Shown here one piece after another: positions 1 to 64,000 of a stretch of 64,000 nt of DNA; within the stretch, counting starts at the first letter, position 1; the number at the start of each line of letters is the position of its first letter. The translations under genes were made by a program, and so were the position numbers. The stretch covers positions 4,030,001-4,094,000 of the forward strand of contig NZ_CP084560.1 of assembly GCF_021789175.1 (NCBI RefSeq), read 5' to 3'. The notes under the pieces are model-generated. The model was not told the DNA's origin. It made no database searches and saw only the letters and a program-made list of their open reading frames with translations. This stretch comes from Arthrobacter sp. FW306-2-2C-D06B. Its GTDB lineage: Bacteria; Actinomycetota; Actinomycetes; Actinomycetales; Micrococcaceae.

Positions 1-695
1 TAGTCGCCAGGGAGCTTGTTGGAATCCACGTTCTTCAACGCTTGTTCCAATTCGAGGGGTCTCTCCTTTTGCAGAGCCGAATAGGAATCGAAGAGACGCC
101 ATAGAAGATAGGGCTTGTTCGTGATCGAGTTGAGGTCAATTGCGCCAAGCCGTATGAGCGCTTCTTCCACAAAGGACTTTCCTGCGATCACGGACCAGCC
201 TTGCATCCTACCGATGTCGATCCAAAACCAGAGGGCGGCGATTTCCGCGCCTACATCCTGCTGCCTTGCGGGCATCGCGGTACTGGCCAATCTCTTCTCC
301 AATTCGGCAGGCAAAGCTGCGCCGGCTGCCCTAATCAGCTTGAGCGCCGACCAGAGCGTCGGCAGGTCGGCTGTGGACTGATCACCCAGTGCGTTGCGGA
401 CGGTCCGATTGGCGTCGTCCGCGGCCAGGAGGTGGGAACCAAAGTCCTCGGAGTACAACGCCGTCGTGTACAGATCTCCACGCTCTTGCCCCTCCCCTTC
501 GGGCATCCTTATGAGACCGTTGATTCCCTGGAGCTTCTTCAAGTCATCTTGTATGGCAGACACATCGTTGGCCGGCGCGGAGAGACCGGCACTGCAGGCA
601 GTCAGGCAAAGCATGGCCGCGATTAGCACCGACACCAGCTTGGCGTTTCGTGTGTGCTGCAATTTTTGACGGCATATACCTAGGCTTCTTGTCAT
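1..695 (-). CDS. Lipoprotein of unknown function, C-terminus cut off by the window edge
   Basis: The reading frame is open from an ATG at 695 to the first base of the window, so the C-terminus lies outside. The first 34 residues form a lipoprotein signal: positive N-region, hydrophobic core and lipobox LTAC with the modified Cys at 34. The mature part (about 197 residues visible) has no transmembrane helix and a run of helix-prone, Leu/Ala-rich sequence. It starts 22 bases after the stop of the small secreted protein on the same strand, so the two probably share a transcript. The start has only a weak GAAGAG-like ribosome site. I do not recognise the family. Open frames on the plus strand over this stretch are shadows. 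Confidence 0.75.
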   Translation of the reverse strand, partial: MTRSLGICRQKLQHTRNAKLVSVLIAAMLCLTACSAGLSAPANDVSAIQDDLKKLQGINGLIRMPEGEGQERGDLYTTALYSEDFGSHLLAADDANRTVRNALGDQSTADLPTLWSALKLIRAAGAALPAELEKRLASTAMPARQQDVGAEIAALWFWIDIGRMQGWSVIAGKSFVEEALIRLGAIDLNSITNKPYLLWRLFDSYSALQKERPLELEQALKNVDSNKLPGD

Positions 696-717
696 TACTG
701 CAGTGCCGATCTCTTCG

Positions 718-1182
718 TTATACGCGAGCGGAAGCAGTGCGCAAATTACCGTAGTAGTAAGCGGTGGCCGCCACATCCGCACCTAGGTAGAAGGCACCCC
801 ACCCCATGCAGACTGTGCCGCTCAGATAGGATCCACGAGCACCGTTACTATTGGTCCACTGAAGTGTCGCGGGATTGCTGGTTCCCGATCCCGATACGTT
901 GACACCCTTGATACTGATAGACCCAACTCCGTACTGGTAGAACGATGTCGTATTGCGGATCCAATTGGGTGATACATTCATCACCGCCGACGAGGAAAAA
1001 CTCCCGCAACCGCCATTTGAAACCGGCTGGATCCACATATTTGCCGTGATCGGCTGCCCGTTATCGAAATACGCCGTGCCCGATGCGCTCGTGGCCTGCG
1101 CTCCCGACGCAGCCCCGATTGCCATAAGAGCCGTCAGTGCTCCTGCCGCGACTGCCTTCCTTGCATTCCTAACCATTTTCAT
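718..1182 (-). CDS. Small secreted protein of unknown function
   Basis: About 154 residues. A classical signal peptide covers residues 1 to about 30 (MKMVRNARK, hydrophobic core, then an AQA cleavage site before TSASG). The mature domain is rich in Gly, Ser, Asn, Tyr and Thr and has two cysteines that could form a disulfide; it looks like a small beta-rich extracellular domain. In-frame starts also exist at 1194 (ATG) and 1200 (TTG), but 1182 is the one with a GGGGA ribosome site at good distance. The base composition is visibly less GC-rich than the metabolic genes to the right. It lies just upstream of the lipoprotein gene on the same strand. Family not recognised. Confidence 0.7.
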   Translation of the reverse strand: MKMVRNARKAVAAGALTALMAIGAASGAQATSASGTAYFDNGQPITANMWIQPVSNGGCGSFSSSAVMNVSPNWIRNTTSFYQYGVGSISIKGVNVSGSGTSNPATLQWTNSNGARGSYLSGTVCMGWGAFYLGADVAATAYYYGNLRTASARV

Positions 1183-1573
1183 TCGATTCCCCATTCTCAA
1201 TTACCGGCCGGTCTTGGAATTCCGACCGCTATTCTGGTCAGACATGAATATCGAACATGTTCTCCACCCTGAGCCGATCGCACGGAACGAGTCCGGGATC
1301 GCGGCTCGCGAGTCCTTTACTTCACGAACGGGGGAGCCCGCTCCCTGCCTCGGAAAAGGCGCGCCACGAACGCAGTGGCCCCGCTGCGGCTAGCTGATGA
1401 AAAGATCATTCTCGGAACCTTTCTCGGGTCCCGGGTCGCAGTCGCACGGGCGGGCGTTGCCGCTAAGACTTCCCGAGCGATCAAGCCGCGATATTCCATG
1501 AATCCCCCAATCGATCTGCAGTTCCGATTGGAAATCGAAACTGATACGGGAAGGCTAAGGGCGAAAAAGCCGT

Positions 1574-1666
1574 CTCAGTGTAAAAAAGGGGAAACTCAGT
1601 GCTGGGAGACCCGAATCTCAGTGTGGAATCGGGCAATCTCCGTGTGGTCTGTGGCGTTTCTCCGTG
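1574..1666 (+). repeat. Five CTC(A/C)GTG repeats spaced 21-22 bases
   Basis: The heptamers CTCAGTG (1574, 1595, 1617) and CTCCGTG (1638, 1660) start 21, 22, 21 and 22 bases apart, two helical turns, all in the same orientation. Copies 3 and 4 are the closest pair. The pattern resembles a row of transposase-binding sites at one end of an IS21- or Mu-type element, or a multi-site operator. No transposase gene or opposite end is visible, so a relic is the most I can suggest. Confidence 0.6.
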
Positions 1667-1807
1667 TAAATCGAGGGCGAACACGTAGAGAGGGTGTCTC
1701 CATCGGGCGGCGAGGCCGGACTGGAGGTCGCACGCCAGTCCACCCCCTCCCACCGCACCCAACAGCGCCACTTGGTATCCCAAACCCCCTCCCCCACGGA
1801 ACACCCC

Positions 1808-1872
1808 TTGACTCCCACCCCCTCCTTCTCTAAACTTTTCATAAAGCAGAATCTAAATTCCACAAAGCGGAA
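1808..1872 (+). promoter_or_regulatory. hyi operon promoter with two tandem operators
   Basis: TTGACT (1808-1813) and TAAACT (1831-1836) are separated by 17 bases, a good sigma-70-type promoter. Directly after it are two 15-base imperfect palindromes, TTTCATAAAGCAGAA (1837-1851) and TTCCACAAAGCGGAA (1858-1872), with centres 21 bases apart on one face of the helix. Sites overlapping and following the transcription start imply repression. TTCC-N7-GGAA palindromes are typical of IclR-family regulators; that assignment is inferred. The same layout stands in front of uraD. Confidence 0.65.
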
Positions 1873-1952
1873 ACTCGACGAGGCGAATTAGCCCAAGAGA
1901 ACAAGCCAAGCGGAAGATAGATCCCAAGCCCTCCCCCGGAAGGACACCTACG

Positions 1953-2756
1953 ATGACGTACACAGTGAACTGCTCCATCCTCCTGACGGAGCTGCCCCTG
2001 CTCGAGCGCCCCGCGGCCGCGAAGGCTGCCGGCTTTGACGCCGTCGAATTCTGGTGGCCCTTTGAAACCTCCGTCCCGTCGGACGCCCGGGTCACCGAGT
2101 TCGAGAACGCCATCAAGGACGCTGGCGTTCAGCTCACCGGCCTGAACTTCAACGCCGGCAACATGCCGGGCGGCGACCGCGGCCTGGTTTCCTGGCCCGC
2201 CCGCTCCTCCGAGTTCCTGGACAACATCGACGTCGTCGCAGGCATCGGCGAGCGGCTCGGCTGCAAGGCCTTCAACGCCCTCTACGGCAACCGCGTGGAC
2301 GGCGAATCCGCCGAGAAGCAGGACGCCATCGGTGCCGAGAACCTCGCCAGCGCGGCGGATGGCGTCGCACGCATCGGCGGCACCGTCCTCCTCGAACCCG
2401 TCAGCGGCGCCCCCAAGTACCCGCTCCTCAAAGCCGCCGACGCCCTCAAGGTGATCGCCCGCGTCAAGGAAGAATCCGGCGCCACGAACGTCAAGCTCCT
2501 CGCCGACTTCTACCACCTGGCAGTCAACGGGGATGACGTCGCGGCCGTCATCGAGAACCACGCGAAGGACTTCGGCCACATCCAGATCGCCGACAACCCC
2601 GGCCGCGGGGCTCCCGGAACCGGTGAGCTTCCCCTCGGCGAATGGATCGCCCGCAGCCGCGAACTCGGCTACGAAGGCTACATCGGCCTCGAGTACAAGG
2701 AACCGCAGGAAACGGCCTTCAGCTGGGCCATCCGCCAGCGCGCCACCTCCCACTAG
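1953..2756 (+). CDS. hyi: Hydroxypyruvate isomerase
   Basis: 267 residues, the usual length for Hyi. It interconverts hydroxypyruvate and tartronate semialdehyde beside glyoxylate carboligase in the cytoplasm. The protein is a xylose-isomerase-like TIM barrel. The metal/catalytic positions are recognisable as the Glu in LLEPVS, the Asp and His in LLADFYH, the His in HIQIAD and the Glu in IGLEYK near the C-terminus. The ATG has a GGAAGG ribosome site nine bases upstream. It is the first gene of the glyoxylate operon, behind a clear promoter with two operators. The genes that follow are the tartronate semialdehyde reductase, carboligase and glycerate kinase, which fixes the assignment. Confidence 0.93.
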   Translation: MTYTVNCSILLTELPLLERPAAAKAAGFDAVEFWWPFETSVPSDARVTEFENAIKDAGVQLTGLNFNAGNMPGGDRGLVSWPARSSEFLDNIDVVAGIGERLGCKAFNALYGNRVDGESAEKQDAIGAENLASAADGVARIGGTVLLEPVSGAPKYPLLKAADALKVIARVKEESGATNVKLLADFYHLAVNGDDVAAVIENHAKDFGHIQIADNPGRGAPGTGELPLGEWIARSRELGYEGYIGLEYKEPQETAFSWAIRQRATSH

Positions 2757-2764
2757 CGAACCCG

Positions 2765-2830
2765 CCCAACTGAGTAGCAGTTGTTGTCGTTTAGAGCCCT
2801 CTAAACGACAACAACTGCGAGCTAGTTGGG
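2765..2830. repeat. 66-base palindromic repeat, copy 1
   Basis: The central stem has two perfect 20-base arms (2777-2796 and 2799-2818) around a 2-base loop, flanked by CCCAACT on the left and AGTTGGG on the right. Copies of exactly the same length lie at 17888-17953 and 61256-61321. This one sits between hyi and the reductase gene within the operon, so it may also act as a transcript-processing or attenuating hairpin. Confidence 0.85.
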
Positions 2831-2874
2831 TCCAGCACACCTGAGCTAAAACAAAGACTTCAGTAAGGAAAATC

Positions 2875-3753
2875 ATGAGCAACGTTGCAGTTATCGGACT
2901 CGGAATCATGGGCCTTCCCATGGCCATCAACCTGGTCAAGGCCGGCCACACCGTCACCGGGTTCAACCGCAGCCAGGACAAGATCGACAAGCTCGTCTCC
3001 GAAGGCGGCAAGGGTGCCATGAGCATCGCCGACGCCGTCAAGGACGCCGACGTCGTCATCACCATGGTGCCCGACTCCCCCGACGTCGAAGGTGTCGTGA
3101 GCGGCCCCGACGGTGTCTTCGCCAACGCGAAGAAGGGCACCCTCTGGATCGACGCGAGCAGCATCCGCCCTGACGTCGCAGCCCGCCTCTCGGCAGACGC
3201 CGTCGCAGCCGGCATCCGCCCGCTCGACGCCCCGGTCTCCGGCGGCGAACAGGGCGCCATCGACGCCGTCCTGTCCATCATGGTCGGCGGCGACGCAGCC
3301 GACTTCGAAGCGGCACAGGATGTCCTCAACGCCGTCGGCAAGACCATCGTCCACGTCGGCCCCTCCGGCTCCGGCCAGACCGTCAAAGCAGCGAACCAGC
3401 TGATCGTAGCCGTCAACATCGAGGTCCTCGGCGAGGCCATCGCCTTCCTTGAGGCCTACGGCGTGGACACGGACGCAGCCCTCAAGGTCCTCGGCGGCGG
3501 CTTGGCCGGCTCCAAGGTCCTCGACCAGAAGGGCCAGAAGATGCTCGACCGCAACTTCGACCCCGGCTTCCGCCTGGCCCTCCACCACAAGGACCTCGGA
3601 ATCGTCACCTCTGCAGCCCGCGAAGCCAACGTCGCAATCCCGCTCGGCGCCGTCGTCGCGCAGCTCGTCGCCGCCACTGTCAACCAGGGCGACGGCGGAC
3701 TCGACCACTCGGGCCTCTTCAAGCAGGTCCTCCAGCTCAGCGGCCGCAAGTAA
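2875..3753 (+). CDS. glxR: 2-hydroxy-3-oxopropionate (tartronate semialdehyde) reductase
   Basis: 292 residues, standard for the beta-hydroxyacid dehydrogenase family. It reduces tartronate semialdehyde, made by glyoxylate carboligase, to D-glycerate with NAD(P)H. The N-terminal Rossmann motif is GLGIMG (residues 8-13); the substrate-binding signature DAPVSGGEQGA lies at 118-128; the catalytic Lys is K171 in GQTVKAANQ. The ATG has an AAGGA ribosome site five bases upstream. It is preceded by the 66-base palindrome and followed by a hairpin, so expression relative to hyi and gcl may be tuned at RNA level. Confidence 0.93.
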   Translation: MSNVAVIGLGIMGLPMAINLVKAGHTVTGFNRSQDKIDKLVSEGGKGAMSIADAVKDADVVITMVPDSPDVEGVVSGPDGVFANAKKGTLWIDASSIRPDVAARLSADAVAAGIRPLDAPVSGGEQGAIDAVLSIMVGGDAADFEAAQDVLNAVGKTIVHVGPSGSGQTVKAANQLIVAVNIEVLGEAIAFLEAYGVDTDAALKVLGGGLAGSKVLDQKGQKMLDRNFDPGFRLALHHKDLGIVTSAAREANVAIPLGAVVAQLVAATVNQGDGGLDHSGLFKQVLQLSGRK

Positions 3754-3793
3754 AGCCACGCGCTAAGGCGCGATAACAAGCAAATCCGGGTAA

Positions 3794-3818
3794 CCGCCGT
3801 CGTACTTCACGACGGCGG
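3794..3818 (+). terminator. Intergenic hairpin between glxR and gcl
   Basis: Perfect 10-base arms CCGCCGTCGT (3794-3803) and ACGACGGCGG (3809-3818) with a 5-base loop. No T-run follows, so it is more likely an attenuating or RNA-stabilising hairpin inside the operon than a full terminator. Confidence 0.55.
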
Positions 3819-3860
3819 CTCCCCCACAACACCCAAAAACAGACTTTCAAGGAGCACACC

Positions 3861-5639
<1,779 letters not shown>

Positions 5640-5661
5640 TAAGTACTGAAGGAGGTACGGA

Positions 5662-6885
5662 ATGCGTGTGGTCATAGCCCCGGACAAGTTCAAGGGATCG
5701 CTGTCAGCCCCCGAGGTCGCCAGCCGCTTGAGCGCCGGGCTGCGGGCAGGTGTCGCCGCAAACCGCCCGGGCGAGGACTTTGAAACCACGCTCATTCCAG
5801 TGGCCGACGGCGGCGAAGGGACTCTCGACGCCGCCGTCGGCTCCGGCTTCACCCGCCGCAGCACGACGGTCACCGGCCCCACGGGCCAGCCGATCACGGC
5901 GGAATTCGCCGTGCGCGGCGAGGAAGCCGTCATCGAAATGGCGGCGGCCTCCGGACTTGCGGTGCTGCCAGGCTTCGGCGACGGCAGCGCCCCGAACACC
6001 GAAACGGCCAGGAGCTCCACAAGCCTGGGCACCGGCGAACTCATACGCGCCGCCCTGGACCTCGGCTGCCGGCACATCATCCTCGGCGTCGGCGGCAGCG
6101 CCAACACCGACGGCGGCGCCGGCGTGCTGCAGGGCCTCGGCGCGGCCCTCCTCGACGCCGACGGCAACGAACTCCCTGGCGGCGGCGCAGCACTGCAGCG
6201 CCTGGACCGGATCGACTTCTCGAACCTCGATGTCCGTTTGGAGGTCACCGAGTTCGTCTTGGCGTCCGACGTCGACAATCCCCTTTTGGGCCGCACCGGC
6301 GCCGCCGCGATCTTCGGACCGCAGAAGGGCGCCACGCCGGACGACGTCGCCACGCTCGACGCGGCCTTGGCCCACTTCGTCGAGGTCCTCGCCAGCGAGA
6401 TCGGCTCCGAAGCCCAGGACGCCGCACAAGCTCCGGGCGCAGGCGCGGCGGGCGGGGTCGGCTACATCGCCATCGCGGCGCTGGGCGCGGCACGCAGGCC
6501 GGGCATCGACGTCGTGCTCGAATTCACTGAACTCGAGCAGCGGCTGGCGGGCGCGGACCTGGTGATCACTGGCGAAGGCAGCCTCGACGAACAAAGCCTG
6601 CTCGGCAAAACGCCGATGGGCGTGGCACGGGCGGCAGCGCGTTCGGGGATCCCTGTGATAGCCGTCTGCGGCCGCAGTACGCTGAGCCCGGAACAACTTT
6701 CGGAGTCCGGTTTCGAGTCGGTCCACGCATTGACCGACCTCGAAGCCAATGTTGAGAAATGTATAGCTGAAGCAGGGCCGCTGCTTGAAGAATTGGGTAA
6801 GCACATCGGCGTGCGCCTCTCTGAAAAAGCGGCATCTACCCAAGACGCAGCGCGAACCGAGACCAAGGAGCAACTCCATGTCTGA
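5662..6885 (+). CDS. Glycerate kinase, class I (GarK/GlxK type)
   Basis: 407 residues, slightly longer than the common 380. It phosphorylates D-glycerate, feeding glyoxylate carbon into glycolysis. Family signatures are the N-terminal [14 protein letters not shown] (residues 3-16), the glycine-rich [14 protein letters not shown] near 140 and the [13 protein letters not shown] segment near 300. It starts 22 bases after gcl with a GAAGGAGG ribosome site. The last eight bases overlap the start of the allantoinase gene, so the two are translationally coupled. The C-terminal tail after VRLSEK is Ala/Glu-rich and probably disordered. Whether it makes 2- or 3-phosphoglycerate cannot be read directly; class I enzymes of this kind usually make 2-phosphoglycerate. 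Confidence 0.92.
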
Positions 6886-8239
6886 AGAAACCACCACAGC
6901 ACACGGCCCGTTTGACCTGGTCATCCGCGGTCAGCGCATCCTCACCACCGCCGGCATCACCGCCCGCGAGGTCGGTGTCCGCAACGGCGTGATCGTCGCC
7001 ATCGAGCCTTTGGGCAACGGCCTGCAGGGCACCGAAGTCATCGAGCTCGGCGACGACGAAACCCTCATCCCCGGCCTGGTGGACACCCACGTGCACGTCA
7101 ACGAGCCCGGCCGCACCGAATGGGAAGGTTTCGCGTCCGCCACCCGCGCTGCGGCAGCCGGCGGCGTCACCACCATCATCGACATGCCGCTGAACTCCAT
7201 CCCGCCCACCACCAACGTGGAAGGCCTCAAGCTCAAGCGCGAAGTCGCCGAGGACCAGGCGTTCGTGGACGTCGGATTCTGGGGCGGCGCCATCCCGGGC
7301 AACAAGAAGGACCTCCGTCCGCTGCACGACGAGGGCGTCTTCGGCTTCAAGTGCTTCCTGCTCCACTCCGGCGTGGACGAATTCCCGCACCTGGACGCGG
7401 ACGAGATGGAAGAGGACATGGCCGAGCTCAAGTCCTTCGACTCCCTCATGATCGTCCATGCCGAGGATTCCCACGCGATCGACCACGCACCCCACCCCGG
7501 CGGCGCACATTACTCCACTTTCCTTGCCTCCCGCCCCCGCGGCGCCGAGAACAAGGCCATCGCCGAGGTGATCGAACGCGCCCGCTGGACGGGCGCCCGC
7601 GCGCACATCCTGCACCTCTCGTCGTCGGACGCGCTGCCCATGATCGCTTCGGCAAAGCGCGACGGCGTCCACCTCACCGTGGAGACCTGCCCGCACTACC
7701 TCACTCTCATGGCCGAGGAAATCCCCGACGGCGCCACCGCGTACAAGTGCTGCCCGCCCATCCGCGAGGCCTCCAACCGCGAGCTGCTCTGGCAGGGCCT
7801 GCAGGACGGCACGATCGATTGCATCGTCTCGGACCACTCCCCCTCGACGCTTGACCTCAAGGACCTGGAAAACGGCGACTTCGCCGTGGCCTGGGGCGGC
7901 GTCTCCTCGTTGCAGCTGGGGCTCTCGTTGATCTGGACCGAGGCACGGCACCGCGGGATCTCCCTGGAGCAAGTTGTGTCCTGGATGTCCGAGAAGCCCG
8001 CGGCCTTGGCCCGCCTGCACAACAAAGGCCAGCTCGCTCTCGGCTACGACGCCGATTTCTCCATCTTCGCGCCGGACGACGCGTTTGTCGTCGACGTCAA
8101 GAAGCTCAAGCACAAGAACCCGATCACGCCGTACGACGGCAAGGCGCTCTCCGGCGTCGTACGCAAAACGTACCTGCGCGGCAGCGAGATCGACGGTCGG
8201 ACGCCCAGCGGCAAGCTGATTCGCCGCGGCGGCGTGTAA
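6878..8239 (+). CDS. allB: Allantoinase
   Basis: 453 residues, the normal AllB length. It hydrolyses allantoin to allantoate at a two-metal centre. Ligands visible are HVH (H71, H73) in [10 protein letters not shown], the carboxylated K158 in FGFKCF, H194 in HAED, H246 in HILHLS and the Asp in VSDHSPS. The start was set at the ATG with an AAGGAG eight bases upstream (6864-6869); longer in-frame versions lack a ribosome site. It overlaps glycerate kinase by eight bases. Placement inside the glyoxylate operon links allantoin opening directly to glyoxylate recovery. Confidence 0.95.
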
Positions 8240-8248
8240 GGCCAAGCC

Positions 8249-8971
8249 ATGGCCGTCAACGTCCATGCCCCGTACGGGCAACTGCCCGCACGGCTCAACT
8301 CCTCGCGGCACCAGCCCGCCGCCCGGCCGTCCGCGCTTCGGCCCGGTCTGGTTCGGCCCGGGATGCACCCGCGCGGACTCGCCGTGTGGGTACAGCCCGG
8401 GGAAGGCCGCGAGATCGATCCCGAGGTTTGGGCCCGGGCCGCTGAAGCGGTCCTGGCCCGGGCCCGCAAACTTGCTCCGGGGGCGGAAGTCCTCCTTTGG
8501 CCCGCCACCGGAGCTGCAACGTCCGGTGATTCTTCCGGTTCGAAGGCTTCCGATCCGGGCACGTCCGACGCCGCTTCGGCGTCGGAAGTGTCCGACGCCG
8601 GGAGCCGCACCGCCGCTGCCAACCCGCCGGTTTCCCTCGCCGGCCGACGCAGCACCGTGGCAGTGGACCTGGCCGCGAACACCGTCCTCCTCGATGGGGT
8701 CCCCGTCAGCTTCACGGCGATGGAACACAGCCTCCTCCGTTACCTCGTGGAAAACCTGTCCCGCCCCATCCCACGTGAAGAATTGCAACGCTTTCTGGAG
8801 TCACTTGACTGTCCCGGCGCGGCATTTCGGTCCATCGACGTGTATGTTGGACGCGTCCGGCGCAAGCTGGGCTCGGCCCGCCATGTCATCGCCACAGTGC
8901 GTGGAGGCGGCTACCAGTTCGTGCCCGGACCAGGCTCCACAGTCCGCGGACCGGCGGAATACTGCATCTAG
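8249..8971 (+). CDS. Orphan OmpR/PhoB-type winged-helix DNA-binding protein
   Basis: 240 residues. The C-terminal 95 residues are a Trans_reg_C winged helix: the VAVDLAANTVLLDG strand pair, the recognition-helix region around FRSIDVYVGRVRRKL and the wing VRGGGYQFVPG. The N-terminal half is not a receiver domain: there is no Asp pocket or Lys, only a Pro/Ala-rich segment with a short HPRGLAVWVQPG block. It begins nine bases after allB, so it is probably the last gene of the operon. A role in regulating the allantoin/glyoxylate genes is plausible from position only. No partner histidine kinase is nearby. Confidence 0.8.
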   Translation: MAVNVHAPYGQLPARLNSSRHQPAARPSALRPGLVRPGMHPRGLAVWVQPGEGREIDPEVWARAAEAVLARARKLAPGAEVLLWPATGAATSGDSSGSKASDPGTSDAASASEVSDAGSRTAAANPPVSLAGRRSTVAVDLAANTVLLDGVPVSFTAMEHSLLRYLVENLSRPIPREELQRFLESLDCPGAAFRSIDVYVGRVRRKLGSARHVIATVRGGGYQFVPGPGSTVRGPAEYCI

Positions 8972-9038
8972 GCAGCCCGTTACACCAATAGATTGATCGC
9001 CGGCCACGGCGGTTGCCCGACAAGTCAAGGATCGCAAC

Positions 9039-9506
9039 ATGACCCAAAAACTCCTCGCCGGAACCCAGGCCCCCGATTTCGCGCTGCTTAACTCCGAAGG
9101 CCAGAAGGTCTCCCTGTCCGATTACCGCGGACGCAACGTCATCGTGTACTTCTACCCGGAAGCCGCCACCCCCGGCTGCACCACGGAGGCCTGCGACTTC
9201 CGCGACAGCCTCTCCAGCCTGCAGTCCTCCGGCTACGAAGTCCTGGGCATCTCCCCTGACTCCCCCGAAAAGATCGCACGCTTCGCCGGCGACTTCTCCC
9301 TGACCTTCCCGCTCCTCTCCGACGAAGACCACGCCGTCGCCCTCGCCTACGGCGCCTGGGGCGAGAAGCTCGTGAACGGCGAAGTGGTCGACGGACTGGT
9401 CCGCTCCACCGTGGTGCTCGACGGCGAAGGCAAGGTCAAGCTGACCCAGTACCAGGTCAAGGCCCAGGGCCACGTAGCGGCCCTCAAGGCCGAACTCGGC
9501 CTCTAA
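9039..9506 (+). CDS. bcp: Thioredoxin-dependent peroxiredoxin, Bcp/PrxQ type
   Basis: 155 residues, typical of Bcp. It reduces hydroperoxides in the cytoplasm. The peroxidatic Cys47 lies in PGCTTEACDF, with a second cysteine at 52 that can serve as resolving residue (the alpha-2 atypical 2-Cys arrangement). An AAGGA ribosome site precedes the ATG. The first base of the downstream GCTCGC-type repeat array overlaps the stop codon, and a strong two-way terminator follows at 9568-9600. Confidence 0.93.
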   Translation: MTQKLLAGTQAPDFALLNSEGQKVSLSDYRGRNVIVYFYPEAATPGCTTEACDFRDSLSSLQSSGYEVLGISPDSPEKIARFAGDFSLTFPLLSDEDHAVALAYGAWGEKLVNGEVVDGLVRSTVVLDGEGKVKLTQYQVKAQGHVAALKAELGL

Positions 9507-9688
9507 CGCCCGCTCACAAACAAGGCCGCCCGGCCCGACGCCCGCTCACAAACAAGGCCGAATGACGGAATCCTCCAGCAGATGATCTGCTGGAGGATTC
9601 TCTATTTCCGGGTGAGCGAACGTTTGGGATTTGACCCCCCAAAGGTGAGCGAGCGTCCGGGACTTGACCCCCATAGGTGAGCGCGCGT
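9506..9688. repeat. 32-base-period intergenic array 1 (both orientations)
   Basis: Two inverted units (ACGCCCGCTCAC at 9506 and 9538, period 32) and three direct units (GTGAGCGAACGT at 9612, GTGAGCGAGCGT at 9645, GTGAGCGCGCGT at 9677, periods 33 and 32) flank a terminator. It fills the convergent space between the peroxiredoxin and M20 genes. The same 12-mer with the same period recurs at 11417, 24443, 25690 and 54864. Confidence 0.85.
9568..9600. terminator. Bidirectional terminator between bcp and the M20 gene
   Basis: GAATCCTCCAGCAGA (9568-9582) and its exact complement (9586-9600) form a 15-base stem with a TGA loop, followed on the plus strand by TCTATTT. It serves the two convergent genes. 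Confidence 0.85.
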
Positions 9689-9700
9689 CCGGGTTAGGGG

Positions 9701-11320
9701 TTAGTTGCCGCCGGCAGTGTTCCATGACTCTTCGGACACGGGGATCCACCACTCGCGGGCCTTGCCTTGGCCGATGTATTCGGGCCATCGGAAATCCGTC
9801 GGCGCGCTGAAATCGGCAGGAAGCAGGGGTGCCACGGCACCGCGGCGGCGCTTCTCGGCGTCGAACTCTGCCTTTGCCTCAGCCAGCACGTCACGAGAAG
9901 TCAGCAGATCCAGCACCATGCCGGCGATCATCTTGCCTGTCGCCGTGATGGTCGGGTCGATCGTCTCCGGTATGCCGCCCATGGCGGTCATGGCCCAGCC
10001 CGGGTATGCAGTGCCCTTCTCATCCGGCGCCAAGGTGGGCCGCGCCGTGTAGAAGCGGATAGTGGGCGCATACCAGGTCATTTCCACATAGTCATCGCTG
10101 GTCCAGTTCTGCTGGGTTGCCGGGATGTGCCGGCGCAGCTCTGTTTCGGCGTCCTGCGGGGTGATGAGCTCGGCCGTTGCCGGATGGAACGGATTTTCCA
10201 TGGGTTCCACTCCACACGAGGCTTGGATTTCGCGTCCGATCTCCCGGGCCCGCTCATCCAAAATCGGCGCTCCAACAGCCGCGATGTTGTCCCAGGCCAC
10301 CTGAGCGACAGTGTGGTTGGCGATGCCCGGACGGTTGCGCGCCACCCAGCGGGAACTAACGCTGCAGTGCGATGCAGCCGCGGCGAGTTCGGCATTGCGA
10401 TCCAGCACCGCCAGCACGGAGTCGGCCTCGGCGAGGCTCGGACAGCGCCAGGAGTACTGGATCTGGGCCAGCCCCGCAGGCTGGTTGTCCGCCGTCGCCT
10501 GTCCTGCGGTGAGGATCGCTTCCGACAGCGACCAACCGCCCGCCTGCGGCAGCATCGAATCCTGCGTGGTCTTGGTCAGCGAGAACATCGTGAACAGCGC
10601 CGCGTCCGCTCCAGGAGCCCGGGCGGCAGAGTGCGACGACGGGATGGGACTGTCGCCGTAGGTGTTGTTCCATCCCTCCGGGCTGTCGCAAGTGAAGGTG
10701 TAGATCTTGCTGTAGTAGGACCCGCAGTGGGTGTCCCAACGGACGGTGTTGCACAGGGGCATCATGTAGAACGGGTGGTACGAGATGATGGCATCCAGAT
10801 TGTCGTAATACCCGCGCAGGCCGTGGACCACCTTGGATCCCTGGACCTTCTCGGCCGGCTCGCCCGTGTAGACCAACGTGCCCGGGATGTGGTGCCGTTG
10901 CATCGTGTCTTTTGCGGCGAGGAACCCCGCGAGCGTCGAGATACCCAGAGCCGAGTGCGGATCCGTATGGCCCGGGGCAAAGCGCGACATGCCGGTTCGG
11001 GGCTCCCGCTTGGTGGACGCCGCCTGGCAATTGCCCGGAATGGCATCGTATTCGGCATAGCCCAGGATCCGCGTGCCGGGACCGGCGGGACTTGTCCATT
11101 CGGCGGCGAAGGCAGTGGGCATGCCCCCGCTGCCTTCCTCGACGGTGAAGCCATGCTCGCGCAACGTCTTGACGTACCAGGCGCACGACTCGTATTCGCG
11201 CCATGCTGGCTCGGCCAGCTCCCAAATATTCGTGTGCCAGGCGGAAAGCTGCTCTTTCTGCTGCTCCACCCACTCCCATGCCGTGGCCTTCAACTCGGCG
11301 TTCTTGGTCGTCCCGCTCAT
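9701..11320 (-). CDS. M20-family amidohydrolase, AbgB-like
   Basis: 539 residues. It resembles the subunit B type of aminobenzoyl-glutamate amidohydrolase in the M20D metallopeptidase/amidase clan. Visible signatures are GYAEYDAIPGNCQAAS near residue 90, with the acidic and polar metal-site residues, and PGHTDPHSALG near 120. The start was placed at the ATG with AGGAAGG upstream (about 11327-11333); an in-frame start seven codons earlier has no ribosome site. The natural substrate cannot be read. A small amide, carbamoyl or hydantoin derivative would fit the purine and amino-acid surroundings. It is the only gene between two repeat arrays and is convergent with bcp. Confidence 0.8.
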   Translation of the reverse strand: MSGTTKNAELKATAWEWVEQQKEQLSAWHTNIWELAEPAWREYESCAWYVKTLREHGFTVEEGSGGMPTAFAAEWTSPAGPGTRILGYAEYDAIPGNCQAASTKREPRTGMSRFAPGHTDPHSALGISTLAGFLAAKDTMQRHHIPGTLVYTGEPAEKVQGSKVVHGLRGYYDNLDAIISYHPFYMMPLCNTVRWDTHCGSYYSKIYTFTCDSPEGWNNTYGDSPIPSSHSAARAPGADAALFTMFSLTKTTQDSMLPQAGGWSLSEAILTAGQATADNQPAGLAQIQYSWRCPSLAEADSVLAVLDRNAELAAAASHCSVSSRWVARNRPGIANHTVAQVAWDNIAAVGAPILDERAREIGREIQASCGVEPMENPFHPATAELITPQDAETELRRHIPATQQNWTSDDYVEMTWYAPTIRFYTARPTLAPDEKGTAYPGWAMTAMGGIPETIDPTITATGKMIAGMVLDLLTSRDVLAEAKAEFDAEKRRRGAVAPLLPADFSAPTDFRWPEYIGQGKAREWWIPVSEESWNTAGGN

Positions 11321-11416
11321 CGTATTCCTTCCTAAAGTCATGCAGATCCAAAAACTGTTCCGCTACCCGGCGCCCGCCCCCAAGACCCTCACTCACATGT
11401 ATGGGCCTTCCGCCGG

Positions 11417-11485
11417 ACGCTCGCTCACTTGCCTAAAGAAAGTGAGCGAGCGTTGCCCGAAAGAGCGTCATACGTGAGCGAGCGT
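11417..11485. repeat. 32-base-period intergenic array 2
   Basis: One ACGCTCGCTCAC (11417-11428) faces two GTGAGCGAGCGT units (11442-11453, 11474-11485; period 32). The first two form a perfect 12-base stem with a 13-base loop. It lies upstream of the M20 gene and downstream of the ThDP enzyme gene on the minus strand. Confidence 0.85.
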
Positions 11486-11515
11486 CACAAGGGGCGTGGG
11501 GCGTTGTCGGAGCGG

Positions 11516-13114
11516 CTACTCGATGCTCACGTGGATGAGGCTTGGTCCTTTGACGGCGAGCGCTTTGGTGACCACCCCGGCGAGTTCGTCGAGGGATTCC
11601 ACGTTGAACGCCGTCAGACCGAAGCCTTCGGCCAGCCGCACCCAGTCGGGCTGCGTCAAGTTCACGCCGACGGGGGCCAGATCCCGGTCCTCCATGTTTT
11701 GCCGGATTTCCCCGTAGCCCCCGTTGTTGATGCAGATGATGGGCAGGTCCACGCCCTGCTCCACGGCGGTGATGAATTCCTGGACAGCGAACATGAGCGC
11801 GCCGTCGCCGATCAGCCCCACCACGGGACGATCGGGGTCGGCCACCTTTGCGCCAATCGCGGCCGGCAGTCCATAACCCAATGTGGCGTACGCGGGCGTG
11901 TACAGGAGCTGATGTGGCTTCTGCACGGGGAAGAAGGACGTGGTTCCGAAATAGGTGATCTGCGAGGAATCGCCCGCAATGACCGTGTCCGAGGGCAAGA
12001 CCGCTGCAAGGATCTCGTTGATTTGGGCCAGCACCGGCGCCATGGAACGGGCTTCGGTCCGCAGTTCGCCCCGCGGGTGGTCCAATTCCGGAGCGGGGCC
12101 CGGCTCATGTCCGGCGAGTGCCGCGAGCAGTTGGGGCACGACGGCGGACGCGTTGCCCAGGAGCTCGACGTCCGGCGCAAGATTGCACTGCAGTTGGGCG
12201 GGGTCGATGTCGATCCGGATGCACGAACCCTGCGGCACGATCTTGCCGCCCCACAGCTCTGACTCGCCCACCTTGGAACCGATCACCAGCAGCGCGTCGG
12301 AAGCGTTGCACAGATCCTGGGCCGCTGCGAGCCGGATTTCCGAGCCCAGCGACAAGGGATGGGCTTCCGGAATAGCGCCCTTCCCATTGATGGTGGTCAC
12401 CACGGGGGCTTGCAGGAGTTCTGCCAGTTCAAGCAGCGCGCCGCCGGTTCCGAGCGATCCGCCCCCGGCCAGGATCACCGGATTCGAAGCGCGGCCGAGG
12501 ATCTCCGCGGCGGTGGCAACGGCGTCGTCGGCTGCTGTTTTCGGCGCACCCAAGGGCCGGGCCTCCAGTGCGGAGGGGTCGACGTCGGACGCGCCCTCGA
12601 GGACGTCCAGCGGGATCTCGATGTGGACCGGTCGCGGCCGCCCGTGCGCGAAGAAGGAGAAGGCTTCGTGAATCAGCTCCACGGCCTCGCTGCCGCTGGC
12701 TACCCGCGTGCTGCGCCCGATCAGTGCCCGGACCGCACCCGTGGGGTCCTTCGTTTCGTGCAGCAGCCCGATGTCCGAGAACTCGCTGCCGCGCGGCGCG
12801 CCTGGGGACAGGATGATCATGGGCCGGGACTCGCAATAGGAAGTGGCCGCGGCGGACATCGCGTTCAGCAGGCCGGGTCCGGAGGTGGTGATCACGACGC
12901 CGGGAAGCCCCTTGAGCTGGCTCCATCCGTCGGAGCCGTACCCGGCTCCTTGTTCATGACGGGTGGTCACGGGGCGAATGCCGAGCGGCTCCAGGTGCCG
13001 GTAGAACTCGAGGTTGTGGGTGCCGGGGATTCCGAAGATCGCGTCGATCCCGTAGTTCCGCAGCGTGGTCATGACGGCAAGGCCGACGTTGTTGGTGGGG
13101 ATGGAAGTGGTCAA
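11516..13114 (-). CDS. Thiamine-diphosphate-dependent 2-oxoacid decarboxylase, possibly AruI-like
   Basis: 532 residues in PYR-central-PP order. The PYR domain keeps the activating Glu54 (TTRHEQGAGYGSDG), unlike Gcl, and the ThDP/Mg motif is GDGALMF...CINNGGYGEI near 415-445. The sequence around the PYR glutamate and TSGPGLLNA recalls 5-guanidino-2-oxopentanoate decarboxylases (AruI), but benzoylformate decarboxylase- or acetolactate-synthase-like functions remain possible. It is the last gene of an operon with an amino-acid ABC transporter and is divergent from a TetR regulator and an aminotransferase. Together they could import an amino acid, transaminate it and decarboxylate the 2-oxoacid. 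The exact substrate is inferred. Confidence 0.78.
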   Translation of the reverse strand: MTTSIPTNNVGLAVMTTLRNYGIDAIFGIPGTHNLEFYRHLEPLGIRPVTTRHEQGAGYGSDGWSQLKGLPGVVITTSGPGLLNAMSAAATSYCESRPMIILSPGAPRGSEFSDIGLLHETKDPTGAVRALIGRSTRVASGSEAVELIHEAFSFFAHGRPRPVHIEIPLDVLEGASDVDPSALEARPLGAPKTAADDAVATAAEILGRASNPVILAGGGSLGTGGALLELAELLQAPVVTTINGKGAIPEAHPLSLGSEIRLAAAQDLCNASDALLVIGSKVGESELWGGKIVPQGSCIRIDIDPAQLQCNLAPDVELLGNASAVVPQLLAALAGHEPGPAPELDHPRGELRTEARSMAPVLAQINEILAAVLPSDTVIAGDSSQITYFGTTSFFPVQKPHQLLYTPAYATLGYGLPAAIGAKVADPDRPVVGLIGDGALMFAVQEFITAVEQGVDLPIICINNGGYGEIRQNMEDRDLAPVGVNLTQPDWVRLAEGFGLTAFNVESLDELAGVVTKALAVKGPSLIHVSIE

Positions 13115-13137
13115 GGTTGGATTCCTTAATGTGTGGC

Positions 13138-13896
13138 CTAGAGAACTTTGGAGAGGAACGCCTTTGTTCGCTCGTGCTGGGGGCGGGAGATGATTTCGTT
13201 GGGATCGCCGGCTTCGACGATGACGCCGCCGTCCATGAACGCGACGACGTCGGCCACTTCGCGGGCAAAGCCCATCTCGTGGGTTACGACGATCATGGTC
13301 ATGCCGTCGCGGGCCAGGGCTTTCATGACGTCGAGGACTTCGCCCACGAGTTCGGGATCGAGTGCGGAGGTTGGCTCGTCGAAGAGCATGAGGCCGGGCT
13401 TCATGGACAACGCCCGGGCAATGGCGACGCGCTGCTGCTGGCCGCCGGAGAGTTGGGCCGGATAGTGTCCAGTGCGGTCGGCGAGGCCCACCTTGGCCAG
13501 GAGCTCGCGGGCTTCGGCCTCGGCTTGGGCCTTGGGAACCTTGAGGAGTTTTACCGGGCCCATCATGACGTTTTCGAGGGCTGTCATGTGGCCGAAGAGG
13601 TTGAAGGACTGGAACACCATGCCGATCCTGGAGCGGCGTTTGTTGATGTCCTTCTGGTGTGCCTCGATGAGCCTGTCGCCGTGGACCTCGTAGCCGATCA
13701 TGCGGCCGCCCACCAGGATGGTTCCGGAGCTGGTGGTTTCGAGGTGGTTGACGCAGCGGAGCAAGGTGGATTTGCCGGAACCGGAGGGGCCGATCAAGCA
13801 GGCTACTTGGCCGGATTCGACCGTGAAGTTGATGCCTTTGAGGACCTCCATGCCGGAGAAATCCTTGTGCACGTTGAGAAACTGGACTTCAGACAT
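13138..13896 (-). CDS. Amino-acid ABC transporter ATP-binding protein
   Basis: 252 residues, the length of GlnQ/ArtP-type ATPases. Walker [10 protein letters not shown] is at 36-44, the ABC signature LSGGQQQ at 149-155, Walker B LMLFDEP at 169-175, and the switch His lies in VTHEMGF. It powers polar amino-acid uptake. The gene lies five bases after the permease gene and 23 bases before the ThDP decarboxylase gene, all on the minus strand, which makes a four-gene operon headed by the binding protein. Confidence 0.95.
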
Positions 13897-13901
13897 TGCC
13901 G

Positions 13902-14798
13902 CTACGCCTTTCGTGCCTGGATGGCGTTGCCGCGGGAGTACCGCTTCTCAACGCGGGCCTGGACGAGCGAGAGGATGGTGGTGAGCAGGATGTACCAGAG
14001 GCTCGCCACGATCAGGAGCGGGATCTGCTGGAGGTTGCGGGCGTAGATCTGCTGGGCGTTGTACAACAAGTCACCGACGCCGATCACGATCACCAGGGAG
14101 GTGGTCTTGAGCATGGAGATGGTCTCATTGCCTACCGGCGGAAGGATGATCTTCATGGCCTGGGGGATGACCACGTGGCGCAGGGTTTCCATCCGGCTGA
14201 AACCCATGGCGTGGGAGGCCTCGGACTGTCCAGCGGGAACACCCATCAGGCCGGCACGCACGATTTCGGCCATGTAGGCCCCTTCGTTCAAGCCCAGGCC
14301 CAGGATGCCTGCCACGAACAGCGGGAGGACATCGTTGGTGTTCCATTCCACCAACATGGGACCGCCGGGGATGCCGATGCCGATGGTGGGGAAGAGAACA
14401 GCAGCGAAGCCCCAGAAAAGCATCTGCACCATGAGCGGCGTGCCCCGTAAAAACCAGATGTAAGCGCCGGCCACGCCGCGCAGGAGCGCGTTGTCAGACA
14501 TCCGCATGACCGCGATCACCAGGCCGATCACGAGTCCCAAGACCATGGCAATGGCCGTGAGTTCGATCGTGGTCAGGAGGCCGTTGAGGATACGGATATC
14601 GAACAGGTACTTGGCCACGGTGGGCCAGCCGAAGCCGGGGTTGGTGACGATGACGTAGGCGCCCATCAGCGCGAACAGTCCCACCACCACCATGGCGATC
14701 AGTTGTCCGGGCCGTTTGCGCTTGAGCACGGGCCGCGACGCCAAATCCGCGAAGTCATGCCGTGCCTCGGCGGCGACTGGCAGCTCGGACACGGTCAT
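13902..14798 (-). CDS. Amino-acid ABC transporter permease (HisMQ type)
   Basis: 298 residues. A hydrophilic N-terminal segment of about 30 residues precedes the first membrane helix ([19 protein letters not shown]); four or five more helices follow. The EAA-type loop that contacts the ATPase is visible as [22 protein letters not shown] followed by GF. The start is the ATG at 14798, whose ATGA overlaps the stop of the binding-protein gene, giving coupled translation. A much longer in-frame version upstream is antisense-composition noise over the binding-protein gene. A single permease suggests a homodimer. Confidence 0.93.
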
Positions 14799-15754
14799 GA
14801 CCCCGCCGTCGGGTTGACCTCGGACTTGGTGATGATGCCGGACTTGAGGTTCCAGGCGTCCATGATCTTGGCGTAGGTTCCATCGTCCATGAGCGACTGG
14901 ACTGCCGCCTGGAACGCCTTGGACAGGCCGCCGTCGTCCTTCGGGCTCACGACGCCGGACAAGGACGGCTCCACGAGGATGGAGTCCACGGAGGTGAAGG
15001 CGTCCGGCTGCAGCTGGGCGTAGTATCCGGTGAGCGCGTTGTCGGCCACGAGTGCCTGGGCACGGCCCGATGCCACGGCCTGGTTGACGTTGTCCTGCTG
15101 GGGCAGCAGCAGGGAAACAGGCTTGTCCTTGCCGGCGTCGGCGCACTTCTTGTCGAACGACGGAAGCACGCTCAGCGCCTGCGTCGTCCCGGTCTGGGCA
15201 GCGACGGTCTTCCCGCAGAGGTCCAGTTCCGAGTTGATGCCCAGTGGATTGCCCTTTTTGACCATGACGGATGTCCCTCCGCGCATGTAGCTGACCATGT
15301 TGACTTTGTCCTTGCGCTCGTCCGTGATGGAGAAAGCGGCCCAGGACGCGTCGTAGCGGCGGGCCTCGATGCCGGCCAGGATGCCGTTGAAGTCGGCCTT
15401 TTCTATCTTGATGGTGACGCCCATCTTCTTCGCCACGGCCAACGCCATGTCCGGTTCGAGGCCGACAATCTTGCCTTGGTCATCGGTGAAGTCGATGGGG
15501 GCGTAGGTGGGGTCCGTGACGAGGGTCAGTGCGCCTTTGCTCTTGATGGCGGCCGGAAGCAGCGTCTGAACCTTGGAATCGGCTTGAACGGCCTGCGCGA
15601 GTTCCTGGCCGCTTTGAGTGCTTTGGCCGCCGGCCGATGCATTGCCGGAGGCGGTAGCGGCCACACCCTCTGTGTTTGAGCAAGCCGTCGTCAATGCCAG
15701 GAAACTGATGGCTGCCGCTGCCACGAGCGGGCTTTTCATGCCGTTTCGCATCAT
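14795..15754 (-). CDS. Amino-acid ABC transporter substrate-binding lipoprotein
   Basis: 319 residues, SBP_bac_3 (cluster 3, polar amino acids). The signal peptide ends in a lipobox, LTTAC, giving a membrane-anchored extracellular receptor. A Gly/Ser/Thr linker follows to about residue 60. The mature domain has the usual start GALTLVTDPTYAPIDF and the hinge YDASWAAFSITDERKD. Two cysteines (LCGKTVAAQ and KKCADAG) probably pair. A GGAG ribosome site lies eight bases before the ATG. The gene heads the transporter/decarboxylase operon and its promoter region holds the strong palindromes at 15779-15808 shared with the divergent tetR gene. Confidence 0.93.
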   Translation of the reverse strand: MMRNGMKSPLVAAAAISFLALTTACSNTEGVAATASGNASAGGQSTQSGQELAQAVQADSKVQTLLPAAIKSKGALTLVTDPTYAPIDFTDDQGKIVGLEPDMALAVAKKMGVTIKIEKADFNGILAGIEARRYDASWAAFSITDERKDKVNMVSYMRGGTSVMVKKGNPLGINSELDLCGKTVAAQTGTTQALSVLPSFDKKCADAGKDKPVSLLLPQQDNVNQAVASGRAQALVADNALTGYYAQLQPDAFTSVDSILVEPSLSGVVSPKDDGGLSKAFQAAVQSLMDDGTYAKIMDAWNLKSGIITKSEVNPTAGS

Positions 15755-15778
15755 TTGTGGATCTCCGGTTCGAGTCGG

Positions 15779-15808
15779 GTTGAAATAACAATATGTTCAA
15801 CTTATTGT
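15779..15808. promoter_or_regulatory. Probable TetR operator in the transporter/tetR divergent region
   Basis: The 21 bases at 15788-15808 read ACAATA-n-GTT-n-AAC-n-TATTGT, palindromic at 18 of 21 positions. A second inverted repeat, GTTGAA (15779-15784) and TTCAAC (15796-15801), overlaps it. Position between two divergent genes and the symmetry fit autoregulation plus control of the transporter operon by the adjacent TetR protein. Confidence 0.7.
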
Positions 15809-15925
15809 GAGATGAGTAACAACGCGTGTCAAGGGACCATGGCAACATCGTGGAGAGATGACTACCGGCACCCACAAGGCGCCCCACCTGGACCAGCGCG
15901 ACCAGACAAACGAAGGAGCAACGGC

Positions 15926-16606
15926 ATGAGCGAGACAAACCCGGGCCGCCGCACACGAAGCGTCACGGCAGAAGCCATGGCAGAACGCCGGCAGAGCATC
16001 CTGCACCATGCCTCGCAGGTAATCTCCCGCGAAGGCGTGGAGGGCTGCTCCTTCGCCGAACTGTCCGAGGCTTCAGGTTTCAGCATCGGCATGATCCAGC
16101 ACTATTTCCGGCACCGGGAACGGCTCATCGGCGCCGCGGTGGAGTACCGCATCGACGAATCCCTCGCCGAATGGCAGCGCATCTACGATCACGGCAACAA
16201 CGCGGTGGAACGCCTGCACGATCTGCTGACGTTCTCCATCCAAAGCGACACCCCGTTCGAAGAAGCGTGGGGATTCTGGCTGCAGATCTACGCCGCCGCC
16301 CACAAGAACTCCGAGATCAGGGAAAGCGTCGCAGCAGTCTGGACGTCATGGCGAGGGCTGTTCGTCAGGGCGCTCGAAGAAGCCGTGGACGAGAAACTGC
16401 TCCAGCCGGCCATCGATGTTGACGAAGTGGCCACGTTGCTTCTGGCCACGATCGATGGCCTCGCGATCGAGTCCTTGAACGGGGTCCACAGCTTCTCACC
16501 TGCGGAGATGATCGAAACCCTGCACCGCTTTGCCGCCCGGGAGTTCGGCATTGACGCCGACGAATTCATCCACAAAAAGCGCTCCAGGCTCGTGGACGCT
16601 CACTAG
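15926..16606 (+). CDS. TetR-family transcriptional regulator
   Basis: 226 residues. The N-terminal helix-turn-helix lies at about 22-68 (RRQSILHHASQVIS to GFSIGMIQHYFRHRERL), the usual TetR spacing; the rest is the all-helical ligand-binding and dimer domain. The start was set at the ATG with GAAGGAG seven bases upstream; the longer frame to 15755 crosses the operator and is not used. It is divergent from the transporter operon and co-directional with the aminotransferase, so it most likely controls both. The ligand is probably the amino acid or its 2-oxoacid, by inference from its neighbours. Confidence 0.9.
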   Translation: MSETNPGRRTRSVTAEAMAERRQSILHHASQVISREGVEGCSFAELSEASGFSIGMIQHYFRHRERLIGAAVEYRIDESLAEWQRIYDHGNNAVERLHDLLTFSIQSDTPFEEAWGFWLQIYAAAHKNSEIRESVAAVWTSWRGLFVRALEEAVDEKLLQPAIDVDEVATLLLATIDGLAIESLNGVHSFSPAEMIETLHRFAAREFGIDADEFIHKKRSRLVDAH

Positions 16607-16619
16607 GACACACACGCGC

Positions 16620-16639
16620 GGGGCGCATCGAAGCGCCCC
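16620..16639 (+). terminator. Hairpin between tetR and the aminotransferase gene
   Basis: GGGGCGC (16620-16626) pairs with GCGCCCC (16633-16639) over a 6-base loop, followed by ACTAAAAAG. It may partly terminate or attenuate readthrough from tetR into the aminotransferase gene. Confidence 0.45.
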
Positions 16640-16673
16640 ACTAAAAAGCGCCCACCAACACCGAAGGACCACC

Positions 16674-17885
16674 ATGACCACCACGACAGAGCTGTCCCAT
16701 ACCGGCCGGATGGCCAAGCGTGCGGCCGGTTTCCAGCCCTCCCCCGTCCGCGCAGTCTTCGATGTTTCCATGCAGCCGGGCATGATCTCCCTCGCCGGCG
16801 GCAACCCCTACCTGCCCGTCCTGCCGATGGAGCGCATCGCCGCCATGGCGTCCGACGTCGTCGCTCGCCGCGGGCTGGAAGCCCTCCAGTACGGCTCCGG
16901 CGCTGGAACCGAGGACCTCCAGGCGCTGATCTGCCAGGTCATGGAACTCGAGGGCATCAAGACCTCCCCGCAAAACGTGCAGATCACCGCGGGCTCGCAG
17001 ATGGCGCTGGAACTCGTGACCAAGCTTTTCTGCGATCCGGGAGACGTAGTGATCGCGGAAGGACCCACCTACGTGGGCGCGCTCGGCGTGTTCGAAGGCT
17101 TCCAGGCCGACGTAGCCCACGTGGCGATGGACAACGACGGCGTCGATCCCGACCGCCTCCAGGACGTCATTTCAGGGCTCAAAGCCGCGGGCAAGACCAT
17201 CAAGTTCTTCTACACGATTCCCAACTTCAACAACCCCTGCGGCATCAGCCTTTCCCTGGAGCGGCGGCAGCGCGTGGTGGACATTTGCCGCGCGGAAGGC
17301 GTGCTGATCGTCGAGGACAACCCTTACGGCTTGCTGACCTTCGATGGCACGCTCAAGCCGGCCTTGCACTCACTCGACCCGGACAACGTGTTCTACCTGG
17401 GCTCGTTCTCAAAGATCTTCGCCCCCGGCCTTCGCGTTGGTTGGGTCGTTGCGCCCCACGAGGTGCGCGGCCGCCTCCAGATCGCCTCCGAGGCCACCAC
17501 CATCTGCCCCTCGGTCTTGAGCCAACTGGTGGTGGAGCAGTACATCAGCAGCTTCGACTGGCGGGACCAGATTGCGGCGTACAGTGCCGTCTACGCCTCC
17601 CGCTGCAAAGCCACCCTCGACGCCTTGGCCGCCTACATGCCCGAAGGAACCCGTTGGACCACACCCACTGGTGGCTTCTTCACCTGGGTCACGCTGCCCG
17701 AAGGGATCGACACCGAGCACGTGCTGGCCGCTGCCATCGAGGCGGGAGTCGTGTTTGTGCCCGGCAGTGCCTTCTACGCCGACGGCGGTGGCAGCAACCA
17801 GCTCCGCATCGCCTTCTCGTACGCGCCGGAGGAGCAGCTCACCGAGGGAGTCAAGCGCTTGGCTGAGGCCATCCGCCGGGCCTAA
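16674..17885 (+). CDS. PLP-dependent aminotransferase, fold type I (LysN/MocR-like)
   Basis: 403 residues. It matches 2-aminoadipate/aromatic-type class I aminotransferases without a DNA-binding domain. The pattern SLAGGNPYL near 38 is the family start, the NFNNPCG motif (about 187-193) holds the PLP-contacting Asn, and the Schiff-base Lys lies in GSFSKIFAPGLRVGW near 247. The final Arg region FSYAPEEQL is present. The start is the ATG with GAAGGA six bases upstream. Position next to tetR and opposite the transporter and ThDP decarboxylase suggests it makes the 2-oxoacid that the decarboxylase uses; substrate not determined. Confidence 0.88.
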   Translation: MTTTTELSHTGRMAKRAAGFQPSPVRAVFDVSMQPGMISLAGGNPYLPVLPMERIAAMASDVVARRGLEALQYGSGAGTEDLQALICQVMELEGIKTSPQNVQITAGSQMALELVTKLFCDPGDVVIAEGPTYVGALGVFEGFQADVAHVAMDNDGVDPDRLQDVISGLKAAGKTIKFFYTIPNFNNPCGISLSLERRQRVVDICRAEGVLIVEDNPYGLLTFDGTLKPALHSLDPDNVFYLGSFSKIFAPGLRVGWVVAPHEVRGRLQIASEATTICPSVLSQLVVEQYISSFDWRDQIAAYSAVYASRCKATLDALAAYMPEGTRWTTPTGGFFTWVTLPEGIDTEHVLAAAIEAGVVFVPGSAFYADGGGSNQLRIAFSYAPEEQLTEGVKRLAEAIRRA

Positions 17886-17887
17886 GC

Positions 17888-17953
17888 CCCAACTGACTCG
17901 CATTTGGTGTCGTTTTGGAGGCTGAGAACGACATTAAGTGCGAGCTAGTTGGG
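17888..17953. repeat. 66-base palindromic repeat, copy 2
   Basis: It starts CCCAACTGACTCGC and ends GCGAGCTAGTTGGG. The inner arms are more diverged than in copy 1 (GTGTCGTTTT against GAACGACATT). It has exactly the length of copies at 2765 and 61256 and sits directly behind the aminotransferase stop. Confidence 0.8.
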
Positions 17954-17972
17954 TCCGGCCGCAAGCAACACA

Positions 17973-18016
17973 AAACCCCGACGTCGGCACCCACCTGAGT
18001 GCCGACGTCGGGGTTT
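17973..18016. terminator. Bidirectional terminator
   Basis: AAACCCCGACGTCGGCAC (17973-17990) and its exact complement (17999-18016) form an 18-base stem with an 8-base loop, ending in TTT on both strands. It separates the convergent aminotransferase and amidohydrolase genes. Confidence 0.88.
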
Positions 18017-18028
18017 AACTGTGTTCAC

Positions 18029-19702
18029 TCAGCCCGCGTACACCCGCACGCCGTTGACCCAGGTCTCCACAACGTCGATGCCGCTGATGTCGCCTTCGTG
18101 CGCCTCCAGCGGGTCGGCGGCGAGGATCACGAAGTCGGCCAGCTTGTCCGGTTCGAGGGAACCGAGGTCCTGCTCGCGACCCATGGCCCGTGCCCCGTTG
18201 ATGGTGTGGGCGCGGAGGGCTTCAACCACGTCGATCTTGAGATCATCCGAGCCCAACTGGACGCCGGAACGGGTCTTGCGGGTCACGGACGTCTGGATGG
18301 CTTCCAACGGCCGGGGGTCAGCTACGGGAGCATCCGAGCTCATCGTCACAGGCACCGCTGCGGCCACGAATTCGCCGAGGGGGTTGAAGCGCTCGCCCGG
18401 GGAACCGATGGCATCCGTGACGCCGGGACCCCAGTTGTAGTAATGCTGCGGCTGGTTGACGGGCATGATCCCTAGCTCGGCCATTTGCCCGATCTGCTCC
18501 AACGTCGGCAACCCGCAGTGCTCGATCCTGTGCCGGTGATCCGCCCGTGGCGAAGCCGAAAGAGCCTCGCTGACGGCGTCCAACACCAACTGAATGGCAG
18601 TAGGCGATTGGGCATGGGTCGCCGTCTGCAGCCCGGCGTTGTGCGCCTTGGCGACCAACGCACGGTACTCGGCCGGCTCGTGGTAAAGCGAGCCGGTTCG
18701 GCAGGGATCGTCGCGGTAGCCCTCCGGGAAGTACGCCGTCCAGCCGCCCAAGGTGCCATCCGCATAGAGCTTGATTCCGGCGAATGAAAGGAGGGAATCT
18801 CCGAACTTGTCCACGAGGCCCAGTTCCAGCACCTCGTCCAGGAGGCTCGACAGGAAGTAGGCGTTGATGCGAGTCACCAGTTCACCCCGCTCCACGAGGT
18901 CCAGATAGGCGCCGAATTCGCGCTTCGTCACCTGGGCATCGCCGATGGTGGTCACGCCGTGGCTGAGGAACTCGCGCTGGGCGTGCAGCAGCTGGGCGCG
19001 GTGGTGTTCCTTGCTGTCTCCGAGGTGGAAGTTCGGTCCGTGGTGCCCCAGTTTGACGCCACCGTCTCCTGTGAGGATGTCGCACGCGGCGTCGGAGAGC
19101 TCACCCGTCAGCTCGCCGTCGGCATCCCGGAAGAACGTTCCGCCCGGCGGGTTGGGAGTGTCGCGATCCACTCCCGCCTTCGCGAGCACGTACGAGTTCA
19201 CCACTCCGCCGTGGCCGCTCGCGTTCATGACGTACACCTCGCGCGTCGTGGACACGGTGTCGAATTCCTGCCGCGTGGGGTGGCGCTGCTCGGCAAGGTT
19301 GCGGTGCTCGTAGCCGTAGCCGCGGATAGGAGTGTCTCCTGGGTTGTCGGCCGCCGCCTTGGCCAGCAGTGCAAGCATGGTGGGGATGTCCGGCGCGGCC
19401 TCGGGACCGCAATCCACCCAGGACAGCAGCTGTCCGTACATCAGGGGATGCGCGTGCGGGTCGACGAAGCCGGGTACCAGCGTGCGTCCCCGGAGGTCGA
19501 CGACGTCGGGCACCGCCGTCGTGAGCTTAAGCGCCGCTTCGCGGCACTCGTGTGGCGTCCCGACGGCGGCAACACGGTTGCCGATGACCAGCATCGCCTC
19601 CGCGACGGAGTTCAGGGCGTCGACGGTCCTGATGCGGCCGCCGAAGAACAGCGTTGCAGCTGGCGCTACGGTTGAAGTTTCATGGGATGCCAGGAATGAC
19701 AT
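18029..19702 (-). CDS. Amidohydrolase family protein, YtcJ-like (amidohydro_3)
   Basis: 557 residues, usual for the YtcJ group. The HxH metal motif is DPHAHP (near residue 86); other conserved parts are IRGYGYEHRNL, the SHGVTTIGDAQ segment, HRIEHCG and the C-terminal SSDAPVADPRPLEAIQ with a metal-binding Asp. The family hydrolyses amides and formyl/acyl groups, but most members are uncharacterised. It follows the D-2-hydroxyacid dehydrogenase gene by 42 bases and probably ends the second transporter operon; its 3' end meets an 18-base-stem terminator. A substrate such as an N-acylated or cyclic amino-acid derivative imported by the transporter is an inference. Confidence 0.85.
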   Translation of the reverse strand: MSFLASHETSTVAPAATLFFGGRIRTVDALNSVAEAMLVIGNRVAAVGTPHECREAALKLTTAVPDVVDLRGRTLVPGFVDPHAHPLMYGQLLSWVDCGPEAAPDIPTMLALLAKAAADNPGDTPIRGYGYEHRNLAEQRHPTRQEFDTVSTTREVYVMNASGHGGVVNSYVLAKAGVDRDTPNPPGGTFFRDADGELTGELSDAACDILTGDGGVKLGHHGPNFHLGDSKEHHRAQLLHAQREFLSHGVTTIGDAQVTKREFGAYLDLVERGELVTRINAYFLSSLLDEVLELGLVDKFGDSLLSFAGIKLYADGTLGGWTAYFPEGYRDDPCRTGSLYHEPAEYRALVAKAHNAGLQTATHAQSPTAIQLVLDAVSEALSASPRADHRHRIEHCGLPTLEQIGQMAELGIMPVNQPQHYYNWGPGVTDAIGSPGERFNPLGEFVAAAVPVTMSSDAPVADPRPLEAIQTSVTRKTRSGVQLGSDDLKIDVVEALRAHTINGARAMGREQDLGSLEPDKLADFVILAADPLEAHEGDISGIDVVETWVNGVRVYAG

Positions 19703-19744
19703 GGGAATGACCTTTGCGTGTTGAAGTTGCGGTACGGCCGGAAC

Positions 19745-20743
19745 TCAGCGGGCGGGTGCCAGCTCGAACAACGGGGTGTCCGGGGCTCCGGTGCGGGCTT
19801 GGGAAATGACGTTCTGCGCCTGGATCCTGACGTATTCGGCCAGCGTGTAGTCCGAGAGGAAGCCGACATGGGGCGTCACGAGGATTCGCGGGTGGCCCAT
19901 GAGGGGATGGTCGGCCGGTGCCGGCTCGACGTCGAGCACGTCCAGCGCCGCTCCCCGAAGGTGGCCGGAGTCGACGGCGGCGCGCAAGGCATCGTTGTCG
20001 ATCAGCTGACCGCGGCTGACGTTCACCAGATAGCTTCCCGGCCGCATCGCCGCGAGGCTTTCAGCGTTGATGATGTGGTGCGTCTCCTCCGAGAGCGGCA
20101 TGTGCAAGGACACGACGGCGGATTCCGCCAGGACTTCTTCGAGGCCGGTCCGGCGGATGCCCGCCTTCGCCAGGGCTTCCCTCGTGGCCGGGGTGTCCGG
20201 GAGGTAGGGATCGTAGCCGACAACCTCGCCGAAGACGCCGGAGGCGAGCTCTCCGAGACGGCTGCCGATCCGCCCGAGTCCGATCAGCCCCAGCCGCTCC
20301 TGGCTGAGCCGGAACACGGTGCTGTCCGGTCGGCCGTTCCAGTCCCCCTCGGCCACGCGTCCCTGGAAGAAAGGAATTTCGCGCGTGACTGCGAGGGCGA
20401 GCGCCAGCGCGTGCGAAGCGACTTCCTCCGTGGCGACGCCGGGGAGGTTGCTGACCCAAATGCCGCGCTCCTTGGCGGCATCGAGGTCGACGTTGTCGAA
20501 GCCCATCGAGACCAGGGCAATGATCTTCAAGCCCGGGACGGCGTCCATGACCTCGGCAGTCACGGTGGCGTAACCCACCAGCAAGGCATCGGCGTCCTTC
20601 GCCTGCTCCGCGATGACCGCCGGATCCTGGGTGCCGAGGTACCGGACCTCGTAACCGTTGTCCTCGAGCAGGGCGACGCCGGCGGAGTAGTCGAGGTCTT
20701 CCATGTCCGTGTAGACGGCGAGGGGGCGATCCTTAGTGGACAT
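19745..20743 (-). CDS. D-2-hydroxyacid dehydrogenase (NAD-dependent)
   Basis: 332 residues. The family order is complete: N-terminal catalytic half, Rossmann motif [11 protein letters not shown] near 158-168 followed by YDPYLPD with its NAD-selecting Asp, [12 protein letters not shown] near 240, and the C-terminal TPHVGFLSD carrying the catalytic His. The catalytic Arg is probably in the NVSR segment or near SMGFDNVD. It overlaps the upstream ABC ATPase gene by 11 bases, so it is coupled to the transporter operon. It would interconvert a 2-oxoacid and a D-2-hydroxyacid (phosphoglycerate, lactate or hydroxyisocaproate type); the substrate is not readable. Confidence 0.9.
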
Positions 20744-21539
20744 GGCTCAAGAACTTCCTCGTGCGCTGGTGCTGGGGGTTGTCGAAGAACTCGTCCGGTG
20801 TGGCTTGTTCCACGATCACCCCGCTGTCGAACAGGGTCACTTCATCAGCTACCCTGCGGGCGAAACGGACCTCATGGGTGACCACGATCATGGTCATGCC
20901 ATCGTTGGCCAGGCCCTCCATGACGTCCAGGACTTCGCCCACCAACTCGGGATCCAGTGCGGAGGTCGGTTCGTCGAAGAGAAGGACGTCCGGGTTCATC
21001 ACCAAGGCGCGGGCGATGGCCACGCGTTGCTGCTGGCCGCCGGAGAGCTCTGAGGGGAAATGCCCGGCGCGGTGCGAAAGACCCACGCGGCCGAGCATGG
21101 CCATGGCCTGCTCTTCGGCTTCCTTGTGATGGACGCCCTTGACGGAAGTCAGCCCGAGCATCACGTTGCGGCAAGCCGTCAGGTGCGGGAACAGGTTGAA
21201 CTTCTGGAAGACCATGCCGATATTGCGGCGTTCCTTGGCGAGTTCGCGTTCGGGCAGGGCCACGGCTCCGTTTGCTTTCTCACGGACACCGATGCGCCGC
21301 CCGCGGAGCCGGATCTCGCCGTCGTCGGCTGGCTCGAGTAGCGCCATCAGGCGCAACATCGTGGACTTGCCGGAACCAGAGGGACCCAGGACTGCCTTGA
21401 CTTGTCCTTGGCGGATATCGAATTCAACCCCGCGCAGGACGTGCTGGTCCTGGTAGCTCTTGTGGAGATTCCGCACGCTGAGCACGGGGTCGTTGGTGGA
21501 CCAGGTTTCCGGCATGAGTTCCGGGCCGCTGTGTGTCAT
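20733..21539 (-). CDS. Amino-acid ABC transporter ATP-binding protein
   Basis: 268 residues. Walker [10 protein letters not shown] near 52, signature [15 protein letters not shown] near 160, Walker [13 protein letters not shown] and the switch His in [10 protein letters not shown] identify a polar amino-acid type ATPase. The insertion [23 protein letters not shown] between Walker A and the Q-loop is typical of the group. It overlaps the permease stop by ATGA and the dehydrogenase start by 11 bases. An in-frame ATG nine codons in (MPETW) is a possible alternative start. Confidence 0.94.
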
Positions 21540-22270
21540 GACTGCACTCCTTGGCCGACTGGTTCCAGGATGGAAGGCTTCTTGGTTTGGGACCGTGACG
21601 TCCAGACGAATTTCTTTTCTACATAGCTTTGGAGAAGGGTCAGAAGGCTGACGATGATGAGGTAGTACACGATTGCCGCGGCGTAGTACTCGGCGTATCG
21701 GAACGTGATGTTCACGCCCACCTGGGCCGTGGTGAGGAGTTCTTGCAGGGAAATCACGGAGGCCAGCGAGGAGAACTTCACGAGGCCGATGAACTCATTG
21801 CCGGTGGGAGGCAGCGCCGTGCGGATGGCCTGCGGCAGAACGACCTTGAGCATGACCTTGACCGGCGACATTCCAAGCGCCCTGCCTGCCAGAGCCTGGC
21901 CCTCGTCGATACTGAGCAACGCCGAACGGATGATTTCCGCCATAAATGCGGCTTCCACGATGCCCAGGCCGATGAACGCGGCGATGAACGGGGAGAACCA
22001 ATCCTGGCGGAGGACGGGGAAAAGCTGCGGCAACGCGTTCCAGATGATGAGCAGCACCAACAGGGCCGGAATGGCCCGGAAGAACCAGGTGTAGATTCCT
22101 GCGACGCCCTGGGCGATCCGGCTGCGCGACGTGCGTCCCAGGGCAACGGCAAAGCCGATGGCCGTGGCCAGGATGAGAGAAAGCACCGCGACGGCGACGG
22201 ACAGGAAAGCCCCCGACACGTAGCTCGGATTCACGAGTTGTTGGACGAAGATGTTGACGTCGAATTCCAT
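21536..22270 (-). CDS. Amino-acid ABC transporter permease
   Basis: 244 residues with about five membrane helices, the first at roughly 19-42. The EAA loop is [20 protein letters not shown] followed by ALG. The ATG at 22270 is preferred over the GTG one codon upstream because AAAGGAG is six bases from it. It is the second gene of the operon, 66 bases after the binding-protein gene, with a strong hairpin in the gap. ATGA overlap couples it to the ATPase gene. Confidence 0.93.
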
Positions 22271-22294
22271 CACCAGCTCCTTTCGCGATAGGTG

Positions 22295-22325
22295 GCGGGG
22301 GCCGCAGCGCTGTTGCGGCCCCCGC
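22295..22325 (-). terminator. Hairpin between binding-protein and permease genes
   Basis: GCGGGGGCCGCA (22295-22306) pairs perfectly with TGCGGCCCCCGC (22314-22325) over 7 bases. Placed just after the binding-protein stop on the minus strand, it would shield that messenger or lower readthrough, giving more receptor than permease, as in many ABC operons. Confidence 0.7.
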
Positions 22326-22336
22326 GGGGAGGATGG

Positions 22337-23185
22337 CTAGGGGACGTCGACGATCGTGGGATCGAGCTTGTTGTCCTTGGCGATCTTGGCCAAGGTGCCG
22401 TCCTGGTGGAGTTCCTTCAGCGCTTGCGCGATGGCGGGAGACAACGGGTCGTTCTTGCGGGTGAACACGCCGAAGGTGGTGTCGGCCGGGAAGACTCCCG
22501 GGGCCACTGTGAGCTTGCCTTCGTTCTGGCTGGCCATGTAGGCGGCCGCCACATTGGTCTCGATCAAGGCCTCGGACTTGCCGTTGAGGCCTGCCAGCAC
22601 TGTTTCAGCGGTCTTGGGGTATTCGGTGAGCTTGGGCTCGTCCTTGCCGGCTTTCTTGCACTCGTCCTTGAGCGCAGTGACGCGGGCGGCGTTGGCTGAG
22701 GCACTCTGCGCTGCGACGGAGTGGCCGCACAGATCCAGCGAGGTCTTGTAATTCCCGGCGCTGCTTGGGGCGGCGAGGATCGCGGGACCCGCGTTCATCA
22801 CTGCTGAAGCGTCGGCGACGTCCAGGCGGGCCTTGCTCATATAGAGGCCACCGAAGATGGCATCGCAGCGGCGGGTTTGGAGCCCCGGCATGAGGCCGTC
22901 GAAGGTGGTCACTTCAAACTTGGCATCGACGCCCCAGTGTTTGGCGAGCGCCCGGGCGGCATCGGCGTCGAACCCTGCAATGTCACCGCTGGAACCGTTG
23001 GCGTAGTACTCCAGCGGCGCGTATTCCGGGTCGATGCAGAGGGTGAGCTTGCCGCTCGTGGTGAGGCCCTTCGGCGCGGTGGCCGATGCCTGCCCCGTGG
23101 AACTGGGGGAGGCCGCGGCGGAGCAGCCGCTTAACAGCAGGGCCAACGCAGCGGCCGCCAGGGCGGGCTTCGTGAACTTGAGCAT
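22337..23185 (-). CDS. Amino-acid ABC transporter substrate-binding lipoprotein
   Basis: 282 residues, SBP_bac_3. The start is the ATG with TTGGAG eight bases upstream; in-frame codons further up have no ribosome site and run into the control region. The signal peptide ends in the lipobox LLSGC (Cys about 21), then a Ser/Ala/Thr linker. The mature domain starts GKLTLCIDPEYAPLEYY and continues with DGLMPGLQTRRCDAIFGGLYM, in the place of the usual hinge motif. Cysteines near LDLCGHS and ECKKAG probably pair. It heads the operon with permease, ATPase, D-2-hydroxyacid dehydrogenase and amidohydrolase, and is divergent from the double Lrp regulator. Confidence 0.92.
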   Translation of the reverse strand: MLKFTKPALAAAALALLLSGCSAAASPSSTGQASATAPKGLTTSGKLTLCIDPEYAPLEYYANGSSGDIAGFDADAARALAKHWGVDAKFEVTTFDGLMPGLQTRRCDAIFGGLYMSKARLDVADASAVMNAGPAILAAPSSAGNYKTSLDLCGHSVAAQSASANAARVTALKDECKKAGKDEPKLTEYPKTAETVLAGLNGKSEALIETNVAAAYMASQNEGKLTVAPGVFPADTTFGVFTRKNDPLSPAIAQALKELHQDGTLAKIAKDNKLDPTIVDVP

Positions 23186-23268
23186 GTGCAGATCTCCAAT
23201 GACTGTTGGGGTCGCGTGGAAACGCGAGTCGGAGGGCGCCGATGTGGCGTTGATCACGATGCTAGCGA

Positions 23269-23324
23269 AAAAACTGCGCAAATCAAGCGAATCAGTTGTT
23301 TAATACTGATGTGACGCAGTTTTT
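23269..23324. promoter_or_regulatory. Nested inverted repeats in the transporter/lrp divergent region
   Basis: Outer arms AAAAACTGCG (23269-23278) and CGCAGTTTTT (23315-23324), inner arms ATCAGT (23291-23296) and ACTGAT (23305-23310), share almost one centre. A short TTGATTCAA palindrome follows at 23344-23352. The stretch is locally A+T-rich. It is the likely operator/promoter block for the Lrp-type regulator and the transporter operon. Confidence 0.6.
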
Positions 23325-23472
23325 GCACGAAACTCTGGTCTTCTTGATTCAAATCACTTGCTTGTCGCTTGACTCGTGAAAGTATTGATTACGACGGCGG
23401 AGCCCGACTCAAGAGGGCGCCGCACCTTCGCTGGGCACCCACTGCCGCGACCCCGAAGACAAGGCGGTTATT

Positions 23473-24408
23473 GTGAAGACCATGCATGATCTGGACGACA
23501 GGCTGATCCGCCTGCTGCAGGCCGATGGCCGGGCCTCGTTCAGCGATCTGTCCAAGCAGCTGGGCGTGACACGCTCCGCCGTGACGGCCAAGGTCAATGA
23601 GCTCACATCCTCCGGAGAACTGCGGATTGTCGCTGCAGTCCATCCGCGATTGCTCGGCCTGACCGCCGTCGCGCACATCTCCATCCAGCTCAACGGTTCC
23701 GCACGGGCTGCCCTGGAGAAGCTGAGCCAATTGGACGGCGCCGTCTTTGCCTCCCTCACCACGGGCAAGTATGGCATTATCGCCGAACTCCGCCTGCCGA
23801 CGGTGGAAAGGCTCTATGAAGACGTCGAGGCCGTCCGCCTTTGCGAAGGCGTGGCTGCCGTCGATGTCCTCATGTACAAAGAGGTGGTCCGCAGCCTCTT
23901 CCTCGGGAAGGAGCCACCGGACCCCCGGCTCGAACTCGACCAGGCGGACCTGCTCCTCATGAGCGAGTTGCAGGTGGACGGGCGCCTCGGCTTCGAGGCC
24001 CTCGGCGAACGGATCGGCCTTTCGGCCAGCGCCGCCAGGATCCGGGTCCTTCGCCTGCTGGAAGCCCGCGTCATGCAGATCGGCCCTATCCGGAGCCGTT
24101 CCGGCTCTTCGCGGTCCATGGCCTTTGGCTTCGGAATCTCGACAGCAGCCGGCACTGAGGAAGCAATCGACTTCTTCTCTGCGACGCCCGGCGTGGAGTT
24201 CATAGCCAGCTGCCTCGGCAGGCACGACCTCGTGGCAACCGTGGGTGTCAGCTCCCTGGACGAAATGTACGAGGTCCTGGACAAGGTACGCGCGATGGAC
24301 TCAGTGGCAAGCGTGGAGTGCTGGCTGCATCTGAAAATCGTCCAGGAACGATACGCCAAGCCCCTCGACAAAATGCTCGCGACCAAGGCCCAATCCAACG
24401 GCCACTAG
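23473..24408 (+). CDS. Double-length Lrp/AsnC-family transcriptional regulator
   Basis: 311 residues, twice the usual Lrp length. Two complete modules are visible: a helix-turn-helix at about 5-50 (LDDRLIRLLQADGRASFSD, then LGVTRSAVTAKVNEL) with a RAM-like domain, and a second one at about 155-200 (LDQADLLLMSELQVDGR, then IGLSASAARIRVLRLLE) with a second effector domain. Such tandem forms act as pseudo-dimers. The GTG start has AAGGCGG upstream; an ATG three codons in is possible. It is divergent from the second transporter operon and probably senses an amino acid transported by it. Confidence 0.88.
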   Translation: MKTMHDLDDRLIRLLQADGRASFSDLSKQLGVTRSAVTAKVNELTSSGELRIVAAVHPRLLGLTAVAHISIQLNGSARAALEKLSQLDGAVFASLTTGKYGIIAELRLPTVERLYEDVEAVRLCEGVAAVDVLMYKEVVRSLFLGKEPPDPRLELDQADLLLMSELQVDGRLGFEALGERIGLSASAARIRVLRLLEARVMQIGPIRSRSGSSRSMAFGFGISTAAGTEEAIDFFSATPGVEFIASCLGRHDLVATVGVSSLDEMYEVLDKVRAMDSVASVECWLHLKIVQERYAKPLDKMLATKAQSNGH

Positions 24409-24442
24409 TGTCCCTGGTTCCCCTCCCGGCTCCCCCTCTTCG

Positions 24443-24516
24443 ACGCTCGCTCACAAACAAGGCTTCCCGGCGTGACGCTCGCTCACAAACAAGGCCTCCC
24501 GGCGTGACGCTCGCTC
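24443..24516. repeat. 32-base-period intergenic array 3
   Basis: ACGCTCGCTC(AC) at 24443, 24475 and 24507, each followed in the first two by ACAAACAAGGC and a CCCGGCG block; period exactly 32. It lies in the convergent space between the lrp-type gene and the PucG-like gene. The first two units are almost identical to the inverted units of array 1. Confidence 0.85.
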
Positions 24517-24545
24517 GGGATTTGGCCGCCAAAAGGAAGCGCGCG

Positions 24546-25640
24546 TCAGGCTTTGGCGATCGCTTCTTCCAGCGCGCCAAGGACGAGCTTCACCGACGCC
24601 CTGTTGGCATTCGGCCCCATCATGCCTATCCGCCAAACGGTCGACGTAAACGCACCCGCCCCGGAGCCGATTTCCATACTGAAGTTCTCCAGAAGGTATG
24701 CGCGGACGGCGGCCGAGTCCACGCCGTCGGGCACTTTAACCGTGGTGAGGCTCGGCAATCGCGCGCCCTCCGCGGCAAACAGCTCGAGCCCCATCGCTTC
24801 AAGGCCATCCCGCAACTCGGCCCCGGCCGCACGGTGCCGCGCTTGAACAGCCGCGAGCCCCTCGGCCAAGATGCGGTCCAGTCCTGCCTCGAGCCCTGCG
24901 ATCATGGTCACCGGAGCCGTATGGTGATAGGTCCGGCTGCCGCTCGCCGCGCCAACATACCCACCCAAAAGGCCGATATCCAGGTACCACGATCGCGGCT
25001 CCTTGATGCGCCGCTCGAAAGCGCGCTCGGACACGGTGAACGGCGACAAGCCAGGGGGCGCTCCCAAACACTTCTGCGTCCCGGCATAACCGACGTCGAT
25101 CCCCCAGTCGTCAGCAAGAAGGTCCAGCCCGCCGATGGACGTCACCGCGTCCACAATCAATAGCGCGTCGCCTTTGCCTGCGCCAAGGGGCGCGACGTCG
25201 GACAGGACACCCGTCGAGGTTTCGGCATGGACGGCGGCGATCACCTTCGGATGCGGGTGCGCGGCGAGAACCCGCTCCGCGTCCACCGGCTGGCCCCATT
25301 CATGGTCGACGCGGACCACCGTGGCCCCGCAGCGGCGCGCAACCTCACACATGCGCTCACCGAAAAGCCCATTGACGGCGATTACTGCCACGTCGCCGTC
25401 GGACACTGTATTAACAAACGCAGCCTCCATGCCGCCGGATCCAGTGGCACTCAACGGCAGGGTGCGGGCATTCCGGGTTCCCCACACAGTTCGAAGCCCC
25501 GCGCATGTCCGGTCCAGGCGCTCTATGAACACCGGATCCAAATGCCCGATCACCGGATACGCCAACGCGGCGGTCACTTCCGGATAGCAATTGCTGGGAC
25601 CCGGTCCGAAGAGATACCGGGAAGTCAGGACCTCTGGCAT
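24546..25640 (-). CDS. PLP-dependent aminotransferase, PucG/alanine-glyoxylate type
   Basis: 364 residues. It belongs to the class V aminotransferases that include PucG ((S)-ureidoglycine-glyoxylate aminotransferase), alanine-glyoxylate and serine-glyoxylate transaminases. Visible are LFGPGPSNCYPEV at the start, ATGSGGMEAAF for phosphate binding (about 65-75), the PLP Asp in IVDAVTSIGG, and the Schiff-base Lys in YAGTQKCLGAPPG near 195. The start is the ATG with AAAGGAG eight bases upstream; the longer frame reaching 25997 runs through the repeat array and the uraD control region. Divergent from uraD-uraH, a ureidoglycine/glyoxylate role is likely. Confidence 0.88.
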   Translation of the reverse strand: MPEVLTSRYLFGPGPSNCYPEVTAALAYPVIGHLDPVFIERLDRTCAGLRTVWGTRNARTLPLSATGSGGMEAAFVNTVSDGDVAVIAVNGLFGERMCEVARRCGATVVRVDHEWGQPVDAERVLAAHPHPKVIAAVHAETSTGVLSDVAPLGAGKGDALLIVDAVTSIGGLDLLADDWGIDVGYAGTQKCLGAPPGLSPFTVSERAFERRIKEPRSWYLDIGLLGGYVGAASGSRTYHHTAPVTMIAGLEAGLDRILAEGLAAVQARHRAAGAELRDGLEAMGLELFAAEGARLPSLTTVKVPDGVDSAAVRAYLLENFSMEIGSGAGAFTSTVWRIGMMGPNANRASVKLVLGALEEAIAKA

Positions 25641-25689
25641 GGCGGAACTCCTTTGGCTCGTTGCTGACATTGTCCACCAGACCGCAAAA

Positions 25690-25765
25690 GTGAGCGAGCG
25701 TTTCGGGAGAACCCGGCATAAGTGAGCGAGCGTTTCGGGAGAACCCGGCATAAGTGAGCGAGCGT
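25690..25765. repeat. 32-base-period intergenic array 4 (upstream of uraD and the PucG-like gene)
   Basis: GTGAGCGAGCGT at 25690, 25722 and 25754, period exactly 32. The first two 32-base units are identical, each with TTCGGGAGAACCCGGCATAA after the 12-mer. Unlike arrays 1 and 3 it lies in a divergent 5' region, between the PucG-like gene and the uraD promoter. Confidence 0.88.
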
Positions 25766-25813
25766 CGCAGGACGAGCGGGGCAGGGAGGACAGGGCAGGG
25801 CGGGGCGGGAGGA

Positions 25814-25897
25814 CCGTGGTGCGGTATTCTCTTGACACCACGGTCGTCATTGGATTCACTATTACGTATGCTGAAATAACAGTTCCATGATGTGGAA
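25814..25897 (+). promoter_or_regulatory. uraD promoter with two tandem operators
   Basis: TTGACA (25832-25837) and TTCACT (25855-25860) are 17 bases apart. Two 15-base sites follow: a degenerate TTACG-N5-TGAAA (25862-25876) and a perfect TTCCA-N5-TGGAA (25883-25897), centres 21 bases apart. Relative to the -10 element they sit within one base of the two hyi operators. An extra inverted repeat, CCGTGGTG (25814-25821) and CACCACGG (25836-25843), overlaps the -35. Common regulation by one IclR-like repressor is inferred. Confidence 0.6.
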
Positions 25898-25999
25898 GGC
25901 CTGGGGCGCGGAGGCGCGCAGGTCCATCCGGCAGGATTCGCCGGAGTTCCGCATAGCCAACACCATGGATGCCAGCACTCGCACGAGGAATGAACAAGC

Positions 26000-26530
26000 A
26001 TGCAGCTTGAAGTATTCAACAGCGTGGACCGTGCGGACGCCATCGACGTCCTCCGCCCATGCCTCGATATCCAGCGTTGGGTGGAGCAGGTCGCAGATGC
26101 GCGCCCCTTCAGCGGCTTGGACTCCTTGCTAGATTTCGCCCGGGAAACCGCAGAGCCCTTCACCTCGGACGAAGTGGCCGCTGCAATGGCCCATCACCCC
26201 CGGATCGGCGAACGGCCCAATGCCCAGACCACGGAAGCCGCGATGTCCCGCTCCGAACAGGCGGGCGTCGACCCCGGCGATGACGGCGTCGTCACCGCTT
26301 TGGCCGAAGGCAACCGTGAGTACGAGTCCAAGTTTGGCCGCGTCTTCCTGATTCGCGCCGCGGGCCGGACAGCCAAGGAAATCCTGGCCTCCCTCCAAGA
26401 GCGCCTGAACCACACCGCTGAAGAAGAAGACGTCATCGTGGCGGGCCAGTTGCGCGAAATCGCGTTGCTGCGCCTTGCCGGCGTGATCAGCGAAGCCAGC
26501 GCAAGCACCGAAGGAGTGTCCAGCAAATGA
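26000..26530 (+). CDS. uraD: 2-oxo-4-hydroxy-4-carboxy-5-ureidoimidazoline (OHCU) decarboxylase
   Basis: 176 residues, normal for the family. It decarboxylates OHCU to S-allantoin, the third step after urate oxidation. The catalytic His is in AMAHHPRIGE (H65/H66), and the conserved tail NREYESKFGRVFLI followed by LNHTAEEED is intact. The ATG has GAGGA upstream. The last four bases (ATGA) overlap uraH. The promoter region carries the operators shared with hyi. The expected partner uricase is not adjacent. Confidence 0.93.
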   Translation: MQLEVFNSVDRADAIDVLRPCLDIQRWVEQVADARPFSGLDSLLDFARETAEPFTSDEVAAAMAHHPRIGERPNAQTTEAAMSRSEQAGVDPGDDGVVTALAEGNREYESKFGRVFLIRAAGRTAKEILASLQERLNHTAEEEDVIVAGQLREIALLRLAGVISEASASTEGVSSK

Positions 26531-26868
26531 GCGTTTCCCAGATAACCACCCACATCCTGGACACCGGTTCCGGGCGGCCGGCGGCCGGCGTCGCCGTCGT
26601 TCTCTCCGTGCGCGACGGAGACAACTGGAGGCACGTCGCTACCGGCACCACCGACGAGGACGGCCGGATCAAGGACCTGGGTCCTGAAAGGGTCGACGGC
26701 GGCAGCTACCGCCTGAACTTCGCAACAGGTCCGTATTACAAGGCACAGGGCGTGGACACCTTTTTCCCGGAAGTGGACTTGAGCTTCACCGTGTCCGACG
26801 CCGGCGAGCACTACCACGTACCGCTCCTGCTCAGCCCCTTCGCGTTCTCGACGTATCGGGGAAGCTAA
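26527..26868 (+). CDS. uraH: 5-hydroxyisourate hydrolase (transthyretin-like)
   Basis: 113 residues, the standard length. It hydrolyses 5-hydroxyisourate to OHCU. The active-site set is complete: H9 in TTHILDT, R47 in EDGRIKD, H97 in HYHVPLLLSP and the C-terminal tetrad YRGS (110-113), the family signature. No signal peptide. Coupled to uraD by ATGA overlap. The next downstream gene is on the other strand, beyond a repeat-rich spacer. Confidence 0.95.
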   Translation: MSVSQITTHILDTGSGRPAAGVAVVLSVRDGDNWRHVATGTTDEDGRIKDLGPERVDGGSYRLNFATGPYYKAQGVDTFFPEVDLSFTVSDAGEHYHVPLLLSPFAFSTYRGS

Positions 26869-26872
26869 CGCG

Positions 26873-27040
26873 TCGATTGCTCCCCACCGGCTCCCAACCT
26901 TCGCAAGTCCCCACCGGCTCCCAACCTTCGCAAGCTCAGGCCGGGGCCCTCGCCGGCGTGGGCCCACAGGTCGGGGCCCTCGCCGGCGTGGGCCCACCCA
27001 AGGTCAGGAACCGGCGGGGCAATCGACACGGAGCAATCGA
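26873..27040. repeat. TCGATTGCTCC inverted repeat with tandem repeats inside
   Basis: The arms TCGATTGCTCC (26873-26883) and GGAGCAATCGA (27030-27040) are the same 11-mers that delimit the compact palindrome at 39552-39611. Here they are 146 bases apart and the interior is filled by the tandem repeats at 26881-26996. An extra GCAATCGA lies at 27019-27026. It fills the convergent space between uraH and the SDR gene. Confidence 0.75.
26881..26996. repeat. Two adjacent tandem duplications (27 and 30 bases)
   Basis: A 27-base unit occurs twice without change (26881-26907, 26908-26934). A 30-base unit then occurs twice with one mismatch (26937-26966, 26967-26996). Both are GC-rich and non-coding. 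Confidence 0.9.
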
Positions 27041-27046
27041 TGGATA

Positions 27047-27829
27047 CTAGTCGATCGGGGTGACGTAGGCTCCCGAGATGCCGCCGTCAACCATGAAGGT
27101 CGACGCGGTAATGAACGAGGCGTCGTCGCTTGCCAGGAAGGCCACCGCAGCGGCCAGTTCTTCGGGCTCGGCGAAACGCCCCAAGGGCACGTGGACCAGG
27201 CGGCGCGCTGCCCGCTCCGGATCGGAGGCGAAGAGTTCCTTCAGCAGCGGAGTGTTGACCGGTCCGGGGCACAATGCGTTGATCCGCACACCCTTGCGCG
27301 CGAATTCGACGCCCAGCTCGCGGGTCATTGCCAGCACGCCGCCCTTGGAAGCGCTGTAGGAGATCTGCGAAGTTGCCGCGCCCATCACGGCCACGAAGGA
27401 CGCGGTGTTGATGATCGAGCCCTTGCCCTGTTCCAACATGTACGGCAGCGCGTATTTGCAGCAGTAATAGACGCTCGTCAGGTTTACCTCCTGGACCCGG
27501 CGCCAGGCATCGATTCCGGTGTCCAGGATGGATGCGTCGTCCGGCGGCGAGATGCCGGCGTTGTTGAAGGCGATATCCACGCTGCCGTAGTGGCTCTTGG
27601 CGGCGGCGAAGAGGTCGATGACTTCCTGCTCATCCGTGACGTTGACCTTCACGAAGATGCCATCGACGGCGGCCGCGGCCGCTTCTCCAGCTGCCGGATC
27701 GATATCGGCGATGACCACGTTGGCACCCTCCGAGGCGAAACGCTTTGCCGTGGCCAGGCCGATCCCGCTGGCGCCTCCGGTGATGACGGCTGTGCGGTCC
27801 TTGAGTCGGTTTGAAATGAATTCGGTCAT
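27047..27829 (-). CDS. Short-chain dehydrogenase/reductase (classical SDR)
   Basis: 260 residues. The nucleotide motif GGASGIG is at 18-24, DIDP after beta-2 suggests NAD preference, NNAG lies near 89-92, and the catalytic set is Ser in NTASFVAVMG, Tyr and Lys in YSASKGG. The PGPVNTPLL segment follows. It is the last gene of the run GntR, glutamine-synthetase-like, PuuD-like, ALDH, SDR, 42 bases after the ALDH gene with an AAGGAGAG ribosome site. In that context it may oxidise an alcohol or hydroxy intermediate of the amine being degraded; the substrate cannot be read. Confidence 0.9.
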   Translation of the reverse strand: MTEFISNRLKDRTAVITGGASGIGLATAKRFASEGANVVIADIDPAAGEAAAAAVDGIFVKVNVTDEQEVIDLFAAAKSHYGSVDIAFNNAGISPPDDASILDTGIDAWRRVQEVNLTSVYYCCKYALPYMLEQGKGSIINTASFVAVMGAATSQISYSASKGGVLAMTRELGVEFARKGVRINALCPGPVNTPLLKELFASDPERAARRLVHVPLGRFAEPEELAAAVAFLASDDASFITASTFMVDGGISGAYVTPID

Positions 27830-27871
27830 GGTGATCTCTCCTTGAATGATGGGGTCCGAAGTTTGGTGGGT

Positions 27872-29236
27872 TCAGTGCGCGATGAAGACGTTCTTTACTT
27901 CGCTGAAGGAATCGAGCGCGTCAGGACCCAGCTCGCGGCCCAGGCCCGATTGCTTGAAGCCGCCGAACGGCGTCGAATACCGGACTGAGGAGTGCGAGTT
28001 CACCGAGAGGTTTCCGGCATCCACTCCGCGGGCCACGCGCAGGGCCCGGCCAATGTCCTGGGTCCAAATGGATCCGGAGAGGCCGTATTCGGTGTCGTTG
28101 GCAATCCGGACGGCGTCCGCCTCGTCGTTGAAGGGAACGACGACGACGACTGGTCCGAAGATCTCCTCACGCACCGCCGGGTCGTCAAAGGAGTCGGGGG
28201 CCAGGACAGTGGGCGGGAACCAGAAACCCGGCCCTTCGGGCACCTCGCCCTGGAAGGCTATGGGCGCTCCCGAGGGCACAAAGCCCGCGACGGTTTCCCT
28301 TTGCCGGGCGGAAATCAACGGCCCCATGACGGTACTTTCGTCAGCCGGGTCGCCGACTTTGACAGCCCGAACAGCGGGCTCCAAAAGCTCAAGAAAAGCA
28401 TCGTAGGCGGACTTTTCCACCAGGATCCGGGACCTTGCACAGCAGTCCTGGCCGGCATTGTCGAACGCACCACCGGGCGCTGCGGCGGCGGCGGCCTGAA
28501 GGTCGGCGTCGGCGAACACAATGTTCGCGCTCTTGCCACCCAACTCGAGCGTCACCCGCTTCACTTGATCGGCACAACCGGCCATGATCTGCTTGCCAAC
28601 CCCGGTAGACCCGGTAAAGACGACCTTCCGCACCGCGGGGTGGGTCACGAAGCGCGCCCCCACCACGGAGCCCTTCCCCGGGATGATGGTCAGCACGCCG
28701 TCGGGCAGGCCGGCCTCGCGCGCGAGCTCACCCAGCCTCATCGCCGTCAGGGGCGTAAGTTCCGCAGGCTTGAGTACCACCGTGTTGCCTGCCGCGAGCG
28801 CCGGAGCGAAGCCCCACGCCGCAATCGGCATGGGAAAGTTCCACGGCACAATAATGCCGACGACGCCCAACGGCTCGTGGAAGGTCACATCGAGGCCTCC
28901 GGCAACGGGGATCTGCCGCCCGAAGTGCCGTTCAGGAGCCGCCGAGTAGTAACTGATGACGTCGCGCGCATTGCCCGCTTCCCAGCGGGCGTTGCCGACC
29001 GTGTGTCCCGAATTGCGGACTTCCAGTCGTGCGAGGTTTTCCAGATCGGCGTCGACGGCGGCCGCGAACCGGCGCAAGAGCAGTGCCCGGTCCGACGGCG
29101 ACACCTTCCGCCAGGTCTCAAAGGCGCCAGCCGCGCGGGCAATCAGTGCGTCGGTCTCGGCCAGGGATGCCAGTTCAACGGTTTGAAGGAATTCCTCGGT
29201 GGCCGGATTGATGATGTCAAAAGTTGTGGCGCTCAC
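27872..29236 (-). CDS. NAD(P)-dependent aldehyde dehydrogenase (PuuC/GabD-like context)
   Basis: 454 residues, slightly short for the superfamily but complete. Glu231 (TLELGGKS) and the catalytic cysteine C265 in NAGQDCCARSR are in place, with a second Cys directly after it. The oxyanion Asn is in PWNFPMP and the cofactor motif is FTGSTGVGK. It overlaps the PuuD-like gene start by ATGA. In the puu-type pathway this enzyme oxidises gamma-glutamyl-gamma-aminobutyraldehyde to the acid that the PuuD-like hydrolase cleaves; that role is inferred from gene order. Confidence 0.9.
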   Translation of the reverse strand: MSATTFDIINPATEEFLQTVELASLAETDALIARAAGAFETWRKVSPSDRALLLRRFAAAVDADLENLARLEVRNSGHTVGNARWEAGNARDVISYYSAAPERHFGRQIPVAGGLDVTFHEPLGVVGIIVPWNFPMPIAAWGFAPALAAGNTVVLKPAELTPLTAMRLGELAREAGLPDGVLTIIPGKGSVVGARFVTHPAVRKVVFTGSTGVGKQIMAGCADQVKRVTLELGGKSANIVFADADLQAAAAAAPGGAFDNAGQDCCARSRILVEKSAYDAFLELLEPAVRAVKVGDPADESTVMGPLISARQRETVAGFVPSGAPIAFQGEVPEGPGFWFPPTVLAPDSFDDPAVREEIFGPVVVVVPFNDEADAVRIANDTEYGLSGSIWTQDIGRALRVARGVDAGNLSVNSHSSVRYSTPFGGFKQSGLGRELGPDALDSFSEVKNVFIAH

Positions 29237-30039
29237 GCCCAGCTCGTTTCTGTCGGTTTGAATTCCGTGGATGGGTCGAGGCGCTCAGCGTAAAGTTCGC
29301 CGTCCCGGTACCTTCTGGCGGCCTCGATGAATCCTTGAAAGAGGCGCACGTCGGAACGATTTTGTTCAGGGTGGAATTGAACGCCCAACGCCCAGCTTCC
29401 TTGGGTCGACTCGACGGCCTCGATCGTGCCGTCCGCCGCGTACGCCGTGACGCACAGGCCTTCGGCAACCCGGTCGAGAATCTGGTGGTGATAAACAGGC
29501 GCCGATGCCCGCTCGCCCAGGTGTTCGGCGATAATGCTCCCCGGCCGGGTACCGAACTGGACTTCGCCATAAACCCCAGAAGCGGGTTGGTAGTTGGCGT
29601 CGGGAAGCACATCCGGCACGTGCTGGATAAGGTTTCCGCCCAAGGCCACGTTCAGGATTTGCGCGCCGCGGCAGATGGCAAACAGAGGAACCCCCTTCTC
29701 CAGTGCGGCCAGCGTCAAGGCGATGTCGTGCTCGTCCCGTGCGGGCTGGCTGCGGGTGCTTGGGTGAGGCTCGGCGTCGTAATTTCCGGGGTCGACGTCG
29801 GATCCGCCCACCACAATCAGGCCATCGACGAGGTCAAGCACCGAGGTATCCGTGCCGATAGGCGGCAGAAGAAGAGGGGTGCCGCCGGCCGCCACGACGG
29901 CTTCCAAATATGCCGCCGGCAGCACCGCTGCCCGCGCATCCCAAACCCCCCATTTCGCGTCTTGCAGATAGGTGGTCAGGGCGATCCGAGGCCGTGGGCT
30001 CGAACCTGGATCTGGGGCAGGCGTCTGATTCCGAGTCAT
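29233..30039 (-). CDS. Class I glutamine amidotransferase-like hydrolase, PuuD-like
   Basis: 268 residues, peptidase C26 type. Nucleophile Cys123 in FAICRGAQILN, His and Glu in VQFHPEQN: a complete Cys-His-Glu triad. The GLIVVGGSDVDPGNY segment is characteristic of gamma-glutamyl-gamma-aminobutyrate hydrolases, which release glutamate from gamma-glutamylated amines after their oxidation. The N-terminal 18 residues are Pro/Ser-rich. It lies five bases after the glutamine-synthetase-like gene and overlaps the ALDH gene, forming one operon. Confidence 0.88.
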   Translation of the reverse strand: MTRNQTPAPDPGSSPRPRIALTTYLQDAKWGVWDARAAVLPAAYLEAVVAAGGTPLLLPPIGTDTSVLDLVDGLIVVGGSDVDPGNYDAEPHPSTRSQPARDEHDIALTLAALEKGVPLFAICRGAQILNVALGGNLIQHVPDVLPDANYQPASGVYGEVQFGTRPGSIIAEHLGERASAPVYHHQILDRVAEGLCVTAYAADGTIEAVESTQGSWALGVQFHPEQNRSDVRLFQGFIEAARRYRDGELYAERLDPSTEFKPTETSWA

Positions 30040-30044
30040 TTCCG

Positions 30045-31457
30045 CTACAGCCTTTCAAACCCGCGGCGTAGCTCCCAGTCCGTGATGGCGGACTCAAAAG
30101 CTGCCAGTTCGACGTCGGCGTAGTTGACGTAGTGCCGCACTACTTCCTCACCGAAGACTTCCTTGGCGATCACGGAGTTGGCGAACAGATCCCGCGCTTC
30201 CCGCATCGTCGTCGGCACGGTGGGAGCTCCAGAGGTGTAGGCGTTGCCCATCGTTGCGGCCTCGAGTTCGAGTTCGTTTTCGATTCCGTAGAGCCCGCCG
30301 GCCAGCATGGCCGACAATGCCAAGTACGGGTTGACGTCGCCACCCGGCAGCCTGTTTTCCAGCCGCGCGCTTTGACCATGCCCCACGAGGCGCACCGAGC
30401 AGGTGCGGTTGTCGAGGCCCCAGGCGACCGCGGTCGGGGCGAAAGAGCCTTTGACGAACCGCTTGTAGGAGTTGATGTTGGGAGCGTAAAAGAGCGTGAA
30501 TTCCCGCATCGTGGCCAGCACACCGGCGATGAAATGATCGTAGGTTTTGGTGCGGGCGCCTGTGGCCTTGTCCCAGAAGACCAGCTCATCGTCGAGTCCG
30601 CGCAGGGACAGGTGGATGTGGCAGGAATTGCCCTCGCGCTCGTTGGGCTTGGCCATGAAGGTAATGGATTGGCCCATGTCATGGGCGATGTCCTTGGCCG
30701 CGGTCTTGTAGACGGAATGGTTGTCCGCCGTGGTGACCACTTCGTCGTACTTGAACGCGATCTCGTGTTGGCCGAAGTTGCACTCACCCTTGGCGGATTC
30801 CACGGTCATGCCCGCTGAGTACATCTCGTTCCGGATCCTCCGAAGCAGGGGCTCCACGCGGCCGGATCCCAGGAGCGAGTAGTCCACGTTGTATTGGTTG
30901 GCAGGAGTGAGGTGCTTATAGTCCAGGTCCCATGCCTGCTCGTATGAGTCGTTGTAGACCACAAACTCAAGCTCGGTTCCGGCAAGTGCCTTCCAACCGC
31001 GCTCGGCCGCCTTGGCCGTCTGGCGCTTGAGCATGGCGCGGGGTGAAACGGAGACCGGAGTGCCGTCGGTCATGGACAGATCGCACTGGATCAGCGCACT
31101 CCCCTCGCGGTAGGGAAGGACCCGGATGGTGTCCAGATCCAAGTCGAAGAGCATGTCTCCATAACCCTTTTCCCACGAGGAAATGTCATAGCCATCCACG
31201 GTGTTCATTTCCGTGTCAACGGCGAGGAGGTAGTTGCAGCCTTCCGTGCCGTGCTCGAGGACGGAATCAAGGAAGAATTGCGCGTGAAGGAGCTTGCCCT
31301 GCAACCTGCCCTGCATGTCGGTGAAGCCGAGAATCACGGTGTCGATGGCGCCCTCGCCAATCTGTGCCTTGAGTTGCTCAACGGTGAGCATACGGTCATT
31401 GCGAGGGTGAACTGTGTTATCCACGGAGTTCGAAATGTCGTTCATGGTGCTGCTCAT
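30045..31457 (-). CDS. Glutamine synthetase family protein, gamma-glutamyl-amine ligase type
   Basis: 470 residues. Fold and motifs are those of glutamine synthetase: the E-rich ATP/metal motif ELEFVVYND near 140, GECNFGQHE near 220, KPNEREGNSCHIHLSL with the conserved His near 270, and the Arg segment NRTCSVRLVGHG with RLENRLPGGDVNPYLALSA. It is not the housekeeping type (no adenylylation Tyr motif, divergent His loop) and lies with PuuD-, ALDH- and permease-like genes. So it most likely ligates glutamate to an amine such as putrescine or another mono- or polyamine. Start ATG overlaps the stop of the GntR gene (ATGA). Confidence 0.87.
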   Translation of the reverse strand: MSSTMNDISNSVDNTVHPRNDRMLTVEQLKAQIGEGAIDTVILGFTDMQGRLQGKLLHAQFFLDSVLEHGTEGCNYLLAVDTEMNTVDGYDISSWEKGYGDMLFDLDLDTIRVLPYREGSALIQCDLSMTDGTPVSVSPRAMLKRQTAKAAERGWKALAGTELEFVVYNDSYEQAWDLDYKHLTPANQYNVDYSLLGSGRVEPLLRRIRNEMYSAGMTVESAKGECNFGQHEIAFKYDEVVTTADNHSVYKTAAKDIAHDMGQSITFMAKPNEREGNSCHIHLSLRGLDDELVFWDKATGARTKTYDHFIAGVLATMREFTLFYAPNINSYKRFVKGSFAPTAVAWGLDNRTCSVRLVGHGQSARLENRLPGGDVNPYLALSAMLAGGLYGIENELELEAATMGNAYTSGAPTVPTTMREARDLFANSVIAKEVFGEEVVRHYVNYADVELAAFESAITDWELRRGFERL

Positions 31458-32188
31458 TTCAGTAGTCCCTTGAGTAGTGCGGCAGTGGACTCGCAGTGCA
31501 ATTCCATGACGCTTCGGGCCGCTGCAGGCTCGCCGTCGAGGATGGCCTGCACTATCAATCGATGTTCTTGGTTTGAATGTTCGATATTCCGCTGCAGAAA
31601 GGGGATTTCCGCCAGGAATTCGTGGATCTTTGTCTGGATGGTGGTACTGGCTTTGTTGAGTTCGGACGAGCCCGCAACAGCGGAGAACGCCAAGTGAAGG
31701 CGGGCGTCCGCTTGCCTGTATTCCACCGGTGAACCCGCGTTTTCGACCTCGGCCAACGAGTCAGTCAGAAGCCGGCGCTGATCCTCGCTCAGTCGCATCG
31801 AGGCCGCCCGCTGGCAGGCCCCGGGTTCAATCACCGAGCGGAAGATGAGGATGTCGCTGATTTCCTCCTGCCGGTCCTTGTTGCCGAGCCGCTCAGGCGG
31901 CCGCGCGTTGCCGACCGGTTCCACGATGGTTCCGCCGCCCCTCCCCCGGACGGTCGTGACGAAACCGGCCGCGCGCAGTGCGCTGATCGCTTCCCGCAAC
32001 GTCGCCCGGGAGACCTGCATACGCTCGGCCAAGTCGCGCTCGGGCGGGAGTCGCTCGCCGGTTTTGAAGATCCCCAACTGAATTGCCGATCCCAAGTGCT
32101 CGACGCACGACTCGAAGGCCATGTGTCCACGCGCGGGGAGCAAGACCGTCTCCAGTAGGGGGGATTCAATCGGTTCAACGAGGAACAT
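31454..32188 (-). CDS. GntR-family regulator, FadR/FCD subfamily
   Basis: 244 residues. The N-terminal winged helix is at about 22-85 (GHMAFESCVEHLGSAIQLG through GERLPPERDLAERMQVSRATLREAISALRAAG to VRGRGGGTIV). The C-terminal FCD helical domain has metal-binding-type His in HLAFSAVAG and in EHRLIVQAI. The start is the ATG with AGGAAGG upstream (about 32194-32200); the frame further upstream runs through the terminator. It is the first gene of the amine operon and probably represses it and the permease gene through the palindrome at 33875. Confidence 0.92.
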   Translation of the reverse strand: MFLVEPIESPLLETVLLPARGHMAFESCVEHLGSAIQLGIFKTGERLPPERDLAERMQVSRATLREAISALRAAGFVTTVRGRGGGTIVEPVGNARPPERLGNKDRQEEISDILIFRSVIEPGACQRAASMRLSEDQRRLLTDSLAEVENAGSPVEYRQADARLHLAFSAVAGSSELNKASTTIQTKIHEFLAEIPFLQRNIEHSNQEHRLIVQAILDGEPAAARSVMELHCESTAALLKGLLK

Positions 32189-32208
32189 GGCGACCTTCCT
32201 GGCTGGGA

Positions 32209-32236
32209 GGCCGCCGGCGAAGAACCGCCGGCGGCC
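32209..32236 (-). terminator. Terminator-like hairpin between permease and gntR genes
   Basis: GGCCGCCGGCG (32209-32219) and CGCCGGCGGCC (32226-32236) pair perfectly over a 6-base loop just after the permease stop on the minus strand. No T-run follows, so some readthrough into gntR is likely. Confidence 0.6.
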
Positions 32237-32246
32237 CATGGTTGTG

Positions 32247-33791
32247 CTAGTTGAGCAGCTTATCCGCGTCGATCGTCAGATGCTCCTGTTCGGCACTCGT
32301 CATGAACGTCCGGCGCCCCGTGGTGTACCAAAGCACGGTGGCGAGAAGGAAGACGACCACGACGGCGATAGGCGCGTAGTTGAAGGTGTCGATGGTGATG
32401 TCTGCGACGGGAGGAAGGACGAAGAGGATCACGATGACGGCGACCCACACAATCGCTATCCAGTTGATGACGGGACTCCATTTCCCGAGGTGCCACGGGC
32501 CCGGCACGAAGTTCTTGTTGAGCCTGCGGAGCAACACCGGGGTGATATACGCGATGTAGAGGCCAATGACGGCGACGCTCGTCACGGCAAAATACGCGGT
32601 TGTGTTGAACAGGGCGGGTGAGGCGAGCACAATCGCGCAGCCAACGCAGAGCCAGATGGAATTTGTGGGGGTGCCGCTCCGGGCGTTGACTTTGGCCCAG
32701 ATGCGGGAGCCCGGCAGTGCATTGTCGCGGGAGAAAGCGTACGTCATGCGCGAGTTGGCGGTCACGGACGCCATACCGCAGAAGAACTGTGCGCCCACCA
32801 CGATAGCGAGCAGGAATTTCGCTACGCCAGGATTACCGAGGGCATCCAGGAAAATCTGTGCCGGGGGCAACCCGGTTGCCGTGGCGCCAAGTGTGGTCAG
32901 GCCCTCCTCTGAGCCGTCCGGGATCGCCGCGACGAGTGAGTAGAGCAGAATCCAGCCACCAATGATGGAGATGACCACGCTCATGACAATCCCCTTCGGG
33001 GCCGCGATGGCTGCGTTCTTGGTCTCTTCGGCAACGTGGGCCGAAGCATCGTAGCCGGTGTAGGTGTACTGCGACATGAGCAGGCCCATAAGGAAGACGT
33101 ACGGTCCGAAGGTGAAGCCGGTTTCGTTGTGCCACGCCGTCATCGTCCAGTCGAAGGACTGGTGGCTCGTGGGCATGATCCACAGGGCCGCCACGATGAT
33201 CGCGACGCCCACAATGTGCCACCAGGCGGAGACATTGGACAGGAAACTGACAATCTTGACGCCGAAACTGTTGAGCAGGGCGTGGATGATCATCAGGACG
33301 ACGAACAGTGCGAACGTACCGCCCGCGGTGGGCTCGACGCCGAAAGTCAGCGCCGCGAAAGCCATCATTGTCGTCGCGCAGCCAAAGTCGATTGCCGCGG
33401 TGACGGCCACCTCACCAAGGAAGTTGAACCAGCCGACATACCAGGCCCAGGCCCGCTTATTGCGTTTGGCGAGCCTGCCGGCCCAGAAATAGAGCCCACC
33501 GGCTGTCGGGTAGCGCGAACAAACCTCGGCCATTGAAAGAGCCACGCACAGGACCAAGAGGCCAACGATCGGCCAACCCACGTTGATGGCAGCCGGGCCG
33601 CCGGACTTGAGCGCAATGCTGAAGGAGGTAATGCAGCCAGCCAAGATCGAAATGATGGAAAACGAGACTGCGAAGTTGGAGAAGCCGGACATGCCGCGAT
33701 GTAGCTCTTGCTTGTAGCCAAGCTCGGCGAGGGCCGCAGCATCTGCGTCTTGCACAGCCTGCACCTTCGCTGCCGTAGAACGATCACTCAT
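32247..33791 (-). CDS. APC-superfamily amino-acid/amine permease
   Basis: 514 residues with about 12 predicted membrane helices. The N-terminus (LGYKQELHRGMSGFSNFAVSF) and the SQYTYTGYDASAHVAEETKNA motif in the middle are typical of the amino acid/choline/GABA-type permeases (UGA4/BAT1-like). The start was taken at MSDRSTAAK, which follows a purine-rich GAAAGAG; the frame extends 17 codons further but without a ribosome site. It is upstream of, and in line with, the GntR/gamma-glutamylation operon, so it probably imports the amine substrate. A palindromic operator lies 84 bases upstream. Confidence 0.9.
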   Translation of the reverse strand: MSDRSTAAKVQAVQDADAAALAELGYKQELHRGMSGFSNFAVSFSIISILAGCITSFSIALKSGGPAAINVGWPIVGLLVLCVALSMAEVCSRYPTAGGLYFWAGRLAKRNKRAWAWYVGWFNFLGEVAVTAAIDFGCATTMMAFAALTFGVEPTAGGTFALFVVLMIIHALLNSFGVKIVSFLSNVSAWWHIVGVAIIVAALWIMPTSHQSFDWTMTAWHNETGFTFGPYVFLMGLLMSQYTYTGYDASAHVAEETKNAAIAAPKGIVMSVVISIIGGWILLYSLVAAIPDGSEEGLTTLGATATGLPPAQIFLDALGNPGVAKFLLAIVVGAQFFCGMASVTANSRMTYAFSRDNALPGSRIWAKVNARSGTPTNSIWLCVGCAIVLASPALFNTTAYFAVTSVAVIGLYIAYITPVLLRRLNKNFVPGPWHLGKWSPVINWIAIVWVAVIVILFVLPPVADITIDTFNYAPIAVVVVFLLATVLWYTTGRRTFMTSAEQEHLTIDADKLLN

Positions 33792-33874
33792 GATTATTCT
33801 CTTTCTAAACGGAAGGGGGGAACGGGCCGACACCGCTCGCATCGATAGTGACCCACTTCACATCAATCTGTCAA

Positions 33875-33892
33875 TGGTCTGACTTCAGACCA
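33875..33892. promoter_or_regulatory. Probable GntR/FCD operator
   Basis: TGGTCTGA (33875-33882) and TCAGACCA (33885-33892) form a perfect palindrome with a CT centre. TGGTC/GACCA half-sites are characteristic of FadR-type GntR regulators, and one is encoded in the same cluster. It lies upstream of the permease gene and also only 36 bases before the divergent membrane-protein gene. Confidence 0.65.
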
Positions 33893-33927
33893 CAAACCAA
33901 CCTCCTCGAAACGGTAGGCTGGAAGGC

Positions 33928-34311
33928 ATGGTTTCTGAGGACTCGAACGCCGACGGCACGTCACAAAGCGGCACGTCAAACAACAGCACGGCACACAACG
34001 CCGCGGCCCACAACGGAGCACCCGAACGCCGCGGGATCACGGTCCGCCGTGCGCCGAAGTTCGTTCCCTTCATGGGACTGGGCGCGGTGCTCGGCATCGT
34101 CGTTGCCGCGTTCGTTGCCTACGGGATCCCAGGCGACGAGAGTTTCGACACCGGGGCGGTCTTCGGGTTCTTCCTGGTGTCCTTTGCCGCTGGCGGCGTG
34201 CTCCTGGGTGCCATCGCGGCCCTCGTCCTCGACCAGGTCAGCGTGCGGCGCTCCCGGCGTGCCGTCGTCGAGTCCGTACCCGGCCCCACAGAGGACGACG
34301 CCGAGGCATAG
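33928..34311 (+). CDS. Small two-helix membrane protein of unknown function
   Basis: 127 residues. A low-complexity Asn/Ser/Thr/Ala head (1-38) is followed by RRAPKFVPFMGLGAVLG, a first membrane helix at about 46-66 and a second at about 76-100, then a charged tail. Both helices are Gly/Ala/Val-rich. It lies 62 bases upstream of purF on the same strand; I recall this small protein as a common purF neighbour in Arthrobacter-type genomes. No function can be assigned. Confidence 0.78.
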   Translation: MVSEDSNADGTSQSGTSNNSTAHNAAAHNGAPERRGITVRRAPKFVPFMGLGAVLGIVVAAFVAYGIPGDESFDTGAVFGFFLVSFAAGGVLLGAIAALVLDQVSVRRSRRAVVESVPGPTEDDAEA

Positions 34312-34373
34312 GATCCCGGTCACAATGTCGCGTGAGGGAAAGTACCACGCCAACATCATGCGACAATTGACCA

Positions 34374-35993
34374 GTGGCACGTGGCGACGGAAAACTTTCT
34401 CATGATCTTCTCCCCGACGAAAAAGGACCTCAGGACGCTTGTGGCGTCTTCGGGGTCTGGGCGCCGGGCGAAGAAGTAGCAAAACTCACCTATTACGGGC
34501 TGTATGCGTTGCAGCACCGCGGACAAGAATCGGCTGGTATTGCTACCAGTGACGGCAAGCGCATCAATGTCTACAAGGACATGGGCCTCGTGTCCCAGGT
34601 CTTCGACGAGACAACCCTGAACACCCTCACCGGGCACCTTGCCGTCGGCCACTGCCGCTACTCCACCACCGGAGCAAGCCACTGGGCAAACGCACAGCCC
34701 ACCCTGGGCGCAACAGCCACCGGCACCGTTGCCCTCGCGCACAACGGCAACCTGACCAACACTGCTGAGCTCCGGGAAATGATCCTCGAGCTCAACGGTG
34801 GCCAGTTGACCGGAGAAATGAAGCAGGGCAACACCTCGGACACCGCACTGGTCACCGCGCTCCTTGAGGGCGAAGAGGGCAAGACCCTCGAACAGACCGC
34901 TCTTGAGCTGCTTCCCAAGATCCGAGGCGGCTTTTGCTTCGTGTTCATGGACGAAGGCACCCTGTACGCGGCCCGCGATACCTTCGGCATCCGTCCCCTG
35001 TGCCTTGGCCGCCTCGAGCGCGGCTGGGTTGTCGCCTCGGAGCAGTCCGCCCTGGCAACCGTCGGTGCGAGCTTCATCCGCGAGATCGAGCCCGGCGAGT
35101 TCATCGCCATTGACGAGAACGGCGTCCGTTCCCAGCGTTTCGCGGAAGCGACGCCGGCCGGTTGCGTTTTCGAATACGTCTACCTTGCGCGCCCCGACGC
35201 TTCGATTGCCGGACGCTCGGTGTACGAATCCCGCGTGGAAATGGGCCGCCAGTTGGCCCGCGAAAACACCCAGGTAGCGGACATCGTCATCCCCGTTCCG
35301 GAATCCGGAACTCCGGCCGCGGTGGGCTACGCCGAGGAATCCGGCATCCCGTTCGCGCACGGCTTCGTCAAGAACTCCTACGTGGGACGCACGTTCATCC
35401 AGCCCTCGCAGACCCTGCGCCAGCTCGGCATCCGGCTCAAGCTCAACGCCCTCGAATCCGTGATCCGCGGCAAGCGGGTGGTGGTGGTCGATGACTCGAT
35501 CGTCCGCGGCAACACCCAGCGCGCCATCGTCCGGATGCTCCGCGAGGCCGGTGCCGCAGCCGTCCACATCAAGATCTCCTCCCCGCCCGTCCAGTGGCCC
35601 TGCTTCTACGGCATCGACTTCGCGTCCCGCGCTGAACTGATCGCCAACGGTGCCACCATCGAAGAAATCTCCCAGGCCATCGGAGCGGATTCGCTGGCCT
35701 ACATTTCCGAAGACGGCATGATCGGCGCCACCCAGCAGCCGCGCGAACGCCTCTGCACCGCCTGCTTCACCGGCCAGTACCCCATCGCGCTTCCGGGTTC
35801 GGACAAACTGGGCAAGAACCTCCTGGAGCGCACCGACCTCGGCGGGCTGCCGACGTCGGGCATCTCCGCCGAAGCCGCGACCGCGGACTCGGACGACCCG
35901 GCCAACAAGCCCGGCGCCACGGGCTGCGATCCCGGACCCGACGCCGAGTTTGAGAACCTGCTGACCGACGCCGATAAGAAAGAGTCTGTATGA
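34374..35993 (+). CDS. purF: Amidophosphoribosyltransferase
   Basis: 539 residues. It catalyses the first committed step of purine synthesis: PRPP plus glutamine gives phosphoribosylamine. A 22-residue propeptide precedes the N-terminal nucleophile Cys23 (DACGVFGVW). The PRPP motif is VVVVDDSIVRG near 370. Cysteines that bind the 4Fe-4S cluster in the Bacillus-type enzyme are recognisable (AGCVFEY, WPCFYG, LCTACF). The GTG start at 34374 gives the propeptide length expected; no clear ribosome site precedes it. A C-terminal tail of about 50 residues is low complexity. It overlaps purM by ATGA. Confidence 0.96.
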   Translation: MARGDGKLSHDLLPDEKGPQDACGVFGVWAPGEEVAKLTYYGLYALQHRGQESAGIATSDGKRINVYKDMGLVSQVFDETTLNTLTGHLAVGHCRYSTTGASHWANAQPTLGATATGTVALAHNGNLTNTAELREMILELNGGQLTGEMKQGNTSDTALVTALLEGEEGKTLEQTALELLPKIRGGFCFVFMDEGTLYAARDTFGIRPLCLGRLERGWVVASEQSALATVGASFIREIEPGEFIAIDENGVRSQRFAEATPAGCVFEYVYLARPDASIAGRSVYESRVEMGRQLARENTQVADIVIPVPESGTPAAVGYAEESGIPFAHGFVKNSYVGRTFIQPSQTLRQLGIRLKLNALESVIRGKRVVVVDDSIVRGNTQRAIVRMLREAGAAAVHIKISSPPVQWPCFYGIDFASRAELIANGATIEEISQAIGADSLAYISEDGMIGATQQPRERLCTACFTGQYPIALPGSDKLGKNLLERTDLGGLPTSGISAEAATADSDDPANKPGATGCDPGPDAEFENLLTDADKKESV

Positions 35994-37150
35994 CCTCCGC
36001 ATCCTCCGCCGCTGAGAACACAACCGGAATCACCTACGCGTCTGCCGGCGTCGACGTCGAAGCGGGCGACCGCGCCGTCGAACTCATGAAGGACGCCGTC
36101 AAGGCGACCCACAACAGCTCCGTGCTCGGCGGCGTCGGCGGTTTCGCCGGCCTGTACGACGTCTCCAAGCTGCTCACGTACAAGAGGCCCCTGCTGGCCA
36201 CGTCCACGGACGGCGTCGGCACCAAGGTCGCCATTGCCCAGGCCATGGACATCCACGACACGATCGGCTTCGACCTGGTCGGCATGGTGGTGGACGACAT
36301 CGTCGTAGTCGGCGCCGAGCCGCTCTTCATGACCGACTACATCGCGTGCGGCAAGGTTGTCCCCGAGCGCATCGCGGACATCGTCCGCGGCATCGCGGCC
36401 GCTTGTTCCGTTGCCGGCACTGCCTTGGTGGGTGGCGAAACCGCTGAGCACCCGGGCCTGCTGGGTGAGCACGAGTATGACGTCGCCGGTGCAGCTACCG
36501 GTGTTGTCGAAGCCGACGCCCTGCTTGGCCCGGACCGCGTCCGCGCCGGCGACGTCGTGATCGGCATGGCCTCTTCCGGCCTGCACTCCAACGGCTACTC
36601 CCTGGTTCGCCGCGTGATCAACCACGCCGGCTGGGCCCTGGACCGTCAGGTCTCCGAACTCGGCCGCACCCTGGGCGAAGAACTGCTGGAGCCCACCCGG
36701 GTCTACGCCGCCGACTGCCTGGACCTCGCCCGCGCGTTCCCGGTCAGCGGCCTGGGTACTGCGCCCGGCGCCGTCCACGGCTTCAGCCACGTCACCGGCG
36801 GCGGCCTCGCGGCCAACCTGGCCCGCGTCCTGCCGCAGGGCCTCGTGGCCACGGTTGACCGCGCCACATGGGAACTGCCGGCCATCTTCAAGCTTGTCTC
36901 CGAGCTCGGCAATGTTCCGCTGGCCGACCTCGAGCGCACGCTCAACCTCGGCGTCGGCATGGTGGCCATCGTGTCCCCCGAAATCGCCGATGCCGCCGTG
37001 GCCCGCCTCAACGAGCGCGGCCTCCCGTCGTGGGTCATGGGTACTGTGGCTGCGGACTCCGACTCGATCATCAAGAGCGGCCCGGACTACGTCCAGGGTG
37101 CCAAGGGTGTCGACGGCGGCGCCGTCCGCCTCGTGAACGCTTACGCCTAA
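35990..37150 (+). CDS. purM: Phosphoribosylformylglycinamidine cyclo-ligase (AIR synthetase)
   Basis: 386 residues. It closes the imidazole ring to AIR with ATP. Conserved parts are YASAGVDVEAGDRAVELMK at the start, GGFAGLYD, STDGVGTKVAIA, DDIVVVGAEPLFMTDY, GGETAEHPG and SSGLHSNGYSLVR. The ATGA overlap with purF gives coupled translation. A 12-base-stem bidirectional terminator closes the transcript at 37168-37210. Confidence 0.97.
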   Translation: MTSASSAAENTTGITYASAGVDVEAGDRAVELMKDAVKATHNSSVLGGVGGFAGLYDVSKLLTYKRPLLATSTDGVGTKVAIAQAMDIHDTIGFDLVGMVVDDIVVVGAEPLFMTDYIACGKVVPERIADIVRGIAAACSVAGTALVGGETAEHPGLLGEHEYDVAGAATGVVEADALLGPDRVRAGDVVIGMASSGLHSNGYSLVRRVINHAGWALDRQVSELGRTLGEELLEPTRVYAADCLDLARAFPVSGLGTAPGAVHGFSHVTGGGLAANLARVLPQGLVATVDRATWELPAIFKLVSELGNVPLADLERTLNLGVGMVAIVSPEIADAAVARLNERGLPSWVMGTVAADSDSIIKSGPDYVQGAKGVDGGAVRLVNAYA

Positions 37151-37167
37151 GAGTCCTTAACGCAAAA

Positions 37168-37210
37168 GAGTGCCCACCCGCTTGCCGATCCGGCAGTTGG
37201 GTGGGCACTC
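37168..37210. terminator. Bidirectional terminator between purM and the VOC gene
   Basis: GAGTGCCCACCC (37168-37179) and GGGTGGGCACTC (37199-37210) pair perfectly, with an inner CTTGCCGATCCGGCAG mini-hairpin in the loop, followed by GATTTGTTT on the plus strand. Confidence 0.85.
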
Positions 37211-37217
37211 GATTTGT

Positions 37218-38003
37218 TTAGGCGCTTTCGCCCGCCATCACGCTGAAGGCTGCTCCGGCGGGATCGCCGAGGACTGCCATGCGGCCGACGCCGGGGACGT
37301 CGAAGGCAGGCGCGAACACCTGGGCTCCGAGTTCCACGGCCTTCGCCACGGATTCATTGACGTCGGCGACATTGAAGTAGGTCATCCAGAACGGCGGCAT
37401 ACCCTCCATGGGCTGCTTCATGGCGCCGGCCACGGACTTCCCGTCCACCACGAACTGGGTGTATTCCTGCAGATCGCCGGCCGCGGCCGTCTCGCTGGAG
37501 CATCCCGTTACGGACTCGTAGAAGGCCACGGCCTTGGAGACGTCGTTTGTCTGCAGCTCGCTCCAGACCACGGTGCCCGGCTCATTGACCAGCCCGGCGC
37601 CGTGGTGGCTCCCGGCTTCCCAGAAACCAATCTGCGCACCCGTCGGATCGGCGGCGAAGAACATCCGGCCGCTCCCGTTGGGGACGCTGTCCGGCGGGAA
37701 GAGGATGTTGCCGCCGGCCGCCGTCGCGCGCTCAGCGGCTTCGTCGACCGAATCGACGGCGAGGTAGTTGGCCCAGTAGGACGGTGCACCGGCCGCAGCC
37801 ATGTCCGGCATCTGCTGCATCATGCCCGCTACGTAGCGGTCCTGCAGCTTGGCCATGTAGTAAGTGCCGCCGTTGCCGGCATCCATCGCGTCCAATTCCC
37901 AGCCGAACAGTTCGCCATAGAAGGCCTTGGAAGCCTCGATGTCCGACGACGACAGGTCCACCCAACACGGAGTTCCCTGCTTGTAGCTATCAACCTGCGG
38001 CAT
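37218..38003 (-). CDS. Two-domain VOC (glyoxalase/bleomycin resistance) family protein
   Basis: 261 residues with two VOC modules, about 10-125 (PCWVDLSSSDIEASKAFYGELFGWE onward) and 138-258 (TVVWSELQTNDVSKAVAFYESVTG onward). The family covers glyoxalases, dioxygenases and antibiotic-binding proteins; metal ligands are not clearly conserved, so a binding role is as likely as an enzyme. The start is the ATG with GAAGGGAT six bases upstream; an in-frame extension of 26 codons lacks a ribosome site. It stands alone, convergent with purM. Confidence 0.88.
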   Translation of the reverse strand: MPQVDSYKQGTPCWVDLSSSDIEASKAFYGELFGWELDAMDAGNGGTYYMAKLQDRYVAGMMQQMPDMAAAGAPSYWANYLAVDSVDEAAERATAAGGNILFPPDSVPNGSGRMFFAADPTGAQIGFWEAGSHHGAGLVNEPGTVVWSELQTNDVSKAVAFYESVTGCSSETAAAGDLQEYTQFVVDGKSVAGAMKQPMEGMPPFWMTYFNVADVNESVAKAVELGAQVFAPAFDVPGVGRMAVLGDPAGAAFSVMAGESA

Positions 38004-38114
38004 TGCTATCCCTTCGTTGAGTAGCCGGCTTACGCCAGCGGATACCACGTTCAAAGTAGTACGGGGGTCCGACACTGACAACAGCCGGCGCGGACGGACC
38101 CCGTCAGGGACGCT

Positions 38115-39095
38115 CTATGCGTGAACAGTCCGGCCCGTGAAAGCGACCAGGCGCTCCAGGCTGGATGACGTCTCGGCGACTTCCTGGGCCGGGGCGAAGC
38201 TGCCGCTTGCGCGGACCTGCTCGCTGATGGTGTTCTGCGCGAGGACCTCGACGTAGTCAGTGAGCTCATCCGCAACCGACACCTCGAGGCCCAGGGCTTT
38301 GGAGAAGTCCCAAGCGTGGACCAGGAACTCGAGGTTGAGGATGGAGGCGACCATCGTGGCCGGTAGCTCCGCGAAGCCCATGTCGATGGTGCCTTCGAGG
38401 CCGCGGCGGTAGAAAGCTTCCAGCGTGGGCTGGGCGAGGTCGGCGATGCGCACCTCAGGCGACTTTCCGGCGTCGTCGGCCACTTCGGCGCCCAAGGCCT
38501 TGGCGATGCCGCCAATGGATCCGGCAAGGTGGTCAAGCAACTGCGAGACGTTGAAGTCGGCGCACGGAGTCTGGGTCTGCGTGTCGGCTTCGGTGACGTG
38601 CGCCAGAACGCGCTGCACGATGGCAAGCGTGGCGTCCGCAGAGGTGAGTTCGTTGAGATCGGCGGGGGCAGCGGCCCATTCGTCGGCACCGGCGTCGCCC
38701 GTGGAGGCCTCGGCGAGGAGACGGTCGAGGTAGTGGTTCCAGCCCTCGGAGTGGGCGGCGACGGCTTCCGGCGTCGGAAGGCCTTCGTGCACGAAGCGCA
38801 CTGTGGTCCCGCCGTCGGCCGGCTCAAGGGTGATGGCGACGGTGGAGACGTTGTCCGCCGGGGCCTCCGGCTGCTCCCAGGCCCACGTGAAGACCACGCG
38901 CTTGCCCGGTTCGATTTCGGTGAAGGTTCCGGCCGCGTGGTGGCCCGGAGTGACGGTCCAGCGGTACTCGCCCCCGACCTTCAGGTCGACGCGTGCGGCA
39001 ACGGTCTGCCAGCGGCGGAGGCGTGCAGGCTGCGTGATGAGTTCGAACGCCTGGTCCACGTTGAGGGGAAGAAGAACGGTCTTGTCGTAAATCAT
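38115..39095 (-). CDS. AHSA1/SRPBCC domain fused to a TIGR03086-type DinB-like domain
   Basis: 326 residues, two unrelated modules. Residues 1 to about 135 are an AHSA1-type START-like domain (VLLPLNVDQAFELITQPARLRRW, then GGEYRWTVTPGHHAAGTFTEIEPG). Residues about 150-326 match the TIGR03086/mycothiol-dependent maleylpyruvate isomerase-like four-helix domain (PCADFNVSQLLDHLAGS, then VHAWDFSKALG). The His residues of the helical bundle (H194-type in LLDHL and in VHAWD) look like metal ligands. It overlaps the upstream ArsR regulator gene by ATGA, the typical ArsR-AHSA1 pair. Function unknown. Confidence 0.85.
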   Translation of the reverse strand: MIYDKTVLLPLNVDQAFELITQPARLRRWQTVAARVDLKVGGEYRWTVTPGHHAAGTFTEIEPGKRVVFTWAWEQPEAPADNVSTVAITLEPADGGTTVRFVHEGLPTPEAVAAHSEGWNHYLDRLLAEASTGDAGADEWAAAPADLNELTSADATLAIVQRVLAHVTEADTQTQTPCADFNVSQLLDHLAGSIGGIAKALGAEVADDAGKSPEVRIADLAQPTLEAFYRRGLEGTIDMGFAELPATMVASILNLEFLVHAWDFSKALGLEVSVADELTDYVEVLAQNTISEQVRASGSFAPAQEVAETSSSLERLVAFTGRTVHA

Positions 39096-39421
39096 GGTGA
39101 TTCCTCTGTTGTTTGAAGTCGGTCGGTGGTGAAGTTTTGTGCGTCAGCGAGGAGCATGTCCAGCTCAGCGGTCCAGAACTGCTCAAAAAGCATCCGCAGT
39201 TCCCTCATGCCGGCATTGTCCAAGCGGTAGAAGCGGTTGCGTCCTTCTTTGCGGGCAGCAACGAGGCCTACCTGCTCCAGCAACAACAAGTGCTGCGAGA
39301 TGGCGGATCTGCTCACCGTGAATTCGGCTGCCAACTCCGTCACGGTGCGCTCACCCGCCGCAAGCATGTGCAACAGACGCCGCCTGTTCGGCTCCGCGGC
39401 AACTTCCAGTGGGTCGAGCAT
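39092..39421 (-). CDS. ArsR-family transcriptional regulator
   Basis: 109 residues. Winged helix: EPNRRRLLHMLAAGERTVTELAAEF, then VSRSAISQHLLLLEQVGLVAARKEGR. No cysteine metal site, as in the ArsR proteins paired with AHSA1 genes. The ATG at 39421 is chosen because the alternative GTG at 39442 would start inside the palindrome at 39430-39447. It is coupled by ATGA to the AHSA1/TIGR03086 gene. Confidence 0.88.
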   Translation of the reverse strand: MLDPLEVAAEPNRRRLLHMLAAGERTVTELAAEFTVSRSAISQHLLLLEQVGLVAARKEGRNRFYRLDNAGMRELRMLFEQFWTAELDMLLADAQNFTTDRLQTTEESP

Positions 39422-39429
39422 GGTTAATA

Positions 39430-39447
39430 CGTTAGCCGTCACTAACG
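39430..39447. promoter_or_regulatory. Probable ArsR operator
   Basis: CGTTAG (39430-39435) and CTAACG (39442-39447) form an 18-base palindrome with a 6-base centre, 8 bases upstream of the ArsR start codon. Autoregulation is inferred. Confidence 0.6.
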
Positions 39448-39551
39448 CATTCTGTCAACAACTTTCGAGAGCGCACTATCAACACCTACAGAACTGCCGA
39501 CAAAAACGCCTTGGTCCGCTCATGCCGCGGGTTGCCAATCTCTCGACCCTC

Positions 39552-39611
39552 ATCGATTGCTCCGTAACTGTCGTTTTCGAGCCTCAAAACGCCTGTTATG
39601 GAGCAATCGAT
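39552..39611. repeat. 60-base palindrome with TCGATTGCTCC ends
   Basis: ATCGATTGCTCC (39552-39563) and GGAGCAATCGAT (39600-39611) are exact complements, and most of the interior (TAAC, CGTTTT against AAAACG, GTTA) pairs as well. The same ends occur at 26873 and 27030. Confidence 0.85.
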
Positions 39612-39632
39612 CGTAAAAAGGAAACGAAAAAG

Positions 39633-39670
39633 GCCCGTAGCGCGCGCCAATCATGGCGCGCCCTACGGGC
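39633..39670 (-). terminator. Terminator of the DUF3073 gene
   Basis: GCCCGTAGCGCGCGCC (39633-39648) pairs with GGCGCGCCCTACGGGC (39655-39670) at 15 of 16 positions over a 6-base loop. On the minus strand it is followed by CTTTTTCGTTTCCTTTTT, a clear intrinsic terminator. Confidence 0.85.
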
Positions 39671-39766
39671 TCGATCGTTTTAGGAGGCATCTGGGGATGC
39701 CAAATCGCTTCGTGTACGACGGCGGTACGCAACTCGATGCCGAAAGGCACCTGTTTGTTGCTACAG

Positions 39767-40000
39767 CTATCCGATACGGCGGGTGTCTACCTCGTCGTCA
39801 TCGTCTTCCAAGTCCTGTGCGTACTTGTCCTCGTAAGCCGAGTAATCCGGCTCCGGCGGATCGTCCGCGAATCGGCTCGTCGCACGACTTGATGGCCCAG
39901 TCAGCTCGCGCTGAAGGGCCGAATAGTCAGTGTTCGGGGAATAGTACTTGATGTCCCGAGCCTGCTTGGTAGCTTTTGCCTTTTGACGGCCGCGCCCCAT
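39767..40000 (-). CDS. DUF3073 domain protein
   Basis: 77 residues, typical of DUF3073, a family confined to actinobacteria. The signature start MGRGRQKAKATKQARDIKYY and the block YSPNTDYSALQREL are intact, followed by an acidic C-terminal tail (EDDDDEVDTRR). The ATG has AAGGGGG seven bases upstream; the longer frame to 40075 has no ribosome site. A basic head and acidic tail suggest a small soluble binding protein. Function unknown. Confidence 0.9.
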   Translation of the reverse strand: MGRGRQKAKATKQARDIKYYSPNTDYSALQRELTGPSSRATSRFADDPPEPDYSAYEDKYAQDLEDDDDEVDTRRIG

Positions 40001-40242
40001 GGCGTGACCCCCTTTTGTACTTGGACCGGAGGTGGTCACCTTGGCGATCGGTGAGGCCCCGGAATGTTTGGTCAATTTGTCGTATGTCTAGATTACATGC
40101 TTTCCGGAGCAACTGCTTGCCACGACCCCGCGAAAGCGGCGTCACACTTCCACAAGGCAGCATCACCGTCCGTCGGCATGAAAAACTTGGGTAGAGTCGC
40201 CCTATTATCGGGCCGCACGCAGGAAAGGCAGCAAACTCAGAC

Positions 40243-40845
40243 ATGGGCCAGGACAACACGATCCCGGGCAACAACGGTACAGGCGACAACGAGTCGCCGG
40301 TAGACCCTGGTTCAGGGACCCTGCGGACTGCCTTGGACGCCATAACGCGGTATCGGCTCATCATTGGCGGCATTGTGCTGGCTGTATTGATCCTCATCGG
40401 GGTAGTGATCTGGATCCTCGTTGGGGCCTTGGCCAACCGTCCGGTGGCCGCTTCCACCCCGGTCCCGGCCACGTCCACCAGCCGCGGCCCCCTTCCGGCC
40501 GACGTCGAGGCAAAGGACTACCAGCTGGGCGATTGCTTCGCCGATTTCGACTCCAACGCCACCAAGTCCAAAGTGGTGGACTGCACCACCGACCACTCTG
40601 CCCAGCTGGGCGCCATCTTCCGGTACAAGGCTGATGACACCTTCCCTGGTGCCACTGCCTTGCGCGACAAAGGCCGCGAAATCTGCCGTGATCTGATGCT
40701 CAACGAGGCCTCCACGAAGTACGCGCTCCTGCAGCAGAACGTGTACCCGAGCGCCACGAGCTGGGACAACGGCGACCGCCGCGTGGACTGCTTCATCGTG
40801 GTGAACTCGGGAAACACGCTCAAGGAATCGGTGCTGCAAAAGTAG
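40243..40845 (+). CDS. Membrane-anchored protein with septum-formation-type extracellular domain
   Basis: 200 residues. A hydrophilic N-terminal 35 residues, one strong membrane helix (about 40-64, LIIGGIVLAVLILIGVVIWILVG split over this region), a Pro/Ala/Ser/Thr linker, then an extracytoplasmic domain starting YQLGDCFADFD with four cysteines (GDCF, VVDCTTDH, EICRD, VDCFIV). The VxCxxxHxA-like pattern (DCTTDHSAQLGAIF) is that of septum-formation-family domains of actinobacteria. Its 3' end abuts the clpB stop. Role in the envelope is inferred. Confidence 0.75.
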   Translation: MGQDNTIPGNNGTGDNESPVDPGSGTLRTALDAITRYRLIIGGIVLAVLILIGVVIWILVGALANRPVAASTPVPATSTSRGPLPADVEAKDYQLGDCFADFDSNATKSKVVDCTTDHSAQLGAIFRYKADDTFPGATALRDKGREICRDLMLNEASTKYALLQQNVYPSATSWDNGDRRVDCFIVVNSGNTLKESVLQK

Positions 40846-43515
40846 CTACTCCTTCCGCCTCACCGTCAGGCCACTACCCGCCGGAGCCCCGCCGTCGGGA
40901 CCCGTCAAAGCTTCGAGCCCCTCGATCGTGAGTTCGTCGACGTCGGCCGCCGTATCCACCAGCACCGTGTCGCCGTCCGCGATCTCTCCGGCGAGGATCT
41001 CCTTGGCCAAGCGGTCGCCGATCTCGCGTTGGACCAGCCGTCGCAACGGACGGGCGCCGTACGCCGGATCGTAACCGGACATCGCGAGCCAGGCACGGGC
41101 GCCGTCGCTGACCTCAAGGGTGAGTCGGCGGTCGTGCAGCCGCTTGGTCAGCTCGTCCACATGCAGCTCGACGATCCTGGCAAGTTCGTCCACGCTAAGC
41201 GGATCGAACAGGACAATCTCGTCGAGTCGGTTGAGGAACTCCGGCTTGAAGGACGCGTTGACCACTGCCATGACCGCATTTCGCTTCGCCGTGGCGTCCA
41301 GGGTCGGATCCACCAGGAACTGGCTGCCCGAGTTGGAGGTCAGCACCAGGATGGTGTTCCGGAAGTCCACGGTGCGGCCCTGCCCGTCGGTGAGGCGACC
41401 GTCGTCGAGCACTTGCAGGAGGATGTCGAACACTTCCGGGTGGGCCTTCTCCACCTCGTCGAGCAGGATCACGGAGTACGGGCGGCGGCGGACCGCTTCA
41501 GTCAGCTGACCGCCTTCCTCGTAGCCCACATATCCGGGAGGGGCACCGACCAGCCGGGCCACGGAGTGCTTCTCCCCGTACTCGGACATGTCGATCCGCA
41601 CCATGGCGCGTTCGTCGTCGAAGAGGAAGTCAGCGAGCGCCTTGGCGAGCTCGGTTTTGCCGACGCCGGTGGGGCCCAGGAAGAGGAACGAGCCCGTGGG
41701 GCGGTTCGGGTCGCTGATGCCCGCGCGGGCCCGGCGGACGGCATCGGATACCGCGGCCACGGCCTTGATCTGGCCGATCAGCCGCTTTCCGAGCTCCTCT
41801 TCCATGTGCAACAGCTTCTGGGATTCTCCCTGCAGCATGCGGCCGGCGGGGATTCCGGTCCAGGCAGAAATGACCTCGGCGATATCGTCCGCCGTGACTT
41901 CCTCTGCGACCATCAGGGCGGGCTTCGCTTCACCGCGCGCTTCCCGGGCGGACTCTTCCTCGGCTGCCGCACTGAGCTCACGCTCCAATGCGGGCAGTTC
42001 GCCGTAGAGAATGCGCGAGGCAGCTTCAAGGTCGCCTTCGCGCTGGTTCTTTTCGGCGGCCGAACGCAGTTCGTCGATTTTCGCCTTGAGGTCGCCGACA
42101 CGGTTGAGCCCGGCCTTCTCGGCTTCCCAACGGGCGTTCAGCGCCGACAGGGCTTCTTGCTTGTCCGCCTTGTCCGCGCGGAGGGCTGCGAGGCGTTCCA
42201 CCGAGGCGGCGTCAGTCTCCCGTTCGAGGGCCAACTCCTCCATGGTGAGGCGGTCCACGGCCCGGCGGAGCTGGTCGATTTCCTCGGGAGCCGAGTCGAT
42301 TTCCATACGCAGACGGGACGCGGCCTCGTCCACGAGGTCGATCGCCTTGTCCGGCAACTGACGGCCCGAGATGTAGCGGTTGGAGAGCGTGGCCGCGGCC
42401 ACGAGGGCGGAGTCTGCGATCGCCACCTTGTGGTGGGCCTCGTAACGCTCTTTGAGGCCGCGCAGGATGCCGATGGTGTCCTCCACGCTTGGCTCGCCCA
42501 CGTAGACCTGCTGGAAGCGGCGTTCCAGTGCAGGGTCCTTCTCGACATTCTCGCGGTACTCGTCCAGTGTGGTGGCGCCGATGAGACGCAACTCGCCGCG
42601 GGCCAGCATGGGCTTGAGCATATTGCCTGCGTCCATGGCGCTATCACCGCTGGCGCCGGCGCCCACCACAGTGTGGATTTCGTCGATGAACGTGACGATC
42701 TGCCCGTTGGAGTTCTTGATCTCTTCCAGCACGGCCTTGAGCCGTTCCTCGAATTCACCGCGGTACTTCGCGCCGGCCACCATGGATGCGAGGTCCAGGG
42801 CGATGAGGGTCTTGCCCCGCAGGCTTTCCGGGACGTCGCCAGCCACCATGCGTTGGGCGAGGCCTTCGACGACGGCGGTCTTGCCGACGCCGGGTTCCCC
42901 GATGAGCACTGGGTTGTTCTTGGTGCGGCGACTGAGGACCTGGACGACCCGCCGGATTTCACTGTCCCGACCGATCACGGGATCCAGCTTGCCGGAGCGC
43001 GCGACCGCCGTGAGGTCCGTGCCGTACTTCTCGAGCGCCTGGAAGGTGTTTTCCGGGTCCTGCGAGGTGACTTTCCGATCGCCGCGGACACCCGGCAGGG
43101 CGGCGAGGAGCGCTTCGTGGGAGGCGCCGGCGTCGCGCAGTAGCTTCCCTACGGCGTCGCTTCCGGCGGAGAGCCCCAAAAGGAGGTGCTCAGTGGACAC
43201 GAAGGAGTCACCGAGTTTTTCCGCCTCGTTCTGGGCGGCCTGGATGGCCTGCATCGAAGGACGGGAAAGCTGCGCTTGCTGTACGGAACTGCCCGACGAC
43301 GACGGCAGGGCCTTGATGGCCGAACTCGCCTGCACGCTCACGGCATCCGGGTCCGCTCCAGTGGCGCGCAAAAGCGCCACGGCGACGCCCTCGCGCTGGT
43401 CCATGAGTGCCTTGAGCAGATGGGCCGGCTCAAGTTGCGGGTTTCCGGCGGTGGAGGCGTTCATGGCCGCCGCGGAAAGAGCCTCCTGGCTCTTGGTGGT
43501 GAATTTGACGTCCAT
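40846..43515 (-). CDS. clpB: ATP-dependent chaperone ClpB
   Basis: 889 residues, full length. Order: N-domain repeats (1-145), AAA+ module 1 with Walker A GEPGVGKT (near 205), the middle coiled-coil (about 405-525), AAA+ module 2 with Walker A GPTGVGKT (near 605), and C-terminal D2 small domain. It disaggregates proteins with DnaK. The ATG has GAGGAG six bases upstream; the frame continues 93 codons upstream but crosses the HAIR operator. The HAIR element at 43549 implies HspR repression and heat induction. A short Gly/Pro tail extends the C-terminus. Confidence 0.96.
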
Positions 43516-43548
43516 GGAAGAGCTCCTCTCGGGAAGACGACTGTTTCT

Positions 43549-43577
43549 CAAAGTTGAGTCTACTATGCTCAACTTTG
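43549..43577. promoter_or_regulatory. HAIR element (HspR operator) upstream of clpB
   Basis: CAAAGTTGAG (43549-43558) and CTCAACTTTG (43568-43577) are perfect complements; inside is TTGAGT-N7-GCTCAA, one base from the HAIR consensus CTTGAGT-N7-ACTCAAG core. It sits 34 bases before the clpB start, as expected for HspR control in actinobacteria. The hspR gene is not in the window. Confidence 0.82.
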
Positions 43578-43666
43578 ACGAATCATCCCTGCGCTCCATG
43601 TTTGCCGACGGCGAAACTGCTGTCCATAGCCTTTCGGCACCCACTCCCGGCAAAGCGCCGTACGAT

Positions 43667-44140
43667 ATGCACATGGCACCCTTCACAGTCACTCGCAATG
43701 CGCTGATCCCCGCCGCGCCCGCCGACATCTTCCCCTTCGTCAACAACTTCCACGAGTGGACCAAATGGTCTCCGTGGGAAGCCGTTGACCCCAAGCTGAG
43801 CCGCAGCTACTCGGGCAACGAATCCGGCGTCGGAGCCAAGTATGCCTGGAGCGGCAACAACAAGGCCGGCAGCGGCACCATGGAAATCGTGGGCTCGGAC
43901 GAGCCCGGCAAGATCGACATCCGCCTCGAATTCACCAAGCCCATGAAGGCAGTCAACCCCACGGAATTCACGTTCGTGCCCGAAGGGGACGGCACCCGCG
44001 TCACCTGGACAATGTCCGGTGAGAACAAGGGCCTCGGCAAAATCTTCGCTTTGTTCATGAACATGGACAAGATGGTGGGCGGCGACTTCGAAAAGGGCCT
44101 GACCGCACTTTCAGCGGTAGCCACCCGGAAAAACCCGTAG
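43667..44140 (+). CDS. SRPBCC-family (polyketide cyclase-like) protein
   Basis: 157 residues. START-like fold: [33 protein letters not shown] at the N-terminus, then [33 protein letters not shown], and the C-terminal helix with the [15 protein letters not shown] motif. These proteins bind hydrophobic ligands; no catalytic residues are assigned. The start is either ATG 43667 or ATG 43673; neither has a good ribosome site. It is divergent from clpB, sharing the HAIR-containing spacer, so heat control cannot be excluded. Confidence 0.85.
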
Positions 44141-44156
44141 TTTCCTGGCTCGGGCC

Positions 44157-45026
44157 ATGGCCGTCTACGTCGATCCGCCGCTGTGGCCCGCGCACGGGAC
44201 TGTGTTTTCCCACCTCGTCTCGGACACGTCGCTCGACGAACTGCACGCCTTCGCCGAGGCCGCGGGGATTCCCGATCGCGCCTTCGACGGCGACCACTAC
44301 GACGTCCCGGAACGCCGCTACCAGGATCTCCTGTCCGCAGGTGCCATCCCCGTGGAGGCCCGTATTTTGGTGCGCAAACTCATCGCGAGCGGCTTGCGCA
44401 TCCCCGCCCGCCAACGCAGCAAAGCCCTCACCGTGCCCTTGCTGGAGCGCTGGAATTCGACGCTTCCGGGACATGAGGAGCTGGGTTTCGAGCTGCTCGA
44501 ACGCTGGGGCGAGGACCATCGGAAGTACCACAGCCGTACGCATTTGCTGGCGGTCCTGGAAGCCTTGGATCTCCTCAGCGAACCCGCGCAGCCGGCACAA
44601 TCAGTATCGTTGGCCGCTTGGTTCCACGATGCCGTTTACGAAGGAATCGCCGGGCAGGATGAAGAGCAATCGGCCCGGCTTGCGGAGGATCGACTGGCCC
44701 TTGCCGGACTTCCCGCGCCCGTGATCGACGACGTTGCCCGGCTGGTCAGGCTGACCTCCACCCACAGCCCCGGACCGGGAGACCATTTCGGCGCCCTCTT
44801 GTGCGACGCCGATCTGTCCATCCTCGGCGCGGAACCCACGGCTTACGCCCGCTACCTGGCTGCTGTCCGCGAGGACTACGCCCACGTCGGCGATGCAGAC
44901 TTCGCGGCGGGCCGCACCGCCGTCGTCCGCCAATTACTCGCTTTGGATCCGCTCTTCCACAGCGAACGCGCGAAGACCCTGTGGCTTGATGCCGCACGCC
45001 GCAACCTGGAGGCCGAACTGTCATGA
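44157..45026 (+). CDS. DUF4031 domain fused to an HD-type metal phosphohydrolase
   Basis: 289 residues. Residues 1 to about 85 are DUF4031 (MAVYVDPPLWPAHGTVFSHLVSD, then DGDHYDVPERRY). From about 100 on there is an HD-like hydrolase: ERWGEDHRKYHSRTHLLAVLEAL, AAWFHDAVYEG (the His-Asp pair near 155), DDVARLVRLTSTH and LLCDADLSILGAEP. HD proteins cleave phosphoester or pyrophosphate bonds. The joining of the two in one chain suggests one function. It starts 16 bases after the SRPBCC gene and overlaps the ComB-like gene by ATGA. Confidence 0.85.
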   Translation: MAVYVDPPLWPAHGTVFSHLVSDTSLDELHAFAEAAGIPDRAFDGDHYDVPERRYQDLLSAGAIPVEARILVRKLIASGLRIPARQRSKALTVPLLERWNSTLPGHEELGFELLERWGEDHRKYHSRTHLLAVLEALDLLSEPAQPAQSVSLAAWFHDAVYEGIAGQDEEQSARLAEDRLALAGLPAPVIDDVARLVRLTSTHSPGPGDHFGALLCDADLSILGAEPTAYARYLAAVREDYAHVGDADFAAGRTAVVRQLLALDPLFHSERAKTLWLDAARRNLEAELS

Positions 45027-45802
45027 CCATGGCGGGGACGGTGCCCCGGCAGCTTCCGTTCACGGTGAGGTTTGAATGGGGGCTCGACGGCGCCCGTGCG
45101 GTAGCGTCCGGAGCGGACCTTGCCGTCGTGGTTGACGTCCTCTCCTTCACCACCTGCGTCAGCGTCGCCGTCGACCGGGGTGCCATCGTGTTCCCCTACC
45201 CGTGGAAGGACATCGGGGCCGAGGATTTCGCAGCCCATCACGAGGCCCAACTGGCTGGTCCGCGGGGTGGAGGCGGACTGAGCCTCTCGCCGTCGAGCTT
45301 GCGGGACGCACGGACGCTAAACCGCGTGGTACTGCCTTCGCCCAACGGCTCCTCCATCGCGCACGAGCTCGCCCGGGAAGTCCCGCTTATCGCGGCCGTG
45401 TCATTGCGTAATGCAGCCGCCACCGCGGATTGGGTGGCGGCCGAACTCCCCGCGGATGCAGTGGTGGCGGTGATCGCAGCCGGCGAGCTATGGCCCGGCG
45501 GTTCACTCAGGCCCGCAGTGGAGGATCAGATCGGGGCCGGCGCCTTCATTGCCGGGCTCGCTGCCGCAGGGTGGGGCGGCTTCACCCCGGAAGACGGCAA
45601 GGAAGGTTTCGCGCCGGAGGCTGATGCCGCGATGGCCGTGTTCAACGCTGCCGAACCCCGGCTCCATGACGTTCTGCGAGACTGCTCCAGCGGCCGTGAG
45701 TTGATCGGTGCAGGGTACGCAGACGACGTCGAGATCGCCGCCGAACTTGACGCGGGGACCACCGTGGCCCTCTTGACGGACGGCGCGTTCCAGCGTCCCT
45801 GA
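45023..45802 (+). CDS. 2-phosphosulfolactate phosphatase (ComB-like)
   Basis: 259 residues. ComB-family signature blocks are visible: VVVDVLSFTTCVSVAVDRG, LSPSSLRD followed by VLPSPNGSSIAH, and the acidic C-terminal segment DDVEIAAELD. The enzyme dephosphorylates 2-phospho-3-sulfolactate; in bacteria without coenzyme M synthesis the physiological substrate is uncertain. It overlaps the DUF4031-HD gene and may form a small phosphatase operon with it. Confidence 0.85.
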   Translation: MTMAGTVPRQLPFTVRFEWGLDGARAVASGADLAVVVDVLSFTTCVSVAVDRGAIVFPYPWKDIGAEDFAAHHEAQLAGPRGGGGLSLSPSSLRDARTLNRVVLPSPNGSSIAHELAREVPLIAAVSLRNAAATADWVAAELPADAVVAVIAAGELWPGGSLRPAVEDQIGAGAFIAGLAAAGWGGFTPEDGKEGFAPEADAAMAVFNAAEPRLHDVLRDCSSGRELIGAGYADDVEIAAELDAGTTVALLTDGAFQRP

Positions 45803-45832
45803 GTGCGCTTCGGTTCGGTTTCCTTTGAGGGC

Positions 45833-45889
45833 TTGCACTTCCACTACTTAGCGCTACTATGTACTGGTAGCTAGTAACACTGAGTAGTG
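45833..45889 (+). promoter_or_regulatory. padR operon promoter and inverted repeats
   Basis: TTGCAC (45833-45838) and TACTAT (45855-45860) with a 16-base spacer form a sigma-70-type promoter. Inverted repeats overlap and follow it: CACTACT (45842-45848) with AGTAGTG (45883-45889), and TACT (45862-45865) with AGTA (45873-45876). This is the probable autoregulatory PadR operator. Confidence 0.6.
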
Positions 45890-45903
45890 AAGGGAGGTGT
45901 CCA

Positions 45904-46233
45904 GTGGGCAAGCAGATGACGGAGATGCTCAAAGGGACCCTGGAAGGCATCGTTCTCGCCCTCCTGACCGGGAATCCCGCGTACGGGTACGAAATCACGA
46001 CGCTGCTCCGGGGGCTGGGCTTCACCGAGATCGCCGAGGGCACCGTGTATGCACTGCTCGTCAGGATCGAGCAAAAGGGCCTTGTCGATGTCGAGAAGCG
46101 GCCGTCCGAGAAGGGGCCGCCGCGCAAGGTCTATTCGCTCAACGAGCAGGGCGAGAAGGAACTGGACGAATTCTGGAATACGTGGAGTTTCCTGTCCGAG
46201 CGACTGGAACAGCTCCGAAAGGGAGGAAAGTGA
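45904..46233 (+). CDS. PadR-family transcriptional regulator
   Basis: 109 residues, the short subfamily. The winged helix spans about 10-85 (MLKGTLEGIVLALLTGNPAYGYEI, then GFTEIAEGTVYALLVRIEQKGLV and the wing KGPPRKVYSLNEQGEKEL). The GTG start follows GGGAGGTGTCC. It heads a four-gene operon with a DUF1048 protein and an ABC exporter, the common layout in which PadR represses a drug-efflux transporter until ligand binds. Confidence 0.92.
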   Translation: MGKQMTEMLKGTLEGIVLALLTGNPAYGYEITTLLRGLGFTEIAEGTVYALLVRIEQKGLVDVEKRPSEKGPPRKVYSLNEQGEKELDEFWNTWSFLSERLEQLRKGGK

Positions 46234-46235
46234 AC

Positions 46236-46616
46236 ATGGCCACAGGGTGGATCGAGCAGCTCACGGGATCGCTCGAACAGAAGAAGCAATACCGGCAAAA
46301 CAAGGCACGCGTGGAGCAGCTTCCCGCGGACTATCGCACGGCGGCGACCGCGCTGGAACGGTACCTGATGTACTTCGGGGCCATCACCAAGGGCGAGATC
46401 CTGCTGCGGATGCTCGGCGATCTCACCGAGCTGTTCGAGCAGAGCGCCGCGGACGGAACGCCGATCCGCTCGATCGTCGGTGACGACCCAGTGGAATTCG
46501 CCGAAACGTTCATGCGCAACTACACGGTAGGTCAGTGGATCAACAAGGAGCGCGAACGCCTGGTCAGGGCAATCGACGCCGCTGCCGGAGACGATGGGAA
46601 GGAGAGGCAACCATGA
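46236..46616 (+). CDS. DUF1048 family protein
   Basis: 126 residues, all-helical, acidic/basic alternating, with the DUF1048 core (KKQYRQNKARVEQLPADYRTAA, then ALERYLMYFGAI and PVEFAETFMRNYTVGQWINKERERL). No signal peptide or membrane helix. A GTG at 46230, overlapping the padR stop, is an alternative start; the ATG has the better distance from GGGAGG. Genes of this kind regularly sit between padR and an ABC transporter, suggesting an accessory part of the regulator or exporter. Function unknown. Confidence 0.88.
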   Translation: MATGWIEQLTGSLEQKKQYRQNKARVEQLPADYRTAATALERYLMYFGAITKGEILLRMLGDLTELFEQSAADGTPIRSIVGDDPVEFAETFMRNYTVGQWINKERERLVRAIDAAAGDDGKERQP

Positions 46617-47413
46617 CCGGTGCATCCGCTATCCGTGAACCCGCGATCCGCGTGCAGGGCATGGAAAAGTCCTACAAGGAGTTGCACGTGCTGCGCGGTG
46701 TGGACTTCGACGTGGCACCGGGCACCATCTTCGCCCTTCTCGGCTCCAACGGAGCAGGAAAGACCACGATGGTGAAAATCATGTCCACGCTGCTGCGTCC
46801 GGACGCCGGCACGGCCACCGTGAATGGTTTCGACGTCGCGACCCAAGCACTGCGGGTTCGGGAATCCATCAGCCTCACCGGACAATTCGCGGCAGTCGAT
46901 GAAATACTCTCCGGCCGGGAGAACCTGGTGCTGGTTGCCAAGTTGCGCCACCTCAAGGACCCCGGCCAGGCGGCGGATGATCTCCTCGCGCGCTTCAACC
47001 TGTCCGATGCGGCATCCCGGAAGGTGTCCGCGTATTCAGGAGGCATGCGCCGTCGCCTTGACATCGCCATGAGCCTCATCGGGCAGCCCGAGGTGATCTT
47101 CCTCGATGAGCCCACCGCCGGCCTCGACCCCGAAGCACGCATCGAGGTGTGGCAGGTAGTCCAGGAGCTCGCCAATCAGGGCACTACCGTTCTGCTCACA
47201 ACGCAGTACCTCGACGAGGCCGAACAACTCGCGGACCGGATCGCCATCCTTCATCAGGGGCGCATCATCGCGAACGGCACTCTCGCCGAACTCAAGCAAC
47301 TCCTCCCGCCGGCGAAGGTCGAATACGTCGAAAAGCAGCCCACCCTGGAGGATATCTTCCTCGCACTTGTGGGCAACGAGGGCAAGGTCGCGTCAAGTAA
47401 GGACCAGTCATGA
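46613..47413 (+). CDS. ABC exporter ATP-binding protein, DrrA-type
   Basis: 266 residues. Walker A GSNGAGKTT near 46, signature YSGGMRRRLDIAMSL near 144, Walker B VIFLDEPTAGLDP, and the DrrA-type C-terminus with EKQPTLEDIFLAL. Such ATPases pair with ABC-2 permeases to export drugs or lipids. ATG overlaps the DUF1048 stop (ATGA) and has GGAGAGG upstream. The following permease gene again overlaps by ATGA. Confidence 0.95.
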   Translation: MTGASAIREPAIRVQGMEKSYKELHVLRGVDFDVAPGTIFALLGSNGAGKTTMVKIMSTLLRPDAGTATVNGFDVATQALRVRESISLTGQFAAVDEILSGRENLVLVAKLRHLKDPGQAADDLLARFNLSDAASRKVSAYSGGMRRRLDIAMSLIGQPEVIFLDEPTAGLDPEARIEVWQVVQELANQGTTVLLTTQYLDEAEQLADRIAILHQGRIIANGTLAELKQLLPPAKVEYVEKQPTLEDIFLALVGNEGKVASSKDQS

Positions 47414-48171
47414 CCACACACTTCTTCGGAGACACGGCCGTCTTGCTGGGCCGGTCCATGCGTCACATCTTCCGCAGCGCGGACACCATCATCACCACCG
47501 CGATCACCCCGATCGCCCTCATGCTGCTGTTCGTCTACGTGTTCGGCGGCGCCATCAACACAGGCACGGAGAATTACGTCAACTACCTGCTGCCGGGAAT
47601 CATGCTGATCGCGATAGGGTCGGGAATCGCATACACCGCCGTTCGCTTGTTCTACGACATGCAGAGCGGGATTTTCGAGCGGTTCCACTCCATGCCGATC
47701 GCACGATCGTCCGTGCTGTGGGCGCATGTGCTGACTTCCCTCGTCGCCAACGGGCTCTCGCTCGTGATCATCGTGGTGGTGGCCCTCCTCATGGGATTCC
47801 GCACATCGGCAAGCCTGCTGGCATGGCTCGCCATCATCGGGATCCTGGGGCTGTTCACCCTGGCACTCACCTGGCTCGCAATCATCGCGGGCCTGACGGC
47901 GAAGTCGGTGGACGGTGCCGGCGGGTTCTCCTACCCGCTGATCTTCCTGCCGTTCATCAGCTCGGCTTTCGTCCCCACGGCCACCATGCCGGGTCCCGTG
48001 CGCGCCTTCGCAGAGAACCAGCCGGTCACTTCGATCGTCAACACGATCCAGGACCTGTTTGAACAACGGCCGATCGGCAGCGACATATGGGTCGCTCTCG
48101 CATGGTGCCTCGGGATCCTCGTTCTCGCCTACTTCTACGCCGCGGCGGCCTACCGGCGCAGGACCAGCTAA
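47410..48171 (+). CDS. ABC-2 type exporter permease, DrrB-type
   Basis: 253 residues with six predicted membrane helices. The ABC-2 signature region around SGIFERFHSMPIARSS after the second helix matches DrrB/NodJ-like permeases. It ends the PadR-controlled operon; the sialidase gene follows 32 bases later on the same strand and might be cotranscribed. The exported compound is unknown. Confidence 0.93.
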   Translation: MTTHFFGDTAVLLGRSMRHIFRSADTIITTAITPIALMLLFVYVFGGAINTGTENYVNYLLPGIMLIAIGSGIAYTAVRLFYDMQSGIFERFHSMPIARSSVLWAHVLTSLVANGLSLVIIVVVALLMGFRTSASLLAWLAIIGILGLFTLALTWLAIIAGLTAKSVDGAGGFSYPLIFLPFISSAFVPTATMPGPVRAFAENQPVTSIVNTIQDLFEQRPIGSDIWVALAWCLGILVLAYFYAAAAYRRRTS

Positions 48172-48203
48172 GCACCCAAGGCGCCATCTCGTATCATGGA
48201 GGT

Positions 48204-49910
48204 GTGACCTCCTACCTCCAGAGCAATGGTGCCGCACTCCCCCAAGCCCGTCCCGACGTCGAGCACGTCCTGGCGGTGCGTGGCGCGGGAGGCTACCGGC
48301 AGTACCGCATCCCCGCGCTGGCTGTCTCCACGGCGGGAACAGTGCTCGCCGCCTATGACGGCCGGCCGAACCTCGACGACCTGCCCAATCCGATCGATCT
48401 CCTGCTCCGGCGTAGCGCGGACAATGGCCGCAGCTGGGAGGAACAGCGGGTGGTCCGCACCGGCCCGGGGCTCAATGGCTACGGCGATCCGAGCCTCCTG
48501 GTGGACGCCGTGACCGGGCGGATTTTCATGTTCCACGCTGCGGGGACGCATGCCGGTTTCTTCGAGGCGGTAGGCGGCCTGGAACCGGATGACGACGTGC
48601 AGCACTGCGACGTCAGCTTTTCCGACGACGACGGTGTCACCTGGCGGCATCGGCGGCTCACCGATCAGCTCAAACTGGGCAGCGTTGCGGGCGCTCGCGA
48701 CCGCGGCATCACCGGCATCTTCGCCGCTGCCGGGCAGGGAATCCAGATGCACACCGGTCCGTTCGCAGGACGCCTGGTACAGCAATTCGTCGTGCTCGTG
48801 GACGGTGAAATCAAGGCGGCTTCCGCGTACAGCGATGACCACGGCGAGAAGTGGACGCTCGGTTCGCTGATCGGAAAGGGCCCTGACGGGGTTGGCCCCA
48901 ACGAGAACAAGGTGGCGTGCCTCGACGACGGCCGCCTCCTCCTGCACTCGCGCGCCACTCCCCGGCGGGTGGCAGCAGTCTCCAATGACGGCGGAGAGAC
49001 GTGGAGCCAACTGGAACCCGTGGAAGACCTCCCCGACCCAAGCGACAACGGCTCCCTGGTCCGCTTCGACGGCCTGCCAAGCGTGATTTCCTTGGCCACC
49101 CCGGCCACGAACAGCTGGCTGATCGCGAGCAATAACCAGGACACGTCCCTGCGGCGCAACACGGTTCTCAGCCTGTCCACGGACAACGGGGCCAGCTGGC
49201 CCGCCAAGCTGGTCTTATGCGCGGGCAGCTCGGGATACTCGACGGCGGCGCGACTTCCGGATGGCAACATCGGCGTCCTCTACGAGCGGCAGGGATACCG
49301 CGAAATCGTCTTCGTTTCCGTGCCGGTGGAGCAACTGACGAACCAGCTTTTGGCCTCGGCCGGATCGGGTAAGCCTGAAACCCGGCCCGACCACGTCGAG
49401 TTTCAGATGGAACTGCGCTCCATCACGCCCGGCCGGCCCGCTGTGTGGCAGAACGCCGGCGAATTCCATGTCATCTCCCCGGACCACGACGGCGAGTGGG
49501 ACGTGCAGACCTGGAAGGAAGTGGGCCAAGGCTACTCCGCGGAGCAGGCACAGATCCTCGGCACCCGCGAGGCCCAGGACCTCAACTACGGGCCCGTCAT
49601 TCCTGGCTACAAAGCCGGGGACATCCTCGCCTTCACCGGACGCGCGCGCAACCAGGGCACCCGGCTTGCGACCGGCGTCGTACTCCTGGGACCGCACGCC
49701 AATCCGGAGGACTTCCCGCCCGTGGATCTCGCACCGGGCGCGGAAGCGCTGTACTTCACGCCGGTGTATACCGTCACCCAGGAGGACCTGGCGCGGGACT
49801 CGCTTGAGCTGGCTTTCGCGGTGGCGTACGACGGCGGCGCACGGGCCGTGGAGCGCAGCTTCAGTTTCGATCTGCGCACGGGAGCCGTGACGGCTGGCCC
49901 CGTCCGGTAA
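48204..49910 (+). CDS. Sialidase/neuraminidase-fold hydrolase without signal peptide
   Basis: 568 residues. The six-bladed propeller of exo-sialidases (GH33-like) is indicated by the RIP motif YRQYRIPAL (R35) and five Asp boxes of the SxDxGxTW type (SADNGRSWE, SDDDGVTWR, SDDHGEKWT, SNDGGETWS, STDNGASW). YDGRPN probably holds the catalytic Asp. Residues from about 430 form a separate beta-rich C-terminal domain. There is no signal peptide or membrane anchor, unusual for sialidases. The start is a GTG whose GGAGG is only one base away, so the true start is uncertain. The substrate may not be sialic acid. Confidence 0.82.
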   Translation: MTSYLQSNGAALPQARPDVEHVLAVRGAGGYRQYRIPALAVSTAGTVLAAYDGRPNLDDLPNPIDLLLRRSADNGRSWEEQRVVRTGPGLNGYGDPSLLVDAVTGRIFMFHAAGTHAGFFEAVGGLEPDDDVQHCDVSFSDDDGVTWRHRRLTDQLKLGSVAGARDRGITGIFAAAGQGIQMHTGPFAGRLVQQFVVLVDGEIKAASAYSDDHGEKWTLGSLIGKGPDGVGPNENKVACLDDGRLLLHSRATPRRVAAVSNDGGETWSQLEPVEDLPDPSDNGSLVRFDGLPSVISLATPATNSWLIASNNQDTSLRRNTVLSLSTDNGASWPAKLVLCAGSSGYSTAARLPDGNIGVLYERQGYREIVFVSVPVEQLTNQLLASAGSGKPETRPDHVEFQMELRSITPGRPAVWQNAGEFHVISPDHDGEWDVQTWKEVGQGYSAEQAQILGTREAQDLNYGPVIPGYKAGDILAFTGRARNQGTRLATGVVLLGPHANPEDFPPVDLAPGAEALYFTPVYTVTQEDLARDSLELAFAVAYDGGARAVERSFSFDLRTGAVTAGPVR

Positions 49911-49919
49911 CCGTTCCGG

Positions 49920-51656
49920 CTAGAAGATTTGGCGGATGTTGGTCTTCGCGAGGTCGATGAGCTGGTCGCCGCGGCCCGAGAGAACCGTCCGGATTGCGTA
50001 AAGCGTGAAGCCCTTGACCTGTTCGGCGCTGATTGCCGGCGGAATGGACAGTTCCTGCCGGGCCGTGCGGACGTCGATGAGGGCCGGGCCGTCGTGGGCG
50101 AAGGCTTCAGCCAGTCCCGCCTTCAACCCGGAGGAGTTGTCCACCCGGACACCGCGGATGCCCAGCGATTCTGCCAGTTTGGCGAAGTCCGGATTCTCGA
50201 GCTCCGTGCCGAAATTGACGAATCCCGCGGCCTTCATTTCAAGCTCCACGAAGTTCAGCGAGGAGTTGTTGAAGACCACCACTTTGACCGGGAGTTTGTT
50301 CTGCACCAAGGTGATCAGCTCGCCGAGCAGCATGGTCAGGCCACCGTCGCCGGCCAGTGCCACCACTTGGCGACCGGGGTACGCGGCGGCCGCGCCGATC
50401 CCGTGCGACAGCGCATTGGCCATGGTTCCGTGGTTGAACGAGCCGAGCAGCCGCCGTCGGCCGTTCATGCCCAGGTACCGGGCCGCCCACACGGTGGGAG
50501 ACCCGACGTCGCACGTGAAAACCGCATCCGGTGCCGCCAACTCGTCCACTAGCCTTCCCACGAACTGCGGATGGATGGGCTGGCCGTCCTTTGCAGGAGA
50601 GGCGAGGTCGTCGAGTTTGGCGCGGGACTTGGCGTAGTGCTTGAGCGAAGTACTCAAGTGTGTTCGTTTCCCCTTGCGCTCGATCAACGGCAGCAGCGAA
50701 GCCGCGGTGTCCTTGACCGTGCCCACAAGGCCAAGATCGATCTTGGCCCGCCTGCCAAGCTGTTCACCCCGGATATCCACCTGGACGATCTTGGCGTTCT
50801 CCGGGTAGAACTGCTGGTACGGGAAATCGGTGCCCAGCATGAGCAAGGCCTCGCAGCTCTCCATCGCGCGATAGCCGGAACTGAACCCCAAAAGGCCCGT
50901 CATGCCGACGTCGAACGGGTTGTCGTATTCGATGTGCTCCTTGCCGCGCATTGCGTGGACGATCGGCGCGCCCAGCGCGTCCGCCAAGGCCATGACCTCG
51001 GGGTGCGCACCCGCAGTGCCAGCGCCGGCCAGGATGGTGACTTTGCCGGCAGCGTTGAGAATGTCCGCTGCCTCGGCGAGTTCCCGCGGGTTGGGCCGGA
51101 TTTCCGGCCGGGCGGCGCGAATCACCGCTGTGCGGTCGCTTTGCGACTCCGCGAGGGCGACGTCGCCGGGAATCACGACGACGGCGACGCCTCGCTTCTC
51201 GACCGCCGTCCGCATGGCGATCTCCAGGACCCTGGGCATCTGGGAAGGATGGGCGACGTGCTCGACGTAAACGCTGCACTCCCGGAACAACTCCTGCGGA
51301 TGAGTCTCCTGGAAGTACTGGCTGCCGATCTCTTCGCTGGGAATGTGGGCGGCGATGGCCAACACGGGAACCCTGGACTTGTTGGCGTCGTAGAGACCGT
51401 TGATCAGGTGCAGGTTGCCAGGGCCACAGGATCCGGCGCACACCGCGAGTTCATCAGTGAGAGCGGCCTCGGCTGCGGCCGCCAACGCCGCGGCTTCCTC
51501 GTGCCGGACATGGACCCAGCGGATGCTTTCTTCCTCCCTCAGGGCGTCCGTGAATCCGTTCAGCGAATCTCCCGGAATCCCGTAGACGCGCTGGACGTTG
51601 TTGGCTTTGAGGGTGGCGACGATGTTCTTGGCGACGGTGTTCCTGGCGGCGGACAT
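49920..51656 (-). CDS. poxB: Pyruvate dehydrogenase (quinone)/pyruvate oxidase
   Basis: 578 residues, PoxB length. ThDP- and FAD-dependent decarboxylation of pyruvate to acetate with electrons to quinone at the membrane. The PYR Glu is E53 in VRHEEAAAL; the ThDP/Mg motif is GDGGLTMLLGEL to VVFNNSSLNFVELEMKAAGF; the middle FAD domain keeps GLLGFSSGYRAMESCEALLMLGTDFPY. The C-terminal amphipathic segment near the stop would mediate membrane contact. It stands alone; the divergent side has no shared control. Confidence 0.92.
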   Translation of the reverse strand: MSAARNTVAKNIVATLKANNVQRVYGIPGDSLNGFTDALREEESIRWVHVRHEEAAALAAAAEAALTDELAVCAGSCGPGNLHLINGLYDANKSRVPVLAIAAHIPSEEIGSQYFQETHPQELFRECSVYVEHVAHPSQMPRVLEIAMRTAVEKRGVAVVVIPGDVALAESQSDRTAVIRAARPEIRPNPRELAEAADILNAAGKVTILAGAGTAGAHPEVMALADALGAPIVHAMRGKEHIEYDNPFDVGMTGLLGFSSGYRAMESCEALLMLGTDFPYQQFYPENAKIVQVDIRGEQLGRRAKIDLGLVGTVKDTAASLLPLIERKGKRTHLSTSLKHYAKSRAKLDDLASPAKDGQPIHPQFVGRLVDELAAPDAVFTCDVGSPTVWAARYLGMNGRRRLLGSFNHGTMANALSHGIGAAAAYPGRQVVALAGDGGLTMLLGELITLVQNKLPVKVVVFNNSSLNFVELEMKAAGFVNFGTELENPDFAKLAESLGIRGVRVDNSSGLKAGLAEAFAHDGPALIDVRTARQELSIPPAISAEQVKGFTLYAIRTVLSGRGDQLIDLAKTNIRQIF

Positions 51657-51744
51657 GGACTGTTCCTTTCGAGGGGAGGCAGTGCAGACACGGCCTACGC
51701 TACTCCGGAACAGTCCATGGCGCCTGATGCCGGCGTCGGGAGGG

Positions 51745-52146
51745 CTAGTGGTAGGTGCTGACGAACGGGCGGTTGCTAGGCACGATCTGCTTGCCCAGCG
51801 GCATGAGCGATACCGGTATGAGCTTCAGGTTGGCGATGGCCAGCGGGATCCCGACGATGGTGATGGCCATGGCGAAGGCCGTGACCACGTGGCCGATCGC
51901 GATCCAAATGCCCGCAACCAGCAACCAAATGACGTTGCCGATGAGCGGGAAGACTCCCCCGCCTCCGGGCTTGTCCACCACCATGCGACCAAACGGCCAC
52001 AGGGTGTACGAGGCAATCCGGAACGACGCGATGCCCCACGGGATGGTGACGATCAACAAGCAGCAGACAATTCCGGCCATGAAATAACCCAAGGCCAGGA
52101 CGAAGCCGCCGAAGACGAGCCAGATGATGTTGAGCAGCGTTTTCAT
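51745..52146 (-). CDS. YccF family inner membrane protein
   Basis: 133 residues. Two repeated YccF modules: MKTLLNIIWLVFGGFVLALGYF and VIWLLVAGIWIAIGHVVTAFAM, each followed by a GIPWGIA/GIPLAIA-type turn (TIPWGIASFRIA, VGIPLAIANLKL). About four membrane helices. The ATG at 52146 is used because family members start at this MKT; the ATG three codons upstream is possible. Function in the membrane unknown. Confidence 0.88.
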   Translation of the reverse strand: MKTLLNIIWLVFGGFVLALGYFMAGIVCCLLIVTIPWGIASFRIASYTLWPFGRMVVDKPGGGGVFPLIGNVIWLLVAGIWIAIGHVVTAFAMAITIVGIPLAIANLKLIPVSLMPLGKQIVPSNRPFVSTYH

Positions 52147-52210
52147 ATCTCCCATTGTCCCCTGCGGAACGCGGCCTGGGCCTAGGGGTTCGCCCTGAAA
52201 TCTCCCTGAT

Positions 52211-53287
52211 TTACGGTTTTCCTGTATCCAGGACCGCTGACAAATCGAACTTCACGGGTTCCTCAAGCTGCTCATAGGTGCACGACTCCGGATCCCTGTC
52301 CGGCCGCCACCGCACGAACTGCGTGGTATGCCTGAACCGCTCCCCTTCCATATGGTCGTAAGCCACTTCAACAACGAGTTCGGGCCGCAGGGGCGTGAAC
52401 GACAGATCCTTCCCCGCGCTCCAGCGGCTGCCTTCGGCGTTCCGGGGTGTCCGGCTGCCTTCCTCCTGCTCGGCCCGCGCCCAGGGATGCCCATCGAACC
52501 CAGTCACGAGGGGCTGGAGTTCGTCGAACAGTTCCTTGCGTCTGTTCATCGAGAAGGATCCCACAACGCCCACGTTGGAAAGCCGGCCGCCGTCGTCATA
52601 GAGCCCCAACAATAGCGAACCAATAAGGCCGTCACCGGTCTTATGAACCCGGTAGCCGGCCACAACGCAGTCGGCGGTCCGCTGGTGTTTGACCTTGAAC
52701 ATCACGCGCTTGTCCGGTTGGTAGGTACCATCCAGCGGCTTGGCGAGCAGGCCGTCCAGGCCTGCGCCCTCGAACTGGTTGAACCACTGCTCTGCCGTTC
52801 CCTTGTCCCGGGTTGCCGCGGTGAGATGGATGGGAGCGGCGGCGCCTGCAAGTGCTTGTTCAAGCGCTGCCCGCCGTTCGACGAAGGGCCGTCCCGTGAA
52901 GTCCTCATCGCCAAGGGCGAGCAGGTCGAAAGCCACGAATTTCGCCGGCGTCTGCTCGGACAACAGCTTGACCCTGCTGGCCGCCGGATGGATGCGTTGC
53001 TGGAGGGCTTCAAAGTCCAAGCGGTCACCGGAGCTGCCGACCAGGATGATTTCGCCGTCGAGGACGCAGCGTTCCGGCAGGTTTGCCTTAAACGCCTCGA
53101 TGAGCTCCGGGAAGTACCGGTTCATGGGCTTCTCGTTGCGACTACCGATTTCGACGTCGTCGCCGTCACGAAACACGACGGAGCGGAAACCATCCCATTT
53201 AGGCTCGTAGCTCATGGCGCCGTCCGGGATGGTGCCAACCGCCTTGGCAAGCATGGGTGCGACAGGGGGCATGACTGGCAGCTGCAT
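52211..53287 (-). CDS. ATP-dependent DNA ligase, LigC type
   Basis: 358 residues. Adenylation domain with nucleotide-binding Lys30 in EPKWDGFR (motif I), SRNEKPMNRYFPEL, LDGEIIL (motif III), FVAFDLLALGDEDF (motif IIIa), DGLLAKPLDG (motif IV) and VMFKVKHQRTADC (motif V); an OB-fold follows to about 345. This compact form, without nuclease, polymerase or Ku partners, is the LigC-type repair ligase of mycobacteria and relatives. No Ku gene is nearby. The start has no obvious ribosome site but matches family length. Confidence 0.92.
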   Translation of the reverse strand: MQLPVMPPVAPMLAKAVGTIPDGAMSYEPKWDGFRSVVFRDGDDVEIGSRNEKPMNRYFPELIEAFKANLPERCVLDGEIILVGSSGDRLDFEALQQRIHPAASRVKLLSEQTPAKFVAFDLLALGDEDFTGRPFVERRAALEQALAGAAAPIHLTAATRDKGTAEQWFNQFEGAGLDGLLAKPLDGTYQPDKRVMFKVKHQRTADCVVAGYRVHKTGDGLIGSLLLGLYDDGGRLSNVGVVGSFSMNRRKELFDELQPLVTGFDGHPWARAEQEEGSRTPRNAEGSRWSAGKDLSFTPLRPELVVEVAYDHMEGERFRHTTQFVRWRPDRDPESCTYEQLEEPVKFDLSAVLDTGKP

Positions 53288-53351
53288 GAAGCCATTCTTG
53301 CCGCGGTACCGGAACCGCGCTACCTGTTCATTCGCTTAAGTGGATAAAGGA

Positions 53352-53834
53352 CTACTTGCAGTTGGCGCTCAGCCAAGTGGTTACGGGAGCCATCGCCTTT
53401 TCGAACTTGCCGCTCGAGTAGACGGTCTGGTCTTTCAAGCCTGCAATCGCAGTGTCCTTCAGATTGGTGAAATCAGCCTTGAGCGCGTCCGGGACGCGAT
53501 CCGCCGTGGCGGCGAGCTCTGCCTTGTATTGCTCCAGCTCGGCGGTCTTTCCCTGCGCCGCAGACATTGGCAGCAACGAAGCTCCCGTCGCTTCTTTAGA
53601 GATGGTGGAGCACATTTCGGCTGCCGAGGCGAAGCCCCCGAATGGCCCCGATGAAGGAGTTGGGCTTGCGCTTGCGGAAGCGGAGTCGCCAGCAGAAGAG
53701 GGCGACGGCGTGCCCGCCGCGGAGCCCCCTCCCTGCGTGGCGCAGCCGGTCAGCGCCAATGCGGCGAAGAGGGCGACTGTCAGGTATCGGTAAGGGCTGT
53801 TGAGACGTTTCGGAAGGATTTTCAAAGGTCGCAT
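53352..53834 (-). CDS. Lipoprotein of unknown function
   Basis: 160 residues. Signal peptide with lipobox ALTGC (Cys about 30) after MRPLKILPKRLNSPYRYLTV. A Gly/Ser/Ala/Pro/Thr linker of about 40 residues precedes a helical domain with two cysteines (EMCSTISKE and the final ANCK) that probably pair. The helix AELEQYKAELAATADRVPDALKADF suggests a small alpha-helical module. The ATG at 53834 has no strong ribosome site; an in-frame ATG at 53885 has GGGGA close by. Family not recognised. Confidence 0.75.
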   Translation of the reverse strand: MRPLKILPKRLNSPYRYLTVALFAALALTGCATQGGGSAAGTPSPSSAGDSASASASPTPSSGPFGGFASAAEMCSTISKEATGASLLPMSAAQGKTAELEQYKAELAATADRVPDALKADFTNLKDTAIAGLKDQTVYSSGKFEKAMAPVTTWLSANCK

Positions 53835-53950
53835 TCTGCTTGATCGTCTGTGTCCGGAACCGTTCGGTCTCCAGAGCAATGGCATTCTGTCCCCGCCGTG
53901 GAGTGTAGCCCGAACGGGCCCGGACCTTCCAAGTTGACTTCGGGCCCCTT

Positions 53951-54424
53951 TTAGACCACTCCCTCTTCGCGCACCAGCAAGGTGTCCAGTTTGGTGAACG
54001 AGGTGCCCCATCCTTCGCGGGTCATGTCCACCCATTCGTCCGAGTCGAAGGGACCCTGTGTGAGATGGAGCCGCGTGCGGCCGCCGTCCAGTACCTCGAA
54101 CTCAAGGCGCATTTCCAGCAAAAGTGGGATCCCGGCGTCGGGCTCTGCTTTCTGGGTGGCGACCAGCAGGGCGGGCGGATCGTAGGCGGTGATGACGGCG
54201 TCGATGGGTGATTCCTTGGCGACGCCGTCCTCCTCCCATGTCATGACGAGCTGCCAGACTCCGCCCACCCGGGGGTCGACGACAATCCGGTCACGCGGCG
54301 AGTCCACGCCCACCGGCCCGAACCAGGCGGCGAGCTGCTCGGGGTCCACGAAGGCCTGGAAGACGAGCTCGCGTGGAGCATCGAATTCGCGGGTCATGGT
54401 GAGGATGTGCTGTTCCGTGTTCAT
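53951..54424 (-). CDS. AHSA1/SRPBCC-domain protein
   Basis: 157 residues, one START-like domain of AHSA1 type: LTMTREFDAPRELVFQAFVDPEQLAAWFGP at the start, then GGVWQLVMTWEEDG and the C-terminal REGWGTSFTKLDTLL. The gene overlaps the upstream ArsR regulator gene by ATGA, the second such pair in this window (the other at 38115-39421). Ligand unknown. Confidence 0.9.
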   Translation of the reverse strand: MNTEQHILTMTREFDAPRELVFQAFVDPEQLAAWFGPVGVDSPRDRIVVDPRVGGVWQLVMTWEEDGVAKESPIDAVITAYDPPALLVATQKAEPDAGIPLLLEMRLEFEVLDGGRTRLHLTQGPFDSDEWVDMTREGWGTSFTKLDTLLVREEGVV

Positions 54425-54771
54425 TGCTTAGCTCCTGGATCCTTTGAATCGTGCTGAATCTTGCGTAGGTGGGCGTCGAGGCGGATAAAGCTGGCATCCC
54501 AGAAACGCCTGTATTTGTCCATCCATTCGGTGGCTTCGCGCAGTGGTTCCGCTTCCAGCTTGGAAGACCTCCATTGCGCATTCCGGCTCCGGCTGATCAG
54601 CCCTGCGTTTTCCAGGACCTTGAGATGCCGCGAGACGGCGGGAAGGCTGATGTCGAACGGTTCGGCAAGCTCGTTCACGGTGGCCTCACCCTCCGAAAGC
54701 CGGGCCAGAATGGCCCTACGGGTGGGGTCGGCAAGAGCCGAGAAGATGAGACTGAGCCGGTCTGCTGACAT
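54421..54771 (-). CDS. ArsR-family transcriptional regulator
   Basis: 116 residues. LSLIFSALADPTRRAILARLSEGEATVNELAEPF, then DISLPAVSRHLKVLENAGLISRSR is a textbook ArsR winged helix of the SdpR-like group, without metal cysteines. The C-terminal helix region WMDKYRRFWDASFIRLDAHL probably dimerises. It is coupled to the AHSA1 gene; a near-palindrome lies 26 bases upstream. Confidence 0.92.
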   Translation of the reverse strand: MSADRLSLIFSALADPTRRAILARLSEGEATVNELAEPFDISLPAVSRHLKVLENAGLISRSRNAQWRSSKLEAEPLREATEWMDKYRRFWDASFIRLDAHLRKIQHDSKDPGAKQ

Positions 54772-54797
54772 CGCTGGCGCCTCCGTATTTTACTGCT

Positions 54798-54811
54798 CGG
54801 CTAATTAACCG
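54798..54811. promoter_or_regulatory. Probable ArsR operator
   Basis: CGGCTAATTAACCG is symmetrical at 12 of 14 positions around TAATTA and lies just upstream of the ArsR start; an A+T-rich TTAAATAT follows. Autoregulation is inferred. Confidence 0.5.
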
Positions 54812-54863
54812 ATACGTTAAATATGCGATGCCAGACGGCGCCTGTCAAGGGGTTTCTCCTGCG

Positions 54864-54956
54864 ACGCTCGCTCACTTTTGAGGGCAAAACCGCGGGCGCT
54901 CGCTCACATCATCTGAGCGAGCGTTCGGGGAAAGGGCGTTATAGGTGAGCGAGCGT
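54864..54956. repeat. 32-base-period intergenic array 5 (both orientations)
   Basis: ACGCTCGCTCAC (54864) and GCGCTCGCTCAC (54896), period 32, face TGAGCGAGCGT (54914) and GTGAGCGAGCGT (54945; period 32 when the first is counted from 54913). The middle two form an 11-base stem with one G-T pair and a 7-base loop. It lies between arsR and trpF, both on the minus strand. Confidence 0.85.
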
Positions 54957-54969
54957 CTGAGTCGGGACG

Positions 54970-55566
54970 TCAGGCTTTTGCGGCTTGGACGAAGGCGCGC
55001 ACGAGGTCGAGGTCCTTCACCCCACGCGAGGACTCCACGCCGCTGGACACGTCGACACCCCAGGCCTCGGCTTCGAGCGCAGCGGCTCCAACATTGGACG
55101 GGGTCAATCCGCCGGCCAACAACCAGTGGCGCCCACCTAGGCCCAGTTTCCGGACCGATGAATAGTCCCATGCCTCACCCGAACCCGGCACGGCAGCGTC
55201 GATCAGGAGAAGTTCTTCGCCCCACTCCTCGAACTCGTCCGGAGCGGCACCCATGGTGACGGCCCGGATAAGCCGCATGCCGGCGTCGTGCACGGTCTTG
55301 ACGTCTTCCAGGGAGCGGTTTCCGTGTAGCTGGACCCATTCGAGACCGGCTTCACGGGCGATTGCGACGGCGTCGGCGGCTGCCTCGTGACGGAAGACGC
55401 CGACGGCGGCAATACCTTCCGGGACATGGGCCAGCAAGTCTTTGGCACGGTCGGGCGATACCTCGCGCGGACTCTTCGTCAGCACGAAACCGACGGCGTC
55501 TGCGCCGGACTCGACGGCGGCCTGCACGGATTCGGGCGTGCTCAAACCGCACACTTTGACGAACAT
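54970..55566 (-). CDS. trpF: Phosphoribosylanthranilate isomerase
   Basis: 198 residues, the usual TIM-barrel length. It converts phosphoribosylanthranilate to CdRP in tryptophan synthesis. General base Cys6 in KVCGLST and general acid Asp123 in LLIDAAVPGSG are in place, with the phosphate-binding LAGGLTPSNV and GVDVSSGVES. The ATG has GGAGG six bases upstream. It stands apart from other trp genes, as is usual for trpF in several actinobacteria. Confidence 0.94.
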   Translation of the reverse strand: MFVKVCGLSTPESVQAAVESGADAVGFVLTKSPREVSPDRAKDLLAHVPEGIAAVGVFRHEAAADAVAIAREAGLEWVQLHGNRSLEDVKTVHDAGMRLIRAVTMGAAPDEFEEWGEELLLIDAAVPGSGEAWDYSSVRKLGLGGRHWLLAGGLTPSNVGAAALEAEAWGVDVSSGVESSRGVKDLDLVRAFVQAAKA

Positions 55567-55699
55567 TCCGCGCCTCCAACCGTTTCCCTCTCTACGACGT
55601 TAGCAAGGGCCTCCCGGATTGTTGAACCGTGCCAAGATTGCACCGATGTTACGCGGGCGTTCAATTGGCCAAAGGCCGGCTCGGGCTAGGCTGGAGCGC

Positions 55700-56386
55700 A
55701 TGGAGATCATCCGCTTTGCCGAGCTCAAACCCGAACCATGGCGCAACGGAGGCGGGGTGACCCGCGAACTCGCCAGCCATCCGAAGGCGGCGTCGGCGCA
55801 AGACGGAGCGTGGGACTGGCGGGTCAGCATCGCCGACGTCGGATCGGCCGGCGATTTCTCGACGTTTCCGGGCATGGAGCGAGTGATCACCGTGATCGAC
55901 GGCGAACTGCTGCTGCTCACCGTGGATGGCGAAGAACACCCGCTGGAAAAGTACCGGCCGTTCCGGTTTTCCGGCGAGGCGGCTTCGGCCAGCGCACTCC
56001 CCACCGGCGACATCCGTGACCTCAACGTGATCGCCCGGGCCGGCGAGTTCAAAGGCTACACGTCCATCATCGAGCTCTCCAAGAAGCGCGCACACCCCGT
56101 GTTCGAAGGCCAGTTGGCAGTCCTTTTGGAGGGCAAGGCTTCGGTCAGTCCCGGCGCGGAAACGGCGGGAGCGGCGGAGCTGGCGGAAACGGTACCCGCG
56201 GACGGCCCGGACAGCTCGAACAGCTCGGATGGGGAGGCTGGGGAGGCTGCCGCGCCAACCGCCGAACCCGTCGAACTCGCCCGCTACGACGCGGTAGTGG
56301 GTTCCGACACCCGCAGCCCGGAAATCCTGGGCCGTGGCTTCATCGCCGTCATCTCCATCGACCGCGTGGAGCATGCGCACTCCTAG
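55700..56386 (+). CDS. HutD/Ves family protein
   Basis: 228 residues. HutD family cupin-like fold: EIIRFAELKPEPWRNGGGVTRELA at the start, WRVSIADVGSAGDFSTFPGMERVITVIDG, and FRFSGEAASASALPTGDIRDLNVIARAG. HutD is associated with histidine use, but no hut genes are nearby. An insertion of about 45 Ala/Glu/Ser-rich residues (about 155-200) is low complexity and unusual. The ATG has GGAG four bases upstream. Function uncertain. Confidence 0.88.
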   Translation: MEIIRFAELKPEPWRNGGGVTRELASHPKAASAQDGAWDWRVSIADVGSAGDFSTFPGMERVITVIDGELLLLTVDGEEHPLEKYRPFRFSGEAASASALPTGDIRDLNVIARAGEFKGYTSIIELSKKRAHPVFEGQLAVLLEGKASVSPGAETAGAAELAETVPADGPDSSNSSDGEAGEAAAPTAEPVELARYDAVVGSDTRSPEILGRGFIAVISIDRVEHAHS

Positions 56387-56437
56387 GTCCCAGCACTGAA
56401 CATAATGCCAACATGCGCATTCGCTGAGCCACACGTT

Positions 56438-56529
56438 GGACATGTCCCTCGTGGTGTCCGCACTCTGCCCACCCGCTGACCCCAGCACTGGACATGTCCC
56501 TTGGTTAAGCCCGCGGCAGCGCATGTCCC
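56438..56529. repeat. GGACATGTCC-type intergenic repeat
   Basis: The palindrome GGACATGTCC occurs at 56438-56447 and 56490-56499, and GCATGTCCC at 56521-56529. The words CCAGCACTG(A/G)ACAT occur twice, at about 56390 and 56481. A structurally similar GGACATG element lies at 59125-59203. No gene is supported between hutD and the riboswitch. Confidence 0.7.
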
Positions 56530-56605
56530 TGGTGAGGTCCGCCACCAAAGCTGGCCACCCGCCGTCGGGATTTGCTAGCCTCGAAGGAAGGCCCGCAGAG
56601 GACCT

Positions 56606-56646
56606 CCGGACGACGGTTCAGTACCCGGCACGCGACAAGACTGGCC
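56606..56646 (+). ncRNA. Guanidine-III (ykkC-III) riboswitch
   Basis: The 41 bases keep the class III signature: CCGGACGA at 56606-56613, GUACCCGG at 56621-56628 and GACAAGAC at 56634-56641. CCGG pairs with CCGG for the hairpin, and GGU(U)CAGU pairs with ACUGGCC (56640-56646) as pseudoknot with one bulged U. The ribosome site AAAGGA (56647-56652) abuts the pseudoknot, so ligand binding would control translation of the downstream SMR exporter pair. Match made from memory of the published consensus. Confidence 0.85.
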
Positions 56647-56658
56647 AAAGGATCTGTC

Positions 56659-56973
56659 ATGTCGTGGTTAATCCTCATTCTGTCCGGCGCGCTCGAGGCC
56701 GTCTGGGCCGCAGCCCTCTATCGTTCCCAAGGCTTCCGCAAACCGGCCCCCTCCGCCATCTTCCTGGTGACCGTCATCGCGAGCACCGCAGGGCTGGCCT
56801 TCGCGATGCAATCCATTCCCACCGGGACCGCGTATGCGGTGTGGGTCGGAGTCGGCGTCGTCCTCACGGCCGCTTACGCGATGATCACCAAAGTCGAGCG
56901 CCCGACGGCGGCCCGGCTGCTGCTGCTCGCCGGCATCGGTGCGTGCGTGGTCGGCTTGAAGGTGGTGGCGTAG
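56659..56973 (+). CDS. SMR-family guanidinium exporter, subunit 1
   Basis: 104 residues, four membrane helices. The conserved membrane-embedded Glu is in SGALEAVWAAAL (E13). PTGTAYAVWVGVG in helix 3 matches the Gdx/SugE branch rather than EmrE. SMR proteins exchange protons for cations as dual-topology or paired dimers; here two different genes lie together, implying a heterodimer. The riboswitch directly upstream, plus GTAYAVW, points to guanidinium as substrate. The ATG has AAAGGA six bases upstream and lies 12 bases after the riboswitch. Confidence 0.92.
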   Translation: MSWLILILSGALEAVWAAALYRSQGFRKPAPSAIFLVTVIASTAGLAFAMQSIPTGTAYAVWVGVGVVLTAAYAMITKVERPTAARLLLLAGIGACVVGLKVVA

Positions 56974-56975
56974 CC

Positions 56976-57341
56976 ATGAACGCCAAGTTGGCATGGGCCG
57001 TTCTGCTGGCCTCCGCCGTGCTCGAAGCTGTGTGGGCGACGGCCCTTGGACTGTCCGACGGCTTCAGCCAAGCCCTCCCCACCGTGGTCTTCGCCGTCAC
57101 TGCAAGCCTCAGCATGATCGGGCTCGGCGTCGCTGTGAAACGGATTCCCTTGGGCACGGCCTACGCCGTCTGGGTCGGGATCGGCGCTGCGCTGACGGTC
57201 GGCTGGGCGATGGCAACCGGCGTCGAACCGGCCAGCCCGCTCAAGCTGCTGTTCATCGCGGGAATCGTCGGTTGCGCGGCCGGGTTGAAGGCCCTTCCCC
57301 CGGAGAGGCGTGAAGAAGTGACGGAGCCGGCCCAATCGTAA
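56976..57341 (+). CDS. SMR-family guanidinium exporter, subunit 2
   Basis: 121 residues, four membrane helices, with Glu17 in ASAVLEAVWATALG and the Gdx-type LGTAYAVWVGIG. A hydrophilic C-terminal tail of about 15 residues (PPERREEVTEPAQS) distinguishes it from subunit 1. It starts two bases after the stop of its partner. Paired SMR proteins usually insert in opposite orientation; the charge bias needed to decide this is modest here. Confidence 0.92.
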   Translation: MNAKLAWAVLLASAVLEAVWATALGLSDGFSQALPTVVFAVTASLSMIGLGVAVKRIPLGTAYAVWVGIGAALTVGWAMATGVEPASPLKLLFIAGIVGCAAGLKALPPERREEVTEPAQS

Positions 57342-57410
57342 GCGCGGAATACTCCCCAACTCCACGGAGTTGCCAGCAATGAGACAAACCCTCGGCGAAG
57401 GAGAACTACC

Positions 57411-58430
57411 ATGAGCCCGGAAACCACGAACGTACAGCTCGGCGATGGCTTGACCGTGAGCCCCCTCGGCTTCGGCGGGATGGCGCTGACCCCCGTGTAT
57501 GGCGAGGTGGATCCCGCCGAATCCCTCCGGACGCTGCATCACGCCGTGGATGCCGGCATCAGCTTCATTGACACCGCGGATATTTACGGCGCGGGCGACA
57601 ACGAGGAACTGATCGCGAAGCTCCTGAAGGATCGCCGCGACGAGGTCCGGTTGGCCACCAAGTTCGGAATCGTCGGCAACCCGCGCGATGGTTACACCGA
57701 TGTCCGGGGAGATACCGCGTACGTGGCCCAGGCGGCGGAAGCTAGCCTCCGCCGCCTGGGCACCGACGTCATCGACCTCTACTACATGCACCGCCGCGAC
57801 CTCCGCGTTCCGATTGTGGAAACCGTGGAGGCCATGGCAGAGCTTGTCCGGGCAGGCAAAGTCCGGCACCTTGGGCTGTCTGAAGTGACAGCCGAGGAGC
57901 TGAGGGAAGCCAACGCCGTGCACCCGATAGCCGCCGTGCAGAGCGAGTGGTCCATCTGGAGCCGGGACGTTGAACGCAACGTCGTCCCGACTGCGGCAGA
58001 GCTGGGTGTGGGCTTCGTGCCCTATTCGCCGCTTGGCCGGGGCTTCCTCACGGGAACCGTCAGCGCCGATCAACTCGGCGAGAGCGATTTCCGGCACCGC
58101 ATCCCCCGATTTGCCGACGGCGCACTCGACGCCAACCAAGAGGTTGTTGCCGCCGTGCGTGCCGTGGCCGCCGAGCTGTCCGAAACCACCGGCCGGGATG
58201 CAACCCCCGCCCAGGTGGCCTTGGCCTGGCTTTTCGCCCAGGGCCGCCGCCTCCAGCTCAGTGTGGTCCCCATCCCCGGAACGCGCAAAGCGCACCGGAT
58301 CGATGAGAACCTGGGCGCCCTGTCGCTCGAGTTGAGCGCCGCCCAACTCGACGTGCTCGACGGCGCCGCGGACGCCGTCGTCGGCTCACGGTCCGCGGAT
58401 CCCACCTGGGTTTCGCAGGGCCGCGAATAA
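57411..58430 (+). CDS. Aldo/keto reductase
   Basis: 339 residues. The catalytic tetrad is D54 (FIDTADIYG), Y59, K84 (LATKFGIVG) and H127 (YYMHRRD). The C-terminal NADPH-binding segment VVPIPGTRKAHRIDENLGA is intact. Overall it resembles the AKR13/YajO-type group. The ATG has GAAGGAG upstream. It lies 69 bases after the SMR pair, so shared transcription is possible. Substrate unknown. Confidence 0.93.
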   Translation: MSPETTNVQLGDGLTVSPLGFGGMALTPVYGEVDPAESLRTLHHAVDAGISFIDTADIYGAGDNEELIAKLLKDRRDEVRLATKFGIVGNPRDGYTDVRGDTAYVAQAAEASLRRLGTDVIDLYYMHRRDLRVPIVETVEAMAELVRAGKVRHLGLSEVTAEELREANAVHPIAAVQSEWSIWSRDVERNVVPTAAELGVGFVPYSPLGRGFLTGTVSADQLGESDFRHRIPRFADGALDANQEVVAAVRAVAAELSETTGRDATPAQVALAWLFAQGRRLQLSVVPIPGTRKAHRIDENLGALSLELSAAQLDVLDGAADAVVGSRSADPTWVSQGRE

Positions 58431-58466
58431 GCGGTGAGCCGCAGGCGGCTTCCGTAGAGTGGACGA

Positions 58467-59117
58467 ATGGACTCACTCATTCATTCACTGCGTGACATCA
58501 CCATCCGGCGAATCTCGGTCAGCGAGATGAACAACAACGTGTACCTGCTCACCGCCAAGGCAAGCGGAGCACAACTCCTGATCGACGCCGCGGACGACCT
58601 TCCGGCCATCCAGGCAATGCTGGCCGAGTCCGCCGGGGACACCACCGCCACGCCGAAACTGGCCCTGATCGCCACGACGCACCAGCATTGGGACCACGTC
58701 CGCGCGCTTCCCGGGTTGGTGGAAGCTACGGGCGCGAAGACCTCGGCCGGAGTGGACGACGCCGACGCGCTGCCCGTGCCCGTTGACGTGCCGTTGCACC
58801 ATGGCGATGTGGGAAACTTCGACGGTTTCGACATCACCGCGGTGCACTTGCGCGGCCACACTCCCGGTTCGATCGCCTACGTATACCTGGACCCGGAAGG
58901 GCCCGCGCACATTTTCAGCGGCGACTCGTTGTTCCCCGGAGGCGTCGGCAACACCCAGAACGACGCCGCCCGCTTCACGTCGCTGTTAAACGACGTGACG
59001 GAACGGCTGTTCGAGGCCTACCCGGACGACACCGTGGTGCATCCGGGCCATGGAGATCCGACCACGCTCGGCGCGGAGCGGCCACACCTTGCGGAATGGC
59101 GTGAGCGCGGCTGGTAA
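58467..59117 (+). CDS. Metallo-beta-lactamase-fold hydrolase (glyoxalase II-like)
   Basis: 216 residues. The metal motif TTHQHWDH (H72, H74, D76, H77), H131 in LRGHTPGS, D153 in FSGDSLFPGG and H195 in HPGHGDPTT give a complete two-metal site of glyoxalase II-like enzymes, but the C-terminal glutathione-binding domain is absent. With mycothiol as the likely thiol of this organism, a thioesterase of mycothiol conjugates is possible. It ends before the nested palindrome at 59125. Confidence 0.92.
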   Translation: MDSLIHSLRDITIRRISVSEMNNNVYLLTAKASGAQLLIDAADDLPAIQAMLAESAGDTTATPKLALIATTHQHWDHVRALPGLVEATGAKTSAGVDDADALPVPVDVPLHHGDVGNFDGFDITAVHLRGHTPGSIAYVYLDPEGPAHIFSGDSLFPGGVGNTQNDAARFTSLLNDVTERLFEAYPDDTVVHPGHGDPTTLGAERPHLAEWRERGW

Positions 59118-59124
59118 TCCCTAG

Positions 59125-59203
59125 GGACATGCTCATTCTTCGAGCCTAGGAGTGGACATATCAGGAATATGTCCACTCCTTGCTGCCAAGGTTGAGCATG
59201 TCC
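59125..59203. repeat. Nested palindrome with GGACATGCTCA ends
   Basis: Outer arms GGACATGCTCA (59125-59135) and TGAGCATGTCC (59193-59203); inner 13-base arms AGGAGTGGACATA (59148-59160) and TATGTCCACTCCT (59168-59180) over a 7-base loop. It lies between two convergent genes and would work as a two-way terminator; its words recur at 56438-56529. Confidence 0.82.
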
Positions 59204-59229
59204 GGTGGAGTAACTAGGCCACAAGTGGC

Positions 59230-60954
59230 TTAGCGGCCGCGGCGCTCGTTCGACGCCGGAGCCGAGGCACGGCGCGGGCCGCTGCGGGCCGGACGGCCCG
59301 AACCCGAGTTGCCTGAGCCCGAGCCGTAGGAGCCACCGGAGTTGCCGCCCGTGTTCGAGGACCATACGGACTTGTTGCCGCTGGTACGCGTGGAAGTAGC
59401 GGATTCCGTGCGCGGAGCCGACGCCGAGCGGTTGCCGCCAGCTGCACGCTGACCGGTTGCCGGACGTCCGCTGCGACCACCCTGGCCCTGTGCGCCTGGA
59501 ACGTCATTGCGGTGAGTGGAAGCAGCGTTGCCGCGTCCACGCGAGCTGCGGGCGACGTCGTCGTTCGCTGCCGCGCGGCGATCGGCGCGGTTGATGTCGG
59601 TGCGCACGGGCTCGGCCGCAACCTTGCCACGGCCACCGCGACCACCACGGCCACCCGCAGTGGGTGCAGCCTGGGTGGTGCGGCGGTTGCGCTTGCGCTG
59701 GGCGTTGGCACCGGTGGAGGTACCGCCGCCCGACTGCTGGGTCTTCGCCGCAAGCAATGCCGCACGGGTGCGCGGGTCAACCTTGTCGGCAACCTGGCCC
59801 ACCAGCTCGGCAATCAACGGGGAGTTGGCCGTCACACGCTCGAACGAGACGTCGACGCCGGCAGCCTTCATGAGCTTCTTGACGTCGGACTGCTGCTCGG
59901 GAAGCGTCAGCGTGACCACGGTGCCGTCGGAACCTGCGCGGGCCGTACGGCCTGAGCGGTGCAAGTAAGCCTTGTGCTCTGTGGGCGGGTCGACGTGGAT
60001 GACGAGTTCGACGTCGTCGACGTGCACGCCGCGGGCAGCGACGTCGGTTGCCACCAGGACCCGGACCTCGCCGCTGGCAAACTCGGCGAGGTTGCGGTCA
60101 CGGGCATTCTGCGACAGGTTGCCGTGGAGATCGACGGCGGGGATGCCGCAATCGGTCAGGGTCTTGGCCAGCTTGCGTGCGTGGTGCTTGGTCCGCATGA
60201 AGAGGAGGCGGCGTCCGGCACCGGAGGCCAACTCCACGATCAGCTGCTTCTTGACGGTCTGGTCGTTGACCACCAGGACGTGGTGCTCCATGGTGGTGAC
60301 GGCGGCCTGGGGGTCGTCCACCGAGTGGGTCAGCGGGTTGGACAGGTAACGGTTGACCAGTTTGTCAACACCGTTATCCAACGTCGCGGAGAAGAGCAGT
60401 CGCTGACCCTGGGTAGGAGTCATGTCCATGAGCTTCTTGACCACGGGGAGGAAGCCGAGGTCGGCCATGTGGTCGGCTTCGTCCAGGACGGTGATCTCGA
60501 CAGCTTCGAGAGTCAGGATGCGCTGGCGGATGAGGTCCTCGAGGCGGCCCGGGCAGGCGATGACAATGTCGACGCCGGCGCGCAGCGCCTTTTCCTGGCG
60601 GGCCTGGGAGATGCCGCCATAGATGACCGTGGTGTTCAGGCCCATGGCCTTGGCCAGCGGCTCGATGGTGGCGTTGATCTGGGTGGCCAGTTCGCGGGTC
60701 GGTGCGAGGACCAGACCCATCGGGCGGCCGGGCTTGCGGAAGTGCTTGGCTTCGCGCTCGGCGAGACGTGCCACAAGCGGGATAGCGAAAGCGATGGTCT
60801 TACCGGAGCCGGTGCGGCCGCGGCCCAGGACGTCGCGGCCTGCGAGCGTATCCGGGAGGGTCTTGACCTGGATGGGGAAAGCTTCTTCGATGCCATCCGC
60901 AGCGAGGGACTCGGCGATGGCCTTGGGCGTGCCAAGGGCAGCAAAAGTAGTCAT
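59230..60954 (-). CDS. DEAD/DEAH-box RNA helicase with RGG-rich tail
   Basis: 574 residues. The helicase core covers 1 to about 375: Q-motif region AFPIQ, Walker A GRTGSGKT (46-53), APTREL, DEAD (158-161), SAT in FSATLDN, and HRSGRTARAG. The last 190 residues are Arg/Gly/Ser/Asn/Thr-rich and disordered, with GGRGGRGGRGK blocks, an RNA-binding tail typical of cold-shock helicases. The ATG at 60954 has a weak ribosome site; the frame extends 21 codons upstream. The leader is about 235 bases long and contains a hairpin followed by T6, suggesting cold or translation-coupled control. Confidence 0.94.
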   Translation of the reverse strand: MTTFAALGTPKAIAESLAADGIEEAFPIQVKTLPDTLAGRDVLGRGRTGSGKTIAFAIPLVARLAEREAKHFRKPGRPMGLVLAPTRELATQINATIEPLAKAMGLNTTVIYGGISQARQEKALRAGVDIVIACPGRLEDLIRQRILTLEAVEITVLDEADHMADLGFLPVVKKLMDMTPTQGQRLLFSATLDNGVDKLVNRYLSNPLTHSVDDPQAAVTTMEHHVLVVNDQTVKKQLIVELASGAGRRLLFMRTKHHARKLAKTLTDCGIPAVDLHGNLSQNARDRNLAEFASGEVRVLVATDVAARGVHVDDVELVIHVDPPTEHKAYLHRSGRTARAGSDGTVVTLTLPEQQSDVKKLMKAAGVDVSFERVTANSPLIAELVGQVADKVDPRTRAALLAAKTQQSGGGTSTGANAQRKRNRRTTQAAPTAGGRGGRGGRGKVAAEPVRTDINRADRRAAANDDVARSSRGRGNAASTHRNDVPGAQGQGGRSGRPATGQRAAGGNRSASAPRTESATSTRTSGNKSVWSSNTGGNSGGSYGSGSGNSGSGRPARSGPRRASAPASNERRGR

Positions 60955-61118
60955 GTGTTTCAAGGGTCTTTCTGGCGGTGTCCAACGGACATCGTCCCCC
61001 GACGCCGGTTGGGCCAAGGGTTCGCCGAGGAAAAAGTCAGTGATCGACCGGTAGGCAATAAGCCGTGGCCGGGACCAGAGAAAACGCGTTCATCGACGCA
61101 GGATGTGCCTCTCACATG

Positions 61119-61173
61119 AAAAAAGCCCACTTCCCAAGTTTGGAACCAAGCCAAATTCGGGGACTAAGCGGGC
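61119..61173 (-). terminator. Intrinsic terminator/attenuator in the helicase leader
   Basis: On the minus strand GCCCGCTT (61173-61166) pairs with AAGTGGGC (61132-61125) with one G-U pair; further CCC/GGG pairing and an inner TTTGG/CCAAA stem strengthen it; TTTTTT follows directly (61124-61119). It stands about 165 bases before the helicase start codon, so it would cut most transcripts short unless it is prevented from forming. Confidence 0.7.
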
Positions 61174-61196
61174 ATCACTGCACATCAAGTAAACCC

Positions 61197-61202
61197 ATTC
61201 TA
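61197..61202 (-). promoter_or_regulatory. Putative -10 element of the helicase gene
   Basis: TAGAAT on the minus strand, preceded by TGC (an extended -10). A recognisable -35 is lacking. It would place the transcript start near 61190. Confidence 0.4.
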
Positions 61203-61255
61203 GCATCCGCGGGCCGCTGGCCTTTCCACAGGGCGGGTTCACGCGGGCGCTTTCC

Positions 61256-61321
61256 CCCAACTGACTCGCAGTTGTTGTCGTTTTGACGGTTCATAACGAC
61301 AACAACTGCGAGCTAGTTGGG
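61256..61321. repeat. 66-base palindromic repeat, copy 3
   Basis: Starts CCCAACTGACTCGCAG and ends CTGCGAGCTAGTTGGG, with GCAGTTGTTGTCGTT pairing to AACGACAACAACTGC. Same length as the copies at 2765 and 17888. It separates the helicase control region from the methyltransferase gene. Confidence 0.88.
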
Positions 61322-61370
61322 CGCTGGACAGGCGTTGCCTCGCGGGGGCACCTCGGGGCAGGCTTGAGCC

Positions 61371-62117
61371 ATGACGCACCAGCACGACGGCGGAGCCCAC
61401 CTTCACGACGAACCTGACCACGACGGCGGAGCCCACCTTCACGACGAACCTGACCACGACGCCGGAGCCCACCTTCACGACGAACCTGACCACGACGCCG
61501 ACCCGGCGCAGTTCTGGGACGAGGTGTATCGGGAAAAGCCAAAGAGGTGGAGCGGGAATCCCAATCCGCAGCTGATCGCCGAAGCCAAGGAACTGGTTCC
61601 CGGCACCGCCCTGGATCTTGGCTGCGGGGAAGGCGCGGACGCCATCTGGCTCGCCCAGCACGGCTGGAGGGTGACCGCGGTGGACGTTTCCGCCGTCGCG
61701 CTTGAACGGGCAGAAGCCCATGCCACCGACGTCGGGCTACAGGACCGGATCGCGTGGCTGCAAAGGGAGTTCGGCCCGTGGCACCCCGACGAAGGCTTCG
61801 ACCTCGTCTCCTCCCAATTCCTTCATTCTCCGCTTGTTCCGTGGCGCGATTCGCTCGCCTCGGCCGCGGCCGCCGTGGCTCCCGGCGGCGCTTTGCTCGT
61901 GGTCGGGCATCACCCGGATGGCTTGACTCCTTGGAGCGGACACAAGGATATGAAGGACAAGTTCTTCACTCCCGAGGACTTGGTCGAGGCACTCACGAGC
62001 GGCCCCGGATCGTGGCGGATCAATGTTGCCGATTCCCGGGAACGCGCCGTGACGAGTCCCGAGGGCCAACACGCCACCACGATCGACAGCGTGCTCCGGG
62101 CCACCCGGACCTCCTAG
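61371..62117 (+). CDS. SAM-dependent methyltransferase with His/Asp-rich N-terminal repeats
   Basis: 248 residues. Residues 8-43 are three 12-residue repeats (GAHLHDEPDHDG/A), preceded by MTHQHDG; together 11 His within 45 residues, a likely metal-binding head. The methyltransferase core follows: FWDEVYREKPKRWSGNPNPQL, motif I ALDLGCGEGADAIWLA, the acidic motif after VTAVDVSAVALERA and FDLVSSQFLHSP. This core is that of class I, tellurite/TehB-like or thiopurine-like small-molecule methyltransferases. A start at the first repeat-coding ATG is the only good one, yet no ribosome site is obvious. DNA repeats are perfect, suggesting recent or unstable expansion. Confidence 0.87.
   Translation: MTHQHDGGAHLHDEPDHDGGAHLHDEPDHDAGAHLHDEPDHDADPAQFWDEVYREKPKRWSGNPNPQLIAEAKELVPGTALDLGCGEGADAIWLAQHGWRVTAVDVSAVALERAEAHATDVGLQDRIAWLQREFGPWHPDEGFDLVSSQFLHSPLVPWRDSLASAAAAVAPGGALLVVGHHPDGLTPWSGHKDMKDKFFTPEDLVEALTSGPGSWRINVADSRERAVTSPEGQHATTIDSVLRATRTS
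61389..61496 (+). repeat. Three 36-base tandem repeats inside the methyltransferase gene
   Basis: Units at 61389-61424, 61425-61460 and 61461-61496 differ at a single position near their start. 36 is a multiple of three, so copy-number change keeps the frame. Confidence 0.92.
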
Positions 62118-62159
62118 GCCGGCACGTCCTAGGCCCGCACGTCCTGGGCCCGCACGTCG
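62115..62159. repeat. Three 15-base tandem repeats over two convergent stop codons
   Basis: TAGGCCGGCACGTCC, TAGGCCCGCACGTCC and TGGGCCCGCACGTCG follow one another without gap. The first TAG is the methyltransferase stop; the CTA at 62129 is the stop of the MFS gene on the other strand. The repeats encode the DVRA-type end of the MFS protein. Confidence 0.85.
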
Positions 62160-63613
62160 TCCGCCTCGGCGGCGCGGTGCGGCTCGGCGTCGCCCGCACG
62201 TCCCGCACCAGAAGGCCGCCGGGCCGCAACCCGCGGCGCAATGATGAGTCCGACGACGGCGATCACCGACGTCAGCGCGAACACCCCCGCGAAGGAGGCC
62301 GCCGTCGTCGTCAGCGCACTGAAGACGAGACCCGTCACGGCGAGCGAGAGAGCTCCGCCAAGGGAATCGGAGATGGACATTGCCGAACTGTTGAAGCCTT
62401 GGTCCTCCGGTTTGGAAAGGGCCAGGGTCATGACGCTCAGCCGCGGGTACATCAGGCCCATCCCGGCGCCCGCGAACAGCCAGCCCGCAATCGCCACCGC
62501 GGCGGGCCACGAAAACACCGTGGTCACGAGGACAATGACCACCGAACCGAGCACTAGCGCCGACCCAATCCTGACCGCTGGGGCATTGCCAAGCCGGGAA
62601 CCCATCCGCCCCTGTACGGCGGACGCCGCCGCCCAGGCAATCGCCGATCCCGTCAACGCAAGTCCGGCGAATGCCGGGGTGAACGAGTACCGCTCCGTGA
62701 GGAGGTAGGGCACGTAAACCTCGGTACCGAAGAACGCGGCAGAAGCGACTCCGCGCATGAGGATGACGCTCGGCAGTCCGCGGTGCGCGCCGAGCGTGCC
62801 GCGCGGAACCAGCGGCCGTACTGCCAGCATTGCGACGACCAGCGCGACGCCGGCAATCACCCAACCGACGCCAGGCACCTGGCCGGAGAGGTTCAGGCCG
62901 AGAACCGCAAGGGCTGCGAGCGCGGCCCACCCCATGCGGCCGAAGGCCCAGGGAACGCCGGCGCCTTGGGGCTTTGCCTCGCCGGCGCCCGCCTTCGGGG
63001 AGCCTGTGTCCCGCGCGTCCGGTGAGGAACGCATGCCCCGCATCGCGGGGAGGATCATTGCCAAGGCCGGAATCACGAGGCCCACGACGCCGAGGAAAAC
63101 CCAGTGCCAGCTGCTCAACTGGGCAACCACGCCGGCGGCGAAGGGACCGATCATCGACGGAACGACCCATGCCGCCGAGAACGCGGCAAAGACTTGGGCA
63201 TGTAATCTCGCGGGGTACACCCGGGCGATCACCACATACAGCGCCACGGTCATTGCGCCGCCGCCGAGGCCTTGGACCAGCCTGCCGGCCACGAGAATCG
63301 GCATGGAAACCGCAGTACCGGCGATGAGGAGCCCCGCCGCGAACAGCGCCACGGAGGCGTACAGGGGGGCGGATGGACCACGCCTGTCGGCCCAGTTCCC
63401 TGCGGCCACCATCCCGATCACGCCAGTGGCGAGCGGCCCGGCGAACGCCAAAGCATAGAGTCCGGCACCGTCGAGCTCGCGGCTCACCAACGGCATGATG
63501 GTGGTGACGGCCATGGACTCGAAAGCTGCAAGGAAGACCAACGCGCAGGCACCCGCGGTCGCCAGGAGATAGGGGCGTTGCAGTATGCCTGCTGTTGCGT
63601 CGTGGCTTGTCAT
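62129..63613 (-). CDS. MFS transporter (drug:H+ antiporter, DHA2-like)
   Basis: 494 residues with about 14 membrane helices in two halves separated by a hydrophilic loop (MRSSPDARDTGSPKAGAGEAKPQG, about residues 193-216). Motif A is GNWADRRG near 72 and the motif C-type segment VVPSMIGPFAAGVVAQ is in helix 5. These features fit proton-driven export of drugs or metabolites. The C-terminal 30 residues are charged and end in the tandem-repeat-coded DDVRAQDVRA. The upstream spacer (63614-63765) is shared with the divergent phospholipase gene and holds a PHO box. Confidence 0.92.
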   Translation of the reverse strand: MTSHDATAGILQRPYLLATAGACALVFLAAFESMAVTTIMPLVSRELDGAGLYALAFAGPLATGVIGMVAAGNWADRRGPSAPLYASVALFAAGLLIAGTAVSMPILVAGRLVQGLGGGAMTVALYVVIARVYPARLHAQVFAAFSAAWVVPSMIGPFAAGVVAQLSSWHWVFLGVVGLVIPALAMILPAMRGMRSSPDARDTGSPKAGAGEAKPQGAGVPWAFGRMGWAALAALAVLGLNLSGQVPGVGWVIAGVALVVAMLAVRPLVPRGTLGAHRGLPSVILMRGVASAAFFGTEVYVPYLLTERYSFTPAFAGLALTGSAIAWAAASAVQGRMGSRLGNAPAVRIGSALVLGSVVIVLVTTVFSWPAAVAIAGWLFAGAGMGLMYPRLSVMTLALSKPEDQGFNSSAMSISDSLGGALSLAVTGLVFSALTTTAASFAGVFALTSVIAVVGLIIAPRVAARRPSGAGRAGDAEPHRAAEADDVRAQDVRA

Positions 63614-63676
63614 CCTCCCAGCCTAGAAGGCCAAACGAGCTTGGGGCCACCCGTAAAATCCATTCAAGTGATTAAC

Positions 63677-63716
63677 GTTCACCTGAAATTAACTCTCGGC
63701 AAACACTGAACTAAAT
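63677..63716 (+). promoter_or_regulatory. Probable PHO box upstream of the phospholipase gene
   Basis: GTTCACC (63677), ATTAACT (63688), GCAAACA (63699) and ACTAAAT (63710) are spaced exactly 11 bases, the arrangement of actinobacterial PhoP direct-repeat units, the first matching the GTTCACC consensus fully. It lies about 50 bases before the start of a secreted phosphoesterase gene, a typical PhoP target. Confidence 0.6.
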
Positions 63717-63765
63717 AGCCAACTATCGGTTGTTCCCGTAATCATTCCGTGATGCACTGCTTGGC

Positions 63766-64000
63766 GTGAACTTCACAAGACGCAACTTCCTGTCAGTTGC
63801 CGGATCTGCCACGGCCGCGACGCTTATCAGCGGCGCCTCCGCGGGGACCGCGCCTGCCGTAACCGCCCTCCCCCAACCCGGCACCTCGGGCATAGACCAC
63901 ATCATTGTGGTGATGATGGAAAACCGCTCCTTCGACCACTTCCTTGGGTGGATGCCTGGCGCGGACGGAAAGCAGGCCGGGCTGACGTTCGTTGACCGCT
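63766..64000 (+). CDS. Tat-exported phospholipase C/acid phosphatase family protein, 5' part
   Basis: The window ends after 78 codons of this gene. The N-terminus VNFTRRNFLSVAG is a twin-arginine signal, followed by an Ala/Gly-rich core and a processing region about residue 40. Then comes IDHIIVVMMENRSFDHFLGWMPG, the hallmark of the phosphoesterase family (phospholipase C PlcN, AcpA), including the MENRSFDH metal-site motif. It would cleave phospholipid head groups or other phosphate esters outside the cell for phosphate acquisition. The GTG start is set by the twin-arginine motif; the ribosome site is poor. A PHO box lies upstream. Confidence 0.88.
   Translation, partial: MNFTRRNFLSVAGSATAATLISGASAGTAPAVTALPQPGTSGIDHIIVVMMENRSFDHFLGWMPGADGKQAGLTFVDR

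Follow-up and report, generated by a model that had tools for sequence, protein, structure and literature searches.

Phased 32-base intergenic repeat arrays in Arthrobacter and their putative partnership with a VSR-type nuclease gene

What keeps a 12-base sequence at intervals of 32 bases between the genes of an Arthrobacter, and is there an enzyme that works with it? The window, by which we mean the whole 64,000-nucleotide stretch of DNA analysed (positions 4,030,001-4,094,000 of the one-contig, 4,564,406-base genome G000), contains five intergenic arrays of GTGAGCGAGCGT or its complement with a spacing of 32 bases. A sequence-only reading had listed 18 units, called the complete arrays mirror-symmetric and offered three interpretations: an array bound by protein, a mobile family of REP-like palindromes, or a structured RNA. 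All 18 units were confirmed in place, 11 of them exact, six with one mismatch and one (24507) with two; a unit at 11385, with two mismatches, was absent from that list. When up to two mismatches are allowed, GTGAGCGAGCGT has 21 matches in the window against 10.7 expected, a number reached in none of 100 shuffles. The five arrays are:

9506..9688, both orientations (--+++): array 1, convergent gene pair; left arm of two units ACGCCCGCTCAC at 9506 and 9538, right arm of three GTGAGCG... units at 9612, 9645 and 9677
11385..11485, (--++): array 2, tandem minus-strand genes; units at 11385 (two mismatches), 11417, 11442 and 11474
24443..24518, minus (---): array 3, convergent gene pair; units at 24443, 24475 and 24507 (the third with two mismatches)
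25690..25765, plus (+++): array 4, divergent gene pair; three exact units with identical 20-base spacers
54864..54956, (--++): array 5, 93 bases, between tandem genes of the minus strand; distance to the upstream stop 13 bases

Array 2 lies 30 bases off the stop of its upstream gene (11516-13114). Array 5 is a symmetric, two-armed layout of 12-20-12-5-12-20-12, a form which recurs at G000 positions 845417-845509 and 2980700-2980792. Mirror symmetry is not general, since the arrays at 24443 and 25690 have units in one orientation only. Between these two lies a class-V aminotransferase gene (24546-25640, 364 aa), and locus L058 of Arthrobacter bambusae shows the same bracketing; some further genes of related loci (L158 and L061, for instance) are likewise enclosed by arrays, as is the form I gene described below. 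The unit at 9506 overlaps by one base the stop codon of an AhpC/TSA-family gene (9039-9506). After this gene, a separate hairpin similar to GTAACGCCCGCTCAC / GTGAGCGGGCGTTAC was seen by eye, with small changes, in seven genomes of the G038 clade (loci L235, L236, L237, L238, L239, L241 and L243), being kept in G040 despite a degraded array; it resembles a single array dyad serving as a terminator. Elsewhere in the window, a guanidine-III riboswitch (RF01763, 53.6 bits) was found at 56586-56649 on the plus strand, and just 3' of it are two SMR (small multidrug resistance) family genes (56659-56973 and 56976-57341; PF00893), probably a guanidine exporter pair.

The unit comprises GTG-N5-GCGT followed by 20 bases, 32 in all, in which GTG and GCGT are fixed and the five middle bases vary. 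It is not palindromic in itself, palindromy existing only between arms, and arrays hold 2-13 units. Exact copies of GTGAGCGAGCGT number 126 (60 + 66) in the whole 4.56-Mb genome, and the reversed-pattern control gave none. Among 100 listed copies of the 126, same-orientation neighbours within 300 bases were exactly 32 apart in 30 of 38 cases, the remaining eight intervals being 33, 64, 65, 160 or 183. With up to one mismatch allowed in the window and 150 loci (151 records in all, whose overlaps cause some copies to be counted twice), the same-orientation interval was 32 in 443 cases with 64 as runner-up in 12, and the inverted interval was mostly 17 (48 cases) or 49 (15), so that the 32-base register continues through the dyad. 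The genome-wide scan with interval statistics that had been suggested along with the three interpretations returned a spacing of 32, not a random one, and, in the G000 stretches described below, units outside predicted genes. Spacers of adjacent units agree at 15.4 of 20 positions, compared with 9.0 between different arrays and 5.1 after shuffling, which points to local duplication of units. The register, which would correspond to three helical turns, is constant in both genera that carry arrays although the spacers differ. The letters of the 12-mer are similar to the Rep-binding site of AAV, which we dismissed as a chance likeness of GAGC repeats.

The placement of the arrays was examined in 32 stretches of G000, consisting of the window and 31 stretches chosen around listed copies, with genes predicted by a purpose-written hexamer gene caller. 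None of the 258 units in the 48 arrays found there falls inside a predicted gene, which bears out the intergenic location first noted in the window; in a wider set that adds loci of ten other genomes, one of 102 arrays lies inside a gene call (in G009). Array-bearing intergenes were convergent in 21 cases, tandem in 22 and divergent in 5, compared with 16, 65 and 33 among those intergenes of these stretches that are free of arrays and 60 bases or longer. Convergent intergenes are therefore enriched for arrays (odds ratio 4.8, p 8e-5) and divergent ones depleted (odds ratio 0.29, p 0.014). Between tandem genes, the median distance was 18.5 bases from array to upstream stop and 83.5 to downstream start, 19 of the 22 arrays being closer to the former, and some arrays start on the stop codon itself, as at 9506. 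In G000, transcription running out of a gene first reaches ACGC...CAC in 52 of 64 cases. On the scale of the contig, 32 of the 42 copies in the first half have GTGAGCGAGCGT on the minus strand, whereas 38 of the 58 in the second half have it on the plus strand (100 listed of 126), and the weak GC skew of the fetched stretches switches sign along with this preference; it would be a lagging-strand bias if the origin lies at the contig start.

Searches with the general pattern ACGC-N5-CAC-N20-ACGC-N5-CAC revealed arrays in 55 of the 61 genomes of the window's genus, against a control total of five sites. Our first counts had indicated a patchy element with few carrier genomes; this was largely patchiness of dialect. 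Dialects are genome-specific, in that the five bases between GTG and GCGT change and the period of 32 is kept, and each genome has its own spacer consensus beside the 12-mer. At the fhs-ino1 locus of seemingly array-less genomes there are 32-base arrays of other 12-mers, e.g. GTGAGAGAGCGT, GTGAGGGAGCGT and GTGATGGGGCGT. Array counts are lower bounds because the pair pattern overlooks some dialects (e.g. in G017). They range from 0 to 222 pairs within one genus, the one-contig genomes G028 and G043 having 0 by a pattern that can miss dialects. Across the order (396 genomes, with one genome of genus g24 sampled and 24 family genomes of other genera covered), the window's genus and g24 are the only ones in which the general pattern clearly exceeds its control. 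Three g24 genomes hold 30-54 array pairs of the GTGAGCG dialect. The named carriers among the 80 loci listed are Arthrobacter and Paenarthrobacter.

Is there a gene that accompanies the arrays? Comparison of the genes beside arrays in several species (479 entries) brought out, along with other families, an arrangement shared between genera, fhs > array > gene > array < ino1; in G000 Pfam confirmed fhs and ino1 as formate-THF ligase and inositol-phosphate synthase. The gene in the middle, hereafter form I, was chosen among the array-adjacent families because it spans genera, and the full flank survey covered form I; other families were equally frequent in the screen (10, 8, 7 and 7 entries), mostly in close relatives of the window. 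Homologues of this AbiEi-DUF559 protein occur in all 61 genus genomes, and form I was at first discarded as a driver on that account, a decision that was reversed once form I had been split from form II and the other paralogues. A protein search independent of the arrays located form I, at 64% identity or more, in 41 of the 61 genomes (the copies in G009 and G021 are partial and that in G047 has a stop), with many form II and other paralogues among the matches listed.

The flanks of these genes were compared by a motif-free test, the lag self-similarity of 450 bases on either side. Arrays with a lag of 32 were found within 450 bases of 40 of the 41 form I genes versus none of the 24 form II and other paralogues fetched. 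Of 82 form I flanks, 58 were strongly self-similar, 56 of these best at lag 32. A second set of loci, which includes 13 form I loci in g24 as well as G229 and G287 loci already part of earlier comparisons, gave 18 of 20 for form I versus 0 of 4 for form II-like genes; one of the two misses shows paired units by the strict detector and the other scored 28/44 against a threshold of 29. As base rates, the lag test was positive for 0 of 50 genes of form II loci, 5 of 59 genes of the window and 12 of 30 orthologues of its array-adjacent AhpC/TSA gene. The strict detector, applied to the 41 form I genes, found arrays on both sides in 17, on one side in 13 and on neither in 11, the last having further 32-base dialects recognizable by eye. 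Orientation was uniform, '-' units lying on the low side (upstream of form I) and '+' units on the high side (downstream) in 30 of 30 cases. Paralogues which occupy the same ino1 site are without arrays.

Form I is situated between fhs and ino1, at a site B (one clade), at a site E or, in G002, elsewhere, with arrays kept; the G038 clade and a further group likewise have it at other loci with arrays still present. At fhs-ino1, arrays persist without form I in G038, G039 and G057, and neither is there in G040 and G046. In the form I tree (from which G047 and G035, with short or misread frames, were omitted, and in which the long branch of G009 is a misjoined reading frame), the protein of G015, whose gene is at the ino1 site, groups within the site E clade, so that the gene seems to have changed place. 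Together with the different genomic sites, this suggests from sequence comparison that form I may be mobile, as homing endonuclease genes are. In G037 a 123-residue C-terminal piece of a DUF559-family gene (form I or II; L296:5464-5835, 49.6% identity) remains beside fhs; this genome has 1 array pair, versus 57 in G051.

Two further features of these loci were noted. A second gene pair, of 201 aa and mostly 166-194 aa, is interrupted or flanked by arrays at L153, L192, L216 and L223 (and L076 and L113), in G000, G009, G051 and G098, which belong to different clades; it is a further conserved array site. Upstream of form I there is a conserved CCTGTGGATAACTTCTGC-like element (e.g. L175 near 5985), 47-65 bases ahead of the start of the match, and it also precedes most other DUF559-family genes examined. 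With G035 omitted (strand unknown), TGTGGATAA was present upstream of 38/40 form I genes and 18/24 form II genes or paralogues, compared with 1/306 genes in the G000 stretches. On its other strand the CCTGTGGATAACTTCTGC-like element contains TTATCCACA, which resembles a DnaA box. The element suggests a family-wide, possibly replication-linked control of DUF559-family genes.

In the form I protein an AbiEi-like winged helix at the N terminus is followed by a DUF559/VSR-type nuclease domain at the C terminus, which is similar to that of I-Bth0305I. Pfam gave a sub-threshold AbiEi_4 match plus DUF559 (PF04480), the latter at 27.4 bits in G000 (cut-off 20.6), 24.7 in L208 and, below the cut-off, 17.1 in L185. 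In AbiE toxin-antitoxin systems AbiEi is joined to, or lies next to, an AbiEii nucleotidyltransferase toxin; Pfam gave just those two matches in the form I protein, whose neighbours at fhs-ino1 in G000 are formate-THF ligase and inositol-phosphate synthase. Of 7,997 candidates scored, 747 were homologues at E 1e-30; those named by organism among the 120 listed come from Arthrobacter, Paenarthrobacter and Pseudarthrobacter. Residues E207, D239, H256 and D265 are invariant in 50 aligned homologues from these 120, and presumably compare with the EDxHD motif of VSR-like homing endonucleases. The AlphaFold2 model had a mean pLDDT of 57.4; in ten-residue blocks it reached 76-86 over residues 11-50 and 70-89 over 211-310, except for 48 at 251-260, in the nuclease core, and 68 at 261-270. 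In Foldseek, where no match had E < 0.03 and the best two rows were mitochondrial ribosome chains (E 0.033 and 0.058), the model matched the I-Bth0305I catalytic domain (3r3p_B; probability 0.99, TMt 0.73, E 0.16) and the AbiEi antitoxin 6y8q (probability 0.63, E 0.065). A PDB profile search also retrieved 3r3p, at E 0.052. On the strength of the DUF559 domain and the matched nuclease fold, form I is a predicted nuclease of the VSR/EDxHD type.

Does the presence of form I go with the number of arrays? Array pairs number 2-222 (median 27) where form I is present and 0-115 (median 4) where it is not, a significant difference over the 61 genus genomes (Mann-Whitney p 2.3e-5), and all six zero-pair genomes are without form I. 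Its absence, in 18 of the 59 genomes on an ino1 tree from which G026 and G027, having no ino1, were omitted, is unclustered: it requires 15 changes, and 211 of 500 shuffles gave a number as low as this. Compared with its nearest carrier, each of the 18 form I-less genomes has fewer arrays in 16 cases and more in two (G024 and G031), the 18 contrasts not being fully independent; averaged by partner, 12 of 12 show fewer. Among 245 genomes of the family, form I at 59% identity or more was found only in g1 (13/18) and g24 (13/15), the genera where arrays were found. Arrays also exist without form I, in G042 (115 pairs), G027 (49), G024 (25), G031 (20), G003 (17) and the one-contig G025 (17); in G042 form I may lie in an assembly gap, because the contig with ino1 ends in an array. 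The link between form I and arrays, confined to two genera and expressed mostly as fewer arrays where form I is missing, is thus a correlational one.

Dialect distance tracks form I distance when ino1 distance is taken into account (partial r 0.24, p 0.005; 39 genomes), the reverse test giving a partial r of 0.10 (p 0.10; 39 genomes); the arrays used were those flanking form I itself and may simply travel with the gene. Close relatives have arrays at the same sites, differing by whole 32-base units. Within the close clade 249 of 253 comparisons, at 114 sites, were shared, a figure that overstates the sharing because most of the loci compared were fetched for holding arrays; in the same array-ascertained loci, a search for empty sites gave no new insertion recognizable by a target duplication and a clean empty site.

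From these observations we propose, as a reading somewhat more probable than not, that the arrays are a REP-like repeat family partnered by a VSR-type nuclease and not by a tyrosine transposase. Units of 32 bases, in which the 12-mer is the constant portion, would line up in phase as direct arrays, frequently with two inverted arms on either side of a 5-base centre, and would be scattered over the gene ends of Arthrobacter sensu lato and of one sister genus. The pair of repeat and enzyme would work like REP and RAYT with another enzyme, form I, whose gene lies between inverted arrays. Form I may use its winged helix to bind the unit, and with a spacing of three turns neighbouring protomers would sit on the same side of the DNA; it may also nick or cut units and so provoke recombinational repair. 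Such repair would add or remove 32-base units, spread the current dialect between arrays and, rarely, seed new sites; arrays tolerated just past stop codons might act secondarily as insulators or terminators. The unit-number changes in relatives and the correlation of dialect with form I agree with a repair-driven model. More tentatively, since here our belief falls a little short of even, we suggest a drive within the genome, in which a winged-helix endonuclease of the VSR/homing type reads the dialect and cuts units, repair homogenises and multiplies them, and specificity and dialect co-evolve.

Perhaps the arrays serve the host instead, as phased roadblock terminators or insulators between convergent genes or as nucleoid sites, to which form I binds with no part in their spread. 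The convergent enrichment and divergent depletion, the closeness of tandem arrays to upstream stops, the orientation that outgoing transcripts mostly meet and the maintenance of a period of 32 in both genera despite differing spacers all favour this. We consider it unlikely, however. With 0 to 222 pairs in one genus, and 0 in the one-contig G028 and G043, the arrays look dispensable, and nothing in a host role predicts that the gene of one paralogue should have flanking arrays at different sites (58 of 61 loci).

An improbable alternative is a minisatellite or REP-like repeat which propagates itself by slippage and gene conversion alone, form I merely sitting in an old hot spot. The similarity of adjacent spacers and the whole-unit differences between relatives are what slippage would produce, and the 201/166 aa gene pair has arrays too, in four genomes of different clades. 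Against a hot spot stand the arrays of form I at different genomic sites, the paralogues without arrays at the same ino1 site and the scattered form I absences that accompany fewer arrays; moreover, neutral slippage would hardly keep 32 bases across two genera.

That the arrays are structured RNA, selected as intrinsic terminators or 3'-UTR hairpins, seems very improbable. Arrays do follow stop codons, and two two-armed arrays fold far better than shuffles (z -9.6 for array 5 and -7.1 for array 2), but three one-armed strands do not (z -0.2, -0.3 and +1.7), no Rfam match at gathering scores was obtained at arrays, and both the period of 32 and form I are left unexplained. Spacers of left and right arms agree at 7.9/20, no better than the 9.0/20 between different arrays, without excess pairing, which excludes a long hairpin with paired spacers. 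RNA structure is therefore not the common denominator. Of the three initial interpretations, the REP-like and protein-bound ones both fit, because the arrays are dispersed, intergenic, at 3' ends, in helical register and in dialects, with a gene flanked by inverted arrays.

That a RAYT (TnpA-REP) tyrosine transposase moves them as a classical REP/REPIN family is scarcely credible, and we rejected RAYT as the driver: extragenic location, 3'-end bias, inverted doublets and genome-specific dialects would suit it, but the RAYT predicted in array-rich genomes is missing, Y1_Tnp (PF01797) being present in only one (G031, without form I) of the 61 genus genomes, and not in G000, versus 5 of 14 control genomes. 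The REP-like interpretation accordingly fits as to dispersal, but not as a REP/RAYT family with a palindromic unit.

If the partnership with form I is real, it would be a second, independent route by which bacterial genomes gain and keep intergenic repeats. One branch of the AbiEi-DUF559 proteins, which are common in the genus, would gain a function, and dozens of enzyme/dialect pairs found in nature could serve to study the evolution of DNA specificity. In the open-licence literature searched, we found no description of these arrays, of DUF559 with REPs or of such a repeat family-enzyme partnership. Arthrobacter livingstonensis appears in a table of predicted REPs in PMC12306157, which reports no clustering or periodicity for one genome that it treats, and a term search of PMC3733652 gave no mention of Arthrobacter.

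How do the arrays compare with known systems? As described in PMC3116915 and PMC8266576, REP/REPIN repeats and RAYT form 'REPtrons', in which many short extragenic repeats, often inverted doublets forming hairpins, are linked to and co-evolve with the partner gene RAYT. The present arrays are similarly extragenic, dispersed and of high copy number (126 exact copies; 0/258 units in predicted genes), and a partner gene is flanked by repeats, but this is form I DUF559 (40/41 and 18/20 versus 0/24 and 0/4), an AbiEi-HTH and DUF559/VSR-type protein in place of the Y1 tyrosine transposase. The 12-mer also differs from REP in its strict 32-base period, in arrays of 2-13 units and in a unit which is not a palindrome. 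A REP is a short palindrome with foot tags. Because RAYT is lacking and the unit is not palindromic, we do not file the arrays as REPs. To our knowledge, wherever a partner enzyme of an intergenic repeat family is known in bacteria, the family has been tied to tyrosine (HUH) transposases.

The BIMEs of Escherichia coli are mosaic intergenic arrays with alternating unit orientation at gene 3' ends and are RAYT-linked; we know of no single fixed helical period for them across species. Our arrays share the alternately oriented units and the location at gene 3' ends, and differ in their fixed period of 32 bases across species and in having no link to RAYT. DNA uptake sequences also have 12-mer dialects and inverted pairs at gene ends, as do the arrays; unlike them, the units described here form phased arrays, with all 258 of those in the G000 stretches lying outside predicted genes. 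Finally, form I is like the VSR-like/EDxHD homing endonucleases such as I-Bth0305I in the fold match of its catalytic domain and in its invariant E, D, H and D residues, and unlike them in its AbiEi-like winged helix and in a gene flanked by repeat arrays.
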